64,000 nt of DNA, from positions 23,218 to 87,217 of the forward strand of contig JAKSJO010000008.1 of NCBI GenBank assembly GCA_024398125.1. Reading direction: 5' to 3'. The notes under the pieces were generated by a model that saw only the letters and a program-made list of their open reading frames with translations, did no database searches and was not told where the DNA came from. The stretch comes from Bacteroidales bacterium (GTDB lineage: Bacteria > Bacteroidota > Bacteroidia > Bacteroidales > UBA932). Shown piece by piece: positions 1 through 64,000 of the stretch. How positions within the stretch are numbered: the stretch's first letter is position 1; every line of letters starts with the position of its first letter. The position numbers were made by a program, and so were the translations under genes.

Positions 1-650
1 CCAGAATGTCCTTGATGACTTCCTTCAGTCACTCGATAAGGAAGTCCAGTTTGAAAAACTGAAGTACTACCTGTAGTACCATCCATCTTTCTTTCCCTGA
101 GCATCTGGTAGTAATTCAGGATAGGAAGATCCAGAACCTCGTGCGGGTTTGCCAGCCCGTCGATACGCTTGAATCCGATAAGACGCTTGTAGTAATAGTA
201 GTCGTCGGGGAAACGGTCTATGGTCACGCCTTTGGTCACTGCGGCATGGATGAACTTGAAAGTCAGTCCACCGTCCTGGACTTCCGTGATTATGCCGACA
301 TGGCCAACCTTCTTTGAAGAGGCGTTTCTGCCGGTAAAGAACACCAGGTCTCCGGGACGGATCTCCTCTCTTTCAACCTTGGTGCCCTGGGTGTACTGGG
401 AAGCGGAGGACGAGTTCAGCTTGAGGCCGAACTGCCCGAAAACGTAGGAAGTGAATCCGGAACAGTCGAATCCTCCGGGCTTCTTTCCCGCTGAACGATA
501 TTTGGTGCCAATATATTTGTTTGCAAATTCAAGCAGTTCCGTGACGTTTACCTGCTTGTCAATATCTGGAATTTCAGCATACGGAACGGCCGCGAAGGAA
601 ATAATCTCCGCGACCAGTAATGCCATTATTCCAGATAAAAGTCTTTTCAT
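1..650 (-). CDS. NlpC/P60 family peptidoglycan hydrolase (3' end outside window)
   Basis: A reading frame opens with ATG at 650 and stays open to position 1, so about 216 N-terminal residues are visible and the C-terminus is missing. Residues 1-21 form a signal peptide (MKRLLSGIMALLVAEI, then FAA). The NlpC/P60 catalytic pattern is clear: Cys63 in FDCSGF, His117 in GHVGII, and a third polar residue, His135, in FIHAA. The family cleaves gamma-D-Glu-diaminopimelate bonds in peptidoglycan stem peptides, so this is probably a periplasmic murein endopeptidase. Its ATG overlaps the TGA of the upstream gene by one base (TGATG), which suggests coupled translation in the proS-led minus-strand operon. 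Confidence 0.9.
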   Translation of the reverse strand, partial: MKRLLSGIMALLVAEIISFAAVPYAEIPDIDKQVNVTELLEFANKYIGTKYRSAGKKPGGFDCSGFTSYVFGQFGLKLNSSSASQYTQGTKVEREEIRPGDLVFFTGRNASSKKVGHVGIITEVQDGGLTFKFIHAAVTKGVTIDRFPDDYYYYKRLIGFKRIDGLANPHEVLDLPILNYYQMLRERKMDGTTGSTSVFQTGLPYRVTEGSHQGHS

Positions 651-1327
651 CAGTGAAGAATGATTCCAAAGCTGAAGGTATTGGTATCAGGACCGACGCC
701 CTCCTTGAAAACTGATGAAGGGATGTACTTGAAGGACAACCCCAGGTGCCTGCGCATTATCGCGGCTCCGATACCGTACTGGAAGTCATTGAGACCTCCT
801 GGGTTGAAAGTCTTGTCCTTTGGACGTCTTACGATGTTTACTGACTTTCCGAGGACTCCTGCGAAGGCGTAAGCCTCGACACTCCACTTCCTGTCAAGTC
901 TTACGTTGATACCGGCAGGGATGCTCCAATAGGTGGTTCTGAGCTCGGAATTCTTGTAGTTAGGCCATTTGTCCCTGGTCAGTTCAATAGGGTATACCTG
1001 ACCATCGTATCCGAAGGTGTACCTGTTCCTGAAGTAATACTCGTAGCGGTCCATGCGCAGGCCTGTGAAGGCCTTTATGTTGTTTTCCACAGGAATTGTG
1101 AGGCGAAGCATCTCGACGCCGAAGTGATGTGTCTTCTTTGTCCAGGTATCCATGTATTGAGTCTGCTCTCCTATGGCATCAGGGTAGACTATCCCGAACA
1201 GAGGAGCCTTGCCATATTCTGTGCTGGTAAGCAGCTTGAGCCTGATTTCGTTGTCCTTCCTTGATCTCGCGTCGGCTGTGGTAGCGATTGCAAGCACTGC
1301 AAGTACCACGAAAAGCATTTTTTTCAT
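650..1327 (-). CDS. Outer-membrane beta-barrel protein, unknown function
   Basis: I chose the ATG at 1327 because it gives a classical signal peptide (MKKMLFVVLAVLAIATTADA). In-frame ATGs at 1333 and 1363 would only add a short N-terminal tail. The mature part (about 205 aa) is rich in alternating aromatic/polar strands, for example around YEYYFRNRYTFGY, and ends in FSFGIILH, as expected of a small OM barrel of the PorT/OmpW size class. No specific family is recognisable. It lies 23-59 nt downstream of the nuclease gene (depending on start) and overlaps the NlpC/P60 start by one base, so it is likely co-transcribed with both. Confidence 0.7.
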   Translation of the reverse strand: MKKMLFVVLAVLAIATTADARSRKDNEIRLKLLTSTEYGKAPLFGIVYPDAIGEQTQYMDTWTKKTHHFGVEMLRLTIPVENNIKAFTGLRMDRYEYYFRNRYTFGYDGQVYPIELTRDKWPNYKNSELRTTYWSIPAGINVRLDRKWSVEAYAFAGVLGKSVNIVRRPKDKTFNPGGLNDFQYGIGAAIMRRHLGLSFKYIPSSVFKEGVGPDTNTFSFGIILH

Positions 1328-1386
1328 ATCCATATCAGTTTTATTCAGATATATGACGAACAATCTGCCTGTTTGTTAACAAAAAA

Positions 1387-2142
1387 TCAGCGTATTCCCC
1401 AAGGATCGCCTTCCCAGCTGCTTTCCGCGACATCCTCGATATCATCGTCCATCGACGCGAAGAAGTCGTAGCCAGTCATCTTTTCCAGCTCGTCGACGCT
1501 CATCGCACAGTCGCGGAGGTAGTAGCGCTCATCATCGTTGCCCATGACGAATGCCACGGAGATATACTTCATTCCATCGTATGCCATTACAGCCTTGAAG
1601 AAGGCGTCTGGCACGGTCACCTCCGTACGTCGTCCGATTGTGCCGTAGCTGTTCTTTCCTATGATAGGTCCGGCAACTATCCAGACCTTGCCGTAGTCGC
1701 GTGCCCATGCCCTTACCCTGCGCTCCAGGAACTCCCAGTCGCCGGCGTTGAGCTTCTCGCTCTGCGGACAGATGTTGGTCAGGTAGAAGGTTTCATCCAT
1801 GGCTTCGCTGTTCCAGCGGAAGTCCGCGGCAGGTGCGAGATGGCCTCTGGTCCATCCAGAACCGGTATAATCCTCGCGCATTGCCTGATCGCGGTCAAGC
1901 TCTGGATCCATGCTGAACATGCGGTCGCCGCGATCCTCATCACCTCGAGTTTCTTCGTCAGTCAGTTCGTATGCCACCCAGAACGGAATATGGTTGGCCT
2001 TGTCGTATGAAAGGGTGAATCCCTTGTGCTCGATTATTATCGCATTGTCATCGTACGCCGGGAGCTCCAGAAGCGCTTCGTCAACGGGCACCTGGAACGT
2101 ACATGCAGCGAGAAGTGGTAATATAAACAGCAGTCGCTTCAT
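1387..2142 (-). CDS. DNA/RNA non-specific endonuclease (NUC1 family), lipoprotein
   Basis: The 251-aa product starts with a lipoprotein signal (MKRLLFILPLLAAC, Cys14 as lipobox cysteine), so the enzyme should be membrane-anchored outside the cytoplasm. The beta-beta-alpha-metal nuclease signature appears as TRGHLAPAADF, where the more common DRGH carries Thr. It is followed by the metal-site region FYLTNICPQ and the conserved IVAGPI strand. Such enzymes degrade DNA and RNA with Mg2+; nutrient scavenging is a plausible but inferred role. The start overlaps the tilS stop by 4 nt (ATGA), placing it in the same operon. Confidence 0.88.
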   Translation of the reverse strand: MKRLLFILPLLAACTFQVPVDEALLELPAYDDNAIIIEHKGFTLSYDKANHIPFWVAYELTDEETRGDEDRGDRMFSMDPELDRDQAMREDYTGSGWTRGHLAPAADFRWNSEAMDETFYLTNICPQSEKLNAGDWEFLERRVRAWARDYGKVWIVAGPIIGKNSYGTIGRRTEVTVPDAFFKAVMAYDGMKYISVAFVMGNDDERYYLRDCAMSVDELEKMTGYDFFASMDDDIEDVAESSWEGDPWGIR

Positions 2143-3500
2143 TTCTTGATGGTTATCTTCAATATTCTTGCAGTGTTGCCATCTATCTTGATGGCTTCGT
2201 CAATCCTTCCTATTGCAGGAATCGCGTAAACGTGGCTTCCCGAAGCGATACAGACGGTCGAGGACCTTCGGCTGATGCCGATTCCATCGTCCTTCAACAT
2301 GTCTGACAGCTTCTTCCTGCGACCTTTCATTCCCAGCGGGCTCATCCAGTCTCCTTCATTCCATGTTCGTACAGTGAATGGGAAAGGCAGTTTGCCGGCG
2401 TCGCAGATGACACCATCCTCGATGGACAGTCTTTCCGGCATCCCGTTTTCATGGCTTATGCAGACAGTCATCGTTCCCACCCGATACTGGCCTACGTCTG
2501 CAATCTCAACCGCACCATGATTTTCCGAGACTCTCTTGCTGATGACCAGCGACGTCCCGTCTATCACGCCATCGTAGGCGGGGGAGTGGAAGACTCTTCC
2601 TGACCTGATTACGCCATTGACGACCATTGCATGGATTCTGTCACAGCTATCCTGGCTGAAACCGTATCTTTCAAGGCATCTGAACAACAGGTATTGCCAG
2701 TTCTCATGGCTTGAAAGCGTCATCAGGTCCACTTCTGCCCCTGTGTCTGAAGTGACATAGAATCCGTCCTTGATACTCTCGTACCACGAGTCCAGGATGT
2801 CTCTGGCCTGTGCAAAGCGGCACATGTCTTCGTTCAGGGTCTGGAGGAAGGATGGATTGATTGTCTCGAACTCGGGGAATATCCTGTTCCTTATCCTGTT
2901 TCTCTTGTAGCCGATGTCCGTGTTGGTGCTGTCGTTGCGCCAGCTGACGTGCCTTATGGTCAAGAATCTTTCGATGTCGACCCTGGTGAAAGCCAGGAGA
3001 GGACGGACAAGGACAATGTCCCCATCGCTGCATGGCAGGGGAGACTTCGCTTCCATGCCGGCAAGGCCGCGGATTCCAGTGCCTCTGAGGAGGTTCAGGA
3101 CCAGAGTCTCGGCATTGTCGTTGGCGTTATGGGCTGTCACCACTGCGTCGAGGTGATGCTCTGTACATATTTCGCCAAAACGGCGGTAACGCAGTTCGCG
3201 TGCCGCCATTTCTATGCTGACGCCGTTTTCTACAGCGTACTTTTCTGTATCAAAATGCTCTACAAACAGCCTTTTGCCATGAGTTTCGGCCCATTCGCGG
3301 ACATACGCCTCGTCTGCGTCGCTTTCTTCGCCGCGCAGATGGAAGTTGCAATGGACAAGACTGAATTCAATGTCTCCGCAGGCGTCAAGGAGCTCGGCCA
3401 GACAAATGGAGTCCGCGCCTCCGCTGACAGCGGCAAGCAGACGTGCCCCTCTGGAAAACAGCTTCCGAATCTCGTCGTCGAATCGGGCCTGAAGTGGCAT
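2139..3500 (-). CDS. tilS: tRNA(Ile)-lysidine synthetase TilS
   Basis: The 453-aa protein has the N-type ATP-pyrophosphatase P-loop SGGADS near residues 26-31, the FHLRGEESDADEAYV segment, and HNANDNAETLVLNLLRG typical of TilS. Substrate-binding and C-terminal TilS domains follow, the latter ending around residues 380-450. TilS converts the wobble cytidine of the CAU-anticodon tRNA-Ile to lysidine so that it reads AUA. It is essential in most bacteria. The ATG overlaps the upstream stop codon by one base (TAATG) and its 3' end overlaps the nuclease start by 4 nt. Confidence 0.95.
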   Translation of the reverse strand: MPLQARFDDEIRKLFSRGARLLAAVSGGADSICLAELLDACGDIEFSLVHCNFHLRGEESDADEAYVREWAETHGKRLFVEHFDTEKYAVENGVSIEMAARELRYRRFGEICTEHHLDAVVTAHNANDNAETLVLNLLRGTGIRGLAGMEAKSPLPCSDGDIVLVRPLLAFTRVDIERFLTIRHVSWRNDSTNTDIGYKRNRIRNRIFPEFETINPSFLQTLNEDMCRFAQARDILDSWYESIKDGFYVTSDTGAEVDLMTLSSHENWQYLLFRCLERYGFSQDSCDRIHAMVVNGVIRSGRVFHSPAYDGVIDGTSLVISKRVSENHGAVEIADVGQYRVGTMTVCISHENGMPERLSIEDGVICDAGKLPFPFTVRTWNEGDWMSPLGMKGRRKKLSDMLKDDGIGISRRSSTVCIASGSHVYAIPAIGRIDEAIKIDGNTARILKITIKK

Positions 3501-4480
3501 TAACGTCTGAAAGGCTTGAACTTGTAGGTGTAGTTGATCATGAGGTACTCCTTGAACTGAGTCTTAGGAGTTCCTTCGATAAGGATGTTCTCGTCGTAGA
3601 TGAGATAGGTCTTGAAAGTGAGTGCAAAATGCTTTGCAATCTGCCAGTCGACCTGGTTGTCCCAGTTCACGCGGAGATTCTGTGGCTTATGCAGGTAGTT
3701 CGAGAAGAGAACAAGCTGAGTCTTGTAGCTGAACACATCGTTGATGGTGAACTTTGCATCGGCAGTGAACTTCGCACCGAACTCGAACTTCGCAGGCTTG
3801 TAGGTGACAGCGTCATCAAGAAGAGGCATGCTGTACTGCTTTCTAAGTGACTCGTCAAGCACGATGGTGTAACCGCCGGTCAAAGGAGCGAAGTTGATCA
3901 CCAGCCACTTGTTAGGTACCCAGTCGATACCGAAACCGAGGTCGGTGTATGCAGGAGCGAGGAAACCTGACTTGAGGACTCTGCTGTTGAGCCAATCCTT
4001 TCTGTTTGGATCCTCAACGTTAGGTACAGGGTAGTTGAAGCTGTTGGTGAACTGTGAACGGAAGTTGTACTTCGCGGTATAGCTGAGATTATCGGTAGCC
4101 TTGTAACCCCACTTGCTCTCGAAATAGATTCGGTCATTGTTCTTCTGGGTAACTGGCTTGTCGGCGGAACGGATGAAACCGTAGTCGAGCTGGAGATGGT
4201 TGTTCCAGTACATCGGACCGTCGGTGTAATTGGCGTTGCCGTCAAGGGAAGCAAGGAGTGTAAGAGTGTTGTAACCTCCGGCTGCCCAGTTGGTGAGCTG
4301 GGTATTGGTAAAGCCTACTGAAGCAACAGCATCGTCCTTCCAAAGGCTCTCCTGGGCGTTCTCGTTGCCAGGCTTGGCGTCGGCGATGGCCTTTGCTGCA
4401 TCCTGAGCAGGGTTCTGTGCGAAAACACTGGCGCTTGCGGACATGAGCACCGCAGCCAGCATGATGAATGACTTCTTCAT
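3500..4480 (-). CDS. DUF3078 outer-membrane protein
   Basis: The open frame extends further upstream, but the ATG at 4480 is chosen because it gives a clean signal peptide (MKKSFIMLAAVLMSASASVFAQ) and lies 11 nt after the proS stop; upstream codons only overlap proS. The 326-aa product carries the DUF3078 pattern (LWKDDAVASVGFTNTQLTNW, then WAAGG), a Bacteroidota family predicted to form an OM beta-barrel. Alternating aromatic strands continue to the C-terminal YTYKFKPF. The function of the family is not established. It overlaps tilS by one base and is part of the proS string. Confidence 0.88.
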   Translation of the reverse strand: MKKSFIMLAAVLMSASASVFAQNPAQDAAKAIADAKPGNENAQESLWKDDAVASVGFTNTQLTNWAAGGYNTLTLLASLDGNANYTDGPMYWNNHLQLDYGFIRSADKPVTQKNNDRIYFESKWGYKATDNLSYTAKYNFRSQFTNSFNYPVPNVEDPNRKDWLNSRVLKSGFLAPAYTDLGFGIDWVPNKWLVINFAPLTGGYTIVLDESLRKQYSMPLLDDAVTYKPAKFEFGAKFTADAKFTINDVFSYKTQLVLFSNYLHKPQNLRVNWDNQVDWQIAKHFALTFKTYLIYDENILIEGTPKTQFKEYLMINYTYKFKPFRR

Positions 4481-4491
4481 AGTTATATGTT

Positions 4492-5970
4492 CTAGTAAGA
4501 GATTGCGAATACTACGCGACCCTTTGAAGGCTTGCCTGAATAGATGTCTACGCCTTCCTCCTCGCATACGAAGCTGTCGGCAGGGATGCATCGGATTGTC
4601 GCCTTTGTTTCGTCCTTGATCTTCTGCTCGGTCTCGGCTGTGCCGTCCCAGTGGCAGAGAAGGAATCCGCCTTCCTTGATCTTCTCCTTGAATTCCTCCC
4701 AGCTGTCGCACTTCTGGACGTGCTCGTCGCGGAACTTGAGGGCCTTGTTGTAGATGTTTGACTGGATATCGTCGAGGAGCTCGTGGATCTTCTCGGCAAC
4801 GCCCTCTACAGGGAGGGTCTCCTTGGTAAGGGTGTCACGGCGTGCAACCTCGCAGGTGCCGTTGGCGAGGTCACGGCCTCCCATTGCGATACGGACAGGA
4901 ACGCCCTTGAGCTCCCACTCGGCAAACTTGAAGCCAGGACGGAGTGTGTCGCGGTCGTCAACCTTGACGCTGTGTCCCATAGCCTCGAGAGCCTTCTTGA
5001 TCTCGTACATGCGGTCGAGGATTGCCTGATGCTCCTCCTCGGTCTTGAAGATAGGAACCATCACAATCTGGATAGGGGCAAGCGCTGGAGGAAGCACAAG
5101 TCCGTTGTCATCACCGTGAGCCATGATGAGGGCGCCCATAAGACGGGTGGATACACCCCATGAGGTTGCCCATACATACTCCTGCTTGCCTTCCTTGTTG
5201 GTATACATTACATCGAATGACTTCGCGAAGTTCTGGCCGAGGAAGTGGGAGGTTCCTGCCTGGAGAGCCTTTCCGTCCTGCATCATCGCCTCGATGGTCA
5301 TGGTGTCGAGAGCTCCTGCGAAGCGCTCGTTAGGGCTCTTGTGGCCGATGATTACCGGAAGCGCCATGGTCTCGCGTGCGAACTTTGCGTAAACGTTCAC
5401 CATGGTCTCGGTCTCCTTCATCGCCTCGGCTGCGGTAGCGTGTGCAGTATGTCCTTCCTGCCAGAGGAACTCGGCGGTACGGAGGAACAGACGGGTGCGC
5501 ATCTCCCAACGGACAACGTTTGCCCACTGGTTGCAGAGAATAGGAAGGTCACGCCATGATGTGATCCAGTTCTTGTATGTGCTCCAGATGATGGTCTCGG
5601 AGGTAGGACGTACGACGAGCTCCTCTTCGAGCTTCGCCTCAGGATCCACAACGACACCGTTGCCGTCAGGATCGTTCATGAGTCTATGATGGGTTACGAC
5701 TGCGCACTCCTTGGCGAAGCCTGCTACATGCTCTGCTTCGCGGCTGAAGAAAGACTTTGGAATGAACAGAGGAAAATATGCATTCACGTGACCGGTCTCC
5801 TTGAACATCTTGTCCAGGACATCCTGCATCTTTTCCCAGATAGCATAGCCATAAGGCTTGATCACCATGCAGCCTCTGACTGGAGACTGCTCGGCGAGGT
5901 CTGCCTTTACTACCAGGTCATTGTACCATTGTGAGTAATTCTCGAATCTGCTGGTTACTTCCTTTGCCAT
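4492..5970 (-). CDS. proS: Prolyl-tRNA synthetase (archaeal/eukaryote-like type)
   Basis: The ATG at 5970 gives [16 protein letters not shown], a standard ProRS beginning; the frame extends to 6078 without a better start. The 492-aa length, lack of the bacterial insertion (editing) domain, motif 2 ([20 protein letters not shown]), and a C-terminal domain ending in a terminal Tyr (VFAISY) mark the archaeal/eukaryote-like class also found in Bacteroidota. It charges tRNA-Pro. A TATATTTG box lies 86-93 bases upstream of the ATG. It is the first gene of the minus-strand operon proS - DUF3078 - tilS - nuclease - OMP - NlpC/P60. Confidence 0.96.
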
Positions 5971-6017
5971 AATATTTAACTTGTTTATTGACGAATTTTG
6001 ACTAATATTGCATAAAC

Positions 6018-6063
6018 TACCCTTGGTAGGGTATGGAAATTGCAATAAAGATTTGCAAATATA
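6018..6063 (-). promoter_or_regulatory. proS promoter and leader hairpin
   Basis: On the minus strand a TATATTTG box (6063-6056) fits the Bacteroidota -7 consensus TAnnTTTG; no good -33 box is visible. The predicted leader (about 80 nt) contains a perfect 6-bp hairpin TACCCT-TGGT-AGGGTA at 6018-6033. Confidence 0.5.
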
Positions 6064-6091
6064 AGAATTTAAAATCATTTAGGAACCGACT

Positions 6092-7351
6092 ATGAAAACG
6101 TACATTACAATTATCGCGGCTGCTCTTCTCACACTGAGTTCATGCAGTGTAACGGTAAACATGGCTTCCGACAGGAATCCATCCCGTCAGCAGTTCCAGG
6201 ACGGCGTTTATGGCGCCGCCAACACCTCCCTCGCAGATCTTGCAACGTCAACCAAGGATGACGACCTGGTAGCCAGGACAAAAGATTCTAAAATCTATAT
6301 CAAGCGCGGACAGGCTGATACCCTTATCATCCCTGAAAACAAGATAGCCCAGATTCAGTTCGACCGCAAGGACGACCTTGCGACTGTGTCGATCTTCGAC
6401 AGCTGGGATTTCGGCTATCATTCATACATGTCTCCGTATTACTATCCATACAGCCATTACTATGGATTCCGTTACGATCCATGGTTCTATGACACCTGGT
6501 ATCATCCATGGAACCCATACTATAGCTCATGGTATTCATGGAGCCCTTGGGACTGGCGCGGATACTACTATGATCCGTGGTATGGCGGCTGGTATGGCAG
6601 ACCATATTACTCCAGCTGGTATGGATGGGGTTACGATCCATTCTGGTACGGTGGCCTGTACTATGGCGGTCCATACTGGGGCTATGATCCATTCTATTAT
6701 GACTGGTACTACGACCACTATTATCATCCAGGACACATCCACGGTGGCTCCCATGGTATCGGAGCAGGCCATTCATGGGGCTCGCGTGAAAGGAATATTG
6801 CCAGCGGAACCGTAACAGGAGGCGCAAGCCGCCGCTCTCCGGGCACCACCCGTTCAGGCGTATCGACCCGTGCAGGCTCCGGCACCGCTTCAAGGACATC
6901 GGCCGGCGCCGTATCCCGCACATCTTCCGCTTCGGCATCACGCCAGTCGGCTTCTGTGGCAACCCGCGCGTCTGCTGCAAGCCGTGCATCAGTTGCGGAT
7001 AGAAGCACATCAGCGTCAAATGGCACAGTATCCCGCAGCACAGCTGCACGTACGAGCGCTTCCACCAGTTCTTCAGCGAACTATAGAAGGAATTCGTCGA
7101 CAGCAGTCAGCGGAAATGCCGGCTCATCGTCATCATCTGCTTCACGCAGCTCAAGCTCAAGCAGCCGTAACAGCAATGCATGGTATAACAACAGCAGCAG
7201 CAACAGTGGCAGCTCAAGCATGAGCAGATCGTCATCGAGCGGCTATTCAGGAGCCTCTCGCAGCACCGGCGGTTACTCAGGCGGCGGCAGCTCGTCCTCA
7301 GGCGGTGGTGCAAGCCGCAGCAGCGGCGGCAGCAGCGCAGGCCGTCGATAA
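6092..7351 (+). CDS. Tyr/Trp-rich, Ser-rich lipoprotein of unknown function
   Basis: The 419-aa product begins with a lipoprotein signal whose lipobox is LSSC (Cys18). Residues about 20-105 look folded (IYIKRGQADTLIIPENKIAQ). Residues about 108-212 are extraordinarily aromatic, made of YDPWYGGWYG-like units with Tyr, Trp, Pro, Gly and some His. From about residue 220 to the end the protein is low-complexity Ser/Ala/Thr/Arg, then Ser/Gly, ending in GRR. I recognise no family. The composition suggests a surface-anchored, extended protein. It is followed 44 nt later by the FadL-type porin gene on the same strand, so co-expression is likely. Confidence 0.75.
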   Translation: MKTYITIIAAALLTLSSCSVTVNMASDRNPSRQQFQDGVYGAANTSLADLATSTKDDDLVARTKDSKIYIKRGQADTLIIPENKIAQIQFDRKDDLATVSIFDSWDFGYHSYMSPYYYPYSHYYGFRYDPWFYDTWYHPWNPYYSSWYSWSPWDWRGYYYDPWYGGWYGRPYYSSWYGWGYDPFWYGGLYYGGPYWGYDPFYYDWYYDHYYHPGHIHGGSHGIGAGHSWGSRERNIASGTVTGGASRRSPGTTRSGVSTRAGSGTASRTSAGAVSRTSSASASRQSASVATRASAASRASVADRSTSASNGTVSRSTAARTSASTSSSANYRRNSSTAVSGNAGSSSSSASRSSSSSSRNSNAWYNNSSSNSGSSSMSRSSSSGYSGASRSTGGYSGGGSSSSGGGASRSSGGSSAGRR

Positions 7352-7395
7352 GACTTCTATCAAATAACCGGACTTAAACAAAAAACAGAGAAATC

Positions 7396-8991
7396 ATGAA
7401 GAAAACAATCATATCGGCACTGCTGATGTCGGCAGCCATCTGCGCGGGTGCGCAGAACATGAATGATGCTCTTACTTTCAGTGAGAATCATTATGAAGGT
7501 ACAGCACGCTCCATGGCGCTTGGAAACGCCATGACTGCTCTCGGTGGAGATCTTGGTTCCATCGGCATCAATCCTGCCGGTTCTGCGGTATCAAGCTTCT
7601 CTCAGTTCACGATCACTCCGTCGATCTCGGTGAGCGCGTTGACTTCGTCATATTCTCCTGATGTGTTTACCGAGCATTACGGTGCTCTCGAATCATCCAG
7701 GAATCATCTCAATATGCCGAACATCGGCTTCAACTTTGTCTGGGATACATATCGCAAGCATGGCTTGAGGTCAATGGCTTTCGGCCTCATCTCGAATACC
7801 ACGCGCAACTATTATGACAGGATGTCATCGTGGGGTGAGAATGCCAACTCGTCAATGTTCCAGTCTTATGCATACGACGCCTATGGCTATTCTCCAGACC
7901 TTCTGAACTCGTTCAGCAGCTCGGCTCCATGGGACTATGCAGTTGCATATCAGTCCGGCCTTATCAGCAGGGTGAACGGTACCGATGACTATGTTGGAGC
8001 TACAGAGGTGGTAAGTGGAAATCCTGACGGTTCTCTTGATTTCAGGGTGCCTGGCATACTTGAACAGAGCTATGACAGGGTTACATCCGGCATCAAGCGT
8101 GACATCGTGATGAATTTCGGTATGAACTTCGACGATCGTCTTTACCTTGGCTTCAACCTTGGCTTGCCTTCAATCGAATATGCTCTCGACGAGAAGTACA
8201 GCGAGACTCCGGTAAACCCTGGAGATTTCTCTTTCGATTATGATGACCTTGGTACAGTTTCCCTCAGCAAGGCGAGGAAGGACTACTCATACAGGGCTTC
8301 ATCTACAGGTATCTACGCCAAGATCGGTCTTATCTGGATTCCTTTCCAGGGCCTCAGGATCGGTGCTGCATACCAGACCCCTACCGAGTTCGAGATTGAG
8401 GAGAAGTACCAGATATCCGGTTCGACGGAAATAATGCGTCAGGGATCCTATGATTATTATGATGCTCAGTCTCCTGTTGGCGAGTATGCATATTATCTCT
8501 ATGCTCCGGCAAGATTCAATGTCGGTGCGGCATATACACTCGGCCGCAGTGCACTCGTAAGCGTTGACTACGAGCGTGCGAACTATGGCCGCATGAGATT
8601 CGAGGATCTTAGATACAATGATGACTATGTCGACAACAAGACATTTGTGGAGACCAATGACTATATGAGAAACAAGGGCGCTGCCCAGTCTATAATCCGT
8701 GCAGGTGTCGAGTACAAGCCTGTTCAGGCTTTCGCTATCCGTGGCGGATACACCCAGATGTCAAATTCTGTGGTAGATGTCAAGGCTGCGACCAGATCAT
8801 ATGCTTTCGGCGTCGGCTATTCATCACCTGGATCCTTCTTCATGGATTATGTAGTACGCATGACTAATCATCCTGCCGAATACTACAGTCCATACACAGA
8901 CTGTCTCTCGGACACAGGCGACTACACACCTGAGATCCGTGCAACCAAGAACGTCTTTGACGTGGCTGTCACTTTTGGATTCAGATTCTGA
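7396..8991 (+). CDS. FadL/OMPP1/TodX-type outer-membrane transporter
   Basis: The 531-aa protein has a signal peptide (MKKTIISALLMSAAICAGAQ). The N-terminal motif MALGNAMTALGGDLGSIGIN, followed by NPAG, is the hatch-region signature of the OMPP1/FadL family. Barrel strands continue to the C-terminal DVAVTFGFRF, which ends in the Phe typical of OM barrels. The family moves hydrophobic compounds such as fatty acids across the outer membrane; the substrate here is unknown. Its last 11 nt overlap the convergent wbqC-like gene. Confidence 0.85.
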   Translation: MKKTIISALLMSAAICAGAQNMNDALTFSENHYEGTARSMALGNAMTALGGDLGSIGINPAGSAVSSFSQFTITPSISVSALTSSYSPDVFTEHYGALESSRNHLNMPNIGFNFVWDTYRKHGLRSMAFGLISNTTRNYYDRMSSWGENANSSMFQSYAYDAYGYSPDLLNSFSSSAPWDYAVAYQSGLISRVNGTDDYVGATEVVSGNPDGSLDFRVPGILEQSYDRVTSGIKRDIVMNFGMNFDDRLYLGFNLGLPSIEYALDEKYSETPVNPGDFSFDYDDLGTVSLSKARKDYSYRASSTGIYAKIGLIWIPFQGLRIGAAYQTPTEFEIEEKYQISGSTEIMRQGSYDYYDAQSPVGEYAYYLYAPARFNVGAAYTLGRSALVSVDYERANYGRMRFEDLRYNDDYVDNKTFVETNDYMRNKGAAQSIIRAGVEYKPVQAFAIRGGYTQMSNSVVDVKAATRSYAFGVGYSSPGSFFMDYVVRMTNHPAEYYSPYTDCLSDTGDYTPEIRATKNVFDVAVTFGFRF

Positions 8992-9637
8992 AAAGGTAAG
9001 AGATGGAATCGGGGCCTTCGTTGAACAGAAGGTCCATGATTGAAAGATTTGAAATGAAGCCGTGCTTCTGGGCGAAGACCTGGAAGTATGGCTTTTTCAG
9101 TTCCAGGTCTTCGAGAATGGTGTTGCTCCTTTTGGGGTGGATGGCCTCCCTGAGGTCCTTGCCATATATGCCGGAGTCCCTTGGGGTGAACTTGTCGGTC
9201 AGCCTTATCTCTGCGGCTATGCCTATCTTTCTAAGGAAAAAGTCCAGGATGGCCATGTTGAGACCGAATAAGGTTTCGGGTCTGCTCTCCAGAATCTCAA
9301 AGAGCTCGTCCTTGTAGTACTCGAAATATGCCGAGGAATCGTATGCCGAGGAAATGGCTCTTTCAGTCTGGATAAGCCATGGCGTTGACCAGTCCACCTT
9401 TATCGTGGAGATGGGGAGTGTATGAGTGCCTCCTTCGTGGATAATAGGTACGCGTAGATCCTGGACGCCGTTCTCGGCGTAAAAACGGCAGCGGTTGCGA
9501 TAGGATTGTTTCTGGTAGTTCTCGCATGCCTCGATGTATACAACTGAAGGCATGACGCTGTCTTCCGACAGGCGCATGCCTTCCGCTATGGCCGCAAAGT
9601 ATTCTATCGGCGGGAAATATGCTGTCGAAAGCAGCAT
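8981..9637 (-). CDS. WbqC family protein
   Basis: The 218-aa protein opens with LLSTAYFPPIEYFAAI and contains ACENYQKQSYRNRCRFYAEN and GVQDLRVPI, which are hallmarks of the WbqC-like family (Pfam WbqC). Members are often encoded in LPS/O-antigen loci, and in Bacteroidota commonly near signal peptidase or lipid A genes; their biochemical role is not settled. It begins 3 nt after lpxA stops and is probably translated from the lpxC-lpxA transcript. Its 3' end overlaps the convergent FadL gene by 11 nt. Confidence 0.85.
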   Translation of the reverse strand: MLLSTAYFPPIEYFAAIAEGMRLSEDSVMPSVVYIEACENYQKQSYRNRCRFYAENGVQDLRVPIIHEGGTHTLPISTIKVDWSTPWLIQTERAISSAYDSSAYFEYYKDELFEILESRPETLFGLNMAILDFFLRKIGIAAEIRLTDKFTPRDSGIYGKDLREAIHPKRSNTILEDLELKKPYFQVFAQKHGFISNLSIMDLLFNEGPDSISYLFRI

Positions 9638-9640
9638 GTC

Positions 9641-10456
9641 CTAGATGTCGATGGAACCCTTGTCGCGAGGATCGTTCGCTCTTACGATGCCTCTCTTTGA
9701 ATTCTTGATGAAGTTGAGGATGGTGTCCTTCTCGACAGACTGAGGGAAGCCTGCAGCAACCCTGTCACATGCATCGGAGAAGTTGTATCCCTGGAAATAG
9801 ATGACGTCGTAGATGTCCTTGATGGTTCTGATGGTGTCTGACTCGAAGCCTCTTCTGCGGAGACCTACGAGATTCACACCGGCGAAGCTGATAGGGTCGC
9901 GTCCGCAGAGTGAATATGGTGGAATGTCCTTGTTGACCTTGCATGCGCCACCTACCATTGCGTGGGTGCCGATGTGGCTGAACTGATGAACCTTGGTACC
10001 GCCGCCGATGATTGCCCAGTCGTCTACATCGGTCTCGCCGGCAAGTCCTACGTAGCTTACGAGGATACAGTGGTTTCCGACCTTGCAGTCATGTGCAACG
10101 TGAACGTATGACATCACGAGGGTGTCGCTGCCGATGCGGGTAATGCCCTTGCCGCTCGCCTTGGTTCCGCGGTTGATGGTGGCGCACTCGCGGATGGTGA
10201 CACGGTCGCCGATCTCCACGTAAGTGATCTCTCCATCAAACTTGAGATCCTGTGGCACTGCGCCTACAACGGCTCCAGGGAACACCTCGCAATCCTTGCC
10301 GATCTTGACGTATGAGTAGATGACGGCATGAGGATGAATCTTGCATCCATCGCCGATTTCAACATTTGCGTCGATGTATGCGTATGGTCCGATCTCAATA
10401 TTGTCTCCGAGCTTGGCATTTGGACTTACCACTGCCATTGGGTGTATTCTGTTCAT
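9641..10456 (-). CDS. lpxA: Acyl-ACP--UDP-N-acetylglucosamine O-acyltransferase LpxA
   Basis: The 271-aa left-handed beta-helix protein shows hexapeptide repeats from residue 1 (MNRIHPMAVVSPNAKLGDNI). The catalytic-His region is SYVHVAHDCKVGNH, and the helical C-terminal domain includes GLRRRGFESDTIRTIKDIY. LpxA performs the first step of lipid A synthesis, transferring a 3-hydroxyacyl chain to UDP-GlcNAc. It starts 6 nt after lpxC, so the two form a unit. In Bacteroides-type genomes lpxA normally follows an LpxC-FabZ fusion, which is not the case here. Confidence 0.96.
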   Translation of the reverse strand: MNRIHPMAVVSPNAKLGDNIEIGPYAYIDANVEIGDGCKIHPHAVIYSYVKIGKDCEVFPGAVVGAVPQDLKFDGEITYVEIGDRVTIRECATINRGTKASGKGITRIGSDTLVMSYVHVAHDCKVGNHCILVSYVGLAGETDVDDWAIIGGGTKVHQFSHIGTHAMVGGACKVNKDIPPYSLCGRDPISFAGVNLVGLRRRGFESDTIRTIKDIYDVIYFQGYNFSDACDRVAAGFPQSVEKDTILNFIKNSKRGIVRANDPRDKGSIDI

Positions 10457-10462
10457 ATGATC

Positions 10463-11368
10463 TTATTTTCTTACTGATTCGATAATTGCCTTGGCGGCTC
10501 TTGTATTGAGGCTGTGGCCAGGCTTGAAAGCGCTTACCTTTGCCTTGAGGAAGCCGCAAAGCCTGAGGTCTCCCATGAGGTCGAGAAGCTTGTGCCTTCC
10601 GCATTCGTCGCTGAAATGGAGCTCGAGGTTGTTGAGGTATCCATTTTCGTTGACCTTGAGCTTCGGCTTGTTGAGCAGCGAACAGATACTGTCCAGCTGG
10701 GCATCGCTTACGGGATGCTCAACGATGACTATCGCATTGTCCACGTCTCCGCCCTTGATGAGATTGTTGCTGAAAAGGAACTCAAGCTCGTGGAAGAAAA
10801 CGAAGGTGCGGCATGGAGCAATCTCCGATGCGTATTCCTTTGTCCCATCCCACTTGATGGCCTGCTCGCCAAGAACCTTTGAATTGAAATCGAGCACGAT
10901 GTCGTATGACAGTTCGTCGGCAGGCTCGATCCTGATCCATGAGCCGCTTTTCTCGTCCTTGATCTCTATGGCTTCTTCGATGGTGGTATAGACACGCTCA
11001 GCGTCCTGCTCAATGATTCCAGCCTTGGTGAACGCCTCTACATACGGCTTGGCGGAACCGTCGAGAATAGGGATCTCCGGTCCGTCGATTTCTATGATTG
11101 CATTGTCGATGCCCAATCCGGTAAGGGCAGACATGATGTGCTCGATAGTGACGGCAGATGCACTGCCATCGGAAATGGTGGTGCTGCGGGCGGTATTGCT
11201 AACGTTCGATGCCGAAGCCTTGATGATGGCGTCGGGACCGAGGTCCGTCCTATGAAAGCTGATCCCGTTGCCCACGGGGGCAGGATTGACCGTCATATTG
11301 GCAAAACCGCCGGTATGAAGGCCCTTGCCTTCGAATCGGCAGCTTGTCTTTATAGTCTTCTGTTTCAT
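10463..11368 (-). CDS. lpxC: UDP-3-O-acyl-N-acetylglucosamine deacetylase LpxC, without fused FabZ
   Basis: The 301-aa enzyme has both LpxC half-domains. The first zinc histidine is in VTIEHIMSAL (about residue 77), and the other two ligands are in FSDECGRHKLLDLMGDL. The closing motif is GHSLNTRAAKAI. It catalyses the committed, zinc-dependent step of lipid A synthesis. In Bacteroides and Porphyromonas this gene encodes a bifunctional LpxC-FabZ protein of about 460 aa; here the frame ends after the LpxC domain and lpxA follows at once. A TTGG-N19-TATCTTTG promoter precedes it. Confidence 0.96.
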   Translation of the reverse strand: MKQKTIKTSCRFEGKGLHTGGFANMTVNPAPVGNGISFHRTDLGPDAIIKASASNVSNTARSTTISDGSASAVTIEHIMSALTGLGIDNAIIEIDGPEIPILDGSAKPYVEAFTKAGIIEQDAERVYTTIEEAIEIKDEKSGSWIRIEPADELSYDIVLDFNSKVLGEQAIKWDGTKEYASEIAPCRTFVFFHELEFLFSNNLIKGGDVDNAIVIVEHPVSDAQLDSICSLLNKPKLKVNENGYLNNLELHFSDECGRHKLLDLMGDLRLCGFLKAKVSAFKPGHSLNTRAAKAIIESVRK

Positions 11369-11385
11369 TATAAATTAATAGCCTG

Positions 11386-11416
11386 CAAAGATAGTCATAA
11401 TAATGATTATAACCAA
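11386..11416 (-). promoter_or_regulatory. lpxC-lpxA promoter
   Basis: On the minus strand TTGG (11416-11413), a 19-nt spacer and TATCTTTG (11393-11386) match the Bacteroidota -33/-7 promoter. Predicted initiation is close to 11380, about 12 nt before the lpxC ATG. This makes lpxC-lpxA-wbqC separable from lpxD. Confidence 0.65.
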
Positions 11417-11453
11417 CCTTGAGGCTGTCTGTAAAAAATGTGTTCAAAAGAGA

Positions 11454-12446
11454 CTACTTGTTCTCGCCGGCTCTTTTGAACATCGCGTAGCTGCGCATGA
11501 AGGTCCTGTGGTCGATGGCCGGCATTCCCATGAGGGTTCTGCCCGGTTCCTTTATGGTTCCGATCACGCCGCTCTGGGCTGCGATCGTGGTGTTGTCTGC
11601 GACTGACAGATGTCCGACGATGCCGACCTGGCCGGCGATGATGCAGTTCTTTCCAACCTTTGCGGATCCGGCGATGCCGGTCTGTGCAGCCATCACGGTG
11701 TTGTCGCCGATGACTACATTGTGCGCGATCTGGCAGAGGTTGTCGATCTTGACTCCGTTGCCGATGATGGTTGACTCCATTTCGGCTCTGTCGACTGTTG
11801 TGTTGGCACCGATTTCGACGTTGTTTCCGATGATCACGTTGCCGAGATGTTCGATCTTCTCCCATGTGCCGTCAGGCTGTGGCGCATTTCCAAATCCGTC
11901 TGAACCTATGACGCAGTTGGCATGGAGAATCACATTGTCTCCGATGACCATTCCGGGATAGATGCGTACGCCGGGGTAGAAGATGCAGTTCTTTCCGATT
12001 ACGGTTCCTTCGCCGATGCTTACATGGTCCGCGATATGGCAGCCATCGCCGATGCTGCACTTCGCACCGATTCTGGTGTAGTCTCCGACATACACCTTCT
12101 TGCCCAGCTTGGCGCTGAACGCGATGTGCGTGTAGCAGCCGCGGTATCTGCGGTGAGTCTTCTTCTGGTCGGAAACGTACTTGAGCAATGTCGCTATTGC
12201 GTTGTACGCATCAGCCACGCGTATCATTGTCGGAGCCACGGGCTGCTTGGGCTCGAAGCTTTCATTGACAAGCAGGATGCTTGCCTTGCTGGTGTAGACG
12301 TACTGTTCGTATTTAGGGTTTGCGAAGAAGCAGAGCTGGCCTGCCTTGCCATGTTCGATCTTTGCGAATGTGCTGACCTTGGCATTCTCGTCTCCATCAA
12401 CGCGTCCGTTGAGGACATGGGCCAGCTGTTTTGCTGTAAATTCCAT
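11454..12446 (-). CDS. lpxD: UDP-3-O-(acyl)glucosamine N-acyltransferase LpxD
   Basis: The 330-aa protein has the N-terminal uridine-binding domain ([31 protein letters not shown]). A hexapeptide left-handed beta-helix follows, with the catalytic His in [19 protein letters not shown]. It adds the second, N-linked acyl chain in lipid A synthesis after LpxC. The gene lies 85 nt upstream of lpxC on the same strand. A TAAATTTG box (12498-12491) lies about 45 nt before its ATG, divergent from the rimP promoter. Confidence 0.96.
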
Positions 12447-12490
12447 TGTCTGAGTTTAGTGGGTGTTGTTCGGAACACCTTGTTATACTG

Positions 12491-12498
12491 CAAATTTA
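12491..12498 (-). promoter_or_regulatory. lpxD -7 box
   Basis: TAAATTTG on the minus strand fits TAnnTTTG and lies about 45 nt upstream of the lpxD ATG. No convincing -33 element is visible. Confidence 0.45.
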
Positions 12499-12506
12499 CG
12501 ATATTT

Positions 12507-12537
12507 TTTGTAATTCATCATTATTTGGGTATCTTTG
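12507..12537 (+). promoter_or_regulatory. rimP-nusA-infB promoter
   Basis: TTTG (12507-12510), 19-nt spacer, TATCTTTG (12530-12537): a textbook Bacteroidota promoter. Expected transcription start is near 12543, about 50 nt before the chosen rimP ATG. Confidence 0.75.
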
Positions 12538-12548
12538 CATGTGCGAAG

Positions 12549-12579
12549 GATAGGGGACAGCAGTTCTCTATCTTTTTTT
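12549..12579 (+). terminator. Terminator-like attenuator hairpin in the nusA operon leader
   Basis: GATAGGGGA (12549-12557) pairs with TTCTCTATC (12564-12572) over 9 bp, including two G-U pairs, with a CAGCAG loop. Seven Ts follow (12573-12579). It lies between the operon promoter and the rimP start, and the upstream gene (lpxD) runs the other way, so it cannot simply be a terminator for upstream transcription. Confidence 0.55.
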
Positions 12580-12592
12580 AATGTTTTTGCTC

Positions 12593-13069
12593 ATGGATAG
12601 AAAGCTTTTGAACGAGACTGTGGAGAAGGTTCTCGCGGTGCGAGACTGTTTCCTGGTCGATATTTCAGTCAGTTCGGACAATGATGTCACTGTCACGATA
12701 GAGAAAGAGTCCGGCTCGATAGATATGGATGACTGCATCGCGGTGAATGACGCCGTCCTGGATGCGTTCGACCGTGATGTCGAGGACTTCGCCCTGACCG
12801 TGACCTCGGCGGGTCTGGATCTTCCATTCAAGGTTCAGCGTCAGTTCAACAAGGCCCTCGGCAGCGCTGTGGAGGTCCTCGTAAAGGGTGGACGCAAGCT
12901 CATCGCGACGCTTGTCGCTGCTGATGCGGAGTCGATCACTGTCAAGTACAGCGCAAAAGAGGCTGTAGAGGGCAGCAAGAAGAAGCAGATGGTAGAGCAC
13001 GAGGAGGTGCTTCAGCTCAGCGATGTCAACGCTGTCCGCTATCACATTGAATTCTCAGATAAGAAATAA
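12593..13069 (+). CDS. rimP: Ribosome maturation factor RimP
   Basis: The ATG at 12593 (MDRKLLNETVEKVLAV) is preferred over an in-frame ATG at 12581 that abuts the leader T-tract. The 158-aa product shows the RimP N-domain (VDISVSSDNDVTVTIEKESG, MDDCIAVNDAV) and the conserved VTSAGLDLPFK junction before the SH3-like C-domain. RimP assists 30S subunit assembly. It is first in the conserved rimP-nusA-infB operon, 17 nt before nusA. Confidence 0.93.
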   Translation: MDRKLLNETVEKVLAVRDCFLVDISVSSDNDVTVTIEKESGSIDMDDCIAVNDAVLDAFDRDVEDFALTVTSAGLDLPFKVQRQFNKALGSAVEVLVKGGRKLIATLVAADAESITVKYSAKEAVEGSKKKQMVEHEEVLQLSDVNAVRYHIEFSDKK

Positions 13070-13086
13070 AAATAAACTATATCGCT

Positions 13087-14349
13087 ATGGAAAAAGAAAA
13101 TGTAATGACTCTTGTCGATGCATTCAAGATGTTCAAGGACGAAAAGAACATCGACAGACCAGTCATGATGGGTGTGCTCAAGGATGTATTCCTCACCCAG
13201 CTTGCCAAGACCTACGGAACAGCAGACAACTTCGATGTCATCGTGAACGTTGACAAGGGAACCTGCGAGATCTACCAGAACTTTGAGATCGTAGAGGAGG
13301 TTGAGGATGAAAACTGCCAGATGACCGTAGAGGAGGTCGCCGAGGAAACCGGCGATACCGACTACGAGATCGGCGATACATATACAAGACCATACGCACT
13401 CAAGGACTTCGGCCGTCGCGGAATTCTCAATATCCGCCAGAACCTCCAGGGTCGTATCATGGATATCGAAAAGGCCAATGTCTTCAAGAAGTACTCTGAG
13501 AAGGAAGGCGAACTCTTCACCGGCGAGGTATATCAGACCTGGTCCAAGGAGGTTCTCATCCTCGATGATGCAGGCAACGAACTCCATATCCCTAAGGAGG
13601 AGCAGATCCCTGGCGAGCGCTTCAAGAAGGGCGACAGCGTAAGGGCGGTCATCAAGAAGGTTGAGATGCGCAACAATACCACTCCATACATCGTGCTCTC
13701 ACGTACCTCAAGCGAGTTCCTCGAGCGTCTCTTCGAGGCCGAGGTCCCTGAGATCATGGATGGTCTCATCACCATCAAGAAGGTGGTACGTGTACCAGGC
13801 GAGCGCGCAAAGGTAGCTGTTGAGTCATACGACGAGCGTATCGATCCTATCGGAGCTTGTATCGGTGTGAAGGGTGGCCGTATCATCGGTATCGTACGTG
13901 AGCTCAGAAATGAGAACATCGACGTGCTCCAGTGGACCAGCAATCCTCAGCTCCTCATCCAGAGAGCTCTCGCTCCTGCAAGAGTATCCTCAATCGACAT
14001 GGGCAACGGCACTGACAACAAGGTCAAGGTGTTCATGGACCAGGAGGAGGTCAAGAAGGGTATCGGCCGCGGCGGTATCAATGTACAGCTCGCCGGCATG
14101 CTCATCGACCGTGAGATTGAAGTATACCGTCTTTCACAGGATGCAGCCGAGGAAGAGGAGGACGTTCTCCTCAGCGACTTCAGCGATGAGATCGATGGAT
14201 GGGTTATCGAGAAGCTCCAGTCGATCGGTTGCGATACCGCCAGGGGCGTTCTCGCACTTGATCCTGAGGACATCGCAAAGCGTGCAGATCTCGAGGACGA
14301 GACTGTCGAGGAGGTAATCAGCATCCTCAAGAAGGAATTTGAAGACTAA
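13087..14349 (+). CDS. nusA: Transcription termination/antitermination factor NusA
   Basis: The 420-aa protein has the RNAP-binding N-domain (residues 1-125), an S1 domain near 135-200 (GELFTGEVYQTW, IPGERFKKGDSV), and two KH domains. KH1 carries GACIGVKGGRI and KH2 carries GRGGINVQLAGMLI. A short acidic helix-hairpin-helix-like tail ends at residue 420. NusA binds elongating RNA polymerase and modulates pausing, intrinsic termination and antitermination. A terminator-like hairpin in this operon's leader is a plausible autoregulatory target (inference). Confidence 0.97.
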   Translation: MEKENVMTLVDAFKMFKDEKNIDRPVMMGVLKDVFLTQLAKTYGTADNFDVIVNVDKGTCEIYQNFEIVEEVEDENCQMTVEEVAEETGDTDYEIGDTYTRPYALKDFGRRGILNIRQNLQGRIMDIEKANVFKKYSEKEGELFTGEVYQTWSKEVLILDDAGNELHIPKEEQIPGERFKKGDSVRAVIKKVEMRNNTTPYIVLSRTSSEFLERLFEAEVPEIMDGLITIKKVVRVPGERAKVAVESYDERIDPIGACIGVKGGRIIGIVRELRNENIDVLQWTSNPQLLIQRALAPARVSSIDMGNGTDNKVKVFMDQEEVKKGIGRGGINVQLAGMLIDREIEVYRLSQDAAEEEEDVLLSDFSDEIDGWVIEKLQSIGCDTARGVLALDPEDIAKRADLEDETVEEVISILKKEFED

Positions 14350-14364
14350 CATTAAAGGAACGAT

Positions 14365-17283
14365 ATGGCAGAAATCCGAATAAATAAACTCTTAAAGAAA
14401 TACAACGTCGGCTTGAACGAGCTGGTGGATTTCCTTCAGAAGCAGGGCGCCCAGGTTGAAAACAACCCTAACGCAAAGGTTTCAGAAGATTTCGTTCCCG
14501 CTCTCGACCGCCATTTCAGCAAGGACCTCGAAATGAAGGAGAAGGCTGAGAAGGTGGACATCAAACTGGCGGAGATCCTCGAAAAGTCCGGACGCAAGCA
14601 GGAAAAGCCTGAGGCGGAGGACTTCGAGCCTTTCCAGGAAACAATAATCAAGAGCAGCATGCTCACAGATATCAACCGCAAGTCTGCCCAGGCTGAAACC
14701 GAACCTGTGGCTGAGCCTGAACCTGTTCAGGCTCCTGAGGTCAAGCCGGTCGAGCCGGTTGCAGAGCCTGCGCCTAAGGTGGAGCCTGTGGTCGAGTCAA
14801 AGCCTGAACCGGCTCCTGTGCCTGAGGTTAAGCCTGCCGAGCCTGTGGCTGCTCCTAAGGTGGAGCCTGTGGTTGAATCAAAGCCAGAGCCAGCTCCTGT
14901 GCCTGAGGTAAAGCCAGCTGAGTCTGTCGCAGAGCCTGAACCGACACCTGTACCTGAGGTAAAGCCAGTCGAGCCTGTGACTGCGCCTGCCCCTAAGGTG
15001 GAGCCTGTGAAGGTTGTCGCTCCTGCCGCTACGGTTGTGGCTGCTGCAGCTCCTTCCCAGCAGGGAGGTCTTCAGGTTGTCGGCAAGATCGACCTTTCAC
15101 AGTTCGACAAGAAGAAGTCGAAGCGTGAGAGGATTGCAAAGGGCAGCCAGAAGGTGGATGTTACCAAGGCCGGTGCATCACAGCCTGCCCAGAAGCAGAA
15201 GAATGGAAACAATAACAACAACGGCAAGAACAATAATAACGGCAATGCCAACGGCGGACGCAATGGAAACAATAACGGCAACAATGCGCGTCACGACCAG
15301 CAGGGCAAGGGCGGAAAGGGCAAGAAGGGACAGGATCGCTTCACCAAGCCTGCGATGACCGAAGCTGAACAGGAAGAACAGCAGAGGCAGATCCAGAAGC
15401 AGGTCAAGGAGACCTACGCCAAGATGAATGACAACAAGAAGAACAACTTCGGAGCCAAGTACAGAAAGGAGAAGCGCGAGCTTGCATCCCAGAAGGCGAT
15501 GGAGGAAATGGAGCAGGTTGCAGCGGAGAAGAAGGTGCTCAAGGTAACAGAGTTCGTTACCGTGAACGACCTCGCCACCCTCATGAACAATACTCCTGTT
15601 GTCAAGGTCATCGGTGCCTGCATGAGCCTCGGTCTCATGGTGTCGATCAACCAGCGTCTTGACGCTGAAACCCTCGTTCTCGTTGCCGAGGAGTTCGGTT
15701 ACAAGGTTGAGTTCGTAACCGCTGAGATCTCTGAGGAGATCGGTGGAAACGAGGTTGACCGCGAGGAGGATCTTGTACCTCGTCCACCGGTGATTACAGT
15801 CATGGGTCACGTAGACCACGGTAAGACCTCGCTCCTTGACTATATCCGCAAGTCGAATGTAATCGCAGGTGAGGCCGGCGGTATCACACAGCATATCGGT
15901 GCATACAGCGTGAAGCTTGAGGACGGCCGTCATATCACCTTCCTCGATACCCCTGGTCATGAGGCCTTCACCGCAATGCGTGCCCGTGGAGCGCAGATGA
16001 CTGACCTTGCGATCATCATCGTGGCTGCTGATGATGCCGTCATGCCACAGACAATCGAGGCTATCAACCATGCTCAGGCTGCAGGTGTGCCGATGGTATT
16101 TGCGATCAACAAGATCGACAAGCCGGGCGCATTCCCTGATACCATCCGCCGTCAGCTCTCCGAGATGAACATTCTCGTCGAGGACTGGGGCGGCAAGTTC
16201 CAGTGCCAGGAAATCTCAGCCAAGAAGGGTCTCAATGTAGATCTCCTTCTTGAGAAGGTCCTCCTCGAGACAGACCTTCTTGAGCTCAAGGCTAATCCGG
16301 ACAGACTTGCATCGGGAGCTGTCATAGAGTCCTCTCTCGACAAGGGCCGCGGCTATCTCGCAACCATCCTTGTCCAGAACGGAACGCTCCATGTCGGTGA
16401 TGTCATCCTTTCCGGAAGCAACTATGGCCGTGTGAAGTCCATGTTCAACGAGCGTGGCCAGAAGGTCACCGAGGCAGGTCCTTCAACTCCGGTCTCAGTG
16501 CTCGGTCTCAACGGCGCTCCTGCAGCAGGTGAGAAGTTCAACGTCATGGCTGACGAGCGCGAGGCAAAGAACATCGCCAACAAGCGTGAGCAGCTTATCC
16601 GCATCCAGGGTATCAAGACCCAGAAGCATACAACCCTCGAAGATATCGGCCGTCGAATCGCGATCGGCAACTTCAAGGAACTCAATATCATCGTCAAGGG
16701 TGACGTGGATGGATCAGTTGAGGCACTTTCAGACTCGCTGATCAAGCTCTCTACCGAGGAGGTACAGGTCAATGTCATCCACAAGGCTGTCGGCGGCATC
16801 TCCGAGTCAGATGTATTGCTCGCGGAGGCATCGGATGCCGTAATCGTCGGCTTCCAGGTTCGTCCTACAGTCGAGGCCCGCAAGGCTGCAGACCGTGAAG
16901 GCGTGGAAATCCGCCTCTACTCTGTCATCTATGACTGTATAAATGAGGTCAAGGATGGTATCGAGGGTATGCTCGAGCCGGAGAAGAAGGAGGAAATCAC
17001 AGCTACCGCTGAGGTTAAGCAGACCTTCAAGATCAGCAAGGTTGGAACAATCGCCGGCTGTCTTGTACGCGATGGCAAGATGACCAAGGGTCCAGTCAGA
17101 CTCATCCGTGACGGTATCGTTATCTACACCGGTGAGCTCAGCTCACTCAAGCGTGGCAAGGACGATGCCAAGGAAGTCGGCGCAGGTATGGAGTGCGGTC
17201 TCGGTATCGAGAGATTCAACGACCTCAAGGAAGGCGATATCATCGAGGCATTCCACGTAGTTGAGATCAAGAGAACTCTCTAA
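14365..17283 (+). CDS. infB: Translation initiation factor IF-2
   Basis: The 972-aa factor starts 15 nt after nusA. Residues 1-70 form the IF2-N domain ([20 protein letters not shown]). Residues about 108-225 are an unusual Pro/Glu/Val/Lys-rich tract with imperfect repeats ([14 protein letters not shown]). Residues about 270-325 are Asn/Gly/Lys-rich. A second IF2-N-like region precedes the GTPase core: G1 [10 protein letters not shown]3 DTPGHEAF, G4 NKIDKPG. Beta-barrel and C-terminal fMet-tRNA-binding domains follow to the end. It brings initiator tRNA to the 30S subunit. The long, repetitive N-terminus is typical of Bacteroidota IF-2. Confidence 0.97.
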
Positions 17284-17297
17284 TCCGTTTTTTTGAT

Positions 17298-17327
17298 TAT
17301 CTTTGCAGCCCCGCATTCGTGCGGGGC
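17298..17327 (+). promoter_or_regulatory. tRNA-Gln -7 box followed by UUCG-capped hairpin
   Basis: TATCTTTG (17298-17305) fits the -7 consensus. It is followed at once by a perfect 8-bp stem, GCCCCGCA (17308-17315) with TGCGGGGC (17320-17327), closed by a TTCG tetraloop. The hairpin may end infB transcripts, but it has only a weak T-tract and lies downstream of the -7 box for the tRNA. Confidence 0.5.
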
Positions 17328-17356
17328 TTGTATATAGCAGTTTGACTGCTTGGTAC

Positions 17357-17427
17357 TGAGGTATGGTGTAATGGCAGCACATGGGATTTTGGTTCCCCCA
17401 GTCAGCGTTCGAGTCGCTGTACCTCAA
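17357..17427 (+). tRNA. tRNA-Gln (anticodon TTG)
   Basis: The acceptor stem TGAGGTA pairs with TACCTCA (17420-17426), with A73 as discriminator. The D arm contains AATGGCA, the anticodon loop is TTTTGGT (anticodon TTG, Gln), and the T arm CAGCG-TTCGAGT-CGCTG is perfect. The anticodon stem TGGGA/TCCCC has one mismatched outer pair (T-C). CCA is not encoded. It reads CAA (and CAG by wobble). Confidence 0.93.
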
Positions 17428-17437
17428 CTTCCTATAC

Positions 17438-17551
17438 GGGGGACATGTCCCCCGAACCCCCAGCGCCGCTTAAGTGCCTTTCCATATTTTCTCGCGCAGC
17501 TCGAAAATACACGGCACCGCGGCGGTCCGCTGATGCGGACCTCGCTTCGCT
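17438..17551 (+). repeat. Three-hairpin structured repeat, copy A
   Basis: Three hairpins in a row: a 16-bp palindrome GGGGGACATGTCCCCC (17438-17453); TATTTTC/GAAAATA (17485-17491 and 17503-17509); and GGTCCGC-TGAT-GCGGACC (17524-17541), ending in TCGCTTCGC. The connecting words CCTTTCC and AATACACGGCAC recur in the inverted copies at 20963-21186, whose stems have different bases but the same pairing. Confidence 0.7.
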
Positions 17552-17633
17552 CAAAGAAGATCCCGATGCGGACTTTTGATGCGGATTTTTGCAATCGGGG
17601 GCTAAGATTGAACCGGATTGATAGAAGCTATGG

Positions 17634-17666
17634 GGTCATGCCCGTTCGGGCTTGACCTGTTTTTTT
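17634..17666 (+). terminator. Intrinsic terminator downstream of tRNA-Gln
   Basis: GGTCA-T-GCCC pairs with GGGC-T-TGACC around a GTTC loop (one T-T mismatch), followed by TGTTTTTTT. It lies about 210 nt past the tRNA, so the repeat copy A would be part of the tRNA precursor. The remaining sequence to 17828 contains only a small GCACAA-TGT-TTGTGC hairpin (17772-17786) and no recognised gene. Confidence 0.75.
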
Positions 17667-17828
17667 GTGTGCGGATTCCTTGGCTGTTTCCGGGACCAAC
17701 TTAAACAATGTAACAGGAATCCAATATTTGTGAACAAAAATGACATTTTTCACGGCTCGAATGGCGTTTGGGCACAATGTTTGTGCGCTTTTTGACTCGT
17801 GTTTATAAAACTGTAAGTCGTGTTACAC

Positions 17829-20800
17829 ATGAAGAAATTACTAATCATGCTTACCAGCGTGTTGCTGGTTCTGGCATTCTCAGACAAAGCCTTCGCGCAG
17901 AGGGCCAAGACTGATGCAACCATTACCATTACCTTGACGGATTCAATGACTGACGAACCTGTTGGCTTTGCTACTGTTCAGCTCCTCGTCCCTGGCGAGG
18001 ACAAGGCGTACAAGTATGCTCTCAGTGACGGCGATGGTGTTGCAAAATTTGAAAAACTGAAGGCAGGTACCTACAATGTCAAAGCTGAGATGATGGGCTA
18101 CATGGCCTATACAAAGGAGATAACTCTCGAGGCTTCCCAGAATCTTGATCTCGGAAAGGTCAAGATGGAACCTGACCAGAGAGTCCTCGATGCAGCAAAG
18201 GTTTCAGCTGTCGGAAACACCGTCATTGTAAAGAAAGATACGATCGAGTATAACGCAACCGCATTCAAGACTACCGAGAATGATGTTCTTGAGGACCTCC
18301 TCAAAAAGCTTCCGGGAGTTGTTGTCGGCGATGACGGTTCAATCACCGTTAACGGCCAGACCATCACCCAGGTATATATCGACGGCAAGACCTTCTTCCT
18401 CAATGACCCTAACCTGGCTACCAAGAACATTCCTGCGAAGATTGTCGAGAAGGTTAAGGTTGTCCAGAAGAAGTCAGACCAGGCTGAATTCACCGGTATC
18501 GACGATGGCCAGGAGACAACAGTCCTCGACCTTACCGTACAGCAGGGCATGATGAACGGCCTTATCGGTAACGCACAGCTTGGAGGTGGACACGATCTCC
18601 CGGCAAAGGCTTCCGCATATGATGACTACCGTTTCCAGAGCAATGTATTCCTCGGAAACTTCAAGTCTGATACCCAGCTCAGCATCATCGCAAATGCAAA
18701 TAATGCGAACAACCAGCGCTTCGGCGGTGGCGGCGGCATGGGCGGCGGTATGATGGGCGGCATGGGCGGCTTCGGCGGCGGCATGGGCGGCGGTGGTGGA
18801 ATCACCACATCCGGCATGCTCGGTCTCAATGCTGGCGGCAACTTCTTCGATGACCGCATGGAGGTGTCAGGTAACGGACAGCTCAACGGTTCACGTACCG
18901 ATTCTCGTTCAGATGTCAACAAGCTGACCTCTCGCCAGGGTGATTACGATATCTTTGATGAAACCCACAGCATAGGCAACTCGAACAACTATGGCGAGAG
19001 CTTCGGAATGCGTCTCACCCATGAGTTCTCAAAGAACACTTCTATTGTGTTCCAGCCTCAGATCAGCTTCAACAACAGTCATAGCGACCGCATCCAGGAT
19101 CAGACTTCGTTCAATCAGCTCAAGTCAAACGGCGACAGAACCAAGTCCAGCGACAGCTTCAGCAACAATGTCAGCGATGGCCAGAGCACCACAATCGGCG
19201 GTTCTCTCATGCTTCGCCAGCGTCTCGGTCTTCCTGGTCGTACCTTGACTGCCACCATCCGTCCAAATTTCACCAATTCCGATACAGACGGATACACCCA
19301 GTCTATCATGAATACCTACATCGGCGACAAGTCGATCTCGGCAATCACCAACCAGCGTACCTTCCAGAACAGCAAGTCATATTCAATGAATGCCAATGCG
19401 ACTTACACTGAGCCACTCGGAAACCATTTCTACGCAGAGGCGAACTACGCATTCAACTGGAGCAAGACTGTATCGGAGAAGAAGGCGTGGGACAATCTCG
19501 ACAATACAGGATTCAGCAAGGACAATCTGTTCTATAATACCGCCGGAGAGGTGTTCAATGGTGTATATTCAAACAATATCATCAATGAAACCACTCGCCA
19601 GACCATGGGACTCAACATGCTCTACCAGAGCGATCAGCTTCGTGCCCAGGTCGGTGTGAGCCTCATCCCTACCAAGATGCGCAACGATACCGAGAGGGCA
19701 AATTACCAGCTTGACACCACCATCAACGTAGTGAACTGGTCTCCACAGGCTCAGGTACGTTGGGAGCCGAACGACAACAACAATGTCCGTCTCAACTATC
19801 GTGGTAACTCAAGCCAGCCTTCGATCAACCAGCTCATGCCGGTTCCTGACAACTCGAACCCTATGAGCCAGACCCTCGGTAACCCATCGCTTGCTCCTTA
19901 CTTCAGCCACAACTTCGGTGGTGAATACCGTTACAACAACAGAAGGACCTTTTCATCATTCAATGTCAGACTGAACGGAGGCTTCACTCAGGATCCTATC
20001 ACCAACGCGACCCTATACGGTGCAGGCAACACCAGATATTCAATCCCATTCAATGGAAAGAATACCTATAACTACAGCGGCAATACCATGGTGAACCTTC
20101 CTATCGCGAAGTCCAACTTCTCGATTTCGAACGACCTCGGTTTCAATTCATCAACCTCTTCATCATACGAAGGCAGCAAGGATCTTGATGTAACCAAGTA
20201 TTACAACAAGGGCGAATTCGACTACAACGGCTTCTTCCGTGACTATCCAGACTTCACCAGGTCAAAGGACTTTACCGTCAACGACATGGTTTCAAGAAGC
20301 TTCAACGAGAGATTCCGCTTGACATACCGTGCTGATGCAATCGAGGCACAGGTCGGCATTTCAACCAGGTACTCGAATACCACCAACTCTATCGATACCA
20401 AGACCAACATCTCGAACTGGAACAATACCGCTACCGGATCCCTCACCTGGAACTGGTCACTTACCGGAATGTCAGTGCAGTCTGATGTGAATTATCGCTG
20501 GTATGCAGGTTATACTACTCCACTTGATCCAGAGTGCATCTGGAATGCTGAGATCACCAAGCTTATCCTCAAGAACAGGGTAACAATGGCTCTCCGTGCA
20601 GTCGATATCCTCGGCCAGTCAAAGACCTTCACTGTTAGCGACAGCAGCAGTGCGCACACTGAGACCCTCAGCAATACCCTCGGACGTTACATCATCCTTT
20701 CATTCACCTGGCGTTTCGGCAGCTTCGGCCGTGGCGGTATGGGCGGCGGCATGATGGGCGGCGGCGCAAGAGGTGGCCGTGGCGGCATGGGCGGCGGTCG

Positions 20801-20849
20801 TGGAATGGGCGGTCCAGGCATGGGCGGCTTCGGCGGCGGCAGATTCTAA
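17829..20849 (+). CDS. Outer-membrane beta-barrel protein with carboxypeptidase-regulatory-like domain (TonB-receptor-like)
   Basis: The ATG at 17829 gives signal peptide MKKLLIMLTSVLLVLAFSDK, then AFAQ; an in-frame GTG at 17820 is less likely. The roughly 1006-aa protein has an N-terminal CarboxypepD_reg-like beta-sandwich (about residues 27-110) and a plug-like region (VLEDLLKKLPGVVVGDDGSI, VNGQ, VYIDGKTFF). A long barrel rich in Asn/Ser/aromatics ends in GGGRF. It resembles the OMP_b-brl_3 group of TonB-dependent-receptor relatives. Two Gly/Met-rich loops (GGMGGGMMGG-like) lie near residues 300-325 and at the C-terminus, resembling the linker of the Spy-like protein at 28982. The substrate is unknown. 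Confidence 0.85.
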   Translation: MKKLLIMLTSVLLVLAFSDKAFAQRAKTDATITITLTDSMTDEPVGFATVQLLVPGEDKAYKYALSDGDGVAKFEKLKAGTYNVKAEMMGYMAYTKEITLEASQNLDLGKVKMEPDQRVLDAAKVSAVGNTVIVKKDTIEYNATAFKTTENDVLEDLLKKLPGVVVGDDGSITVNGQTITQVYIDGKTFFLNDPNLATKNIPAKIVEKVKVVQKKSDQAEFTGIDDGQETTVLDLTVQQGMMNGLIGNAQLGGGHDLPAKASAYDDYRFQSNVFLGNFKSDTQLSIIANANNANNQRFGGGGGMGGGMMGGMGGFGGGMGGGGGITTSGMLGLNAGGNFFDDRMEVSGNGQLNGSRTDSRSDVNKLTSRQGDYDIFDETHSIGNSNNYGESFGMRLTHEFSKNTSIVFQPQISFNNSHSDRIQDQTSFNQLKSNGDRTKSSDSFSNNVSDGQSTTIGGSLMLRQRLGLPGRTLTATIRPNFTNSDTDGYTQSIMNTYIGDKSISAITNQRTFQNSKSYSMNANATYTEPLGNHFYAEANYAFNWSKTVSEKKAWDNLDNTGFSKDNLFYNTAGEVFNGVYSNNIINETTRQTMGLNMLYQSDQLRAQVGVSLIPTKMRNDTERANYQLDTTINVVNWSPQAQVRWEPNDNNNVRLNYRGNSSQPSINQLMPVPDNSNPMSQTLGNPSLAPYFSHNFGGEYRYNNRRTFSSFNVRLNGGFTQDPITNATLYGAGNTRYSIPFNGKNTYNYSGNTMVNLPIAKSNFSISNDLGFNSSTSSSYEGSKDLDVTKYYNKGEFDYNGFFRDYPDFTRSKDFTVNDMVSRSFNERFRLTYRADAIEAQVGISTRYSNTTNSIDTKTNISNWNNTATGSLTWNWSLTGMSVQSDVNYRWYAGYTTPLDPECIWNAEITKLILKNRVTMALRAVDILGQSKTFTVSDSSSAHTETLSNTLGRYIILSFTWRFGSFGRGGMGGGMMGGGARGGRGGMGGGRGMGGPGMGGFGGGRF

Positions 20850-20854
20850 TAACA

Positions 20855-20894
20855 AGGGGGAGACGGCTCCATAAAATGGGGAGAAACTCCCCCT
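20855..20894 (+). repeat. G5/C5 hairpin after the OMP gene
   Basis: AGGGGGAG (20855-20862) and CTCCCCCT (20887-20894) form an 8-bp inverted repeat with a 24-nt loop. The same arms form a tight hairpin at 21168-21186, so it may be a fragment of the same repeat family. Confidence 0.45.
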
Positions 20895-20912
20895 GATCCT
20901 CATAAAATTAAT

Positions 20913-20953
20913 AAGAACGACTCAGGCAAAACACCTTGGGTCGTTCTTTTTAT
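20913..20953 (+). terminator. Intrinsic terminator of the OMP gene
   Basis: AAGAACGAC (20913-20921) pairs with GTCGTTCTT (20940-20948), with further inner pairing around a CAAAACA loop, followed by TTTATTT. Confidence 0.85.
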
Positions 20954-20962
20954 TTATCTAAA

Positions 20963-21186
20963 TCTCGCGAAGCGAATTTGCATCAGCAAATCGGCCGTGC
21001 CGTGTATTTGTGAGTTTACGAACAAATACGGAAAGGTGGAAAGGCCGTGGGGGTTACAGGGTAGTCGCTTTTTCTCGCGAAGCGAATTTGCATCAGCAAA
21101 TCGGCCGTGCCGTGTATTTGTGAGTTTACGAACAAATACGGAAAGGTGGAAAGGCCGTAGGGGTTACAGGGGGAGTGTCTCCCCCT
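20963..21186 (-). repeat. Structured repeat copies B1 and B2 (tandem, 110-nt period)
   Basis: Two direct copies of a roughly 99-nt unit start at 20963 and 21073; over the unit they differ at a single position (G at 21049 versus A at 21159). Read on the minus strand, each has TATTTGT/ACAAATA and ATTTGC-TGAT-GCAAAT hairpins in the order of copy A. B2 also includes the G5/C5 hairpin (21168-21186), which lies inside the phoH coding 3' end. No gene lies in 20850-21163. Confidence 0.8.
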
Positions 21187-22120
21187 TATTATTGTCAAAA
21201 GCCTTTACGATCTTTGATACCAGAGGGTGGCGGACGATGTCTTCATTGCTGAACTCGATGACGCTTACCCCCTTGATGTCCTTGACCAGAGAGATGCCCC
21301 GAAGCAGTCCTGAGTCATTGCGGTTGGGAAGGTCGACCTGGCTGGCATCACCGGTCACTATGAACTTGGCGTTGCAGCCCATGCGGGTCAGGAACATCTT
21401 CAGCTGACCGAGATTGGTGTTCTGGGCCTCGTCGAGTATGACGCAGGCACGGTCGAGAGTGCGTCCACGCATGTACGCGAGAGGGGCGATCTGGATGGTG
21501 CCTTCCTGGATGAACTCCTGGAGCCTGCGCGAAGGAATCATGTCGCCTAGGGCGTCATATAGTGGCTGGAGATATGGGTCGAGCTTGTCCTTGAGGTCTC
21601 CCGGAAGGAATCCGAGACGTTCGCCGGCCTCTACGGCAGGACGGGTGAGGATGATTCTCTTTATCTCCCTGTTCTTGAGAGCGCGGACGGCGAGGGCTAT
21701 CGCGATATAGGTCTTTCCTGTTCCGGCAGGGCCGAGAGCGAAAACCAGGTCGTTGTCGAAATAAGCCTTGACCATGTCCTGCTGTGTACGGTTTCTGGCC
21801 TTGATAGGCTTGCCCTCTGTGTTGTAGACAATGGTGGCATCGCCGTCCAGCTTGAACTTGTCCGCAGAGGTCTCGCCATCGAAGATGTCCTCGACATCAT
21901 ACAGCGTAAGCTTGGTCTTGTGCTGACGTCTCTCGACGAGCTGAGCGAACTTGGTCTCGAAGTCCTCGATCTGCTCGGGCTTGCCGTCCAGAATGATGTC
22001 GGTTCCGCGCGCCACGACCTTCATGTCGGGATAGTAGCGGCAGAATTCCTCAAGTATCTTGTTGCCTGCTCCGTAAATCTCAACGGGGTCGATGGCTTCC
22101 AGTCGGATAGTTTTCTTCAT
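21164..22120 (-). CDS. PhoH-like ATPase
   Basis: The ATG at 22120 gives MKKTIRLEAIDPVEIYGAGN; the frame continues upstream only over the promoter and the divergent gene. The 318-aa protein has a KH-like N-domain and the PhoH P-loop ATPase core: Walker A GPAGTGKT, Walker B VILDEAQN, and VTGDASQVDLPN. Relatives (PhoH/YbeZ) are NTPases linked to RNA metabolism; PhoH2 proteins have helicase/RNase activity. A TATCTTTG box lies 5 nt before the ATG, predicting a leaderless or nearly leaderless mRNA. The last codons (GETLPL, stop) lie inside repeat copy B2. Confidence 0.92.
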   Translation of the reverse strand: MKKTIRLEAIDPVEIYGAGNKILEEFCRYYPDMKVVARGTDIILDGKPEQIEDFETKFAQLVERRQHKTKLTLYDVEDIFDGETSADKFKLDGDATIVYNTEGKPIKARNRTQQDMVKAYFDNDLVFALGPAGTGKTYIAIALAVRALKNREIKRIILTRPAVEAGERLGFLPGDLKDKLDPYLQPLYDALGDMIPSRRLQEFIQEGTIQIAPLAYMRGRTLDRACVILDEAQNTNLGQLKMFLTRMGCNAKFIVTGDASQVDLPNRNDSGLLRGISLVKDIKGVSVIEFSNEDIVRHPLVSKIVKAFDNNKGETLPL

Positions 22121-22124
22121 GACA

Positions 22125-22163
22125 CAAAGATAAGAGATATTCAAGGAATTATCATTAAATTTG
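22125..22163. promoter_or_regulatory. Divergent -7 boxes between phoH-like and SPOR genes
   Basis: Minus strand: TATCTTTG (22132-22125), ending 4 nt before the phoH-like ATG. Plus strand: TAAATTTG (22156-22163), about 21 nt before the SPOR lipoprotein ATG. Neither has a good -33 box. Confidence 0.55.
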
Positions 22164-22184
22164 CAGATTGTGAATAAGACCGAG

Positions 22185-22718
22185 ATGAAGTTTCGCATAT
22201 CGACAATCAGCGCACTTCTGCTGCTCATGTTCAGCCTTACCGGCTGTGATTTCTTCCGTACTCTCGCAGGACGTCCCACCTCTGCGGACATAGCTGCGCG
22301 TGCCGAGAGAATCGCGCAGTATGAAGATAAGCTCATGAAGGAACAGGCGGTCCAGGATTCGCTGGCGGCTGTCCGGAAGGCTCAGGAGGCAAGGACAGCG
22401 GCAGCTGAGGCAATCGCGAACCTCGGCTATATTGTCCAGCCTTCAAATCAGGTAAAGTCACTCAATGGCATAAGACTTGAGCATGACTACAGTCTGATGA
22501 TAGGAACATACCACAATGTCGACAATGCAGTAAAGCTTGCCGAAAGCATCAGGGAACAAGGCTTTCCGACTGATGTCATCAGATTCTTCTCCGGAGCCGT
22601 CGCCATCGCCACATGCGCAACCGACGATCCTGTGGAGTTTATCCAATTCATGGAAAAGGTCAAGGGACAGAGCTTCTGCCGTCCCGATGCATGGATTCTC
22701 AAGAAGGTAGCTGAATGA
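22185..22718 (+). CDS. SPOR-domain lipoprotein
   Basis: The ATG at 22185 gives a lipoprotein signal (MKFRISTISALLLLMFSLTGC, Cys21); a TTG-initiated longer frame would include promoter sequence. The 177-aa product has a charged helical stretch (about residues 35-75). A SPOR-like domain follows (DYSLMIGTYHNVDNAVKLAE ... IREQGFPTDVIRF ... AVAIATC). SPOR domains bind denuded glycan strands of septal peptidoglycan, so a role in cell-wall remodelling is plausible. It overlaps the next gene by 4 nt (ATGA). Confidence 0.85.
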   Translation: MKFRISTISALLLLMFSLTGCDFFRTLAGRPTSADIAARAERIAQYEDKLMKEQAVQDSLAAVRKAQEARTAAAEAIANLGYIVQPSNQVKSLNGIRLEHDYSLMIGTYHNVDNAVKLAESIREQGFPTDVIRFFSGAVAIATCATDDPVEFIQFMEKVKGQSFCRPDAWILKKVAE

Positions 22719-24046
22719 TGAAGAGGTTCCTGACAGCATTCATCCTCATCTTCGCCTGGATTTCCGCTTCGGCACAGTTCAGGACTCCGGCTTATTCTGA
22801 GCTCCAGGACGGAGAGACCATTTCGTCACTCCGCAATCATATTGGTTATATCGCATCCATGGCTCTCGAAGGCAGGGTTGCCGGCTCGGAAGGAGAAAAA
22901 GATGCCGCCGCGTATGTCGGCGAGACCCTCACCAGCTATGGAATCGACCTTCTCAGTCCTGTGGATGGAGACATCTTCGGCATGAAAAGACCGGCAGGGG
23001 ATACCCTTGTCTCACGTAATGTAATCGGATATATCCAGGGCTACGATCCGGCTCTCCGCGATAGATACATAGTCATCGGAGCCCGTCTCGACAACATAGG
23101 AACACGCGACGTCACCATCAATGGCGAGGTCAGGACACGAGTGTACAATGGAGCGAATGGAAATGCCTCGGGACTTGCGATGATGCTCGAACTTGCAAAA
23201 CGTCTCCAGCTCAACTCCACCATGCTGAAGCGTTCCGTACTATTCGTGGCTTTCGGCTCATCTCTCGAGTCGTTTGCAGGCTCATGGTACTTTCTGAACC
23301 GCTCATTCAAGGACACGGACAAAATTGACGCGATGATCAACCTCGACATCCTCGGAACTGGAAACTCCGGCTTCTATGCCTACACCTCCGCGAACGAGGA
23401 TATGTCCGTAATCGTGCGCAAGCTTAAGGGAACTCTCCAGCCGATCCATCCTGAGCTGACCCTTTCGGAACCATTTCCTTCTGACCACAGGGCATTCTAC
23501 GACAAGGAAATCCCGTCAATACTCTTCTCCACAGGCTCTTACCCTGAGTACGGCAGCGACCGTGATGTCGAAAGCATCATCGAGTACGATATGATGGAGA
23601 GGGAACTCGAATATATCTACAACTACTCGGTAGAACTGGTAAACGGCCAGCGTCCCGTCTTCAATCCCAACAAGGAACAGAGAAACCGCATGGGCAGCCA
23701 GGGATCCGGGGTCGTGCCATACTATGACTGTGACTATCGTCCGACTTTCCTTGGCAGCAACAATCCCGAGACCTTCCTCAAGAAGTGGGTTTACGCCTAT
23801 CTCAGGTATCCTGATGCTGCCGTGGCTCAAGGTATCCAGGGCCGCGTTCTCGTTGACTTCGTCATCGATGAGAAAGGCAAGGTGACCAATGTCCAGGTGC
23901 TTCGCGGTGTGCATGAACTGCTTGATGCCGAAGCCGTGAGAGTGATCAGTGCATCGCCGGACTGGAAACCGGGCCGACTGGGAGGAAAGAAGGTAAAGTC
24001 CGAGATCTCGGTATGGGTGGACTTCAGACTGAAAAAGAAAAAATAA
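22715..24046 (+). CDS. M28-like (probably inactive) peptidase fused to a TonB C-terminal domain
   Basis: The 443-aa protein has a signal peptide (residues 1-20), an M28 aminopeptidase-like domain (about 35-330) and a TonB/TolA C-terminal-like domain (about 350-440; [20 protein letters not shown], then DEKGKV). The M28 catalytic set is degraded. The HxD histidine is Arg124 (GARLD), the bridging Asp of the usual DNASG motif is Gly149 (GANGNASG), and the EE pair is Ser183-Leu184. Only Asp211 (NLDILG) and His258 (SDHRAF) remain. It is therefore more likely a binding or scaffold protein than a peptidase. It overlaps the SPOR gene and lies 7 nt before leuS. Confidence 0.85.
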
Positions 24047-24053
24047 ACCATAT

Positions 24054-26822
24054 ATGGAATACGATTTCAAATCAATTGAGACCAAATGGCAGGCCTGGTG
24101 GGCTGCCAACAAGACATTCAAGTCGGCGGAGGATAACTCCAAGCCTAAGTATTATGTGCTCGACATGTTTCCTTATCCATCGGGAGCGGGCCTTCATGTC
24201 GGACACCCACTCGGATACATCGCCAGTGATATCTTCTCACGCTACAAGCGTCTGAAGGGATTCAACGTGCTTCACCCAATGGGATATGATGCATTCGGCC
24301 TTCCTGCAGAGCAGTATGCTATCCAGACCGGTCAGCATCCGGAGGTCACCACCACCAATAACGTCAATCGCTACCGCCAGCAGCTCGACCGCATCGGTTT
24401 CTCATACGACTGGGACCGCGAGCTCCGCACCTGCGATCCTGAGTACTACAAGTGGACTCAGTGGGCATTCCTCAAGATGTTCGACAGCTGGTATTGCAAT
24501 GACTGCAACCAGGCACGCCCTATCTCCGAGCTCGTGGCACGCCTCGAGACCAAGGGAACAGAAGGACTCAACGCTGCGTGCACCCGCGAGATCGAGCTCA
24601 CTGCCGATCAGTGGAACGCAATGAGCGAGAAGGAGAAGTCATCCACCCTCATGAATTGGAGAATCGCATATCAGGGAGAAACTTCCGTCAACTGGTGTGA
24701 AGGTCTTGGAACCGTACTTGCGAACGACGAGGTCAAGGATGGCCTTTCAGTACGTGGCGGCTTCCCTGTAGAGCAGAAGAAGATGACTCAGTGGCAGCTC
24801 CGCGTATCTGCATACGCAGGACGCCTCCTCGACTCTCTCGAGAACCTTCAGTGGACTGATTCCCTCAAGGAGATGCAGCGTAACTGGATCGGCAAGTCAT
24901 CAGGAACCGAAGTCGTATTCAATACTGTTAACGGCGACAAGGAGTATCCGATCACAATCTTCACCACACGTGTGGACACCATCTTCGGCGTAACCTTCAT
25001 GGTTCTCGCTCCTGAAAGCGAGCTTGTCGACATCCTCACCTCCGAGGATCAGAAAGAAGCCGTTGCTGCATACGTAAGCGAGGTACGCAAGAAGACCGAG
25101 CGCGAGAGAATCGCCGAGACCAAGAGCGTCACCGGCGTATTCTCAGGCTCATACGGAATCAACCCGCTCACAGGCGAGAAGGTTCCGATCTGGATTTCGG
25201 AGTATGTCCTCGCAGGCTATGGTACCGGAGCCATCATGGCCGTACCTGCACATGACAGCCGCGATTATGCATTCGCAAAGAAGTTCAACCTTCCTATCGT
25301 CCCTATCATCGAGGGCTGCGACGTGAGTGAGGAGAGTTACGATGCAAAGGAGGGTAAGATGTGCAACTCAGGCTTCCTCAACGGCATGGACGTAAAGGAG
25401 GCTATCGAGGCTGCCAAGGACTATGCAGAGGCCAACGGTCTTGGCCGCCGCAAGACCAACTACCGTCTCCGCGATGCCATCTTCTCACGCCAGAGATACT
25501 GGGGTGAGCCATTCCCTATCTACTACAAGGACGGCATCCCAACTCCTGTTCCGATGGAGGACCTTCCACTCGTACTCCCTGAGATCGAGTCGTTCAAGCC
25601 ATCTCCTGACGGACAGCCACCTCTTGCGCGTGCAAAGGACTGGACCTACAAGGGATATCCACTCGAGACCAGCACAATGCCTGGTTTCGCAGGCTCGAGC
25701 GCATACTATCTCCGTTACATGGATCCTCACAACAATGAGGCTCTCGTGGACAAGAAGGTCGATGAGTACTGGAAGAATGTGGACCTTTATATCGGAGGTA
25801 CAGAGCATGCCACCGGTCACCTTATCTATTCTCGTTTCTGGAACAAGTTCCTCTATGACCTCGGATATGTATGCGAGCAGGAGCCATTCCAGAAGCTCAT
25901 CAACCAGGGTATGATCCAGGGCCGCTCCAACTTCGTATATCGCGTGGTCGGCACCAACACCTTCGTATCTCTCGGCCTCAAGGATCAGTACGAGACCACA
26001 GAGATCCATGTCGACGTGAATATCGTCCGCAACGACAAGCTCGACCTCGAGGCATTCAAGGCATGGCGTCCTGAGTTCAACGACGCCGAGTTCATCCTTG
26101 AGAACGGCGAGTATGTATGCGGCTGGGCTATCGAGAAGATGAGCAAGTCGATGTACAACGTTGTCAACCCAGACCTTATCTGTGATACCTACGGCGCTGA
26201 TACACTCCGTCTCTACGAAATGTTCCTCGGACCGGTTGAGCAGTCAAAGCCATGGGATACCAAGGGTATCGACGGTGTGAACCGTTTCCTCAAGAAGTTC
26301 TGGAGACTGTTCCATGACCGCGACAACTGGATCGTCACTGACGAGAAGGCTACAGCGGAGGAGCTCAAGGCACTCCACAAGCTTATCGGCAAGGAAGAGT
26401 CTGACATCCTGTCATTCTCATACAATACCACGATCAGTGCATTCATGATCGCACTCAACGAGCTTACTGCACTCGATTGCCATAAGAGGGAGATTCTCGA
26501 ACCGCTCGTAATCCTTCTCTCTCCATTTGCACCTCATATCTGTGAGGAACTTTGGGAACAGCTTGGACATGAGGCCGGCACTATCAGTTATGCTTCTTTC
26601 CCTGAGTACAAGGAAGAGCTTACCGTCGAGAACAATTGTACCTATGCTGTCTCATTCAATGGAAAGACCCGCTTTACCGTTGAACTTCCTAAGGCAATGT
26701 CAAAGGAAGAAGTCGAGGCAAAGGTCCGTGAGATGGACCAGACTGCAAAGTATGTGGCAGACAAGACCATCGTCAAGATGATCGTCGTTCCAGGAAAGAT
26801 TGTAAATATCGTCATTAAATAA
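24054..26822 (+). CDS. leuS: Leucyl-tRNA synthetase
   Basis: The 922-aa class I synthetase has the HIGH-type motif in [14 protein letters not shown] (about residue 45) and the KMSKS loop [10 protein letters not shown] (about 695). It also has the CP1 editing domain with [12 protein letters not shown] and VPAHDSRDY. The anticodon-binding and C-terminal domains end in [16 protein letters not shown]. It charges tRNA-Leu. It follows the M28-like gene by 7 nt and overlaps yitT by one base. Confidence 0.97.
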
Positions 26823-27772
26823 TGGCACAGAAGCGTAGCTTCAACATACTGACCGTGATGAAGGAATATTCCCTCATCACGGTCGGTTGCATGATGTATG
26901 TGGTTGGATGGCTGATTTTCCTTGTTCCATGCAACCTTATCGGCGGTGGAGTGACAGGTATGTCATCCATCATCCAGTATGCGACCAACGGAGCGATCCC
27001 TATGGGTTACTCCTATTTTGTGATCAACGTTTTCCTTCTTTTGCTGTCAATGGTGGTATTGGGCAAGGGCTTCGGCTTCAAGACCATATATGCCATCATC
27101 CTGTCATCAGTCATGCTGAATGTCGGGCAGGGGCTGATACCGGAGTCCATCATCGAGTCGCTGGCATTTGAGAACGGCCATCTGATCTGTGTAATAATGG
27201 GAGGCATCATGTCTGGTATCGGAGTCGGAATCTCGATGGACCAGGGAGGCAGTACGGGAGGAACCGACATCATTGCGCTGATAATAAACAAGTACAGGAA
27301 CATGCCTCCGGGCAAGGTAATCCTCATGCTTGATGTCGTCATCGTGTCATCGTCGCTTCTCTTCCCATCCTATACCGCCGGCGGGGAACTGGTTCCTCTG
27401 ATGACCAAGATCACGAACGTGATGTACGGTATGGTGCTTACGTTTGTCCTGGGAAACGTGGTCGATCTGTATATCTCCGGATCCCGCCAGTCAACCCAGG
27501 TTTTCATCATCTCCAAGAAATACGAGGAGATCGCCGACTGCATAGTCAATGTTCTTGACAGGGGAGTGACCGCGCTTGACGGACAGGGATGGTATACGAA
27601 GGCTGACTCAAAGATCCTTCTTGTCATTGTCCGCAGATCCGACCTGAAGATGATTCTCCGTGCGGTTAAGTCCATAGATCCGGATGCATTTCTTTCGGTC
27701 TCTTCGGCTTCAGCCGTATACGGACTGGGATTCGACACGATCAAAGGCTCAAAACCTAAGGGAAAGCGATAA
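26822..27772 (+). CDS. YitT family membrane protein
   Basis: The 316-aa protein has about five transmembrane helices in residues 15-210 with the family signature NLIGGGVTGMS and GGSTGGTDIIALI. A cytosolic DUF2179 domain follows (about 220-305; VFIISKKYEEIADCI, ILLVIVRR). YitT proteins are widespread inner-membrane proteins of unknown transport or regulatory function. It is translationally coupled to leuS (TAATG) and followed by a terminator. Confidence 0.9.
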   Translation: MAQKRSFNILTVMKEYSLITVGCMMYVVGWLIFLVPCNLIGGGVTGMSSIIQYATNGAIPMGYSYFVINVFLLLLSMVVLGKGFGFKTIYAIILSSVMLNVGQGLIPESIIESLAFENGHLICVIMGGIMSGIGVGISMDQGGSTGGTDIIALIINKYRNMPPGKVILMLDVVIVSSSLLFPSYTAGGELVPLMTKITNVMYGMVLTFVLGNVVDLYISGSRQSTQVFIISKKYEEIADCIVNVLDRGVTALDGQGWYTKADSKILLVIVRRSDLKMILRAVKSIDPDAFLSVSSASAVYGLGFDTIKGSKPKGKR

Positions 27773-27804
27773 AAAGGTAAAAAACCTATAAATCTTTTTT
27801 TAAA

Positions 27805-27837
27805 CCCCCTCTCAGACCCATCTGGGAGGGGATTTTA
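27805..27837 (+). terminator. Intrinsic terminator after yitT
   Basis: CCCCTCTCAGA (27806-27816) pairs with TCTGGGAGGGG (27821-27831) around a CCCA loop with one weak pair, followed by ATTTTATAT. Confidence 0.7.
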
Positions 27838-27902
27838 TATACATATTCGCATGGCTGCGATTTCGCAGAAATAAAAAACCGTACTAAAGATTTTATAAAC
27901 CT

Positions 27903-28985
27903 ATGCGACTGTTTCTTACCTTTTCATTGTTTTCTTTCATGATTGTGGCAATCGTCATGATAATCCGCGAAGCTCGCACGGCCGGATTCGCGCTTCGATA
28001 CTATGACTGCCGTATGCACCTGAGCTCCGCTGTTGTACCGATTGCCTTCGCTATTGCAGATATGATTGCAGGATGTGGAAAAGCCTATCCGGCAATCGTC
28101 GCCTCGGACCTGACGCTTGGCCCGATGATTCTCCTGCTGTGCCCGGCCAGACATGAAAAGGCAGCCATGTCGTACCAATATGCCTTCGCGCTTTTCTGTC
28201 TTCAGCTTGTGCTGTCGCTGACGGGTTTGTTCATCGGTGAGGCATTGGCATGGTGGAAGATGCCGTTATCGCTGATTTCCAGCCAGGTCTTGCTGCTGTG
28301 GTATCTGATACGCCGTACGCTGCTGCGCTATGAAAACGTTCGCAAGCTGTTCAGCAACCTTGCGGTATGGCATGGGACCTGTGATGTGTCGCGTTTTGTC
28401 TACGCCCTGGCATTGTTCCTTGTGATGAGTATGGTGATGCAGGGAGGACTGGCCTGTTCGATGACAGCCTCGCTGCTGACATGTGCACTGTATGCAGCAT
28501 GCTATATAAGAGTGACGGATGATACCGGGCTTCTGGTAGGCAAGGATGTCGAAGTGTGCATCAGGGATGCCATCAAGGGGCGTCTGTACGAACGGGCTGG
28601 TGCGACTCCGGACGATGACCGACGCATGATGCGCATGTTTGAACGCATCAAGGCCATCATGGATAAGGATAAACCGTACAGGGACGAATTGTTCTCGCTT
28701 ACGGACTTTGCGTCCATGCTGCTTACGAACAAAGTCTACCTGTCCAGAACCATAAACATGATGGCCGGTTGTAATTTCAGAAACTTTGTCAACTGGTACA
28801 GGATCGAGGATGCCAAGACCATTATCAGGAATCATCCTGAGATGAAGCTGGCCGACATCATGGTGGAATGTGGATACCGGAACCACCAGACATTCGAGGC
28901 AGCCTTCCTGCGCCAGTGCGGGGAAAACCCGAAAGATTTTCAGGAGCGGGCCAGGATAGAGAACCTGAGGCCCCGTAACGGCTAA
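27903..28985 (+). CDS. Membrane-anchored AraC-type transcriptional regulator
   Basis: The 360-aa protein has about six hydrophobic helices in residues 1-205, then a C-terminal AraC helix-turn-helix domain (about 245-352). The first HTH region is LLTNKVYLSRTINMMAGCNF; the second is LADIMVECGYRNHQTFEAAF. The N-terminal half is not a recognised sensor domain. This architecture, a multi-helix membrane sensor fused to AraC, is common in Bacteroidota, but its ligands are unknown. Its last 4 nt overlap the convergent Spy-like gene. Confidence 0.85.
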   Translation: MRLFLTFSLFSFMIVAIVMIIREARTAGFALRYYDCRMHLSSAVVPIAFAIADMIAGCGKAYPAIVASDLTLGPMILLLCPARHEKAAMSYQYAFALFCLQLVLSLTGLFIGEALAWWKMPLSLISSQVLLLWYLIRRTLLRYENVRKLFSNLAVWHGTCDVSRFVYALALFLVMSMVMQGGLACSMTASLLTCALYAACYIRVTDDTGLLVGKDVEVCIRDAIKGRLYERAGATPDDDRRMMRMFERIKAIMDKDKPYRDELFSLTDFASMLLTNKVYLSRTINMMAGCNFRNFVNWYRIEDAKTIIRNHPEMKLADIMVECGYRNHQTFEAAFLRQCGENPKDFQERARIENLRPRNG

Positions 28986-29587
28986 AGACCTTCGAACTGC
29001 TTGCGGAACTCCTCCATCTGCTTCTGCATCTCGACAGCGTTCTGGCGTGCCTCTTCTGCTTTCTTCTGCTGGATTTCCTCGTTATAGAGTTCCCACTGCT
29101 TGAACTGGTCAGGAGTAAGGATCTTTACCATCTTCTTTGCACGGGCCTCGTTCTTCTTTGCCTCGCGCTGCATGGTCGCGTCGAATGCGCTGTTCGCCAT
29201 GTTGGCAGGGTTGAAGTTGCCTCCGCCCATCGGGCCTCCCATAGGCATGCCGCCACCGAAACCGCCGCCGCCCATAGGTGGCATACCGCCTCCCATAGGC
29301 ATTCCACCGCCGAATCCGCCGCCCATAGAGCTGCGGTTGGCCTCCGCTGTATATTCGTTCTTCAGCATGGTGAAGATCTTCTTGTACTGCTTTGCATCAA
29401 GTCCAAGCCTGTCCTTGAGGGCATCGACCTCCTGGGTTGCGCGATCCTTCGGAGAAAGCTCTTCTTCCGATGAATTGCCCATGTTGAACATAGGAGGCAT
29501 TCCGCCTCCGAAACCGCCTGGCTGTGCAATAGCGGTCAGTCCGGCTGCCATCAAGGTAGCGATGACTGTAATGATTCTCTTTTTCAT
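28982..29587 (-). CDS. Gly/Met-rich periplasmic Spy/CpxP-like protein
   Basis: The 201-aa protein has a signal peptide (MKKRIITVIATLMAAGLTAI, then AQ). Two helical segments with LSPKDRATQEVDALKDRLGL, DAKQYKKIF and KKMVKILTPDQFKQWELYNE resemble the LTxxQ-like repeats of Spy/CpxP chaperones. A Gly/Met/Pro-rich linker (about residues 92-128, GGGMPMGGG-like units) separates them. A periplasmic chaperone or metal-binding role is possible but unproven. The Gly/Met-rich units resemble those in the OMP at 17829. Confidence 0.7.
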   Translation of the reverse strand: MKKRIITVIATLMAAGLTAIAQPGGFGGGMPPMFNMGNSSEEELSPKDRATQEVDALKDRLGLDAKQYKKIFTMLKNEYTAEANRSSMGGGFGGGMPMGGGMPPMGGGGFGGGMPMGGPMGGGNFNPANMANSAFDATMQREAKKNEARAKKMVKILTPDQFKQWELYNEEIQQKKAEEARQNAVEMQKQMEEFRKQFEGL

Positions 29588-29679
29588 TATGGTATTTATT
29601 AATGTGTTTCCGAGGGCATTCCCAAATCAATTATCAAGCCATTACGCGCGTACGTGAGCACTAAATGTCAAAAAAAGTG

Positions 29680-29687
29680 TAATTTTG
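29680..29687 (+). promoter_or_regulatory. -7 box of the RluA-family gene
   Basis: TAATTTTG fits TAnnTTTG and ends 4 nt before the ATG at 29692, so the transcript would start at or next to the start codon. Confidence 0.5.
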
Positions 29688-29691
29688 CCGT

Positions 29692-30402
29692 ATGGAATAC
29701 AGAATACTCGGAAAAGAAGAATACCTGGATCTGGAAAGCCGCATCCTGTACGAAGACAATCACATCCTCATAATCAACAAGAGGGTGGGCGAGATCGTGC
29801 AGGGCGACAAGACCGGTGACGAGTGCCTCGCCGACACGCTCAAGGCCTTCATCGCTCAGCGCGACTCAAAGCCAGGCAAGGTTTTCATGGGCATACCTCA
29901 TCGTCTGGACCGGCCTGTGAGCGGCATAACCATGTTTGCCAAGACCAGCAAGGCGCTCGAGAGGCTTTCCGAGATGTTCCGAACTTCCGATGTCCACAAG
30001 ACCTACTGGGCGCTCTGCTGTGCCCGCCCGGATGGCGAGTCGGGTCATCTGGAGAACTGGATGCAGAGGAATGAGAAGATGAACAAGTCTTTCATCGTAA
30101 AAGGCCCCAAGCCCGGCAGCGAGACCAAGCTCGCGAAGCTGAACTGGCGCTACCTTCGCAGCACCGACCGATACCATCTGCTGGAAGTTGAGCTGCTGAC
30201 CGGACGCCACCACCAGATACGCTGCCAGCTTGCCGGCATGGGCTGCGTCATAAAGGGCGACCTCAAGTACGGTGCTCCGCGCTCCAATCCGGACGGCGGC
30301 ATCAGCCTGCATTCCCGAAATGTACGCTTCATACACCCGGTCAAGAAGACCGAAATTGACATAACTGCGCCGGTTCCGTCAGCATGGAAAGGCGTTGAAT
30401 GA
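29692..30402 (+). CDS. RluA-family pseudouridine synthase
   Basis: The 236-aa enzyme has the catalytic motif HRLDRPVSG (Asp nucleophile, about residue 69) and VHKTYWALC. The GRHHQIRCQLAGMGCVIKGD segment forms the RNA-binding part of the catalytic domain. There is no S4 domain. It isomerises uridine to pseudouridine in rRNA or tRNA; the exact site cannot be assigned. The ATG at 29692 follows a -7 box by only 4 nt. Confidence 0.9.
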   Translation: MEYRILGKEEYLDLESRILYEDNHILIINKRVGEIVQGDKTGDECLADTLKAFIAQRDSKPGKVFMGIPHRLDRPVSGITMFAKTSKALERLSEMFRTSDVHKTYWALCCARPDGESGHLENWMQRNEKMNKSFIVKGPKPGSETKLAKLNWRYLRSTDRYHLLEVELLTGRHHQIRCQLAGMGCVIKGDLKYGAPRSNPDGGISLHSRNVRFIHPVKKTEIDITAPVPSAWKGVE

Positions 30403-30410
30403 TTCTTTTC

Positions 30411-30483
30411 TGCCATTTTGTCAGTGATGACCGAATGGCAAATCTTTTGATATTTCTCATGTGCCCCGGTCAAGGAAACCGGG
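30411..30483 (+). promoter_or_regulatory. dnaK heat-shock-type promoter and leader hairpin
   Basis: TGTCAG (30419-30424), 19 nt, CTTTTGAT (30444-30451) replaces the usual TTTG/TAnnTTTG pair; htpG carries exactly the same pair and spacing. TGCCATT (30411-30417) and AATGGCA (30434-30440) form an inverted repeat around the first box. The roughly 60-nt leader has a hairpin CCCGGT-CAAGGAA-ACCGGG (30465-30483), ending 34 nt before the ATG. Confidence 0.65.
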
Positions 30484-30517
30484 ATAACAGGAAAAGAAAC
30501 AAAAACAGTATAAAATC

Positions 30518-32407
30518 ATGGGAAAGATCATTGGAATCGATTTGGGTACTACCAATTCATGTGTATCCGTAATGGAAGGCAACCAGCCTACCGTCATCAT
30601 CAACAATGAAGGTCAGAGAACCACTCCTTCAGTCGTTGCTTTCGCAGAAGGCGGCGAGCGCAAGGTAGGAAGCCCTGCAAAGCGTCAGTCAATCACCAAC
30701 CCTCACAACACCATCTACTCTATCAAGCGTTTCATGGGTGAGAGCTTCGATCAGGTACAGGCCGAGATCGCACGCGTTCCTTACAAGGTAGTGAAGGGTG
30801 ACAACAATACTCCACGAGTAGACATCGACGGCCGTCTCTACACTCCACAGGAGATCTCCGCAATCATTCTACAGAAGATGAAGAAGATCGCCGAGGACTA
30901 TCTCCGCCAGGATGTTACCGAGGCTGTCATCACCGTACCTGCATACTTCAGCGACAGCCAGCGCCAGGCTACCAAGGAGGCCGGCCGCATCGCAGGTCTC
31001 GACGTAAAGCGTATCATCAACGAACCTACCGCAGCCGCTCTCGCATACGGTCTCGACAAGAAGGACCAGAACTGCAAGGTTGCAGTATTCGACCTCGGTG
31101 GCGGTACCTTCGATATCTCTATCCTCGAGCTTGGTGACGGCGTATTCGAGGTTCGCTCAACCAATGGTGACACCCACCTCGGTGGTGATGACTTCGACCA
31201 GGCAATCATCGACTGGCTTGCACGCGAGTTCGCAATGGAGAACGGCGGAATCGACCTCAAGAAGGACCCAATGGCACTCCAGCGCCTCAAGGAGGCTGCC
31301 GAGAAGGCGAAGATCGAACTCTCAAGCCAGAGCTCTGCGGAGATCAACCTCCCTTACATCATGCCTGTTGACGGCGTTCCAAAGCACCTTGTAAAGACCC
31401 TTACCCGCGCAAAGTTCGAGATGCTCTGCGACGACCTCTTCCAGAGATGCATCGAGCCATGCCGCAAGGCCCTCTCAGACGCGCGCCTCAGCTCATCTGA
31501 CATCGACGAGGTCCTCCTCGTAGGCGGTTCTACCCGTATCCCTAAGGTACAGGAGATCGTAAAGCAGTTCTTCGGCAAGGAGCCTAACCGCAGCGTAAAC
31601 CCAGACGAGGTTGTTGCAATCGGCGCTTCTATCCAGGGCGGTGTCCTCGCAGGCGACGTGAAGGATGTCCTCCTCCTCGATGTGACTCCGCTTTCACTCG
31701 GTATCGAGACCCTCGGCGGCGTTATGACCAAGCTCATCGACTCAAACACCACCATCCCTGCAAAGAAGTCACAGGTATTCTCTACCGCAGCTGACAACCA
31801 GCCATCTGTACAGGTACGCGTCCTCCAGGGCGAGCGCCCTATGGCAAAGGACAACAAGCTCATCGGAGAGTTCAACCTCGACGGCATCGCACCTGCACCA
31901 CGCGGAATACCTCAGATTGAAGTAACCTTCAACATCGACGCAAACGGTATCCTCAACGTGTCAGCAACAGACAAGGCTACCGGCAAGGCACAGAACATCC
32001 GCATCGAGGCTTCATCAGGTCTCAGCGACGATGAGATCCAGAGAATGCGTGACGAGGCAAAGGCCAACGAGGCTGCCGACAAGGAGGCAAAGGAGCGCGT
32101 AGAGAAGATCAACAACGCTGACGCCATGGTATTCCAGACAGAGAAGAATCTCAAGGAGTACGGTGACAAGATTCCAGCAGAGAAGAAGTCGGCTATCGAG
32201 GCTGCAAACCAGAACCTCAAGAAGGCTGTTGACGAGAAGAATCTCGCAGACATCGACAAGTACAACGCCGAGCTCGAGGCTGCATGGCATGCTGCATCCG
32301 AGGACATGGCAAAGGCTGCACAGGCTGGTCAGGCAGGTCCTCAGGGTCCATTCCAGGGCGGCCCACAGGGACCATCAAACGGTCCTGAGGCACCAGACGA
32401 GCAGTAA
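30518..32407 (+). CDS. dnaK: Chaperone DnaK (Hsp70)
   Basis: The 629-aa protein opens with [20 protein letters not shown], has the phosphate loop [12 protein letters not shown], and has the interdomain linker [18 protein letters not shown]. The substrate-binding domain and a helical lid end in a Pro/Gly-rich tail (GPEAPDEQ). It is an ATP-dependent folding chaperone. No dnaJ or grpE is adjacent. Its upstream region carries the TGTCAG-N19-CTTTTGAT element shared with htpG, and a strong terminator follows 15 nt after the stop. Confidence 0.98.
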
Positions 32408-32422
32408 GATCAACATATGTAG

Positions 32423-32466
32423 ACGAAAGAGGGAGCGCTTTGGCGCTCCCTCTTTCGTTATTTTTT
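32423..32466 (+). terminator. Intrinsic terminator of dnaK
   Basis: A perfect 16-bp stem, ACGAAAGAGGGAGCGC (32423-32438) with its complement (32443-32458), has a TTTG loop and is followed by TATTTTTT. The T-tract touches the nadD stop codon on the other strand. Confidence 0.95.
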
Positions 32467-33031
32467 ACATCAGCCAGTCGGACATGTCGCGGCCCTCGGC
32501 CAGACCGTCACGGATTTCCGTGGACGATATTGTGACAAGCGGGGCTTCCACTGTCCTGATACGGTAGTTTGGGTTCTCCTCCTTAAGCTTGCCTATGTAG
32601 AAGTCCATGTCGAAGCCTTCGCGAGGGAAGACAGCGACCCCGTATTCCAGAAGTATCCTGTCGTGGTCTTTCCAGTTCCCGAACCTGACAAGATTGTCGG
32701 CGCCTATTATGAGGGTGAAATCGCACTCCGGTTCTCTTTCGCGCAGTGCATCGAGAGTGCGGATCGTGTAGTGCGGCGGTTCCATGCCCAGCTCGATGTC
32801 GTCAACCCAAACACGCAGCTCCGGGTGGCGGCATACGGCCTTCACCGCGGCTTCGTATCTGTCACGTGCGGTGAGGTTGTTCTCGGCGGACTTGAACGGA
32901 TTCTGGGGCGAGACTATGAGATATACCCAGTCGAAGCCGCCCTCGCCTGTGAGTCTTTCCATTATGGCCTGGTGGCCTATGTGAAGAGGATTGAAGGAAC
33001 CGGAGTAGACTGCGATTCTCTTCTTTGGCCT
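32465..33031 (-). CDS. nadD: Nicotinate-nucleotide adenylyltransferase NadD lacking a canonical start codon
   Basis: The frame contains the full nucleotidyltransferase signature SGSFNPLHIGH near its start and TISSTEIRDGL near its end, so the enzyme (NaMN to NaAD in NAD synthesis) is complete at about 188 codons. Between the gmk stop (TGA, 33034-33032) and SGSFNPLHIGH there is no ATG, GTG or TTG. The codon right after the TGA is AGG (33031-33029) followed by CCA AAG AAG AGA; an ATG there would give MPKKRIAVYSGSFNP, a normal NadD start. The first real ATG (32962) lies after the HxGH motif and would destroy the active site. Either the start codon is mutated or misread, or expression is unconventional. 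Confidence 0.85.
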   Translation of the reverse strand, partial: RPKKRIAVYSGSFNPLHIGHQAIMERLTGEGGFDWVYLIVSPQNPFKSAENNLTARDRYEAAVKAVCRHPELRVWVDDIELGMEPPHYTIRTLDALREREPECDFTLIIGADNLVRFGNWKDHDRILLEYGVAVFPREGFDMDFYIGKLKEENPNYRIRTVEAPLVTISSTEIRDGLAEGRDMSDWLM

Positions 33032-33601
33032 TCAGTTGTCTGTGAGGAATCCGTCCACTACCTTCTCGATCTCTGCGAAGGCGGTGGCCAGGTCGTCGTT
33101 GATGAGGACGTAGTCGAACTTGTCGGCATAGGTCATCTCTTCCGAAGCCTTGGCGACTCTCTTCTCAATCTCTTCCATGCTGTCGGTACCGCGGCCGATG
33201 AGCCTTTCGCGGAGCACCTCTACGGAAGGAGCCTGGATGAAGACTGAAAGAGCCTTGTCTCCGAAATACTTTTTGAGGTTGACGCCGCCCTTGACGTCAA
33301 CGTCGAAGATGATCACATGGTCTCTTTCCCAGATTCTCTCGACTTCGGACTTGAGAGTGCCGTAAAAGCGTCCGGGATAAACCTCTTCATACTCGACAAA
33401 ACTGTCCTTCTCGATGAGTTCGCGGAACTCTTCAGTGCTGAAGAAGTGATATTCCACGCCGTTCTTCTCTTCGCCGCGAGGTGCTCGGGAGGTCGCGGAA
33501 ATGGAGAATTCGACCTCTGGATGCAGCGAGAGTATGTGATTGACTACGGTGCTTTTTCCGGAGCCGGAAGGAGCGGAGAATATGAGAGTTTTGTTGGCCA
33601 T
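33032..33601 (-). CDS. gmk: Guanylate kinase
   Basis: The ATG at 33601 gives MANKTLIFSAPSGSGKST, with the P-loop SAPSGSGKS at residues 8-16; the upstream frame covers the promoter. The 189-aa length and the motifs RAPRGEEKNGVEYHFFS and VIIFDVDVKGGVNLKK are typical. It phosphorylates GMP to GDP. It is followed in the same frame, with only its TGA between, by nadD. A TATTTTTG box lies upstream on the minus strand. Confidence 0.96.
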   Translation of the reverse strand: MANKTLIFSAPSGSGKSTVVNHILSLHPEVEFSISATSRAPRGEEKNGVEYHFFSTEEFRELIEKDSFVEYEEVYPGRFYGTLKSEVERIWERDHVIIFDVDVKGGVNLKKYFGDKALSVFIQAPSVEVLRERLIGRGTDSMEEIEKRVAKASEEMTYADKFDYVLINDDLATAFAEIEKVVDGFLTDN

Positions 33602-33602
33602 G

Positions 33603-33636
33603 TTTGCTGAATTTTCCACAAAAATAGTTAAATTTG
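33603..33636 (+). promoter_or_regulatory. fba promoter
   Basis: TTTG (33603-33606), 22-nt spacer, TAAATTTG (33629-33636); predicted leader about 38 nt to the fba ATG. It lies back to back with the gmk promoter region. Confidence 0.6.
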
Positions 33637-33679
33637 CCAAGATTATAACGAACACAAAATCTTAAACGAATAAACAATT

Positions 33680-34678
33680 ATGGTTTCTTACAAAGAACTC
33701 GGCCTCGTGAACACCAGAGATATGTTCGCAAAGGCAGTGAAGGGTGGCTATGCAATCCCTGCATTCAACTTCAACAACATGGAGCAGCTCCAGGCTATCG
33801 TAATGGCTGCAGCTGAGACCAAGTCCCCAGTTATCCTCCAGGTATCAAAGGGCGCACGCAAGTACGCTAACGCTACTCTTCTCCGCTACATGGCAGAGGG
33901 TGCAGTTGCATACGCCAAGGAGCTCGGTTGGGAGAACCCACAGATCGTTCTTCACCTCGACCACGGTGACAGCTTCGAGACCTGCAAGGACTGTGTAGAC
34001 ACCGGTTTCTCTTCAGTAATGATCGACGCTTCTCACCTTCCATACGAGGAGAACATTGCTCTCACCAAGAAGGTAGTTGAGTACGCTCACCAGTTCGACG
34101 TTACCGTTGAGGCTGAGCTCGGCGTTCTCGCAGGTGTTGAGGATGAGGTTTCAGCAGCTGAGTCACACTATACCAAGCCAGAAGAGGTTATCGACTTCGC
34201 TACCCGTACCGGCTGCGACTCGCTCGCTATCTCAATCGGTACCTCACACGGTGCTTACAAGTTCACTCCAGAGCAGTGCACCCGTGACCCTAAGACCGGC
34301 AAGCTCGTACCTCCACCACTCGCATTCGACGTTCTCCACGAGATCGAGGCTAAGCTTCCTGGATTCCCAATCGTTCTCCACGGTTCATCATCAGTTCCAC
34401 AGGACGAGGTTGACACCATCAACGCTTTCGGTGGCAAGCTTCCTGATGCAGTAGGTATTCCTGAGGAGCAGCTCCGCGAGGCTTCAAAGAGCGCTGTCTG
34501 CAAGATCAACATCGACTCTGACTCACGTCTTGCAATGACCGCTGCAGTTCGCAAGCACCTTGCTGAGAACCCATCACACTTCGATCCACGTCAGTACCTC
34601 ACCCCTGCACGTGACAACATGAAGAAGATGTACATCCACAAGATCGTGGAGGTTCTCGGTTCTAACGACCAGGCATAA
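33680..34678 (+). CDS. fba: Class II fructose-bisphosphate aldolase
   Basis: The 332-aa enzyme has the class II signature HLDHGDSFETC (metal-binding His/Asp), the second metal region SIGTSHGAYKF, and LHGSSSVPQDEV. It reversibly splits fructose-1,6-bisphosphate into triose phosphates in glycolysis/gluconeogenesis using Zn2+. Codon use is strongly biased toward C-ending codons, as in the neighbouring dnaK and rpsA, consistent with high expression. It lies 12 nt upstream of the FKBP gene. Confidence 0.95.
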   Translation: MVSYKELGLVNTRDMFAKAVKGGYAIPAFNFNNMEQLQAIVMAAAETKSPVILQVSKGARKYANATLLRYMAEGAVAYAKELGWENPQIVLHLDHGDSFETCKDCVDTGFSSVMIDASHLPYEENIALTKKVVEYAHQFDVTVEAELGVLAGVEDEVSAAESHYTKPEEVIDFATRTGCDSLAISIGTSHGAYKFTPEQCTRDPKTGKLVPPPLAFDVLHEIEAKLPGFPIVLHGSSSVPQDEVDTINAFGGKLPDAVGIPEEQLREASKSAVCKINIDSDSRLAMTAAVRKHLAENPSHFDPRQYLTPARDNMKKMYIHKIVEVLGSNDQA

Positions 34679-34690
34679 TACATTTCCGGA

Positions 34691-35296
34691 ATGGATAAGC
34701 TCAGTTACGCATTGGGCATGAGCATCGCCCAGAACCTGCTTCAGTCGGGAGTCAGCAATCTCAATTGCGACGACTTCGCTGCTGCAGTCAAGGATGGACT
34801 TGAGGGAAAGCAGCCTGCCATCTCTTTCGAGGAGGCAAACGAGGTTCTCACAAAGTTCTTCCAGGAGACAGAGGCTGCCGAGGCTGCCGCACAGGCTGAA
34901 ATGGCTGGTGCCATGAAGGCTGAAGGTGAGGCTTTCCTCGCAGAGAATGCCAAGAAGGACGGCGTGGTAGTGCTCGAGAGCGGTCTGCAGTATAAGGTTC
35001 TCAAGGAGGGCAACGGCAAGAAGCCGGGACGTACATCAAAGGTACGCTGCCACTACGAGGGTACTTTCACCAACGGTCAGATCTTCGACAGCTCTATCAA
35101 GCGTGGAGAACCGGCAGTCTTCGGTGTAAACCAGGTGATTGCAGGATGGACCGAGGCTCTTCAGCTCATGGCTGAGGGCTCAGAGTGGGAGCTCTACATC
35201 CCTTACCAGCTCGCTTACGGCGAGACTGGAGCTCACGGCAGCATTCCTCCATGTGCAGCACTGGTATTCAAGGTTGAACTCCTCGAGGTTCTTTAA
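34691..35296 (+). CDS. FKBP-type peptidyl-prolyl isomerase
   Basis: The 201-aa protein has an FKBP_N dimerisation-type segment (residues 1-90, MDKLSYALGMSIAQNLLQSG). The FKBP domain follows (about 95-200: GLQYKVLKEGNGKKPG, VRCHYEGTFTNGQIFDSS, GWTEALQLMAEGSEWELYIP). There is no signal peptide, so it is probably cytoplasmic. It catalyses proline cis-trans isomerisation. It lies 12 nt after fba, likely in the same transcript. Confidence 0.93.
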   Translation: MDKLSYALGMSIAQNLLQSGVSNLNCDDFAAAVKDGLEGKQPAISFEEANEVLTKFFQETEAAEAAAQAEMAGAMKAEGEAFLAENAKKDGVVVLESGLQYKVLKEGNGKKPGRTSKVRCHYEGTFTNGQIFDSSIKRGEPAVFGVNQVIAGWTEALQLMAEGSEWELYIPYQLAYGETGAHGSIPPCAALVFKVELLEVL

Positions 35297-35326
35297 TTGA
35301 ATATTAACCTGACTGAATAAGGAATT

Positions 35327-35728
35327 ATGAAAAAGTTATTGGCAATCCTGGTAGCTATGGTGGCATTCACCTTTGCTGCCAAGGCAGCTTCTTACGAGAT
35401 CAACGATGCAAGCATCGACGCTCTCGTCGCAGAGGCGGAAATGGTTGCACCGGCATCGGCAGACGCTGCCGCAACCGCAGGCCTTTCAAGCGCGTCTGCG
35501 GACAGCAAGACCATCGTGGCTTTCGTCCTCGATACCGTCGGTCTCGGCGCTTTCGGTATCCATCGTCTCATCCTTGGTACCAGAGCAATCAATGTACTGC
35601 TTTATATCATCACCTTTGGTGGTATTTTCGGTATCATTCCTCTCGTTGACTGGATCATGCTGCTTCTCGACATTGTCGAGGGTACTGCATCATACATCGG
35701 CAATCCTTCATTCATAATGTGGCTCTAG
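35327..35728 (+). CDS. TM2-domain-containing membrane protein
   Basis: The 133-aa protein has a signal peptide (MKKLLAILVAMVAFTFAAKA), an Ala/Ser-rich segment, then two hydrophobic helices. The TM2-type turn is LDTVGLGAFGIHRLILG (about residues 68-84), followed by IPLVDWIMLLLDIV. TM2 proteins are small membrane proteins with no single established role. It heads a cluster of four exported/membrane proteins (35327-37949), two of which carry a similar Gly-rich membrane motif. Confidence 0.8.
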   Translation: MKKLLAILVAMVAFTFAAKAASYEINDASIDALVAEAEMVAPASADAAATAGLSSASADSKTIVAFVLDTVGLGAFGIHRLILGTRAINVLLYIITFGGIFGIIPLVDWIMLLLDIVEGTASYIGNPSFIMWL

Positions 35729-35731
35729 CCG

Positions 35732-36478
35732 ATGGTTGACAATTCAAACAGGGCGGCCCTAAGCGGTCGCCCTTTATTTTTACTTGCTGTCCTGTGCATG
35801 CTCCAGCTCAGTGCCGGAGTCTGCAGTGCACAGCGTCTGGTCCGTGCCGACGTCCAGACCACTCAGGTCACTGCCGGCAAGAAGACTGTCGTCAACAAGA
35901 ACGTCTTCTGTCGCAATGACGGCACCTTCGTATCGCATTACAAGTCCAGCGGTGGCGAATTCTACATCGTAAGCAGCCGTCTGGGCGTGACCAAGGTCTA
36001 TGCGCCTGCGACCAACGAGGCCATGACCGATACCCAGGGTCTGTTCTCTCCGAAAGATGAGCTTCTTTATATCTTTACCACGGGAGGAAGCCAGGATCTG
36101 GGACTGTCCGAGTACGGATTCAGGCTTAAAGACACAAAGAAGGACGGCACATACATCGTCCGCAATTATGTCGCGACCAAGTCCGGCAGCAAATGCGAAA
36201 GGGTGGAAATAGCCTACAAGGAATTCCTTCCTGTCTTTGCCGCCTACTACGATAAGAAAGACAAGGTCATAACCAAGACCTATTTCTCGCAGTACAGCAA
36301 GTCCGGCACCTTCGCGTTCCCAATGCGCGTAACGGAAGTCACATACGGCAAGGAGAAAAATGACTCGACCGTCAAGCTCGATGTCTACTCAAATCTCAAG
36401 GTGGATGTGGATGATCCTATGTTCCACTACGACGTGCCGTCTACTGCAAGGATGGCCCAGCCGGGCAAGAAGAAATAG
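35732..36478 (+). CDS. Secreted protein of unknown function
   Basis: The 248-aa frame begins 3 nt after the TM2 gene. An N-terminal hydrophobic segment (PLFLLAVLCMLQLSAGVCSA) acts as signal peptide, preceded by 14 residues whose codons overlap a terminator hairpin. The mature part is beta-rich and charged (FCRNDGTFVSHYKSSGGEF, VRNYVATKSG, VKLDVYSNLKVDVDDPMF) and resembles the LolA/LolB-like lipoprotein-carrier fold in strand pattern only, which is speculative. It ends in GKKK, 3 nt before the next gene. Confidence 0.7.
   Translation: MVDNSNRAALSGRPLFLLAVLCMLQLSAGVCSAQRLVRADVQTTQVTAGKKTVVNKNVFCRNDGTFVSHYKSSGGEFYIVSSRLGVTKVYAPATNEAMTDTQGLFSPKDELLYIFTTGGSQDLGLSEYGFRLKDTKKDGTYIVRNYVATKSGSKCERVEIAYKEFLPVFAAYYDKKDKVITKTYFSQYSKSGTFAFPMRVTEVTYGKEKNDSTVKLDVYSNLKVDVDDPMFHYDVPSTARMAQPGKKK
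35750..35780 (+). terminator. Terminator-like hairpin inside the start of the next CDS
   Basis: AGGGCGGCC (35750-35758) pairs with GGTCGCCCT (35765-35773, one G-U) around CTAAGC, followed by TTATTTTTA. It lies 22-50 nt after the TM2 gene and within codons about 7-17 of the following frame. Confidence 0.7.
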
Positions 36479-36481
36479 AAA

Positions 36482-37294
36482 ATGAAGCTGAAGCAGTGCA
36501 TAGTTGGCATTTTGGCGGCATTCCTGATGCTGTCGGGGCTGGCTGCTGCTGCACAGCCAAAGATAAAAGGTCCGCTGTATATGGCGGATCGAATCATGTC
36601 CACCAACCGCATTTCCCAGGGAGGTCGCATGGAGGCTCTCAGAAACGCTGCGGGAGACCTGAGCCCGAAGGCATCGATAGTGTCCTTCGCTGTGCCGGAA
36701 GGCGTAAGCCCAAGACCGGTCAGCAAGGACTATGCATTCCTCAGCGACATGCTTGCAGGCGAACGCGGCGTCGAAATTCTTCCGCTGCTTTTTGCTGATG
36801 GCCTGTATCCGCAGTCGGACACGCTCAGCTTTCTGCGTGGTTGCGCAGCATTGGCTGCAAGGCAGTTCGGACAGGCTGAAGCCGAAATGGCTGCCGTGCC
36901 GGTTTCATCGGCCTTCCATCCTCAGGCATCGCTTATCCTCAGCCAGGTACTTGGTGGCCCTCAGGATAGAAGGAAGTCCCCTGTTGCCGCTGCTCTCATG
37001 TCGGCGGTCATCCCTGGCTCGGGAAAGATATACGCGGGCAATCTGCGCGAAGGAGTGTCGGCCCTGATAACCGTAGGCGCGCTTGCCGGGATGACGGCAG
37101 AATGCATATCAAAGAAAGGGGCAGGGGACTGGCGCAGCATCAGTCTCGCTGCAATTAGCGGACTATTCTATGCTGCAAACATCTATGGAAGCTATCTTAG
37201 CGTATCCACAACTGAAACAATCATAGACAATGCAAGGAAGACAACTGTTCTTTTTACTATTGGCGTTCCTATCTCTCAGTCTGTGGAACGCTGA
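36482..37294 (+). CDS. Exported protein with C-terminal membrane motif, unknown function
   Basis: The 270-aa protein has a signal peptide (MKLKQCIVGILAAFLMLSGL, then AAAAQ), a helical middle region, and a C-terminal hydrophobic section. That section contains MSAVIPGSGKIYAGNLREGV (about residues 177-196), followed by two likely membrane helices. The same PGxGxxYAGxxxxG motif is in the next gene and resembles the TM2 turn. I do not recognise a named family with confidence (DUF5683-like is possible). Its last 65 nt overlap the start of the next gene in another frame. Confidence 0.72.
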   Translation: MKLKQCIVGILAAFLMLSGLAAAAQPKIKGPLYMADRIMSTNRISQGGRMEALRNAAGDLSPKASIVSFAVPEGVSPRPVSKDYAFLSDMLAGERGVEILPLLFADGLYPQSDTLSFLRGCAALAARQFGQAEAEMAAVPVSSAFHPQASLILSQVLGGPQDRRKSPVAAALMSAVIPGSGKIYAGNLREGVSALITVGALAGMTAECISKKGAGDWRSISLAAISGLFYAANIYGSYLSVSTTETIIDNARKTTVLFTIGVPISQSVER

Positions 37295-37949
37295 CGCGCA
37301 GGACAGGGACAGTCTTGCATTTGCCGCCGCGGAATATGAACTGCGGCTGTATGACTGTCCGCCAGACGAGACACTTGGGCTTCTGATGGCCAAGGCCGGA
37401 TGTCAGCAGGAGGCTGGGATGTGGACTGACGCGCTCGAGACCTTCGGACGCATACCTATGTTCGCAATGGACGGCCCGACCAGAACTGAAGTCGTGACAT
37501 CCATGCTGAGCTGTCTGTACATGAGCGGGCGATATGAAGAATTCATGACAACAGTGGACGAGGCCATGCTGACGGGCATATTCGGTGATAAGCTGTGCGC
37601 CGATCTGGAATCGTATCTGGCCTCGAACCCTATTAAGAGCAGGAGCGAGGACGTCGCCCTTCTCCTGTCGGCTGTGCCCGGATTCGGACACTTCTATGCA
37701 GGCAAGCCTGTACAGGGACTCGGCCATCTGGCGCTGAACGGGGCCGTCATCGCGGCCGGAATCGCTTCATTCTGCTCGGGTCTCTACGTCTGCGCATTCC
37801 TGGGAGGAGGCATGGTGCTGGCAAGGACCCATACGGGAAACAGCGCCTCGGCAGTGAAGGCAGTCGCCGAATACAACAGTGAAGCGCAGAGGAAGCGCTG
37901 CGAGGCTGTCCTGGGCATGGTTATGCTTCAAGACTCCGAGCTACATTAG
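37230..37949 (+). CDS. Exported paralogue of the preceding protein, unknown function
   Basis: The 239-aa protein has signal peptide MQGRQLFFLLLAFLSLSLWN plus ADA, TPR-like helices (about residues 45-140), and the C-terminal membrane motif LSAVPGFGHFYAGKPVQGLG (about 150-169) shared with the preceding gene. The start lies 65 nt inside the upstream gene, an unusually long overlap; the signal peptide supports this start, and no later Met would keep it. The two proteins are probably distant paralogues acting together. Function unknown. Confidence 0.72.
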   Translation: MQGRQLFFLLLAFLSLSLWNADAQDRDSLAFAAAEYELRLYDCPPDETLGLLMAKAGCQQEAGMWTDALETFGRIPMFAMDGPTRTEVVTSMLSCLYMSGRYEEFMTTVDEAMLTGIFGDKLCADLESYLASNPIKSRSEDVALLLSAVPGFGHFYAGKPVQGLGHLALNGAVIAAGIASFCSGLYVCAFLGGGMVLARTHTGNSASAVKAVAEYNSEAQRKRCEAVLGMVMLQDSELH

Positions 37950-37971
37950 GCATTCTTTCAAAACAACTTCT

Positions 37972-38009
37972 TATATTTGCAATTCTGTCCCGTGTGAGAC
38001 AGATTTTTT
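37972..38009 (+). promoter_or_regulatory. -7 box immediately followed by a terminator-like hairpin
   Basis: TATATTTG (37972-37979), then TCTGTC (37984-37989) pairs with GACAGA (37998-38003), then six Ts (38004-38009). The hairpin may terminate the upstream gene (stop 37949), but it would lie at the very 5' end of a transcript started at the box. Confidence 0.5.
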
Positions 38010-38024
38010 GCAATAATTCCGCAT

Positions 38025-38891
38025 ATGATAATAATTGTAGAAAGTGGCGCAACCAAGACAGACTGGTGTGCCGTACAGCAGGATGGAGGCCTCGTGGAGG
38101 TCAAGACCGCGGGTATGAACGTGGCAACCATGCCGGCTGAAGCAATCAACAAGATCATCGCTGAAGCAGCCGCTCAGCTCAACCCAGGCGGTGAGAAGGT
38201 CGAAGAAGTACATTTTTATGCTGCCGGACTCATCGTGCCGGAAGGAGAGAAGGTTCCAGCTGCCGCTGTGAATCTCGATAAGGAGCTCAGATCATTCTTC
38301 CCGGACGCGGAGATGGAGTACGCATCCGACCTGCTTGATGCCGCGCGTTCAGTCTGCGGCCATGAGCCTGGCATTGCAGTCATTCTCGGAACAGGATCCA
38401 ACAGCTGTTTCTATGATGGCGAGAACATCGTCAAGAATGTCCGCTCTGCAGGATTCATCCTCGGAGACGAGGGCGGTGGAGCCTGCCTCGGAAAGCTTTT
38501 CATGGCGGATTTCCTCAAGGGACTTGTTCCTGAGCCGGTCGCTTCTGAGTTCGCGGCCGAATATGAGGTGGACTATATGACAGTCGTGAAGAATGTATAT
38601 CGCAGTGATGCACCATCGAAGTACCTTGGTCAGTTCGCTCCATGGATTCTCGAGCGTTACGACAGCTGCGAGTATGTGCGTGACCTCGTCGACACAAACT
38701 TCCGCAATTTCATCGAGCGTGCTCTCAAGCAGTACGATATTGCAAACTATCCCGTAGGCGTGGTCGGCGGCTTCGGCTTCCACCAGCAGGACAAGCTCCG
38801 CAAGGTTGCTTCGGAATACGGCATCCGTTTCAGTGACATAATCGCGGCCCCTATCGAGGGTCTTGTCAAGTATCACACAGGTAAAAGGTAG
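38025..38891 (+). CDS. N-acetylglucosamine/N-acetylmuramic acid kinase-like protein (BadF/BadG family)
   Basis: The 288-aa ASKHA-fold protein has the phosphate-1 motif VESGATKTDWCAV at its N-terminus, GTGSNSCFYDG, and GDEGGGACLGKLF, as in bacterial GlcNAc kinases of the BadF/BadG/BcrA/BcrD ATPase family. It probably phosphorylates an amino sugar released from cell wall. The immediately following murQ supports a role in peptidoglycan recycling (MurNAc or GlcNAc kinase). The murQ ATG is 4 nt after this stop. Confidence 0.85.
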   Translation: MIIIVESGATKTDWCAVQQDGGLVEVKTAGMNVATMPAEAINKIIAEAAAQLNPGGEKVEEVHFYAAGLIVPEGEKVPAAAVNLDKELRSFFPDAEMEYASDLLDAARSVCGHEPGIAVILGTGSNSCFYDGENIVKNVRSAGFILGDEGGGACLGKLFMADFLKGLVPEPVASEFAAEYEVDYMTVVKNVYRSDAPSKYLGQFAPWILERYDSCEYVRDLVDTNFRNFIERALKQYDIANYPVGVVGGFGFHQQDKLRKVASEYGIRFSDIIAAPIEGLVKYHTGKR

Positions 38892-38895
38892 GATT

Positions 38896-39714
38896 ATGAG
38901 AACAACAGAGCAGTCATCTCTCTACAATAATCTCGAGACCCTCTCGACCAGAGAGCTCCTCGACAACATCAATACTGAGGACAGAAAGGTCCCTGTGGCA
39001 GTTGCAGAAGCGATTCCACAGATCGAGAAGCTTGTCGACGGCATCGTCGAGCGTGTGCCTAAGGGCGGACGCATCTTCTATCTCGGAGCCGGCACCAGCG
39101 GCCGTCTCGGCATCGTGGATGCATCCGAGATCCCTCCAACCTATGGCGTGGACGGCCTGTTCATCGGCCTCATCGCCGGAGGAGACTCTGCAATCCGCAA
39201 GGCAGTTGAGTCGGCCGAAGACAAAAAGGTCGGAGGTTGGGATGACATGCAGCCATACGAGCCTACAGTGAACGACATCGTTGTCGGCATCGCGGCATCC
39301 GGCGGCACCCCATACGTTGTCGGAGCCCTCGAAGAGGCTCGCAGCCGCGGAATGCTCACCGCCTGCATCACCTGCAACGCCGGTTCCCCGGTGGCAGCTG
39401 CATGCGACATTCCTATCGAGGTCGTCGTAGGTCCTGAGTTCGTTACCGGAAGTACCAGAATGAAGGCCGGTACCGCCCAGAAACTCGTGCTCAACATGAT
39501 TTCTACCGCAACCATGATACGTCTCGGCCATGTCAAGGGCAACAAGATGCTCGACATGCAGCTGACCAACAAGAAACTCGTGGATCGCGGCACCCGCATG
39601 ATCATGGGAGAGACGGATATCACTGACTACGAGTATGCCAAGTCGCTCCTCCTCAAGTACGGTCAGGTACGCGCAGCCGTCGAGGCTTACGAATCAGGCG
39701 AAGAAAGACAGTAA
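38896..39714 (+). CDS. murQ: N-acetylmuramic acid 6-phosphate etherase
   Basis: The ATG at 38896 (MRTTEQSSLYNNLETLSTRE) follows the kinase stop by 4 nt; the frame opens earlier only inside the kinase gene. The 272-aa SIS-domain protein has YLGAGTSGRLGIVDASEIPP and GIAASGGTPYVVGAL, and TGSTRMKAGTAQKLVLNMIS, which are MurQ signatures. It cleaves the lactyl ether of MurNAc-6-P to give GlcNAc-6-P. With the kinase here and nagB at 61480 it completes a route from muropeptide sugars to fructose-6-P. Confidence 0.95.
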   Translation: MRTTEQSSLYNNLETLSTRELLDNINTEDRKVPVAVAEAIPQIEKLVDGIVERVPKGGRIFYLGAGTSGRLGIVDASEIPPTYGVDGLFIGLIAGGDSAIRKAVESAEDKKVGGWDDMQPYEPTVNDIVVGIAASGGTPYVVGALEEARSRGMLTACITCNAGSPVAAACDIPIEVVVGPEFVTGSTRMKAGTAQKLVLNMISTATMIRLGHVKGNKMLDMQLTNKKLVDRGTRMIMGETDITDYEYAKSLLLKYGQVRAAVEAYESGEERQ

Positions 39715-40340
39715 TGAAGGAACAGTATCCATCGGAACTGCTGCAGAACGCAGTCGATGCCATCAGCTCGCTCCCCGGAGTCGGAAACAGGAGCGCGCTC
39801 AGGCTTGCCCTGCACCTTCTCTCGCAGCCGAAGGATAATGTACATCACTTTACAAATTCCATCAACCGGCTGGTTGACGAGGTCCGCTACTGCAACGAAT
39901 GCATGATGATCTCCGATACCGACCACTGCAGCATCTGCTCTGACCGCACCCGTGACCACAGGACCGTCTGTGTCGTCGCTACAGTGCGGGACGTGATGAG
40001 CATCGAGGCTACGGGACAGTACCGCGGAGTCTATCATGTTCTCGGCGGCATCATTTCTCCGATCAACGGAATCGGCCCGTCCGACCTGACCATACGTCAG
40101 CTGGTCGAGCGTATGGGGACGCTTTCGAAGGGGGATGGTGCCAAGCCTGAGGTCATTCTTGCCCTGAGCGGAGACGTCGAGGGTGAGACCACATCATTCT
40201 ATATCTATCGCCAGCTCTCAGGACTGGACGTGCAGGTATCTACCCTTGCCCGTGGACTGGGATTCGGCGATGACCTGGAGTATGCCGATTCGCTGACCCT
40301 CGGACGTTCCATCATCAACCGGCAGACATTCAAACCATAG
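39714..40340 (+). CDS. recR: Recombination mediator RecR
   Basis: The 208-aa protein has an N-terminal helix-hairpin-helix (AISSLPGVGNRSALRLALHL), a four-cysteine zinc finger (CNECMM ... CSIC), and a Toprim domain (VCVVATVRDVMSIE ... GDVEGETTSFYIY). The C-terminal segment contains STLARGLGFGDDLEY. RecR works with RecF/RecO to load RecA onto SSB-coated DNA. It overlaps murQ by one base (TAATG) and lies 3 nt before mntP. Confidence 0.95.
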   Translation: MKEQYPSELLQNAVDAISSLPGVGNRSALRLALHLLSQPKDNVHHFTNSINRLVDEVRYCNECMMISDTDHCSICSDRTRDHRTVCVVATVRDVMSIEATGQYRGVYHVLGGIISPINGIGPSDLTIRQLVERMGTLSKGDGAKPEVILALSGDVEGETTSFYIYRQLSGLDVQVSTLARGLGFGDDLEYADSLTLGRSIINRQTFKP

Positions 40341-40343
40341 TCT

Positions 40344-40892
40344 ATGAGTTTTCTGACTTCTCTTATCTTCGCTGTGTCACTCTGTGCGGACTGTTTCGCT
40401 GTATCTCTCTGCTCAAGCACATCCTTGAAGAAGATAGACGTGCCTTCCCTTGTGAAGATCATGGTGTCGTTCGCCGTGATCCAGGCAGGCTTTCTCATGG
40501 TCGGCTGGGCATTCGGCTGGGCGCTGGTAGGCCTGGTCGAGAGAATCTCGCATATCATCGGCTTCCTGCTTCTCCTGTACGTGGGCGGCAGCATGCTGCT
40601 GGAAGGAATCAAGGGTGAGGCAGAGAGCAAGGACCTGAACGGTTGGCGCAACATCATCATAGGCGGAATCGCGACCAGTATCGACGCTCTTGCCGTAGGT
40701 ATCTCCCTCTCCATGGACAGCCTTCGTTTTTCCGACCTGTGGATGCTCTTCCTGTTCGTATTCATCGTTACTGCGCTTTCTGTGCTCGCCGGCATCACCG
40801 GAGGCAAGAAACTCGGTGAGAAGTTCGGCAGCTGGGCCGAAATTGCCGGAGGTGTCGTTTTGTTGATCATAGGTGTCACAATACTTATATAA
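40344..40892 (+). CDS. mntP: Manganese efflux pump MntP
   Basis: The 182-aa protein has six predicted membrane helices and the paired family motifs SLCADCFAVSLC (helix 1) and GIATSIDALAVGISLSM (helix 4), each with the conserved Asp that coordinates the ion. It exports Mn2+. In some bacteria mntP is controlled by a yybP-ykoY riboswitch, but here it lies only 3 nt after recR, leaving no room for one. Confidence 0.92.
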   Translation: MSFLTSLIFAVSLCADCFAVSLCSSTSLKKIDVPSLVKIMVSFAVIQAGFLMVGWAFGWALVGLVERISHIIGFLLLLYVGGSMLLEGIKGEAESKDLNGWRNIIIGGIATSIDALAVGISLSMDSLRFSDLWMLFLFVFIVTALSVLAGITGGKKLGEKFGSWAEIAGGVVLLIIGVTILI

Positions 40893-40915
40893 TCAACGTT
40901 TAAGACCTGTTTTCC

Positions 40916-40945
40916 TTGCGTTTCTGAAATAAATGCCTACATTTG
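40916..40945 (+). promoter_or_regulatory. corA promoter
   Basis: TTG (40916-40918), 19-nt spacer, TACATTTG (40938-40945). A small GGGCGC-ATT-GCGTCC hairpin (40953-40967) lies in the predicted leader. Confidence 0.65.
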
Positions 40946-40984
40946 CCGAATAGGGCGCATTGCGTCCGTCTTAATTGTGCTCGC

Positions 40985-41932
40985 ATGATCAGGATCTTCT
41001 ACAAAAACGAAGGTAATATCGACTACTATCAGTCAGAGAAGGACTTCGCCCGCGTAACACGGGACGAGGTGCTCTGGATTGACCTGCTCGAACCTGAAGG
41101 CAAGGAGAAGAAGGCTACGGAAGCATTCCTCAAGGCTGAGATCCAGAGCCGTGCACAGGCGGAGGAGATCGAGAGTTCATCACGCTTCTTCGAGAAAGGC
41201 AACGCGGTCTACGTCAACACCAACTACCTGACCCCTGCCGGAGACGAGTACTCTTCGGATCCTGTATCGTTCACATTGGTGGATAATGTTCTTGCCACTC
41301 TTCGAGAAGTTCCGCTTCGAAGCTTCAACAACCTCCAGATGAAGATGATGGCTCGTCCAAGCCTGTTCAAGACAGGTTTTGCGGTGTTCGCGGCCATCCT
41401 GGACCAGAGAGTGGACCTTGATGCGGATATCGTGGAGATCCTTTCAAAGGAGACCGCACGTTTCTCTAAGAGAATAAACCAGCAGGAAGATATCAACGAG
41501 GATTTCCTCCTCGATATCAACCAGCTCCAGGAGAACACAATGATGCTCCGCGAGAGCGTGGTCGACAAGCAGCGACTCATCTCGAACCTTATCAAGAGTG
41601 ACAACTGTCCCGAGGAGATGGAGCCAAGGATGAACGTGCTCCTGCAGGATATCGCGTCCCTCATCAACCACACGAACTTCAACTTCGAGCGTCTTGAGTA
41701 CCTCCAGGATACCGTACTCGGTTTGATCAACCTGGACCAGAACCGGATCATGACCATCTTCACCCTGGTATCGGTGCTCCTCATGCCTGCAACCTTGATT
41801 GCAAGCTTCTATGGAATGAACGTCAGCCTGCCTTGGGATGACAAGGAGTGGGCATGGCTCATGATCATCGGAATGATGATTCTCATCGTGATCGTCATCT
41901 GGTACATATTCAAGCGTAGAAAATTGATGTAA
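40985..41932 (+). CDS. corA: CorA-family divalent cation transporter
   Basis: The ATG at 40985 (MIRIFYKNEGNIDYYQ) follows the promoter; the longer frame would include it. The 315-aa protein has a large cytoplasmic domain, a long helix (about residues 190-255), and two C-terminal membrane helices. The selectivity motif YGMN appears as SFYGMNVSLPW, and the protein ends in the basic KRRKLM. It takes up Mg2+ (or Co2+/Ni2+). Confidence 0.93.
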   Translation: MIRIFYKNEGNIDYYQSEKDFARVTRDEVLWIDLLEPEGKEKKATEAFLKAEIQSRAQAEEIESSSRFFEKGNAVYVNTNYLTPAGDEYSSDPVSFTLVDNVLATLREVPLRSFNNLQMKMMARPSLFKTGFAVFAAILDQRVDLDADIVEILSKETARFSKRINQQEDINEDFLLDINQLQENTMMLRESVVDKQRLISNLIKSDNCPEEMEPRMNVLLQDIASLINHTNFNFERLEYLQDTVLGLINLDQNRIMTIFTLVSVLLMPATLIASFYGMNVSLPWDDKEWAWLMIIGMMILIVIVIWYIFKRRKLM

Positions 41933-41949
41933 ATCACTTGTTTTTACGC

Positions 41950-42007
41950 TTGTTATAAGAAATTTATTTCCTATCTTTGCACGCCTTTGGAACGGCGTGC
42001 CTTTTTT
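41950..42007 (+). promoter_or_regulatory. rpsA promoter overlapping a terminator-like hairpin
   Basis: TTG (41950-41952), 19 nt, TATCTTTG (41972-41979). The last base of the box begins a 7-bp stem GCACGCC (41979-41985) with GGCGTGC (41994-42000), followed by C and six Ts (42002-42007). The hairpin could terminate corA and also form the first transcribed bases of rpsA mRNA. Confidence 0.65.
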
Positions 42008-42065
42008 GTACCCGTCCGGGCTCAATAAATAATGTTTAACCCCTAGTTTGTATCATTACACAATT

Positions 42066-43847
42066 ATGGAAGAAGTTAAAAAATCTGTTCTTAACGCATC
42101 AGTTGCGCCAGAGGCGTTCGACTGGGATGCATTTGAGGGCAACGGCCTTTACGGCAACGCAGACAAGGCGTCTATCGAGGCTGCTTATGACAAGACCCTC
42201 TCAAAGGTAGTAGAGAATGAAGTTGTTGAAGGCGAGGTTACCGCTATCAACAAGAGAGAGGTTACCGTTACCATCGGCGGAAAGAGCGAGGGTGTCATCT
42301 CGGCTCCTGAGTTCCGTTACAACCCTGAGCTCGCAGTAGGCGACAAGGTTGAGGTATACGTAGAGTCTGCAGAGGATAGAAAGGGCCAGCTCGTCCTTTC
42401 ACACAAGAAGGCACGTCAGCTCAAGTCATGGGACAAGGTTAACGAGGCATATAACAACAATGAGATCGTAAAGGGTTTCGTGAAGTCACGCACCAAGGGT
42501 GGTATGATCGTGGATGTATTCGGCATCGAGGCATTCCTTCCTGGTTCACAGATCGACATCAAGCCAATCCGCGACTACGATCAGTTCGTAAACGAGAACA
42601 TGGACTTCAAGATCGTAAAGATCAACCCAGAGTTCCGCAATGTTGTCGTTTCACACAAGGCTCTCCTCGAGGCAGAGCAGGAGCAGAAGAGAAGCGAGCT
42701 CATCAACAAGCTTGAGAAGGGTCAGGTTCTCCAGGGAACCGTCAAGAATATCACCAACTACGGTGTATTCGTTGACCTCGGCGGTGTTGACGGTCTCATC
42801 CACATCACTGACCTCTCTTGGGGCCGCGTAAATCATCCAGAGGAGTTCGTACAGCTCGACCAGGTGATCAACGTAGTAGTTCTCGACTTCAACGAGCAGC
42901 AGAAGAGAATCGCTCTCGGTTACAAGCAGCTTACCGCTCATCCTTGGGACAACCTCGATGAGAACCTCAAGGTAGGTGACAAGGTTAAGGGTAAGGTTAT
43001 CCTCATCGCTGACTACGGCGCATTCGTAGAGATCGTTCCAGGCGTAGAGGGTCTCATCCATGTATCAGAGATGTCTTGGTCTCCAAGACTCCACTCAGCT
43101 CAGGACTTCCTCAAGGTAGGTGACGAGGTTGAGGCACAGGTACTCACCATCGACCGTGAGAACCGCAAGATGTCACTCGGTCTCAAGCAGCTTTCAGTAA
43201 ACCCTTGGGAGAACATCCGCGAGAAGTATCCAGTAGGCAGCAAGCAGACCGCTACCGTACGCAACATCACCAACTTCGGCGTATTCGCTGAGCTTGAGGA
43301 CGGCGTAGAGGGTCTCGTTCACATCAGCGACCTTTCTTGGAACAAGATCAAGCATCCTTCAGAGGTTGTAGCAGCTGGTGACAGCATCGAGGTCCAGATC
43401 CTTGACTTCGATGAGGCTAACCACAAGCTCTCACTCGGCCACAAGCAGCTTCTTACCAACCCATGGGACGAGGTTGAGGCTAAGTACACCGTTGGTTCTA
43501 CCATCCAGGGTACCATCGCAGCAATCACCGACAAGGGCGCTAGCATCACCCTCGAGGGCGAGGCTGAGGGCTTCGCATTCACCCGCGAGATCGTTAAGGA
43601 AGACGGTAAGGCAGCAGTAGCTGGCGAGACTCTTGACTTCAAGGTAATCGAGCTCCGTCGCAGCACCCGCCGCATCCTTCTCTCACACGTAAGAACTTAC
43701 GCTGAGGCTAAGGAGCGTGCAGCAGCAGCTGAGGTTGACAACACCAAGAAGGTAGTCAAGAAGATCAACTCTAACGTCGAGAAGACCACCCTCGGTGACA
43801 TCGACGCACTCGCAGCACTCAAGGCTAAGCTCGAGAAGGGCGAGTAA
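42066..43847 (+). CDS. rpsA: 30S ribosomal protein S1
   Basis: The ATG at 42066 gives MEEVKKSVLNASVAPEAFDW; the frame starts 18 nt earlier without support. The 593-aa protein contains successive S1 RNA-binding repeats, clearest in GTVKNITNYGVFVDLGGVDG, VKGKVILIADYGAFVEIVPG and TATVRNITNFGVFAELEDGV. Each is followed by LIHIxDLSW or an equivalent. S1 binds mRNA at the ribosome. Strong codon bias indicates high expression. Confidence 0.96.
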   Translation: MEEVKKSVLNASVAPEAFDWDAFEGNGLYGNADKASIEAAYDKTLSKVVENEVVEGEVTAINKREVTVTIGGKSEGVISAPEFRYNPELAVGDKVEVYVESAEDRKGQLVLSHKKARQLKSWDKVNEAYNNNEIVKGFVKSRTKGGMIVDVFGIEAFLPGSQIDIKPIRDYDQFVNENMDFKIVKINPEFRNVVVSHKALLEAEQEQKRSELINKLEKGQVLQGTVKNITNYGVFVDLGGVDGLIHITDLSWGRVNHPEEFVQLDQVINVVVLDFNEQQKRIALGYKQLTAHPWDNLDENLKVGDKVKGKVILIADYGAFVEIVPGVEGLIHVSEMSWSPRLHSAQDFLKVGDEVEAQVLTIDRENRKMSLGLKQLSVNPWENIREKYPVGSKQTATVRNITNFGVFAELEDGVEGLVHISDLSWNKIKHPSEVVAAGDSIEVQILDFDEANHKLSLGHKQLLTNPWDEVEAKYTVGSTIQGTIAAITDKGASITLEGEAEGFAFTREIVKEDGKAAVAGETLDFKVIELRRSTRRILLSHVRTYAEAKERAAAAEVDNTKKVVKKINSNVEKTTLGDIDALAALKAKLEKGE

Positions 43848-43849
43848 TA

Positions 43850-44779
43850 ATGGACTTTACACTAAAGATAATGGGCACGGCTTCGGCCATGCCCGTTATT
43901 GGAAGAAATCAGAGCGCCCAGGTACTTTCAGTGCACGGGCGCTTGTTTTTGATTGACTGCGGAGAGGGTGTCCAGAAGCAGCTCATCGCCAATCATGTCT
44001 CCATCCAGAAGATAGATACCATCTGTATTTCTCATATCCATGGAGATCACGTGTTCGGCATTTTCGGCCTCCTGTCCACCATGGGACTGCTCGGCAGAAC
44101 CATTCCGCTGTATATCTATGCGCCACAGTCGTTCGGACCGATACTCAAGTTCTTCCTCTCATATTACGGAGAAGGACTGAACTACGAGATAAAGTATACC
44201 GCACTTGACATGAAGGAGCCGGAAGCGGTATTCCACACCAATGCAGTGGACATATATGCTTTCCCTCTCAATCACAAGATCGAGACTTTCGGTTTCCTGT
44301 TCCGCGAGAAAACCCCTCAGCGCAACGTTCATAAGCATCTTGTGATGCGTTATGAGCTCAGTCTTACCGAAATCGGAACACTCAAGCGCGGAGAAGACAT
44401 CAACCGCGATGGCAAGGTCCTCAGCTGTGATGAACTGACATACATGCCATACAAGCCCCGCAGCTTTGCATACGTCAGTGACACTGCTCCATTCGCGGAA
44501 CTTGCCGGCTGGGTCAAGGGTGTGGACATACTCTACCATGAGGCGACCTATCTGAAGGATAATGCCGACCTCGCTGAGAAACGTCATCACTCGACCACTC
44601 ATCAGGCTGCACAGTGTGCGCTGGAGGCCGGAGTGGGCAAGCTTGTTGTAGCACACTACTCGTCCCGTGAAAGGGACACAGACAAATACCTTAAGGAATG
44701 TCGCGAAATCTTCCCTGAGAGCTATGCAGCCTCCGACGGGGATGTCTTCGATATTCCGTTGGACAAAGTCGTGGATTGA
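43850..44779 (+). CDS. rnz: Ribonuclease Z
   Basis: The 309-aa metallo-beta-lactamase-fold protein has the zinc motif SHIHGDH (HxHxDH), NHKIETFGF, YVSDTAPF, ILYHEATY and the final VVAHYSSR. These are all typical of RNase Z, which removes 3' trailers from tRNA precursors lacking encoded CCA. This fits the tRNA-Gln at 17357, which has no encoded CCA. It starts 2 nt after rpsA. Confidence 0.95.
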   Translation: MDFTLKIMGTASAMPVIGRNQSAQVLSVHGRLFLIDCGEGVQKQLIANHVSIQKIDTICISHIHGDHVFGIFGLLSTMGLLGRTIPLYIYAPQSFGPILKFFLSYYGEGLNYEIKYTALDMKEPEAVFHTNAVDIYAFPLNHKIETFGFLFREKTPQRNVHKHLVMRYELSLTEIGTLKRGEDINRDGKVLSCDELTYMPYKPRSFAYVSDTAPFAELAGWVKGVDILYHEATYLKDNADLAEKRHHSTTHQAAQCALEAGVGKLVVAHYSSRERDTDKYLKECREIFPESYAASDGDVFDIPLDKVVD

Positions 44780-44802
44780 GCCCCAAACCGCGACTTTTTT
44801 CT

Positions 44803-44810
44803 TATCTTCG
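44803..44810 (+). promoter_or_regulatory. Near-consensus -7 box of the glucosaminidase gene
   Basis: TATCTTCG differs from TAnnTTTG at one base and ends 6 nt before the ATG at 44817, again predicting a very short or absent leader. Confidence 0.35.
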
Positions 44811-44816
44811 CAGAAT

Positions 44817-46055
44817 ATGAAAAAGCTTCTTATCATCATCCTTGCAGCAGTCATCTTCACTGCGGCATCGGACAAGACCCCACAGCAGCAGTATATTGAA
44901 AAGTATGCGCTGACCGCTGTGCGCGAGATGTACCGCAGCGGCGTTCCAGCCAGCATCACCCTTGCCCAGGGACTTCTTGAATCCCGTTACGGCGAGTCCC
45001 GTCTCGCTGCTGAGGGCAACAACCATTTCGGCATCAAGTGCCATCGCGACTGGACCGGCAAGACCATATATGCCGATGATGACGAGAAGAACGAGTGCTT
45101 CCGCGCATACGGCAGCGCTGACCAGTCGTTCCGCGACCATTCGGACTTCCTTCGTTACAAGGACCGCTACAAGTTCCTCTTCGAATACGACATCACCGAC
45201 TATAAGTCATGGGCTCTCGGTCTCAAGAAGGCCGGCTATGCAACTGACCCTACCTATGGCCAGAAGCTTATCGGCATTATCGAGAACTACAAGCTCTACG
45301 AGTACGATACCATGAAGAATGAGGAAGCCGTCGAGGAATATGTCGAGGAACAGTCCAAGAGTGACGCAAAGAAAGATTCAAAGACCGATGCGAAGGTTGA
45401 TGACAAGAAGAAGTCAGAGGTAAAAGCCGACACCAAGCCGGAGGTCAAGGAAAGAACAAAGACAAGGAAGGAGTCAGACAGGGTTGCATCCGCCAAGATA
45501 AAGGACAAGGAAAGCGCAAAGGAGAGAAGGGCCCGCGAGAAGGCCGAGAAAGAGGCTCAGAGCAAGAAATCCACCTCGAGGACCAAGACCAGATCTCCAA
45601 GGAACCAGTCGGAAACTCCATCAAGCATAGAGGACATCCCATCGTCACCTCTCTCAATCGAAGAGTCAGTCCAGATTGACAAGTCAGGAATGGAGAAGTT
45701 CCAGTTCAACCTCAGCCGTCCTACATATATGCGTAACGGCGTAGCCTTCGTTTATGCCATTGAAGGCGAGACATACGAATCCATCGCAAAGGACTACCAC
45801 CTCTTCCTCAAGGAAATCCTCGGTTTCAATGATGTAAAGGCGGCGAGACCTCTCAATCCTGGCGAGATGGTATTTATCCAGGCCAAGAAGAAACAGGCTC
45901 CAAAGGGCCTGGAAAAGTATATCGTTTCCGAGGACGGAGAAATGCTCTGGGATATATGTCAGCGTTTCGCTGTCAAGCAGCAGGCAATCGAAAAACTGAA
46001 TGACTTCACCTCAGGGCGCGAGCTCTATGAGGGCGACACCATTCTCCTCCGTTAA
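44817..46055 (+). CDS. Glucosaminidase (GH73-like) with C-terminal LysM domains
   Basis: The ATG at 44817 gives a signal peptide (MKKLLIIILAAVIFTAAS); the frame upstream is inside rnz. The 412-aa protein has a glucosaminidase domain (about residues 25-160: SITLAQGLLESRYGESRLAA, NNHFGIKCHRDW) and a Lys/Glu/Asp/Ser-rich linker of about 100 residues. Two LysM-like segments follow (about 305-350 and 365-412). It should cleave N-acetylglucosaminyl bonds in peptidoglycan while LysM anchors it. It lies 17 nt before mltG. Confidence 0.9.
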   Translation: MKKLLIIILAAVIFTAASDKTPQQQYIEKYALTAVREMYRSGVPASITLAQGLLESRYGESRLAAEGNNHFGIKCHRDWTGKTIYADDDEKNECFRAYGSADQSFRDHSDFLRYKDRYKFLFEYDITDYKSWALGLKKAGYATDPTYGQKLIGIIENYKLYEYDTMKNEEAVEEYVEEQSKSDAKKDSKTDAKVDDKKKSEVKADTKPEVKERTKTRKESDRVASAKIKDKESAKERRAREKAEKEAQSKKSTSRTKTRSPRNQSETPSSIEDIPSSPLSIEESVQIDKSGMEKFQFNLSRPTYMRNGVAFVYAIEGETYESIAKDYHLFLKEILGFNDVKAARPLNPGEMVFIQAKKKQAPKGLEKYIVSEDGEMLWDICQRFAVKQQAIEKLNDFTSGRELYEGDTILLR

Positions 46056-46072
46056 AAAGAATCCGTTTCGAA

Positions 46073-47134
46073 ATGACCAAGAAAGGAAAGTCCGCAAAGG
46101 GCTCGAAGAAGACAGTTCTGCTGTCAGCATTGGGCGTCATCGCAGCAGGAGCACTCATAGTGGGTGCTTTTGCCTGGAACTGGCTTTGCGACAACCGCCT
46201 CGGCAATTTCCGCCGCGACGTCACTCTTTATGTATATCCGGACACGACCCCGCAGCAGGTCATCGACTGGCTCATTGATTCAGCACAGGTTGTAAGGCCA
46301 AGGAGCCTCCGCCGCGCCTTCGAGGACAAGAAGGTCGCCGACTATATGAAGCCGGGATGCTATGAGATCAATCCTCAGCACTCCAGCGTATACATAGCCC
46401 GCATGCTGAACAACGGCTGGCAGACGCCGGTCAGCCTGACCCTATCCGGAACCATGCGCCAGAAGGGGGCGATTGCACGCAAGATAGCATCCCAGCTGCT
46501 TGTGGACTCGGCAAGTGTACATCAGGCCCTCAATGATAAACAGCTGCTCGCGAAGTACGGATTCACACCGACCAATGTGTTCTCGATGATCATTCCGGAC
46601 ACATACAAGATCTACTGGACAGCGACTCCGGAAGAGATACTTGATGTCCAGAAAAAGGCCTACGACGCATTCTGGACCGAGGAAAGACTGGCAAAGGCCA
46701 AGGCCCAGGGCTTCACCAAGGAAGAGGTCTCCATCATTGCATCCATAGTCAAGGGAGAGTCAAACTACGAGCCTGAGCTTTCCAAGATCGCAGGTGTGTA
46801 TATCAACAGACTCCGTATAGGCATGCGCCTCCAGGCCGATCCTACCATCGCCTACATACTCGACTACAAGGTCAACAGGATACTCCTCAGACATCTGGAA
46901 ATAGAGTCACCGTACAACACCTATCTCCACGCCGGACTCCCTCCAGGACCGATCTATGTGCCTACAAAGGCCTGTCTGGACGCAGTCCTCAATCCTGACA
47001 CCAAGGACGGATATCTCTATTTCTGTGCGAATGCCGACTTCAGCGGGTCGCATAAGTTTGCGGCCAGCTACAGGGAGCATCTCAAGAATGCTGCGGAATT
47101 CCAGAGCGCATTGAACAAGCGCTCGGCAAAATAG
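46073..47134 (+). CDS. mltG: Endolytic murein transglycosylase MltG
   Basis: The 353-aa protein has an N-terminal membrane helix (about residues 14-37), a LysM-like region, and the YceG domain with the catalytic glutamate in SIVKGESNYEPELSKIAGVY. INRLRIGMRLQADPTIAY and the closing NTYLHAGLPPGPI follow. MltG cuts nascent glycan strands and helps set their length. Paired with the preceding glucosaminidase, it forms a cell-wall remodelling unit. It converges on rel with a 2-nt gap. Confidence 0.95.
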   Translation: MTKKGKSAKGSKKTVLLSALGVIAAGALIVGAFAWNWLCDNRLGNFRRDVTLYVYPDTTPQQVIDWLIDSAQVVRPRSLRRAFEDKKVADYMKPGCYEINPQHSSVYIARMLNNGWQTPVSLTLSGTMRQKGAIARKIASQLLVDSASVHQALNDKQLLAKYGFTPTNVFSMIIPDTYKIYWTATPEEILDVQKKAYDAFWTEERLAKAKAQGFTKEEVSIIASIVKGESNYEPELSKIAGVYINRLRIGMRLQADPTIAYILDYKVNRILLRHLEIESPYNTYLHAGLPPGPIYVPTKACLDAVLNPDTKDGYLYFCANADFSGSHKFAASYREHLKNAAEFQSALNKRSAK

Positions 47135-47136
47135 TC

Positions 47137-49269
47137 CTAGATTCGCTTTACTTTGGCAACATGCTTCAGGTGTCCCAGCTGGGATACGACCTTGTCCAGC
47201 TCCATGTTGGATGGGACGAGTATTCGTGCCGAAATCTCAAGCAGACCGTTGCGCTTGTCCTCATTTACGTTGAACGAGCGCAGTGATGCCTTGAACGAGG
47301 TAATCACCTCCATGATCTTTCCGAGCACGGCATGTTCCATGTCGGTCGTGATCTTGAGGGTACAGAGGAAGTCTCCTGTACCAGGGGTATCGGACCAGCG
47401 GACCTTCTGGATCCTGTAAGGATACTTGTCCATCAGTCGGCTCGCGTTAGGACATGACATTCTATGGATCTTGATGCCCGCGTCCCTGGTAACGAAACCG
47501 AAGACATCGTCTCCGAGGACAGGATTGCAGCATAGCGACATCTTGTAATCGATGCCCTTGACGTCCTTCGCATTGAGCACGAGAATGTCGTCCTTGCCGC
47601 TGTTTCCTTTCCACTCCTCAGTCTGGACAACCGTTTCCTCCTGCTGGACCTGATGGTTTTCAGCCTTGGTCAGGATGAACGCCTTGATGGCATTGATGTC
47701 TACCTTTTCCTCTCCCAGAGCCGCGAAGAAAGCATTGAGGGTCGAATACTTCTGCTTCTTCATGAACTCCGTCAGCATGTCCATAGGGAGTTCCAGCTTC
47801 CAGTTCTTCAATCGGCGCTCGAGGATTTCCTTGCCCTCTGCAGCCTTCTTGAACTCCATTTCGCTGAGCTCATGCTTGATGCGGCTCTTCGCCTTTGAAC
47901 TGACAACGAAGTTGAGCCAGTCAGCCGAAGGCTTCTGGTTCTTGCCGCTCATGATCTCGACTACGTCTCCGGTATTGAGCTTCTCGCGGATGGATACGGA
48001 CTTGCCGTTCACGCGGCCTCCGATACAGTGCGCTCCCAGTCCCGAGTGGATGTTGAATGCGAAATCGAGCACGGTCGAGCCTGTCTGGAGTATCTTCAGC
48101 TCGCCGGTAGGGGTGAACACGAAAATCTCCTTTGAAGGCGGCTGAGGCATGTCCTCGGGCTGGCTGACGATCTGGTGCTCCAGGTTGTAGCGTACGGACT
48201 GAAGCCAGTTGTCGATGGTCACTTCATGCTTGACGCCCTTGTATGACCAGTGCGCCGCATGGCCGTTTTCGGCGACGTCGTCCATTCTCTTGGTACGTAT
48301 CTGTACCTCCAGGTATGCACCCTGGCGGTTCTTGACGGTGATGTGGAGGGACTCGTAGCCGTTCGGCTTCGGCTGGCTGAGCCAGTCGCGGAAGCGCTTT
48401 GGATCGGCCTCGTACTCCTCGGTCACATATGAATAGACTTGCCAGCAGAGATGCTGCTCGGTCTTGATGTCTTCGTCACAGTCGATGATGAAGCGGATTG
48501 CAAACACATCGTACACGCCCTCGAACGGTACTTTCTGGACCAGCATCTTCTTGTAGATGGAGTATGCCGACTTGGTCCTTGCCTTGAGCTTGTACTTGAT
48601 TCCGGACTCGTGCAGACGCTGCTCGAGCGGACGGATGAACTCTTCGGTAAGCCTCTGGCGGTCCTTCTCGCCGGCCTTGAGCTTGTTCGTGATGAGTCTG
48701 TACTGCTCCGGTTCCGCAAACTTGAAATAAATGTTCTCAAGCTCGCCCTTGATGTTGTAGAGACCGAGCTGGTGGGCTAGAGGAATGTACAGCATGAGGG
48801 TCTCAAGCTGCTTGTTCTCGCGGGAGGCCTTCGGGAAGATGTTGAGATTCCTCATGACCTCGAGCCTGTCCGCGATCTTGATCACTGTGACGCGGGGATC
48901 CTTCGAATACTGGACGATCAGCTTCTTGTAGTTTTCGGCCTCGAGTCTTGTGTCCTTCGGCTTGATCGACGATATCTTGTTGAGACCGTCAACCATGGTG
49001 TAGACGTCCTCGGGGAATCCATACTGAAAGATGTCCACATCCGGATGGAAGCGGACCGTCTCGTGGAGGAACACGGCAGCGACGCATTCAGCCTGGAGAC
49101 CTATCTCGTCACAGACGATGCGGGCGACACCAAGCGGATGCTCGATGAAAGGGTGGTTGTTGCTGCGCATATCCTCGGCCAGAGCCTGGGCGGCAATGTC
49201 GTATGCTTTACGGATCAGTTCTCTTCCTGCTTCGCTGTATTGAGGGAACAGTTCGTCTATCATAGTCAT
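47137..49269 (-). CDS. RelA/SpoT family (p)ppGpp synthetase with degraded hydrolase site
   Basis: The 710-aa protein has the layout HD - synthetase - TGS - ACT. The synthetase core is intact (KPNGYESLHITV, YLEVQIRTKRMDD, and RFRDWLSQ in the position of the RxKD charged motif of bifunctional enzymes). TGS is seen in IFVFTPTGELKIL. The HD hydrolase motifs are damaged: LHDxxED reads LHETVRF (His69, Glu70, Arg73, Phe74), and the ADRLHNMR motif reads ADRLEVMR. Hydrolysis of ppGpp is therefore probably lost and a second family member is expected elsewhere. It follows uvrB by 12 nt. Confidence 0.93.
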   Translation of the reverse strand: MTMIDELFPQYSEAGRELIRKAYDIAAQALAEDMRSNNHPFIEHPLGVARIVCDEIGLQAECVAAVFLHETVRFHPDVDIFQYGFPEDVYTMVDGLNKISSIKPKDTRLEAENYKKLIVQYSKDPRVTVIKIADRLEVMRNLNIFPKASRENKQLETLMLYIPLAHQLGLYNIKGELENIYFKFAEPEQYRLITNKLKAGEKDRQRLTEEFIRPLEQRLHESGIKYKLKARTKSAYSIYKKMLVQKVPFEGVYDVFAIRFIIDCDEDIKTEQHLCWQVYSYVTEEYEADPKRFRDWLSQPKPNGYESLHITVKNRQGAYLEVQIRTKRMDDVAENGHAAHWSYKGVKHEVTIDNWLQSVRYNLEHQIVSQPEDMPQPPSKEIFVFTPTGELKILQTGSTVLDFAFNIHSGLGAHCIGGRVNGKSVSIREKLNTGDVVEIMSGKNQKPSADWLNFVVSSKAKSRIKHELSEMEFKKAAEGKEILERRLKNWKLELPMDMLTEFMKKQKYSTLNAFFAALGEEKVDINAIKAFILTKAENHQVQQEETVVQTEEWKGNSGKDDILVLNAKDVKGIDYKMSLCCNPVLGDDVFGFVTRDAGIKIHRMSCPNASRLMDKYPYRIQKVRWSDTPGTGDFLCTLKITTDMEHAVLGKIMEVITSFKASLRSFNVNEDKRNGLLEISARILVPSNMELDKVVSQLGHLKHVAKVKRI

Positions 49270-49281
49270 CTCGTCAAAATT

Positions 49282-51447
49282 CTAGTCTTTCCAAACTTTC
49301 AAGTATTGTTCCAATGCCCACATTTCGTCGCGGTAACGGGCTGCCTGGGTAAAGTCAAGGTCTGCAGCCGACTCCTTCATCTTCTTGCGGTCTTCCTCGA
49401 TGAGATTCTCGACCATGGAGCGTGACATCGAACGGATGACAGGGTCCTGGAGCACAGCGGCAAGGTCGGCCCTCACATAGCCATCCGCATAAGCGCTGTT
49501 CTTTTCCCTTCTTGAGTCCAGTCCAAGATCCACCGAAATGCTTCCCTTGCCGAGGTCGCTCGGATCCGGGATAAACACAGGACTCTCGTAAGAGTTCGGA
49601 GCGCTGAGTCGGTTGACACCGTTCGGGAGTCGCGTCTGGCTGCCCTTCTTGCTTATCTCGAGCGCCAGCGTATTGTGCTTGACCTGTACCTGCTGAGGAA
49701 CTATACCATGTTCCTCGTTGTACTCTATCTGTTTCTTGCGCCGCCTCTGGGTCTCGCGAATGGTCTCGTCCATCGACTTGGTGATGGAGTCGGCGTACAT
49801 GATTACAAGTCCGTTGACGTTGCGGGCTGCACGTCCGGCCGTCTGGGTCAGGGCCGTGTTGCTGCGGAGGAAACCCTCATGGTCGGCGTCAAGGATAGCC
49901 ACGAGAGATACATTAGGGATGTCCAGACCCTCGCGCAGGAGGTTTACGCCCACCAGGACGTCGAACATGCCGTTCTTGAAATCCTCGATGATCTCCACGC
50001 GCTCGGTGGTATCCACATCGGAATGTATGTAGCGGCTTCGTATGCCCATTTTGCGGCAGTGGTCATCCACCTTCTCCGCAAACTGCTTGGAAACTGTCGT
50101 GGCCATGACTCGCTCATCTCTCTCCGCGCGTTTGCGTATCTCCTCCAGAAGGTCATCCATCTGGCTTGATGCAGGTCGGACCTCGATAGGCGGGTCGAGC
50201 AGACCGGTAGGACGTACGACCTGCTCCACAATAAGGCCCTGGCAGCGCTCCAGTTCATATTCGGCAGGGGTCGCGCTGACGTAGACGCACTGATGGGTGA
50301 TGGCTTCGAACTCCTGGAAGGTCAGTGGACGGTTGTCGGCTGCAGCCGGCAGTCGGAAGCCATAGTTGATGAGGTTCAGCTTGCGGGAACGGTCACCGCC
50401 AGCCATGGCTTTCACCTCAGGAAGGGTCACGTGGCTCTCGTCCACGAAGGTTATGAAATCGTCAGGGAAGTAGTCGATGAGGCAGAATGGTCTCTGGCCC
50501 TCGCGACGTCCGTCAAAGTATCTGGAGTAGTTCTCGATGCCCGGACAATAGCCCATCTCCTTTATCATCTCGAGATCGTACTCAACTCTCTGCTTCAGTC
50601 GTTTCGCCTCGAGACCGCGGTCCATGCTCTCGAAGTACTCGACCTGCTGCATCATGTCATCCTGGATCTGGCTGACGGCCTGGATGCTTCGCTCCTTTGT
50701 GGTAACGTAGTTGTTCGCAGGGAAGATGGAAATCTCCTCGATGTCCTCCAGGCGTGCGCCGGTTACAGGGTCTATAAGGCTGAGTCCGTCAACCTCGTCG
50801 CCGAAGAACTCGACCCTGACTGCCGTGTCCGAGCCGCCCGGGAAGATGTCCACCGTGTCACCGCTGACCCTGAAAGAGCCGCGGGTGAATTCTGCCGCGG
50901 TACGGTTGTAAAGTCCATCGACCAGCTGATAGAGCAGACGGGTCTGGGAACGCTGTTCGCCACGGACGATGTTGACGGTCTGGGCATGAAAGTCATCAGG
51001 GTTTCCGATACCGTACAGGCAGGATACACTGGCGACCACGATGACGTCCCTGCGGCCGCTGAGCAGCGAGCTGGCGGCGCTGAGACGCAGTTTCTCGATC
51101 TGGTCGTTGATGCTGAGGTCCTTCTCGATGTAAGTGTCGGTAGTCGGAATGTAGGATTCCGGCTGGTAGTAGTCGTAGTACGATACGAAGTACTCGACTG
51201 CGTTGTGAGGGAAGAATGACTTGAATTCGCCGTACAGCTGTGCCGCAAGGGTCTTGTTGTGGCTCAGAACAAGAACGGGGCGCTGGAGCTCCTGGATGAC
51301 GTTTGCCATCGTGAAGGTCTTGCCCGAGCCGGTCACACCAAGAAGCGTTACACCATCTACTCCGTCCTTGAGGGCGGAGCAGATCTGGCGTATAGCCTCG
51401 GGCTGGTCGCCGGAAGGCTTGTATGGCGATTCAAGCTTGAACTTCAT
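49282..51447 (-). CDS. uvrB: Excinuclease ABC subunit B
   Basis: The 721-aa protein has the Walker A LLGVTGSGKTFT, the beta-hairpin region YFVSYYDYYQPESYIPTTDT, and helicase motifs FVDESHVTLP and TAGRAARNVNG. The C-terminal UVR motif (ADLDFTQAARYRDEMWALEQ) binds UvrC. It verifies damage in nucleotide excision repair. It is about 50 residues longer than the E. coli protein, mainly through the region before the UVR motif. It shares one base with the uraA stop. Confidence 0.97.
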   Translation of the reverse strand: MKFKLESPYKPSGDQPEAIRQICSALKDGVDGVTLLGVTGSGKTFTMANVIQELQRPVLVLSHNKTLAAQLYGEFKSFFPHNAVEYFVSYYDYYQPESYIPTTDTYIEKDLSINDQIEKLRLSAASSLLSGRRDVIVVASVSCLYGIGNPDDFHAQTVNIVRGEQRSQTRLLYQLVDGLYNRTAAEFTRGSFRVSGDTVDIFPGGSDTAVRVEFFGDEVDGLSLIDPVTGARLEDIEEISIFPANNYVTTKERSIQAVSQIQDDMMQQVEYFESMDRGLEAKRLKQRVEYDLEMIKEMGYCPGIENYSRYFDGRREGQRPFCLIDYFPDDFITFVDESHVTLPEVKAMAGGDRSRKLNLINYGFRLPAAADNRPLTFQEFEAITHQCVYVSATPAEYELERCQGLIVEQVVRPTGLLDPPIEVRPASSQMDDLLEEIRKRAERDERVMATTVSKQFAEKVDDHCRKMGIRSRYIHSDVDTTERVEIIEDFKNGMFDVLVGVNLLREGLDIPNVSLVAILDADHEGFLRSNTALTQTAGRAARNVNGLVIMYADSITKSMDETIRETQRRRKKQIEYNEEHGIVPQQVQVKHNTLALEISKKGSQTRLPNGVNRLSAPNSYESPVFIPDPSDLGKGSISVDLGLDSRREKNSAYADGYVRADLAAVLQDPVIRSMSRSMVENLIEEDRKKMKESAADLDFTQAARYRDEMWALEQYLKVWKD

Positions 51448-52769
51448 TATTTCTTGTCTACTTTGGTATCGAACTCATAGTCCTTGCCTGGAAGTACGGC
51501 GTTGAGGACGATGCCGACGATGGCAGCGACTGCAAGGCCGCTGAGGCTGGTGAAGCCGATTGAAAGGGCGTCGTTTGCTCCGTACTTGATACCGATCGCG
51601 AGCACGAGGATGATTGCAGCCACGAGTACGTTGCGTGAAGCTGTGAAGTCAACCTGGTTCTCGACTACGTTGCGTACACCGACTGCCGAAATCATACCGT
51701 AGAGCACGAGGCTGACACCGCCGATGGTTGCTGATGGCATCACGGAGATGAGCGCAGCGAACTTAGGGCAGAAGGAAAGTATGATTGCGAATACGGCAGC
51801 GATGCGGATCACACGTGGGTCGAATACCCTGGTGAGGTTGAGCACGCCGGTGTTTTCGCCGTAAGAGGTGTTTGCAGGAGCGCCGAACATCGAAGCGAGT
51901 GCGGTAGCGAAACCGTCGCCCATGAGGGTGCGGTGCAGACCAGGATCCTCGAGATAGTTGATACCGGTGGTAGATGAGATGGCGCAGATGTCTCCGATAT
52001 GCTCGACCATTGTCGCGAGCGAGATAGGGAGGATTGCGATGATTGCAGCTACGATAAGGCTCCAATCAGGGTTTGCGAACACTGCGAATGCGGTGTCCTT
52101 CATCTTGAACGGGAAGCCGACCCAGGCAGCGTCCTTGACAGGGGAGAAGTCAACGAGACCGAAGCATGCGGCAACGATGTATGAGCCTACAACGCCGAGG
52201 AGGATAGGGATGATCTTTATCATGCCCTTGCCCCAGATGTTGCTGACGATGATGATGGCGATGGCGAGGATGGCAACCCACCAGTTGCTTGAAGCGCTCT
52301 GGATGGCTGATCCCGACAGGGTAAGACCGATGGCGATGATGATAGGACCGGTCACGATAGGAGGGAAGAACCTCATTACCTTCTTCACGCCGAAGGCAGC
52401 GAACAGGCCGGCAAGCACGAAGTACATGAGTCCGGCACAGAAAACACCGATGCAGGCGTATGGGAGCGAGGTGGCAAGATCCAGTCCCTTCTCGGCGCCC
52501 ATCTGGCATACGGCAGCATAACCTCCGAGGAAAGCGAATGATGAACCGAGGAATGCAGGAACCTTCATCTTTGTGAGGACATGGAAAAGAAGGGTTCCGA
52601 GACCCGCGAAAAGCAGGGTGGCCGAAACCGAGAGTCCGGTAATGGCAGGTACAAGGATGGTCGAACCAAACATAGCGAACATGTGTTGGAGACCGAGAAT
52701 CAAGGTTTTGCTGCGTCCCAGCGTGCGGACATCATAGACGTCCTGAAGTACTGACTGTGCCATGTGCAT
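51447..52769 (-). CDS. Uracil-xanthine permease (NCS2/UraA family)
   Basis: The start at 52769 (MHMAQSVLQDVYDVRTLGRS) lies after a leader terminator; a longer frame reaches into it. The 440-aa protein has about 12-14 hydrophobic helices. NCS2 motifs include LGLQHMFAMFGSTILVPAIT and the substrate-loop segments MVEHIGD and GAPANTSYGENTGV. It imports uracil (or another nucleobase) by proton symport. The leader hairpin suggests attenuation control. Confidence 0.9.
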   Translation of the reverse strand: MHMAQSVLQDVYDVRTLGRSKTLILGLQHMFAMFGSTILVPAITGLSVSATLLFAGLGTLLFHVLTKMKVPAFLGSSFAFLGGYAAVCQMGAEKGLDLATSLPYACIGVFCAGLMYFVLAGLFAAFGVKKVMRFFPPIVTGPIIIAIGLTLSGSAIQSASSNWWVAILAIAIIIVSNIWGKGMIKIIPILLGVVGSYIVAACFGLVDFSPVKDAAWVGFPFKMKDTAFAVFANPDWSLIVAAIIAILPISLATMVEHIGDICAISSTTGINYLEDPGLHRTLMGDGFATALASMFGAPANTSYGENTGVLNLTRVFDPRVIRIAAVFAIILSFCPKFAALISVMPSATIGGVSLVLYGMISAVGVRNVVENQVDFTASRNVLVAAIILVLAIGIKYGANDALSIGFTSLSGLAVAAIVGIVLNAVLPGKDYEFDTKVDKK

Positions 52770-52784
52770 TATTGTTTTGATTAT

Positions 52785-52856
52785 AAAAAAAGCCCCGTCC
52801 AAAGCGGACGGGGCGCATATTTTCGGGTTTCATCTTGCCCTGTCTGGACAAATATA
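52785..52856 (-). promoter_or_regulatory. uraA leader: -7 box plus terminator hairpin
   Basis: On the minus strand, TATATTTG (52856-52849) starts 8 nt after the htpG stop. About 35 nt later GCCCCGTCC and GGACGGGGC form a perfect 9-bp stem (52814-52792) with GCTTT loop and seven Ts (52791-52785). The terminator is 16 nt before the uraA ATG, so it either ends htpG transcripts or attenuates uraA. Confidence 0.7.
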
Positions 52857-52863
52857 ACGAAAC

Positions 52864-54717
52864 TTATTTTATAATGTCATAGCTGCGGGCGATAAAATCG
52901 CTCAGTTCCTTACCCTTCAGCATGCCGTTCGCGAGCAGTGCGAGGTCGGCAACCTGACGGAGAACAGGGCTGTCTGCGTCCTTGGCCTCCACGATCTTCT
53001 TGATCAGTGGGTTCTCCATGTTGACGATCAGGTTGTATGATGCCGGAAGCTCTCCGTAGAAGTTCATGCCTCCGCCGAGAACGCTCATCTCGCGGTAGCG
53101 GCGCATGAATTCGCTCTGGGTGATGACGATCGGTGCACCGTTCTCGCCGAGATTCTGTGGCTCTACCATATAGTCGTTGCCTTCTGGGAACGCTCCCTTG
53201 ATGAGCTCGCTGAGCTCCTTCTTCTCGTCGTCGCTGAGCTCAGGCTTCTTAGCGTCCTCCTTAGGGATGAGGTTGGAGATGCTGTCGCTGTCGACGCGTG
53301 CGAATCTTACATTCTCCATCTTCTGCTCGAGCATGTTGATGAAGTGGGAGTCGAGCTCGCAGTCCATGAGAAGCACGTCGTAGCCCATGTTCTTCGCAGC
53401 CTCGATCTGGCTGTACTGAGCGTCCTTGTCTGTCGCATAGAGACAAACCACCTTCTTGTCCTTGTCGGTCTGCTGAGGCTCTACGGCGGTCTTGTACTCG
53501 TCCAGGCTGAAATACTTCGCGTCTGTGTTCTTGAGGAGCGCGAACTTCATTCCTCTTTCGCCGAACTTCTCGTCGCTGAGCATGCCGTACTCGATGAAGA
53601 GCTTGATGTTGTCCCACTTCGACTCGTAGTCCTGGCGGTTCTCCTTGAAGATGTCGTCAAGCCTGTCTGCAACCTTGCGGGTGATGTAGCCTGAGATCTT
53701 CTTGACATTGGCGTCGCTCTGGAGGTAGCTGCGGCTGACATTGAGCGGGATGTCCGGCGAGTCGATGACGCCGTGAAGCAGGGTGAGGAAGTCCGGGACG
53801 ATGTTGTCTACATGGTCGGTGACGAACATCTGGTTGCAGTAGAGCTGGATCTTGTTCTTGTTGATCGACATGCGCTCCTTGATCTTAGGGAAGTAGAGCA
53901 CGCCGGTCAGGTTGAACGGGTAATCGACGTTGAGGTGGATGTGGAACATAGGGTCCTCGTCCATAGGGTAGAGGGCTCTGTAGAAGTTCTGGTAGTCCTC
54001 TTCGGTGAGGCTTGACGGGCTCTTCGCCCAGATAGGCTCGGTCTTGTTGATGACGTTGTCCCTGTCGGTCTCGACGTCCTTGCCGTCCTTCCACTCGTGC
54101 TCCTTGCCGAAGATGACAGGAACAGGCATGAACTTGCAGTATTTGTTCAGGAGACCCTGGATGCGGGACTTTGACGCGAACTCGTCTGACTCCTTGTCGA
54201 GATAAAGGGTGATGACGGTTCCGCGGCCTTCCTTGTCGCAGTCCTCAAGGGTGTATTCAGGTGAACCGTCGCAGCTCCACTTTACAGCCTGGGAACCTTC
54301 CTTCCATGAAAGTGTCTCGATGGTGACCTTCTCGGAAACCATGAATGCCGAGTAGAAGCCGAGACCGAAGTGGCCGATGATGCCGTTGATCTGGTCCTTG
54401 TATTTCTCGAGGAACTCGCCGGCTGATGAGAATGCGATCTGATTGATGTACTTGTCAACCTCCTCGCGGGTCATGCCGATACCCTCGTCGATGATCTTGA
54501 GAGTCTTTGCGGCCTCGTCAAGCTCGACCTTGACGCCGATGCCTTCGGTGTCGCCGGCATACTCGCCGCTGGCAGCGAGGGCCTTCATCTTCTGACTTGC
54601 GTCGACGGCGTTTGCCACGAGCTCGCGAAGGAAGATCTCGTGGTCAGAATAAAGGAACTGCTTGATGACCGGGAAAATGTTCTCGGTTGTTACTCCGATT
54701 TTGCCTTTGTTTTCCAT
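52864..54717 (-). CDS. htpG: Chaperone HtpG (Hsp90)
   Basis: The 617-aa protein has the GHKL ATPase motifs: EIFLRELVANAVDASQK (Asn/Asp metal site), DEGIGMTREEV, GHFGLGFYSAFMV, and GRGTVITLYL. Middle and C-terminal dimerisation domains follow. It is an ATP-dependent chaperone. The promoter region carries the TGTCAG-N19-CTTTTGAT element shared with dnaK, within a perfect palindrome, and a 61-nt leader with a GGCTG/CAGCC hairpin. Confidence 0.97.
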   Translation of the reverse strand: MENKGKIGVTTENIFPVIKQFLYSDHEIFLRELVANAVDASQKMKALAASGEYAGDTEGIGVKVELDEAAKTLKIIDEGIGMTREEVDKYINQIAFSSAGEFLEKYKDQINGIIGHFGLGFYSAFMVSEKVTIETLSWKEGSQAVKWSCDGSPEYTLEDCDKEGRGTVITLYLDKESDEFASKSRIQGLLNKYCKFMPVPVIFGKEHEWKDGKDVETDRDNVINKTEPIWAKSPSSLTEEDYQNFYRALYPMDEDPMFHIHLNVDYPFNLTGVLYFPKIKERMSINKNKIQLYCNQMFVTDHVDNIVPDFLTLLHGVIDSPDIPLNVSRSYLQSDANVKKISGYITRKVADRLDDIFKENRQDYESKWDNIKLFIEYGMLSDEKFGERGMKFALLKNTDAKYFSLDEYKTAVEPQQTDKDKKVVCLYATDKDAQYSQIEAAKNMGYDVLLMDCELDSHFINMLEQKMENVRFARVDSDSISNLIPKEDAKKPELSDDEKKELSELIKGAFPEGNDYMVEPQNLGENGAPIVITQSEFMRRYREMSVLGGGMNFYGELPASYNLIVNMENPLIKKIVEAKDADSPVLRQVADLALLANGMLKGKELSDFIARSYDIIK

Positions 54718-54749
54718 GTTATTTCTTTTTTGTCGTTTTCAATTCATGA

Positions 54750-54825
54750 GGCTGTTTGCTTTCAGCCACGTCTGCATTATGAATCAAAAGCTGTTCCAAC
54801 CCGCCCCGACTGACATAATGTCAGT
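54750..54825 (-). promoter_or_regulatory. htpG heat-shock-type promoter, palindrome and leader hairpin
   Basis: Minus strand: TGTCAG (54815-54810), 19 nt, CTTTTGAT (54790-54783). TGTCAG is one arm of the perfect palindrome ACTGACAT-A-ATGTCAGT (plus-strand 54809-54825). The leader has a hairpin GGCTG/CAGCC (54767-54750) ending 32 nt before the ATG, closely matching the dnaK layout. Confidence 0.65.
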
Positions 54826-54830
54826 TGAAA

Positions 54831-54860
54831 AGAAAAAGGGATGACCCGAGGGGCCATCCC
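54831..54860 (-). terminator. Intrinsic terminator of the acyl-CoA synthetase gene
   Basis: On the minus strand GGGATG (54860-54855) pairs with CATCCC (54843-54838), with extra inner CCC/GGG pairing, followed by TTTTTCTTTT. It lies 29 nt after the stop and directly before the htpG palindrome. Confidence 0.85.
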
Positions 54861-54888
54861 AAACTATTGTGTCAAGTTCGTATAGGGA

Positions 54889-56532
54889 CTATTTGTAAAG
54901 GAAGCGCTTGATACTCATCTTAGGAGTCTTCTCGAACGGTGCCGATACAACCTCGACCTTGGTTATCTGGCTGTAGTTAGGGAGAAGGCGGTTGGCAGCC
55001 TTTCTGACGTTCTCAGGGATGTCTGCGATAGCCTCGTTGTCGAGACCGTCCTTCTTCATGCCTTCCTGATCGAGGTAAACGAGAGCGACGAGCTTGGTTG
55101 CGCGGTCAACGACAACTGACTCCGATACGTAAGACTGATTGTTGACAACAGCCTCTACCTCCTCTGGATAGATGTTCTGGCCATTTGCGGAGAGGATCAT
55201 GCTCTTGCTGCGGCCGCGGATGAATACGTTGCCCTGGGCGTCGATGACACCGAGGTCACCTGTGCGGAGCCAGCCATCCTCGGTGAATGCGTTTGCGCTG
55301 GCCTCCTCGTTGTTGAAGTAACCCATGCAGACGTTGACACCCTTTGCCTGGATCTCGCCGGCGATGTGCTGAGGATCCTCGGAGTCGATGCGGAGGTCGC
55401 AGACGTCGATGAGCTTTCCGCATGAACCCTGGACATAGCGGTGATTATCCTCGTAGGCGAGAAGAGGGCAGGCCTCGGTCATGCCGTAGCCGACTGTGTA
55501 TGGAAGGCCGATCTTCTTGAAGATAGCCTCAGCCTCTGGATTGAGCGGAGCGCCGCCCATGATGAAATGCTTCACGTTGCCTCCGAATGCCTCGCAGATC
55601 TTCGCGCCGACCTTCTTGTAGATGATGCTGTTGACGCCAGGGATCTTGGTGAGGATCTTCATTGCAGGCTTGCTGAGCACAGGCTTGATCGAAGACTTGT
55701 AGATCTTCTCCATGACGAGCGGAACGCTGAGTACCATGAATGGCTTAACTTCCTTCATAGCCTTGAGAAGGAGGGTTGGAGAAGGGGTCTTGCCGAAGAA
55801 GCGTACGTGTACTCCGCTGCAGACAGGGAAGAGGAAGTCGAATACCATGCCGTACATGTGCGCCATAGGCAGCATGGACATGATGGTGTCGCCAGGGCCG
55901 CAAGGGAGTACGCGCTGTGCGAAGTCAACCATTGCCGAGAAGCTCTCGTAGCGGAGCATGACGCCCTTAGGGCTGCTGGTGGTACCAGAGGTATAGTTGA
56001 TGACTGCGAGATCCTTGTCGTTGCCGTCAGGGTAGAAGACGTCCTTTGGACCGAAGCCCTCAGGATGCTTTGCAGCGAAGTTGGCGTCGAGGTTGTCGAA
56101 GGCGGCCTTGACTGTCTCGTCCTTGGCGTAGAGCATGCCGAAGTCCTCCATGCATACAACGCCCTTCACGTTAGGCATCTTCTCGATGTCGAGTTTTGCC
56201 CAGAGGTCCTTGTTGGTGAAAAGCATCACGCTCTCTGAGTGGTCGACAAGACTGTTGATGTTCTCAGGGGTGAAGTTGTCGAGGATAGGTACGACAACAG
56301 CCTCATAGGTATTGATTCCGAGGTATGCGACTGCCCAGCGGCCGCTGTTCTTTGCGCAGAGCGCTACCTTCTGGCCTTTCTGGACTCCGGCAGCCTCCAT
56401 GAGAACGTGGATGCGCTCGATGAAGGTCGCTACCTCGCCGTAGGTGTAATCCTCGGCCTGGTATGTTCCGATTCCTGGAGCGTCCCAGTGGTTCTTCATG
56501 ACGCTCTCGAGACATTTGAAATAATGCTGCAT
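54889..56532 (-). CDS. AMP-binding long-chain acyl-CoA synthetase
   Basis: The ATG at 56532 (MQHYFKCLESVMKNHWDAPG) is chosen because a promoter (TTG-N20-TAATTTTG) lies about 65 nt upstream, inside the longer frame. The 547-aa protein has the ANL motifs INYTSGTTSSPKGVML (A3), YGMTEACPL (A5), GWLRTGDLG and RSKSMILSANGQNIYPEEVE. It adenylates a carboxylic acid, probably a fatty acid, and forms the CoA thioester. Confidence 0.93.
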   Translation of the reverse strand: MQHYFKCLESVMKNHWDAPGIGTYQAEDYTYGEVATFIERIHVLMEAAGVQKGQKVALCAKNSGRWAVAYLGINTYEAVVVPILDNFTPENINSLVDHSESVMLFTNKDLWAKLDIEKMPNVKGVVCMEDFGMLYAKDETVKAAFDNLDANFAAKHPEGFGPKDVFYPDGNDKDLAVINYTSGTTSSPKGVMLRYESFSAMVDFAQRVLPCGPGDTIMSMLPMAHMYGMVFDFLFPVCSGVHVRFFGKTPSPTLLLKAMKEVKPFMVLSVPLVMEKIYKSSIKPVLSKPAMKILTKIPGVNSIIYKKVGAKICEAFGGNVKHFIMGGAPLNPEAEAIFKKIGLPYTVGYGMTEACPLLAYEDNHRYVQGSCGKLIDVCDLRIDSEDPQHIAGEIQAKGVNVCMGYFNNEEASANAFTEDGWLRTGDLGVIDAQGNVFIRGRSKSMILSANGQNIYPEEVEAVVNNQSYVSESVVVDRATKLVALVYLDQEGMKKDGLDNEAIADIPENVRKAANRLLPNYSQITKVEVVSAPFEKTPKMSIKRFLYK

Positions 56533-56597
56533 ATCGATTGCTGTTTTGTTGTACGTTTCTTTAAACTGTGCGAATTCTCCGATGCCGGAATTCTTTT

Positions 56598-56628
56598 CAA
56601 AATTAACTTTTTGCCATTCGATATGCAA
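56598..56628 (-). promoter_or_regulatory. Acyl-CoA synthetase promoter
   Basis: Minus strand TTG (56628-56626), 20-nt spacer, TAATTTTG (56605-56598). A second minus-strand box, TATATTTG, lies at 56664-56657. Confidence 0.55.
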
Positions 56629-56642
56629 TCCATTTTTGTCCG

Positions 56643-56650
56643 TATATTTG
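56643..56650 (+). promoter_or_regulatory. HAD-phosphatase -7 box
   Basis: TATATTTG on the plus strand, 69 nt before the ATG at 56720; it is divergent from the acyl-CoA synthetase promoters. No -33 box is evident. Confidence 0.4.
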
Positions 56651-56719
56651 TAAAACCAAATATAAGGGGGTAAAAAGAGCCCAATGTGGTGAAATTGCGA
56701 TTTAAGTGGTGAAATTCTT

Positions 56720-57553
56720 ATGAAAAAGCAACCCATAGCAGCCTTGATCTATGATTTCGACGGCACATTGTCGCCGGGAAACATGCAGGAATTCGGCTTC
56801 ATCCAGGCGGTCGGCAAGACCCCTGAGCAGTTCTGGACGATGAGCGACACCCTGGCGACCGGCCAGGATGCAAGCAATGTCCTCGCATATATGAAGATGA
56901 TGTTCGACGAGGCCCGCAAGAATGGCATATCGCTGCGCCGCGAATCGTTCCGCGACTTCGGTGCCGACATCGAGCTCTTCGAGGGAGTACGCGAGTGGTT
57001 CCAGGCCGTCAACCGCTATGGCCGCGAGCACGGTGTCATTGTCGAGCACTACATCAATTCGTCCGGCCTCAAGGAAATCATCGAGGGCAGTCCGATCGCA
57101 CATGAGTTCAAGCATGTCTTCGCCGGCTCGTTCATGTACGACGAGAACGGCGACGCCCAGTGGCCTGGCATGGCGGTGGACTATACTGCAAAGACCCAGT
57201 TCCTCTTCAAGATCAGCAAGGGTATCTTAAGTTCGCGAGACAACAAGATGGTCAACGAGAGCATGGCGGATGACAAGAAGCGCATTCCTTTCCACCACAT
57301 GATCTATTTCGGGGACGGAGATACAGACGTGCCGTGCATGAAGATCGTAAACATGTTCGGAGGCCACTCCATCGCGGTCTACGACCCTGCCAACGAGCGT
57401 AAGCGCAAGACCGCCGAAAAGCTCAAGCGCCAGGGACGCGTCAATTTCAATACCCCGGCCATCTATACTGTGGACAGCCGCACCTATAAGGTAGTGTGCG
57501 CCATCATCGACAAGATCAAGGCCGACTACGTCCTTGCGGGACTGTCAAAATAG
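56720..57553 (+). CDS. HAD-superfamily phosphatase
   Basis: The 277-aa protein has motif I DFDGTLSPG (nucleophile Asp, about residue 12), a helical cap (about 25-100), motif II INSSG, and motif IV FGDGDTDVPC. It resembles the phosphoserine-phosphatase-like HAD subgroup. The substrate cannot be inferred. It lies 27 nt before the TRIC-type channel gene on the same strand. Confidence 0.85.
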   Translation: MKKQPIAALIYDFDGTLSPGNMQEFGFIQAVGKTPEQFWTMSDTLATGQDASNVLAYMKMMFDEARKNGISLRRESFRDFGADIELFEGVREWFQAVNRYGREHGVIVEHYINSSGLKEIIEGSPIAHEFKHVFAGSFMYDENGDAQWPGMAVDYTAKTQFLFKISKGILSSRDNKMVNESMADDKKRIPFHHMIYFGDGDTDVPCMKIVNMFGGHSIAVYDPANERKRKTAEKLKRQGRVNFNTPAIYTVDSRTYKVVCAIIDKIKADYVLAGLSK

Positions 57554-57580
57554 TCAGGGACGTTCAATAAACTGTAAGGA

Positions 57581-58264
57581 ATGGAAATCATCTGGCAAGA
57601 CATTGTCAAGCTGCTGTCGGACATGGGCGCGATTCTCCGCGTCCCGGCACCTTTCGTCATAGTGGAATTCGTCGGAACCCTGGCCTTCGCCATTTCCGGC
57701 ATACGCCTGGCGTCCAGCAAGAACTTCGACTGGTTCGGAGCATACGTTGTAGGTATGGCAACCGCCATCGGTGGAGGAACCATGCGCGACCTCATGCTGG
57801 GCATCCCGCCATTCTGGCTGACCAACAGCGTCTATTTCTGGTGCTGTGCATTGAGCCTCCTGCTGACCATCGTGTTCAAGAAGCAGATCGTGCATACCCG
57901 ATACACACTGTTCGTATTCGATACCATCGGTCTGGCGCTTTTCAATGTAATCGGCATCGAGAAGACCCTGACCATGGGCTTCCCTGGCTGGACCGCCATC
58001 ATCATGGGCTGTATCACCGGAGCGGGCGGCGGTGTCATCCGTGACGTGCTTCTCCGCGAGATCCCGCTCATCTTCCGCAGCGAGATCTACGCCATGGCAT
58101 GCATTGTCGGCGGTATAGCATACGTTTTCATCAGGGACCTCGGCGGTACTGCCGAGCTCTCTGCAATGATTTCGATCATAGTCGTGATAGTCACCCGCGT
58201 GCTAGCTGTCAGGTATAAGTGGCAGCTCCCTGTCCTCAAGGGCGACGGCGGGGAAGGTCTCTAG
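57581..58264 (+). CDS. TRIC/UPF0126 family cation channel-like membrane protein
   Basis: The 227-aa protein consists of two homologous three-helix repeats plus a last helix. The signature FVGTLAFAISGIRLA, then GTMRDLMLG in repeat one, is mirrored by LFVFDTIGLALFNVIG and GVIRDVLL in repeat two. Bacterial homologues of trimeric intracellular cation channels form K+-permeable trimers. The physiological role here is unknown. Confidence 0.88.
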   Translation: MEIIWQDIVKLLSDMGAILRVPAPFVIVEFVGTLAFAISGIRLASSKNFDWFGAYVVGMATAIGGGTMRDLMLGIPPFWLTNSVYFWCCALSLLLTIVFKKQIVHTRYTLFVFDTIGLALFNVIGIEKTLTMGFPGWTAIIMGCITGAGGGVIRDVLLREIPLIFRSEIYAMACIVGGIAYVFIRDLGGTAELSAMISIIVVIVTRVLAVRYKWQLPVLKGDGGEGL

Positions 58265-58284
58265 GGTAGGGGGTAGCCCTCTTG

Positions 58285-59394
58285 TTACCAGTTTATGATG
58301 TTCTCGACAACTTCCTTCGGGTCGTCGGTGATGGAGAGGATTAGATTCTTGTAGACACCGCGATCCGAAAGCTCTGCGAGAAGACTGTAGACCGGCACCT
58401 TCTGGGTGAAGAATGATTCTCCGAGGAAAACCATAGGGCTGGCGTGGTCCCAGGTCTCATAATGGTTCTGGGCTGCGTCCTGGAACACTTCCTGCATGGT
58501 TCCCGCGCTGCCCGGAGTATATATGATTCCGCCCTTCGAGATGGCGAGAAGGGTATCTTCGCGAATGCTGTTGTCGAAATATTTGGCGATCTTCGACGCA
58601 AACGGCGATGCCGGCTCGTGGCCGTAGAACCAGGTCGGGATGCCAAGGCTCTCGAAATTTCCGCGAGGGTACTTCTTCATGACAGCGAAAGCCGCTTCCA
58701 GCCAGCCTCCGTCCCTGAAGGTAGGGAAGGGCTTCAGCATGTCGATCGCGTCCTCCAACTCCTCGGACGTCCTGCCTGCCATCCATGCTCCAAGATGGGT
58801 CGCCTCCATCGCTCCCGGACCGCCGCCGCTGGCCATCAGTTTTCCTTCCTCGGTCAGTTTCTTGCTTATCTTCGCCACCTTCGCATAGCTGTCGTCAGCC
58901 CTGGAAATGGAATGGCCGCCCATGACGGCAACCACGCTCTTTGGATCGTATCCCTCGAGGAAGTCGCCCAGAGCGTCGCTCATCGAAAAATCATGCACCG
59001 AGCGTGCGAACGCCTCCTTGATGTCCGGCGCCGGGTTGCCCTCGTCCTTGTAGTGACGGTAAACCTCGGTGTCGTAGCATTTCTCGAATGACCAGTTGTC
59101 GCTGTCGCTCCAGTTGCCGTACAGCGACGACGCGTCGTAGAGGTGGTTCTGGAACATCCTGAACGGGAGGTCGATTCCCGGGAAGATGGTGCACTTCGCG
59201 TCCATCCTGTTTTCGATGTCCCTTGTCATGTTGCAGCTCATGAAGATGCAGTCGGCAAAGGAGTAGCCCTCGAGATTGACGGCCATCAGGTCGATGTCCT
59301 GGAATGCAATATGTCTGAATACGTGGTCGCTGCCCATTTCGGACATCACTTCCTTGAGCTCCTTGATGGACTCAATCTCGTAGTATGGTTTCAT
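58285..59394 (-). CDS. LOG-family Rossmann protein with N-terminal pentapeptide-like segment
   Basis: The 369-aa protein has the LOG core in its C-terminal two thirds: VVAVMGGHSISRADDSYAKV, ASGGGPGAMEATHLGAW, and PGSAGTMQEVF (the PGGxGTxxE phosphate/ribose motif with Ser for Gly). LOG relatives such as PpnN hydrolyse nucleotide 5'-monophosphates. The first ~95 residues include FQDIDLMAVNLEGYSFADCI, with spacing like pentapeptide repeats, which is unusual for the family. It lies 32 nt downstream of fur on the same strand and may be co-regulated. Confidence 0.82.
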   Translation of the reverse strand: MKPYYEIESIKELKEVMSEMGSDHVFRHIAFQDIDLMAVNLEGYSFADCIFMSCNMTRDIENRMDAKCTIFPGIDLPFRMFQNHLYDASSLYGNWSDSDNWSFEKCYDTEVYRHYKDEGNPAPDIKEAFARSVHDFSMSDALGDFLEGYDPKSVVAVMGGHSISRADDSYAKVAKISKKLTEEGKLMASGGGPGAMEATHLGAWMAGRTSEELEDAIDMLKPFPTFRDGGWLEAAFAVMKKYPRGNFESLGIPTWFYGHEPASPFASKIAKYFDNSIREDTLLAISKGGIIYTPGSAGTMQEVFQDAAQNHYETWDHASPMVFLGESFFTQKVPVYSLLAELSDRGVYKNLILSITDDPKEVVENIINW

Positions 59395-59426
59395 TTTATT
59401 CTGTGATGGTTATATGGCGGCTGTCT

Positions 59427-59885
59427 TTAGCAGCAGCACTTGTGATTCTGGTGGTCGCCGTCGTGATGATGGCCGCTGCACTCGGGGCAGATTCCCTTGA
59501 CGACAATGTTGACTGAAGCTTTGCTGAAACCTGCCGGGAGCTCGATATCCGGGGTCGGGATATCGTTGAGGCAATAGGTCCTGTTGCACTTCGTACAGAA
59601 GAAATGGGCGTGGCCGTCGTCGTCGTGGTCCTCGCTGTGGCTGTGGCAGAGCTCGTAGCGGACTCCGTTGCTGCCGTCCTCGATCGCGTGGAGCATGTGC
59701 TTGTCCCTGAAAAGCATGAGGCTGCGGAAGATGCCGGACTTGTCGACTGTCTCCAGTTGCTCCTCAAGCTCCATGAGGGACAGTGGCCTTCCGGCGGACG
59801 CCAGGGCCTCGGCTATGAGTATCCTGTTCGCGGTCGGGCGGATTTCGTGGGCTCGCATGAGCTCGAGTATTTCTGTTTCGGTCAT
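59427..59885 (-). CDS. Fur-family metalloregulator with His/Cys-rich tail
   Basis: The 152-aa protein has the Fur winged helix (RPTANRILIAEALASAGRPL, DKSGIFRSLMLF). It has a metal/dimerisation domain with GHAHFFCTKCNRTYCL, ICPECSG and C-terminal tail HHHDGDHQNHKCCC. The CxxC pairs are the structural zinc site. The extra His/Cys tail favours a zinc (Zur-like) sensor, though this is inference. A TACTTTTG box lies about 55 nt upstream. LOG follows 32 nt downstream. Confidence 0.88.
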   Translation of the reverse strand: MTETEILELMRAHEIRPTANRILIAEALASAGRPLSLMELEEQLETVDKSGIFRSLMLFRDKHMLHAIEDGSNGVRYELCHSHSEDHDDDGHAHFFCTKCNRTYCLNDIPTPDIELPAGFSKASVNIVVKGICPECSGHHHDGDHQNHKCCC

Positions 59886-59937
59886 TGTCTATGGTGTGTT
59901 CAGGGAAACGTATGCCTGTCCTGGGACGGTCGCGTCA

Positions 59938-59945
59938 CAAAAGTA
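59938..59945 (-). promoter_or_regulatory. fur -7 box
   Basis: TACTTTTG on the minus strand fits TAnnTTTG; the predicted leader is about 47 nt. The -33 region is poor. Confidence 0.4.
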
Positions 59946-60001
59946 GCTTTTTGTCGCATTAATTCCTATCTTTACCGGGAAACAAAGTAACAGATTGTAA
60001 T

Positions 60002-60706
60002 ATGACACCTCATAATTCAGCAAAACCAGGTGATATCGCCAAGACCGTGCTTATGCCGGGCGACCCTCTGCGCGCCAGATTCATTGCAGAGACTTTTCTC
60101 GAGAACCCCGTGCTCGTCAACGATGTCCGCGGCATCCAGGGCTACACAGGCACCTGGAAGGGACAGCCGGTCAGCGTCATGGCCAGCGGCATGGGCATGC
60201 CTTCGATAGGAATCTATTCTTATGAGCTCTATAGGGATTACGGTGTCGAGAACATCATCCGCATCGGTTCGGCTGGCTCGTATGTCAAGGACGTGCACGT
60301 TTATGACGTCGTCCTCGCGACTGCCGCGTACAGCGAGAGCTCGTATGCGAAAGCTCAGTGCGGCTTCGAGGGGGATACAGTCGAGCCTTCGGCATCATTG
60401 AACGATACCATCCGCGCCGCAGCTGCTTCGCTCGGCATCGATATCAAGGAAGGTCTCATCCATTCTTCTGACGTTTTCTATCGCGAGTCATCCGGCTATC
60501 TCGAAGAGATTCATGCCAAGGGCTGCGTCGCAGTCGAAATGGAGTCGTTCGCGCTCTTCTCCAATGCACGTGTACTCGGCAAGAACGCTGCATGCCTCCT
60601 CACCATCTCCGATTCCTTCGTTGAGGATACCATAACGACTCCGGAGGAACGCCAGAAAAACTTCACCCAGATGATGAAGATCGCCCTTGACGCGGCGATA
60701 ATGTAA
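60002..60706 (+). CDS. deoD: Purine-nucleoside phosphorylase (DeoD type)
   Basis: The 234-aa protein shows MTPHNSAKPGDIAKTVLMPG (phosphate-binding GD site), ASGMGMPSIGIYSYEL, RIGSAGSYV, and the active-site Asp/Glu region VEMESFALF and LLTISDSF. These are all of the hexameric DeoD class. It phosphorolyses purine (deoxy)nucleosides for salvage. It is followed by a strong terminator. Confidence 0.95.
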   Translation: MTPHNSAKPGDIAKTVLMPGDPLRARFIAETFLENPVLVNDVRGIQGYTGTWKGQPVSVMASGMGMPSIGIYSYELYRDYGVENIIRIGSAGSYVKDVHVYDVVLATAAYSESSYAKAQCGFEGDTVEPSASLNDTIRAAAASLGIDIKEGLIHSSDVFYRESSGYLEEIHAKGCVAVEMESFALFSNARVLGKNAACLLTISDSFVEDTITTPEERQKNFTQMMKIALDAAIM

Positions 60707-60711
60707 CAGCG

Positions 60712-60746
60712 GTGACTTAAGGTTCAAAACCTTGAGTCACTTTTTG
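60712..60746 (+). terminator. Intrinsic terminator of deoD
   Basis: GTGACTTAAGGT pairs with ACCTTGAGTCAC (one T-G pair) around a short TCAAA loop, followed by TTTTTG. The T-tract doubles as the -33 box of the next promoter. Confidence 0.92.
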
Positions 60747-60774
60747 TTTAAAAGGCAACTATTTTGTACCTTTG
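60743..60774 (+). promoter_or_regulatory. Promoter of the structured leader / NusG-like gene
   Basis: TTTG (60743-60746), 20-nt spacer, TACCTTTG (60767-60774); predicted start near 60780, leaving a leader of about 200 nt. Confidence 0.75.
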
Positions 60775-60779
60775 AGGAA

Positions 60780-60981
60780 TCCAGGAGGAGGTAACTTCTC
60801 CGAAGGCCGTGTTTTTGTCACTAGGGACTAGGGCGAAACACTTCAGAAACATATCTGAATGCCGGAGCTTACCCGCTTCATGCGTCGTCGCAGCCATACT
60901 GCGATGATGTATCTGCGCAGCGGGGAGGGGGAGAACTAGTCCCAGACTGACGGATGCAAATCCGTCAAGACGAAGCTTAAG
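60780..60981 (+). ncRNA. Complex structured 5' leader RNA upstream of the NusG-like gene
   Basis: Five stems can be drawn. H1: GGAGGAG-GTAA-CTTCTCC (60784-60801). P1: GGGACTAG (60824-60831) with CTAGTCCC (60936-60943) closes a multibranch loop. Inside it, P2: TTCAG/CTGAA (60842-60859) with flanking GGC/GCC; P3: CCCGCT/AGCGGG (60872-60877, 60919-60924) enclosing an 11-bp stem (60883-60909) with CCATA loop. P4: GACGGAT-GCAA-ATCCGTC (60949-60966). H1 and P4 carry GNRA-type tetraloops. It matches no riboswitch class I know; a cis-acting target for the NusG-like protein is likely. Confidence 0.6.
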
Positions 60982-61455
60982 ATGCAGAACGATCAACTGA
61001 AGTGGTTCGCCACGCGTACAATCCGCGAAAAGTCCTACGTGCTCCAATATCTCGAGTACGAAGGCATCCGCCATGTCGGCATATCTGATCTGAGGACGAT
61101 TTTCTTCCTGCAATGTTCTGACGCAGCAATCCAGCGCCTCAAGTTCGACCTTTACGACAAGCTTCTCATCTATCGTGACGCAGAGAAACACGCCCCAGAG
61201 CCTATCCCGGACCAGGTCATGCAGACATTCCTCATCATGGCGCCGTTCCATGACGAGCCGGTCATCTATCTTTCTGTGGATAATCCCGGGTTCTTTGAAG
61301 GCAAGAAGAAAAAAGTTAAATCAGGAGCTTTTGCCGGATGCGAAGGCATAATCAAGCGCATCAAGGGCGAACGCCGGCTTGTTGTAAAGATCAACGACAG
61401 AGCGGCCATCGCCACCCCATACATCCCCAAGGAACAGCTTGAGGATGCAGAATAG
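60982..61455 (+). CDS. NusG-like (UpxY-type) transcription antitermination factor
   Basis: The 157-aa protein has an NGN-like domain (KWFATRTIREKSYVLQYLEY at residues 6-25) and a C-terminal KOW-type segment (KVKSGAFAGCEGIIKRIKG, near residues 110-130). This is the two-domain layout of NusG paralogues such as UpxY, which in Bacteroides antiterminate long polysaccharide operons through the operon's untranslated leader. It is preceded by a ~200 nt structured leader and followed after 24 nt by nagB. Polysaccharide genes (rfbA fragment, nucleotide-sugar dehydrogenase) occur from 63.3 kb. Confidence 0.82.
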   Translation: MQNDQLKWFATRTIREKSYVLQYLEYEGIRHVGISDLRTIFFLQCSDAAIQRLKFDLYDKLLIYRDAEKHAPEPIPDQVMQTFLIMAPFHDEPVIYLSVDNPGFFEGKKKKVKSGAFAGCEGIIKRIKGERRLVVKINDRAAIATPYIPKEQLEDAE

Positions 61456-61479
61456 ACAAACCAATTTAACAAATAAACC

Positions 61480-62271
61480 ATGAGAGTAATCATAAATCCA
61501 GACTATGCTGCCATGTCAAAGTGGGCGGCAAACTATGTCGCAGCCAAGATCAACGCTGCAAACCCAACCCCGGAGAAGCCGTTCAAGCTCGGCTGCCCTA
61601 CCGGAAGTTCACCACTCGGCCTCTACAAGGAGCTCATCGCCCTCAACAAGGCAGGCAAGGTATCGTTCCAGAACGTGGTTACTTTCAACATGGACGAGTA
61701 CGTCAACCTTCCCGAGGATCATCCGGAGTCATATCACTCATTCATGTGGACCAACTTCTTCAGCCACATCGACATCAAGCCTGAAAACGTTCATATCCTC
61801 AACGGCAATGCCCCAGACCTCGAGGCTGAGTGCGCTCAGTACGAAGCTGCCATCGCAGCAGCAGGCGGCATCGACCTCTTCATGGGCGGCATCGGCCCTG
61901 ACGGTCACATCGCCTTCAACGAGCCAGGCTCAAGCCTCACCAGCCGTACCCGCGTGAAGACCCTCACCACCGACACCATCATCGCAAACTGCCGCTTCTT
62001 CGACAACAACGTCGACCTCGTCCCTAAGACAGCCCTCACCGTCGGTGTCGGCACAGTCATGGACGCAAAGGAAGTCCTTATTGTCGTCAACGGCCACAAC
62101 AAGGCCCGCGCCCTCCAGCACGGCATCGAGGAAGGAATCAGCCAGATGTGGACAATTTCAGCCCTCCAGATGCACCAGCACGCCATCATCGTCTGCGACG
62201 AAGCAGCCTGCGGCGAGCTCAAGGTCGACACCTACAAGTACTTCAAGGACATCGAGAAGAACAATCTCTAA
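61480..62271 (+). CDS. nagB: Glucosamine-6-phosphate deaminase
   Basis: The 263-aa enzyme has [25 protein letters not shown] (catalytic Asp), and [20 protein letters not shown] with catalytic His, as in E. coli NagB. It converts GlcN-6-P to fructose-6-P and ammonia, feeding amino sugars from wall recycling into glycolysis. It is 24 nt downstream of the NusG-like gene and shares its strand, so it may be within the antiterminated transcript. Confidence 0.95.
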
Positions 62272-62272
62272 G

Positions 62273-62309
62273 ATTTTGGATCAGGGGGTCAGACCCCTTG
62301 ATCCAAAAT
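62273..62309 (+). terminator. Long hairpin after nagB
   Basis: ATTTTGGATCA (62273-62283) is complementary to TGATCCAAAAT (62299-62309), with inner GGGGTC/GACCCC pairing. It is near-perfect over about 17 bp but is not followed by a T-tract. It may be a terminator read from either side or an element boundary. Confidence 0.5.
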
Positions 62310-62329
62310 AGAATGGGAGTTTGACATAA

Positions 62330-62714
62330 TTATTTTGAAGAAAAGAAAATAGACAGTAACTTAGCGACAATTCCCTTAGATTGCGGAGACGCAGGATCAC
62401 TGCCACGAACCAAGCTAGATGCAGCAATCTCTGGGATTTTTTCTGTTAAGAAGGTCTCGTGGAGGTATAGCCTCCTTTCTTTGAGATTGAAGATTACGAC
62501 AACGACACAGATGAACGAATCATCGCCGATTTGTATCGGAGCGGCAATCATTCCCTTTCATGTCAAGCAGCACATCACCCCACGGTGAAGATGCGATTCC
62601 ACCTTGGGAGATGAAGTAATTCAATACTTGTTCTGCGAAAGTGATTCCTTCCCTTGGAAGGAACTCATTGCCTGTAAGATGGCAGACAGGCAGTAAATGG
62701 TGAAAGTCCTTCAT
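62330..62714 (-). pseudogene. Broken accessory gene, possibly phage-type barnase/EndoU-like nuclease domain
   Basis: Two overlapping minus-strand frames, 62714-62520 (64 aa: KDFHHLLPVCHLTGNEFLPR ... GDVLLDMKG) and 62551-62330 (73 aa: MIAAPIQIGDDSFICVVVV, then RRLYLHETFL, ending near SPQSKGIVAKLL), read as one protein if joined at about 62550 with a one-base change. The order LTGNEF - GDVLLD - AAPIxIG - RxYLHE resembles, from memory, the C-terminal nuclease-like domains of large phage/ICE polyvalent proteins, with the middle helix apparently deleted. The family assignment is tentative; the frame break is seen directly. Confidence 0.45.
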
Positions 62715-62892
62715 GACGCCTCAAATCAACAGTTCAATAGACTTCCGCAAAGGTGAGGCGAAGAAACAACACTTTCAAGCCGGAATGCTATTGCATGAAC
62801 CGAAAGTTTTTCGCACTTAATGTACAGATAGTCAATATGATATATGTAATATAATATCTTGGGCTATATATTTAATAAAGCCGCGGATTTTG

Positions 62893-62912
62893 AAAAAGCG
62901 AATAATACTCGC
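62893..62912 (-). terminator. Terminator of the 46-codon gene
   Basis: Minus strand GCGAG-TATTA-TTCGC (62912-62898) is followed by TTTTT (62897-62893). Just upstream GCAGGG-GCCT-CCCTGC forms a second hairpin (about 62910-62925). Confidence 0.55.
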
Positions 62913-62976
62913 AGGGAGGCCCCTGCCGAAGCGAGAACCTCCCCTTGACTAAGACGGATGGCGAGCAGAGCAAGCC

Positions 62977-63117
62977 CTACTTCCTACGGAAGTGAGGCTT
63001 CACGTAAACCTTTTTGCCGTTAACCACACGGAAGTGGCCCCTGACAAAAACAGGCTTACGAACTGGCTCATAGCTGACTTTCAGCTTGAGACCGCCAAAT
63101 GCAAAACAAATCTCCAT
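62977..63117 (-). CDS. Small basic protein (46 aa) with duplicated V-x-V-x-x-H-F-R motif
   Basis: ATG at 63117, TAG at 62979-62977. The product begins MEICFAFGGLKLKVSYEPVR and ends in two similar units, VFVRGHFR and VYVKPHFR, joined by VVNGKK, with a final RRK. It is strongly basic at its C-terminus. The gene has its own TACCTTTG promoter, a ~165-nt structured leader and a terminator, so it looks like an independent unit. The paired H-F-R units suggest nucleic-acid or metal binding, but no function can be assigned. Similar short RGHxR/KPHxR tails are common in Bacteroidota accessory DNA to my recollection. Confidence 0.6.
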   Translation of the reverse strand: MEICFAFGGLKLKVSYEPVRKPVFVRGHFRVVNGKKVYVKPHFRRK

Positions 63118-63285
63118 TATCTTAGGTTATACAATGGGTCTTTAAAGGGTGGCCATCGGGGCTCTAGTGAAGTAGCCCATCCGCTAGGATACAAAAAGGA
63201 CGCCCTATCAGTGAAGATAAAACGTCCTATAATAATGGAAGCCTGTCTTGCTTGGCGAATACCCCAGACTTCATTGTATAACCTA
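63118..63285 (-). ncRNA. Structured leader of the 46-aa gene with 14-bp closing helix and attenuator hairpin
   Basis: TAGGTTATACAATG occurs at 63123-63136 and its exact reverse complement at 63272-63285, so the whole leader can be closed by a perfect 14-bp helix starting at the 5' end. Inside, on the minus strand, AGGACG (63228-63223) pairs with CGTCCT (63203-63198), with TATC/GATA inside, followed by TTTTT: a terminator-like hairpin. GGGCT/AGCCC forms another small stem. Confidence 0.55.
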
Positions 63286-63288
63286 TCG

Positions 63289-63296
63289 CAAAGGTA
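63289..63296 (-). promoter_or_regulatory. -7 box of the 46-aa gene unit
   Basis: TACCTTTG on the minus strand; predicted start about 63283, at the first arm of the 14-bp helix. No clear -33 box is visible. Confidence 0.5.
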
Positions 63297-63336
63297 CGAA
63301 TAAGAACGGGAAAAGCAAGAGTTAGGACACAAAAAG

Positions 63337-63636
63337 GGCCCTATCTCAGTGCTCATGCTCGCGGGCATCCGCGAGATACTCATCATCAGCACCCCACACG
63401 ACCTCCCGGGCTTCAAGCGCCTGCTGGGCGATGGCTCCGACTATGGAGTCGAGTTCACCTATGCCGAGCAGCCATCTCCTGACGGACTGGCCCAGGCCTT
63501 CACAATAGGCAAAGACTTCATCGGCAGCGACTCGGCATGTCTTGTCCTGGGCGACAACATCTTCCAGGGAGCAGGCTTCACCAAGAAGCTCAAAGAGGCA
63601 GTCCGCACAGCAGACGAAGAAAAGAAGGCAGCATAG
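63337..63636 (+). pseudogene. rfbA: Internal fragment of glucose-1-phosphate thymidylyltransferase
   Basis: About 100 codons match the middle of Rfb[50 protein letters not shown] and [17 protein letters not shown]. The N-terminal nucleotide-binding motif (GGxGTRLxPxT) is absent; the frame upstream of PISVL is unrelated. The C-terminus ends at KKAA and stop, before the YGVxEF catalytic region. It cannot be an active dTDP-glucose synthase and is best read as a remnant of a polysaccharide locus. Confidence 0.85.
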
Positions 63637-63639
63637 ATA

Positions 63640-63900
63640 AACGCAGTCAACGGTTATCCGAAAGGATTGTTGTTCGATTCAACAGATTAGCATCAATGAC
63701 AATGGCCCCTCGCACACATGCGCTTTGCGCAAGAGTGTTTAAAGGGGCAAAGTTAGGAAACGCACACTGTCGCCCTTCATGCGATAGAGTGCTCCGAACT
63801 CGCCACTGCTCCCGAAAGGTCGCAGAGGCTCAAACACCGCACACTCTTCCCAGGAGCCTGTCCTGAGCACAGTCGAAGGAAAGAGAGTGCTTCCAACTCC
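63640..63900. repeat. Hairpin-rich region between the rfbA fragment and the sugar dehydrogenase
   Basis: No credible gene. Visible elements: ATCC-GAAA-GGAT with flanking CAAC/GTTG (63651-63670); a T-arm-like TGTTG-TTCGATT-CAACA; a nested stem GCCCCT...AGGGGC (about 63705-63748) around GCGC-TTT-GCGC; a minus-strand TAACTTTG box (63755-63748); and GCACACTCTT...AAGAGAGTGC (about 63838-63890) around CCTGTCCTGAGCACAGTCGA, a word of a widespread bacterial repeat type. Confidence 0.45.
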
Positions 63901-63951
63901 AAAACAGAAAAATAAAGGTAATAATAAACAAACTAAAAATTTACGACTACA

Positions 63952-64000
63952 ATGATCAACGTTGGAATTATCGGATGTGGCTTCGTAGGTGGAGCCCTGA
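63952..64000 (+). CDS. Nucleotide-sugar dehydrogenase, N-terminus only
   Basis: The frame starts at ATG 63952 and runs off the window after 16 codons. MINVGIIGCGFVGGAL is a dinucleotide-binding GxGxxG Rossmann start typical of UDP-glucose/GDP-mannose dehydrogenases, though other NAD(P)-dependent oxidoreductases begin similarly. With the upstream rfbA fragment and NusG-like factor it suggests the start of a surface polysaccharide locus. Confidence 0.6.
   Translation, partial: MINVGIIGCGFVGGAL

Follow-up and report, generated by a model that had tools for sequence, protein, structure and literature searches.

Transcription with sigma-54 requires RpoN together with an ATP-hydrolysing activator, and the sites of such activators usually lie at about -80 to -150. 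PspF, one of these activators, is held inactive by PspA. HrcA, the partner of CIRCE, is a repressor. In Flavobacterium psychrophilum, mapped 5′ ends defined sigma-54 promoters (SM4) with -24/-12 elements before groES-groEL, lon, dnaK, grpE-dnaJ, htpG, clpB and skp; according to the available part of the paper, growth on blood agar and some stresses induce them, their activator is left open, and a sigma-54 regulator gene and lptE (0733, 0732) lie near groES (0729) (PMC9723704). A term search of the same available text gave no mention of palindromes, inverted repeats or upstream activators. A second paper, also available in part, gives TGGCAC-N5..7-TTGCT as the sigma-54 consensus, finds that the predicted sigma-54 promoters of Bacteroidota are enriched for chaperone COGs, with HSP90 in Bacteroidia, and describes grpE and groES of B. 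thetaiotaomicron as dependent on sigma-54, citing a Blattabacterium genome paper (PMC12316311).

Since both papers already contain it in the parts available, the link between sigma-54 and chaperones is not new. The promoters described below have the same chaperone gene set and -24/-12 elements as the SM4 promoters; added to the available content of PMC9723704 are a site, its phasing, the assignment of an activator and the order Bacteroidales. The predicted regulons of PMC12316311, as far as that text is available, have the chaperone link in common with the present data, whereas the activator site and the activator assignment are found only here. The site, the phasing, the activator assignment and the exchange with HrcA/CIRCE were not found in print in the main texts of open-licence papers and are apparently the new parts. 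Overall, dnaK and htpG of the present genome probably share a module made of a sigma-54 promoter and a TGNCA-N3-TGNCA site, bound by an orphan activator, as the counterpart of CIRCE.

The shared module at dnaK, htpG and other chaperone operons

The window (the whole stretch of DNA analysed, 64,000 nucleotides from a Bacteroidales bacterium) carries dnaK and htpG on opposite strands (Table 1). The original prediction described an identical two-box promoter before both genes, TGTCAG-N19-CTTTTGAT, and its letters, positions and 19-nt gap were borne out by re-reading the window at 30419-30451 (+) for dnaK and 54815-54783 (-) for htpG; the distance to the ATG, given there as about 66-67 nt, was counted as 66 nt and 65 nt, respectively. 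The window contains no further exact match, and about 0.0005 would be expected by chance for the 14 fixed bases at equal base frequencies. A shuffle comparison allowing up to three mismatches (5 matches, shuffle mean 5.95) says nothing on the exact pair. The pattern TGTCAG-N17..22-CTTTTGA was found in the 2.34-Mb assembly only at the same two places, the reversed control pattern giving zero. As for the TTTG/TAnnTTTG pair, which the original prediction takes to be in use elsewhere in the window at this geometry, exact TTTG-N19-TAnnTTTG, scanned at the N19 spacing, occurs once, at 12507-12537 (shuffle mean 0.09).

The division into boxes had to be changed. With the two promoters laid side by side, TGTCAG is not an upstream promoter box but the right half of a 13-bp TGNCA-N3-TGNCA site, and the true upstream (-24) box, TGG(C/A)A at 30436 and 54798, had been overlooked. 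The distance from the site to the TGG box is 12 nt in both promoters. Moreover, both have GG at -24 and G at -13, the latter being the G of TTGA, with the 10 bp between them that sigma-54 promoters have. CTTTTGAT represents one variant of the -12 region and holds the -12 half of the sigma-54-type promoter. RpoN (sigma-54), unnamed in the original prediction, is the sigma factor proposed, and the predicted transcription starts, placed from the -12 position, are at ~30462 for dnaK and ~54772 for htpG. Thus, an alternative-sigma promoter class of chaperone genes and a joint operator/promoter, both offered earlier as interpretations, are retained, while the parse of the boxes is not.

Table 1. Positions of the proposed regulatory elements and genes at dnaK and htpG in the window
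Feature	Position	Strand	Basis
dnaK TGNCA-N3-TGNCA site TGCCATTTTGTCA, proposed activator site	30411..30423	+	sequence pattern
dnaK sigma-54-type -24/-12 promoter, TGGCAA-ATCTT-TTGA	30436..30450	+	GG-N10-G score 8/10
dnaK (Hsp70)	30518..32407	+	ORF; Pfam HSP70 E 3e-262
htpG TGNCA-N3-TGNCA site TGACATTATGTCA, proposed activator site	54811..54823	-	sequence pattern
htpG sigma-54-type -24/-12 promoter, TGGAAC-AGCTT-TTGA	54784..54798	-	GG-N10-G score 8/10
htpG (Hsp90)	52864..54717	-	ORF; Pfam HSP90 E 3.6e-49

The re-parsed module, TGNCA-N3-TGNCA-N12-TGGMA, has four exact places in the assembly when scanned genome-wide at the N12 spacing, all directly before chaperone operons: groES-groEL, grpE-dnaJ, dnaK and htpG. 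The chance expectation is about 0.14 matches at equal base frequencies. The groES-groEL promoter, TGGCAC-AGACG-TTGC, has the full TGGCAC-N5-TTGC form, and that of grpE-dnaJ reads TGGCAG-ACAAT-TTGA. A near form stands before clpB, where the exact site is followed after 12 nt by CGGAAC-ATATT-TTGA, one mismatch away from the pattern; clpB has a site and a promoter in all six genomes of the genus examined. The original string is literally absent at groES, grpE and clpB; the module in its new parse is what these operons carry. The two-box promoter TGTCAG-N19-CTTTTGAT was rejected on this ground, the conserved unit being a different one.

For a listing of the regulon, TGGMAM-N5-TTGAT with one mismatch proved too loose (234 matches against 105 of the reversed control). 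The ClpB of this genome (L154:2751-4808), as its ORF was read, is a short form of 686 aa in which Pfam finds no N-terminal Clp_N. Elsewhere in the assembly, G000:C15:5781-7495 contains more than 20 copies of TGACTGTATGTCAAAGTTACAAATGTTGAA, all on the same strand and 76-78 bases apart, a spacing that suggests a CRISPR array.

Conservation of the promoter and helical phasing of the site

The original prediction looked to close relatives for conservation, and the module is indeed kept at their dnaK and htpG. The dnaK set comprised 80 loci from public records, mostly titled Bacteroidales, and the exact site was found within 40 nt of the promoter in 75 of them, a count for which the promoter was picked jointly with the site. 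Among 30 htpG loci, one (L304) had an unusable start and was left out; in the 29 upstreams of the genome itself and 28 relatives the site is exact in 19, has one mismatch in eight, two in L299 and three in L280, again with the promoter picked jointly with the site. Within the genus it is exact in 18 of 22.

The promoter score reached at least 7 of 10 in 79/80 dnaK, 28/29 htpG and 57/58 groES upstreams of Bacteroidia, four further loci with weak Cpn10 matches (L259, L262, L263 and L264, with best promoter scores of 5, 4, 5 and 7) having been left out. Two dnaK promoters from Porphyromonadaceae records (L079 and L082) score 10/10. Taken together, the GG-N10-G element attains this level in 164 of 167 upstreams of the three genes compared to 53 of 176 controls. 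The three upstreams below it are L030 (dnaK), L280 and L195, the last being one of two groES copies in G077. As 53 control upstreams also reach 7, the score was rejected as sufficient proof of a sigma-54 promoter. The full module is present in only 4 of the 176 controls, two of which are dnaK and htpG themselves.

An RpoN gene with all three Pfam domains is present in the genome on contig C6. RpoN was found in 37 of the 41 genomes of the relatives set and in all 69 phylum genomes given, the latter making the co-occurrence of rpoN with the promoter a weak test. Two Pfam models did not find it in G028 (98% complete) and G039 (96%), despite the presence of activator and promoter, nor in G010 (63%) and G011 (85%). 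Missing contigs may be behind these absences.

It is very improbable that the promoter is read by a primary or ECF sigma factor, with the TGG...G pattern kept as an operator or for some other reason. The -12 base does depart from the consensus C, which makes up 0.12 over 164 promoters against 0.67 for A (A at dnaK and htpG of the window, C at groES of the same genome), and TTTG at -7 belongs to TAnnTTTG, the primary-sigma consensus of the phylum in the available text of PMC9723704. Against this, the GG-N10-G spacing is kept across dnaK, groES and htpG in many lineages, several of which have the full forms TGGCAC/TGGTAC-N5-TTGC, and the mapped 5′ ends of F. psychrophilum put these genes under a sigma-54 motif, as far as that text is available (PMC9723704).

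The position of the site relative to this sigma-54-type promoter was analysed with promoters picked without regard to the site. The 164 promoters were thinned to 132 by removing those of the same gene with more than 70% ungapped identity. An exact site lies within 130 nt in 100 of these (dnaK 50/54, groES 33/52, htpG 17/26), and the 32 without one include 19 of the 52 groES promoters. The spacer of 3 is specific, giving 100 promoters against 1-6 for each of the spacers 0-2 and 4-8; shuffles gave a mean of 0.22 sites. Measured to the promoter, the sites cluster at 14, 23-26, 35-36, 46-47, 56, 66-67, 75-78 and 87-88 nt. Of the periods scanned, from 6 to 20, the best is 10.5 bp (R 0.952), and the centres of these eight classes fit 14.4 + 10.45n (p ~4e-4). 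Taken by themselves, the 14 sites more than 40 nt away, which all belong to groES and come from nine families as labelled, give R 0.90 at 10.5 (p ~1e-5). Because the promoters share ancestry, the argument rests on how many different turns are occupied rather than on the lowest p.

By eye, 10 of the 14 far sites lie inside hairpins with a T run behind them, in the secG-groES interval, and could serve as terminators, either in addition to a role as activator sites or in place of it. Such hairpins with T runs, for example ATGCCAGCCTGTCAAAGCTGGCATTTTT, contain TGNCA-N3-TGNCA in L191, L192, L200, L201, L203, L207 and others; terminator and activator site may be one and the same sequence there.

The sites at 14-36 nt are nearer to the promoter than sigma-54 activator sites usually are. 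They adjoin the -24 box or lie close to it, and a protein bound there could obstruct the polymerase, which would suit a repressor acting as a functional analogue of HrcA on a sigma-54-type promoter, while the activator works from solution or from elsewhere. This arrangement is unlikely: the sites at 46-88 nt keep the same phase, a regularity not required for simple blocking by a repressor, and the activator gene is linked to the target operons (see below). If an activator is what binds, sites that keep their phase from one helical turn off the -24 box outward would probe the closest position from which it can work.

The orphan activator and the exchange with HrcA/CIRCE

Three true sigma-54 activators are encoded in the genome. 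The one on contig C13 consists of an AAA+ sigma-54 domain, a lid and a Fis-type HTH, without a receiver domain in Pfam, and its cluster has the order activator-lptE-TPR-secG-clpB, an order shared by the five relatives examined within the genus. Among the 40 Bacteroidia, 21 have activator-lptE-TPR-secG-groES-groEL on one strand, with 1.6-3.7 kb from the activator to groES, and G028 is the 22nd genome with such linkage, by coordinates. The orphan activator thus stands just upstream of groESL in 22 of the 40 and of clpB in six more, and is linked to neither in 12 within the genome stretches taken. Outside the class, the best activator match was never within 7 kb of groES in any of 40 genomes, again by coordinates. 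The presence of an activator alone is uninformative, since matches at E <1e-50, paralogues included, occur in 80 of 80 genomes. Of 42 activators (39 from the class, three from outside), 38 have the recognition helix SERTLYRK and 41 a GAFTGA-type loop, which was not found in L339. PspF-type activators are built alike, with the AAA+ sigma-54 domain directly N-terminal and a C-terminal Fis HTH, but their neighbours and targets differ.

The activator at G000:C5:36764 (L147) is of the receiver-AAA+ sigma-54 type with a GSFTSA loop. The remaining control upstreams bearing the full module, L193 and L208 from one flavobacterial-type genus, have the exact site in front of the ORF that directly precedes the activator; this ORF, the next long one upstream, is MiaB-like by eye, and the position of the site possibly points to autoregulation.

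With three true activators in the genome and binding by the orphan one only predicted, the site might belong to another of them. We consider this improbable, as the C13 activator alone clusters with groESL/clpB, while the one at C5:36764 has no HTH in Pfam and the loops of the two activators other than C13, GSFTSA and GAFTDA, are non-canonical.

HrcA was searched for in 80 genomes, 40 of the class Bacteroidia (the present one included) and 40 of other classes. It was found in none of the former and in 25 of the latter. CIRCE precedes groES in all 25 HrcA-bearing genomes, with 0-2 mismatches of 18, and in six further genomes outside the class beyond those of the HrcA search; at groES of the class genomes searched there is no CIRCE-like match, the best having at least 6 mismatches of 18. 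Repeat stretches from genomes already covered were skipped in this groES comparison. HrcA/CIRCE control was rejected for this genome and the other 39 class genomes searched, there being neither an HrcA gene nor CIRCE at groES. As the Bacteroidia genomes tested are without HrcA, the switching-on of chaperones in this class needs another answer.

Outside the class, the groES promoter scores 8-10 in 14 of the 15 HrcA-less genomes, TGGTAC-N5-TTGC being its commonest form; in the fifteenth, G058, it reaches 7 at best, 148 nt from the start. Exact TGNCA-N3-TGNCA was not seen at groES of these 15 genomes, where only forms with at least one mismatch occur. In family f38 (for example L158, L162 and L167), outside Bacteroidia and with neither HrcA nor the exact site, TTTGGTACGGWANTTGCA is a near-consensus sigma-54 promoter at groES. 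A sigma-54 score of at least 7 was also recorded in 4 of the 25 HrcA-bearing groES upstreams, at least 110 nt from the start codon. Overall, HrcA/CIRCE and the module are alike in their target genes and in having a symmetric site near the promoter; they differ in that HrcA is a repressor, while the regulator proposed for the module is an activator.

A proposed sigma-54 activator scheme for chaperone induction

Computation provides the place of the module, its conservation, the phasing of the site, the RpoN gene and the orphan activator gene cluster running into groESL or clpB. In the scheme proposed on top of these, RNA polymerase with sigma-54 would wait at the chaperone promoter, the orphan activator would bind its site on the helix face turned toward the polymerase, and under protein-folding stress it would open the promoter, the whole system taking the place that HrcA/CIRCE has in other classes of the phylum. 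How stress would be sensed is a guess, made because the activator has no receiver domain: free chaperones might keep it inactive and release it once unfolded protein titrates them.

A wider proposal, about as apt to be right as wrong, is that the cytosolic heat-shock regulon of Bacteroidia runs via sigma-54 and one orphan activator sensing chaperone load, from sites on one helix face that work at any of turns one to eight, those right beside the -24 box included, and that it replaced HrcA/CIRCE no later than the base of the class. With a named sigma factor, a single candidate activator gene and a site of 13 bp, the scheme is directly testable for these abundant gut and environmental bacteria. 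If true, heat shock through sigma-54 and its activator would follow a logic unlike repressor release or the stability of sigma-32.
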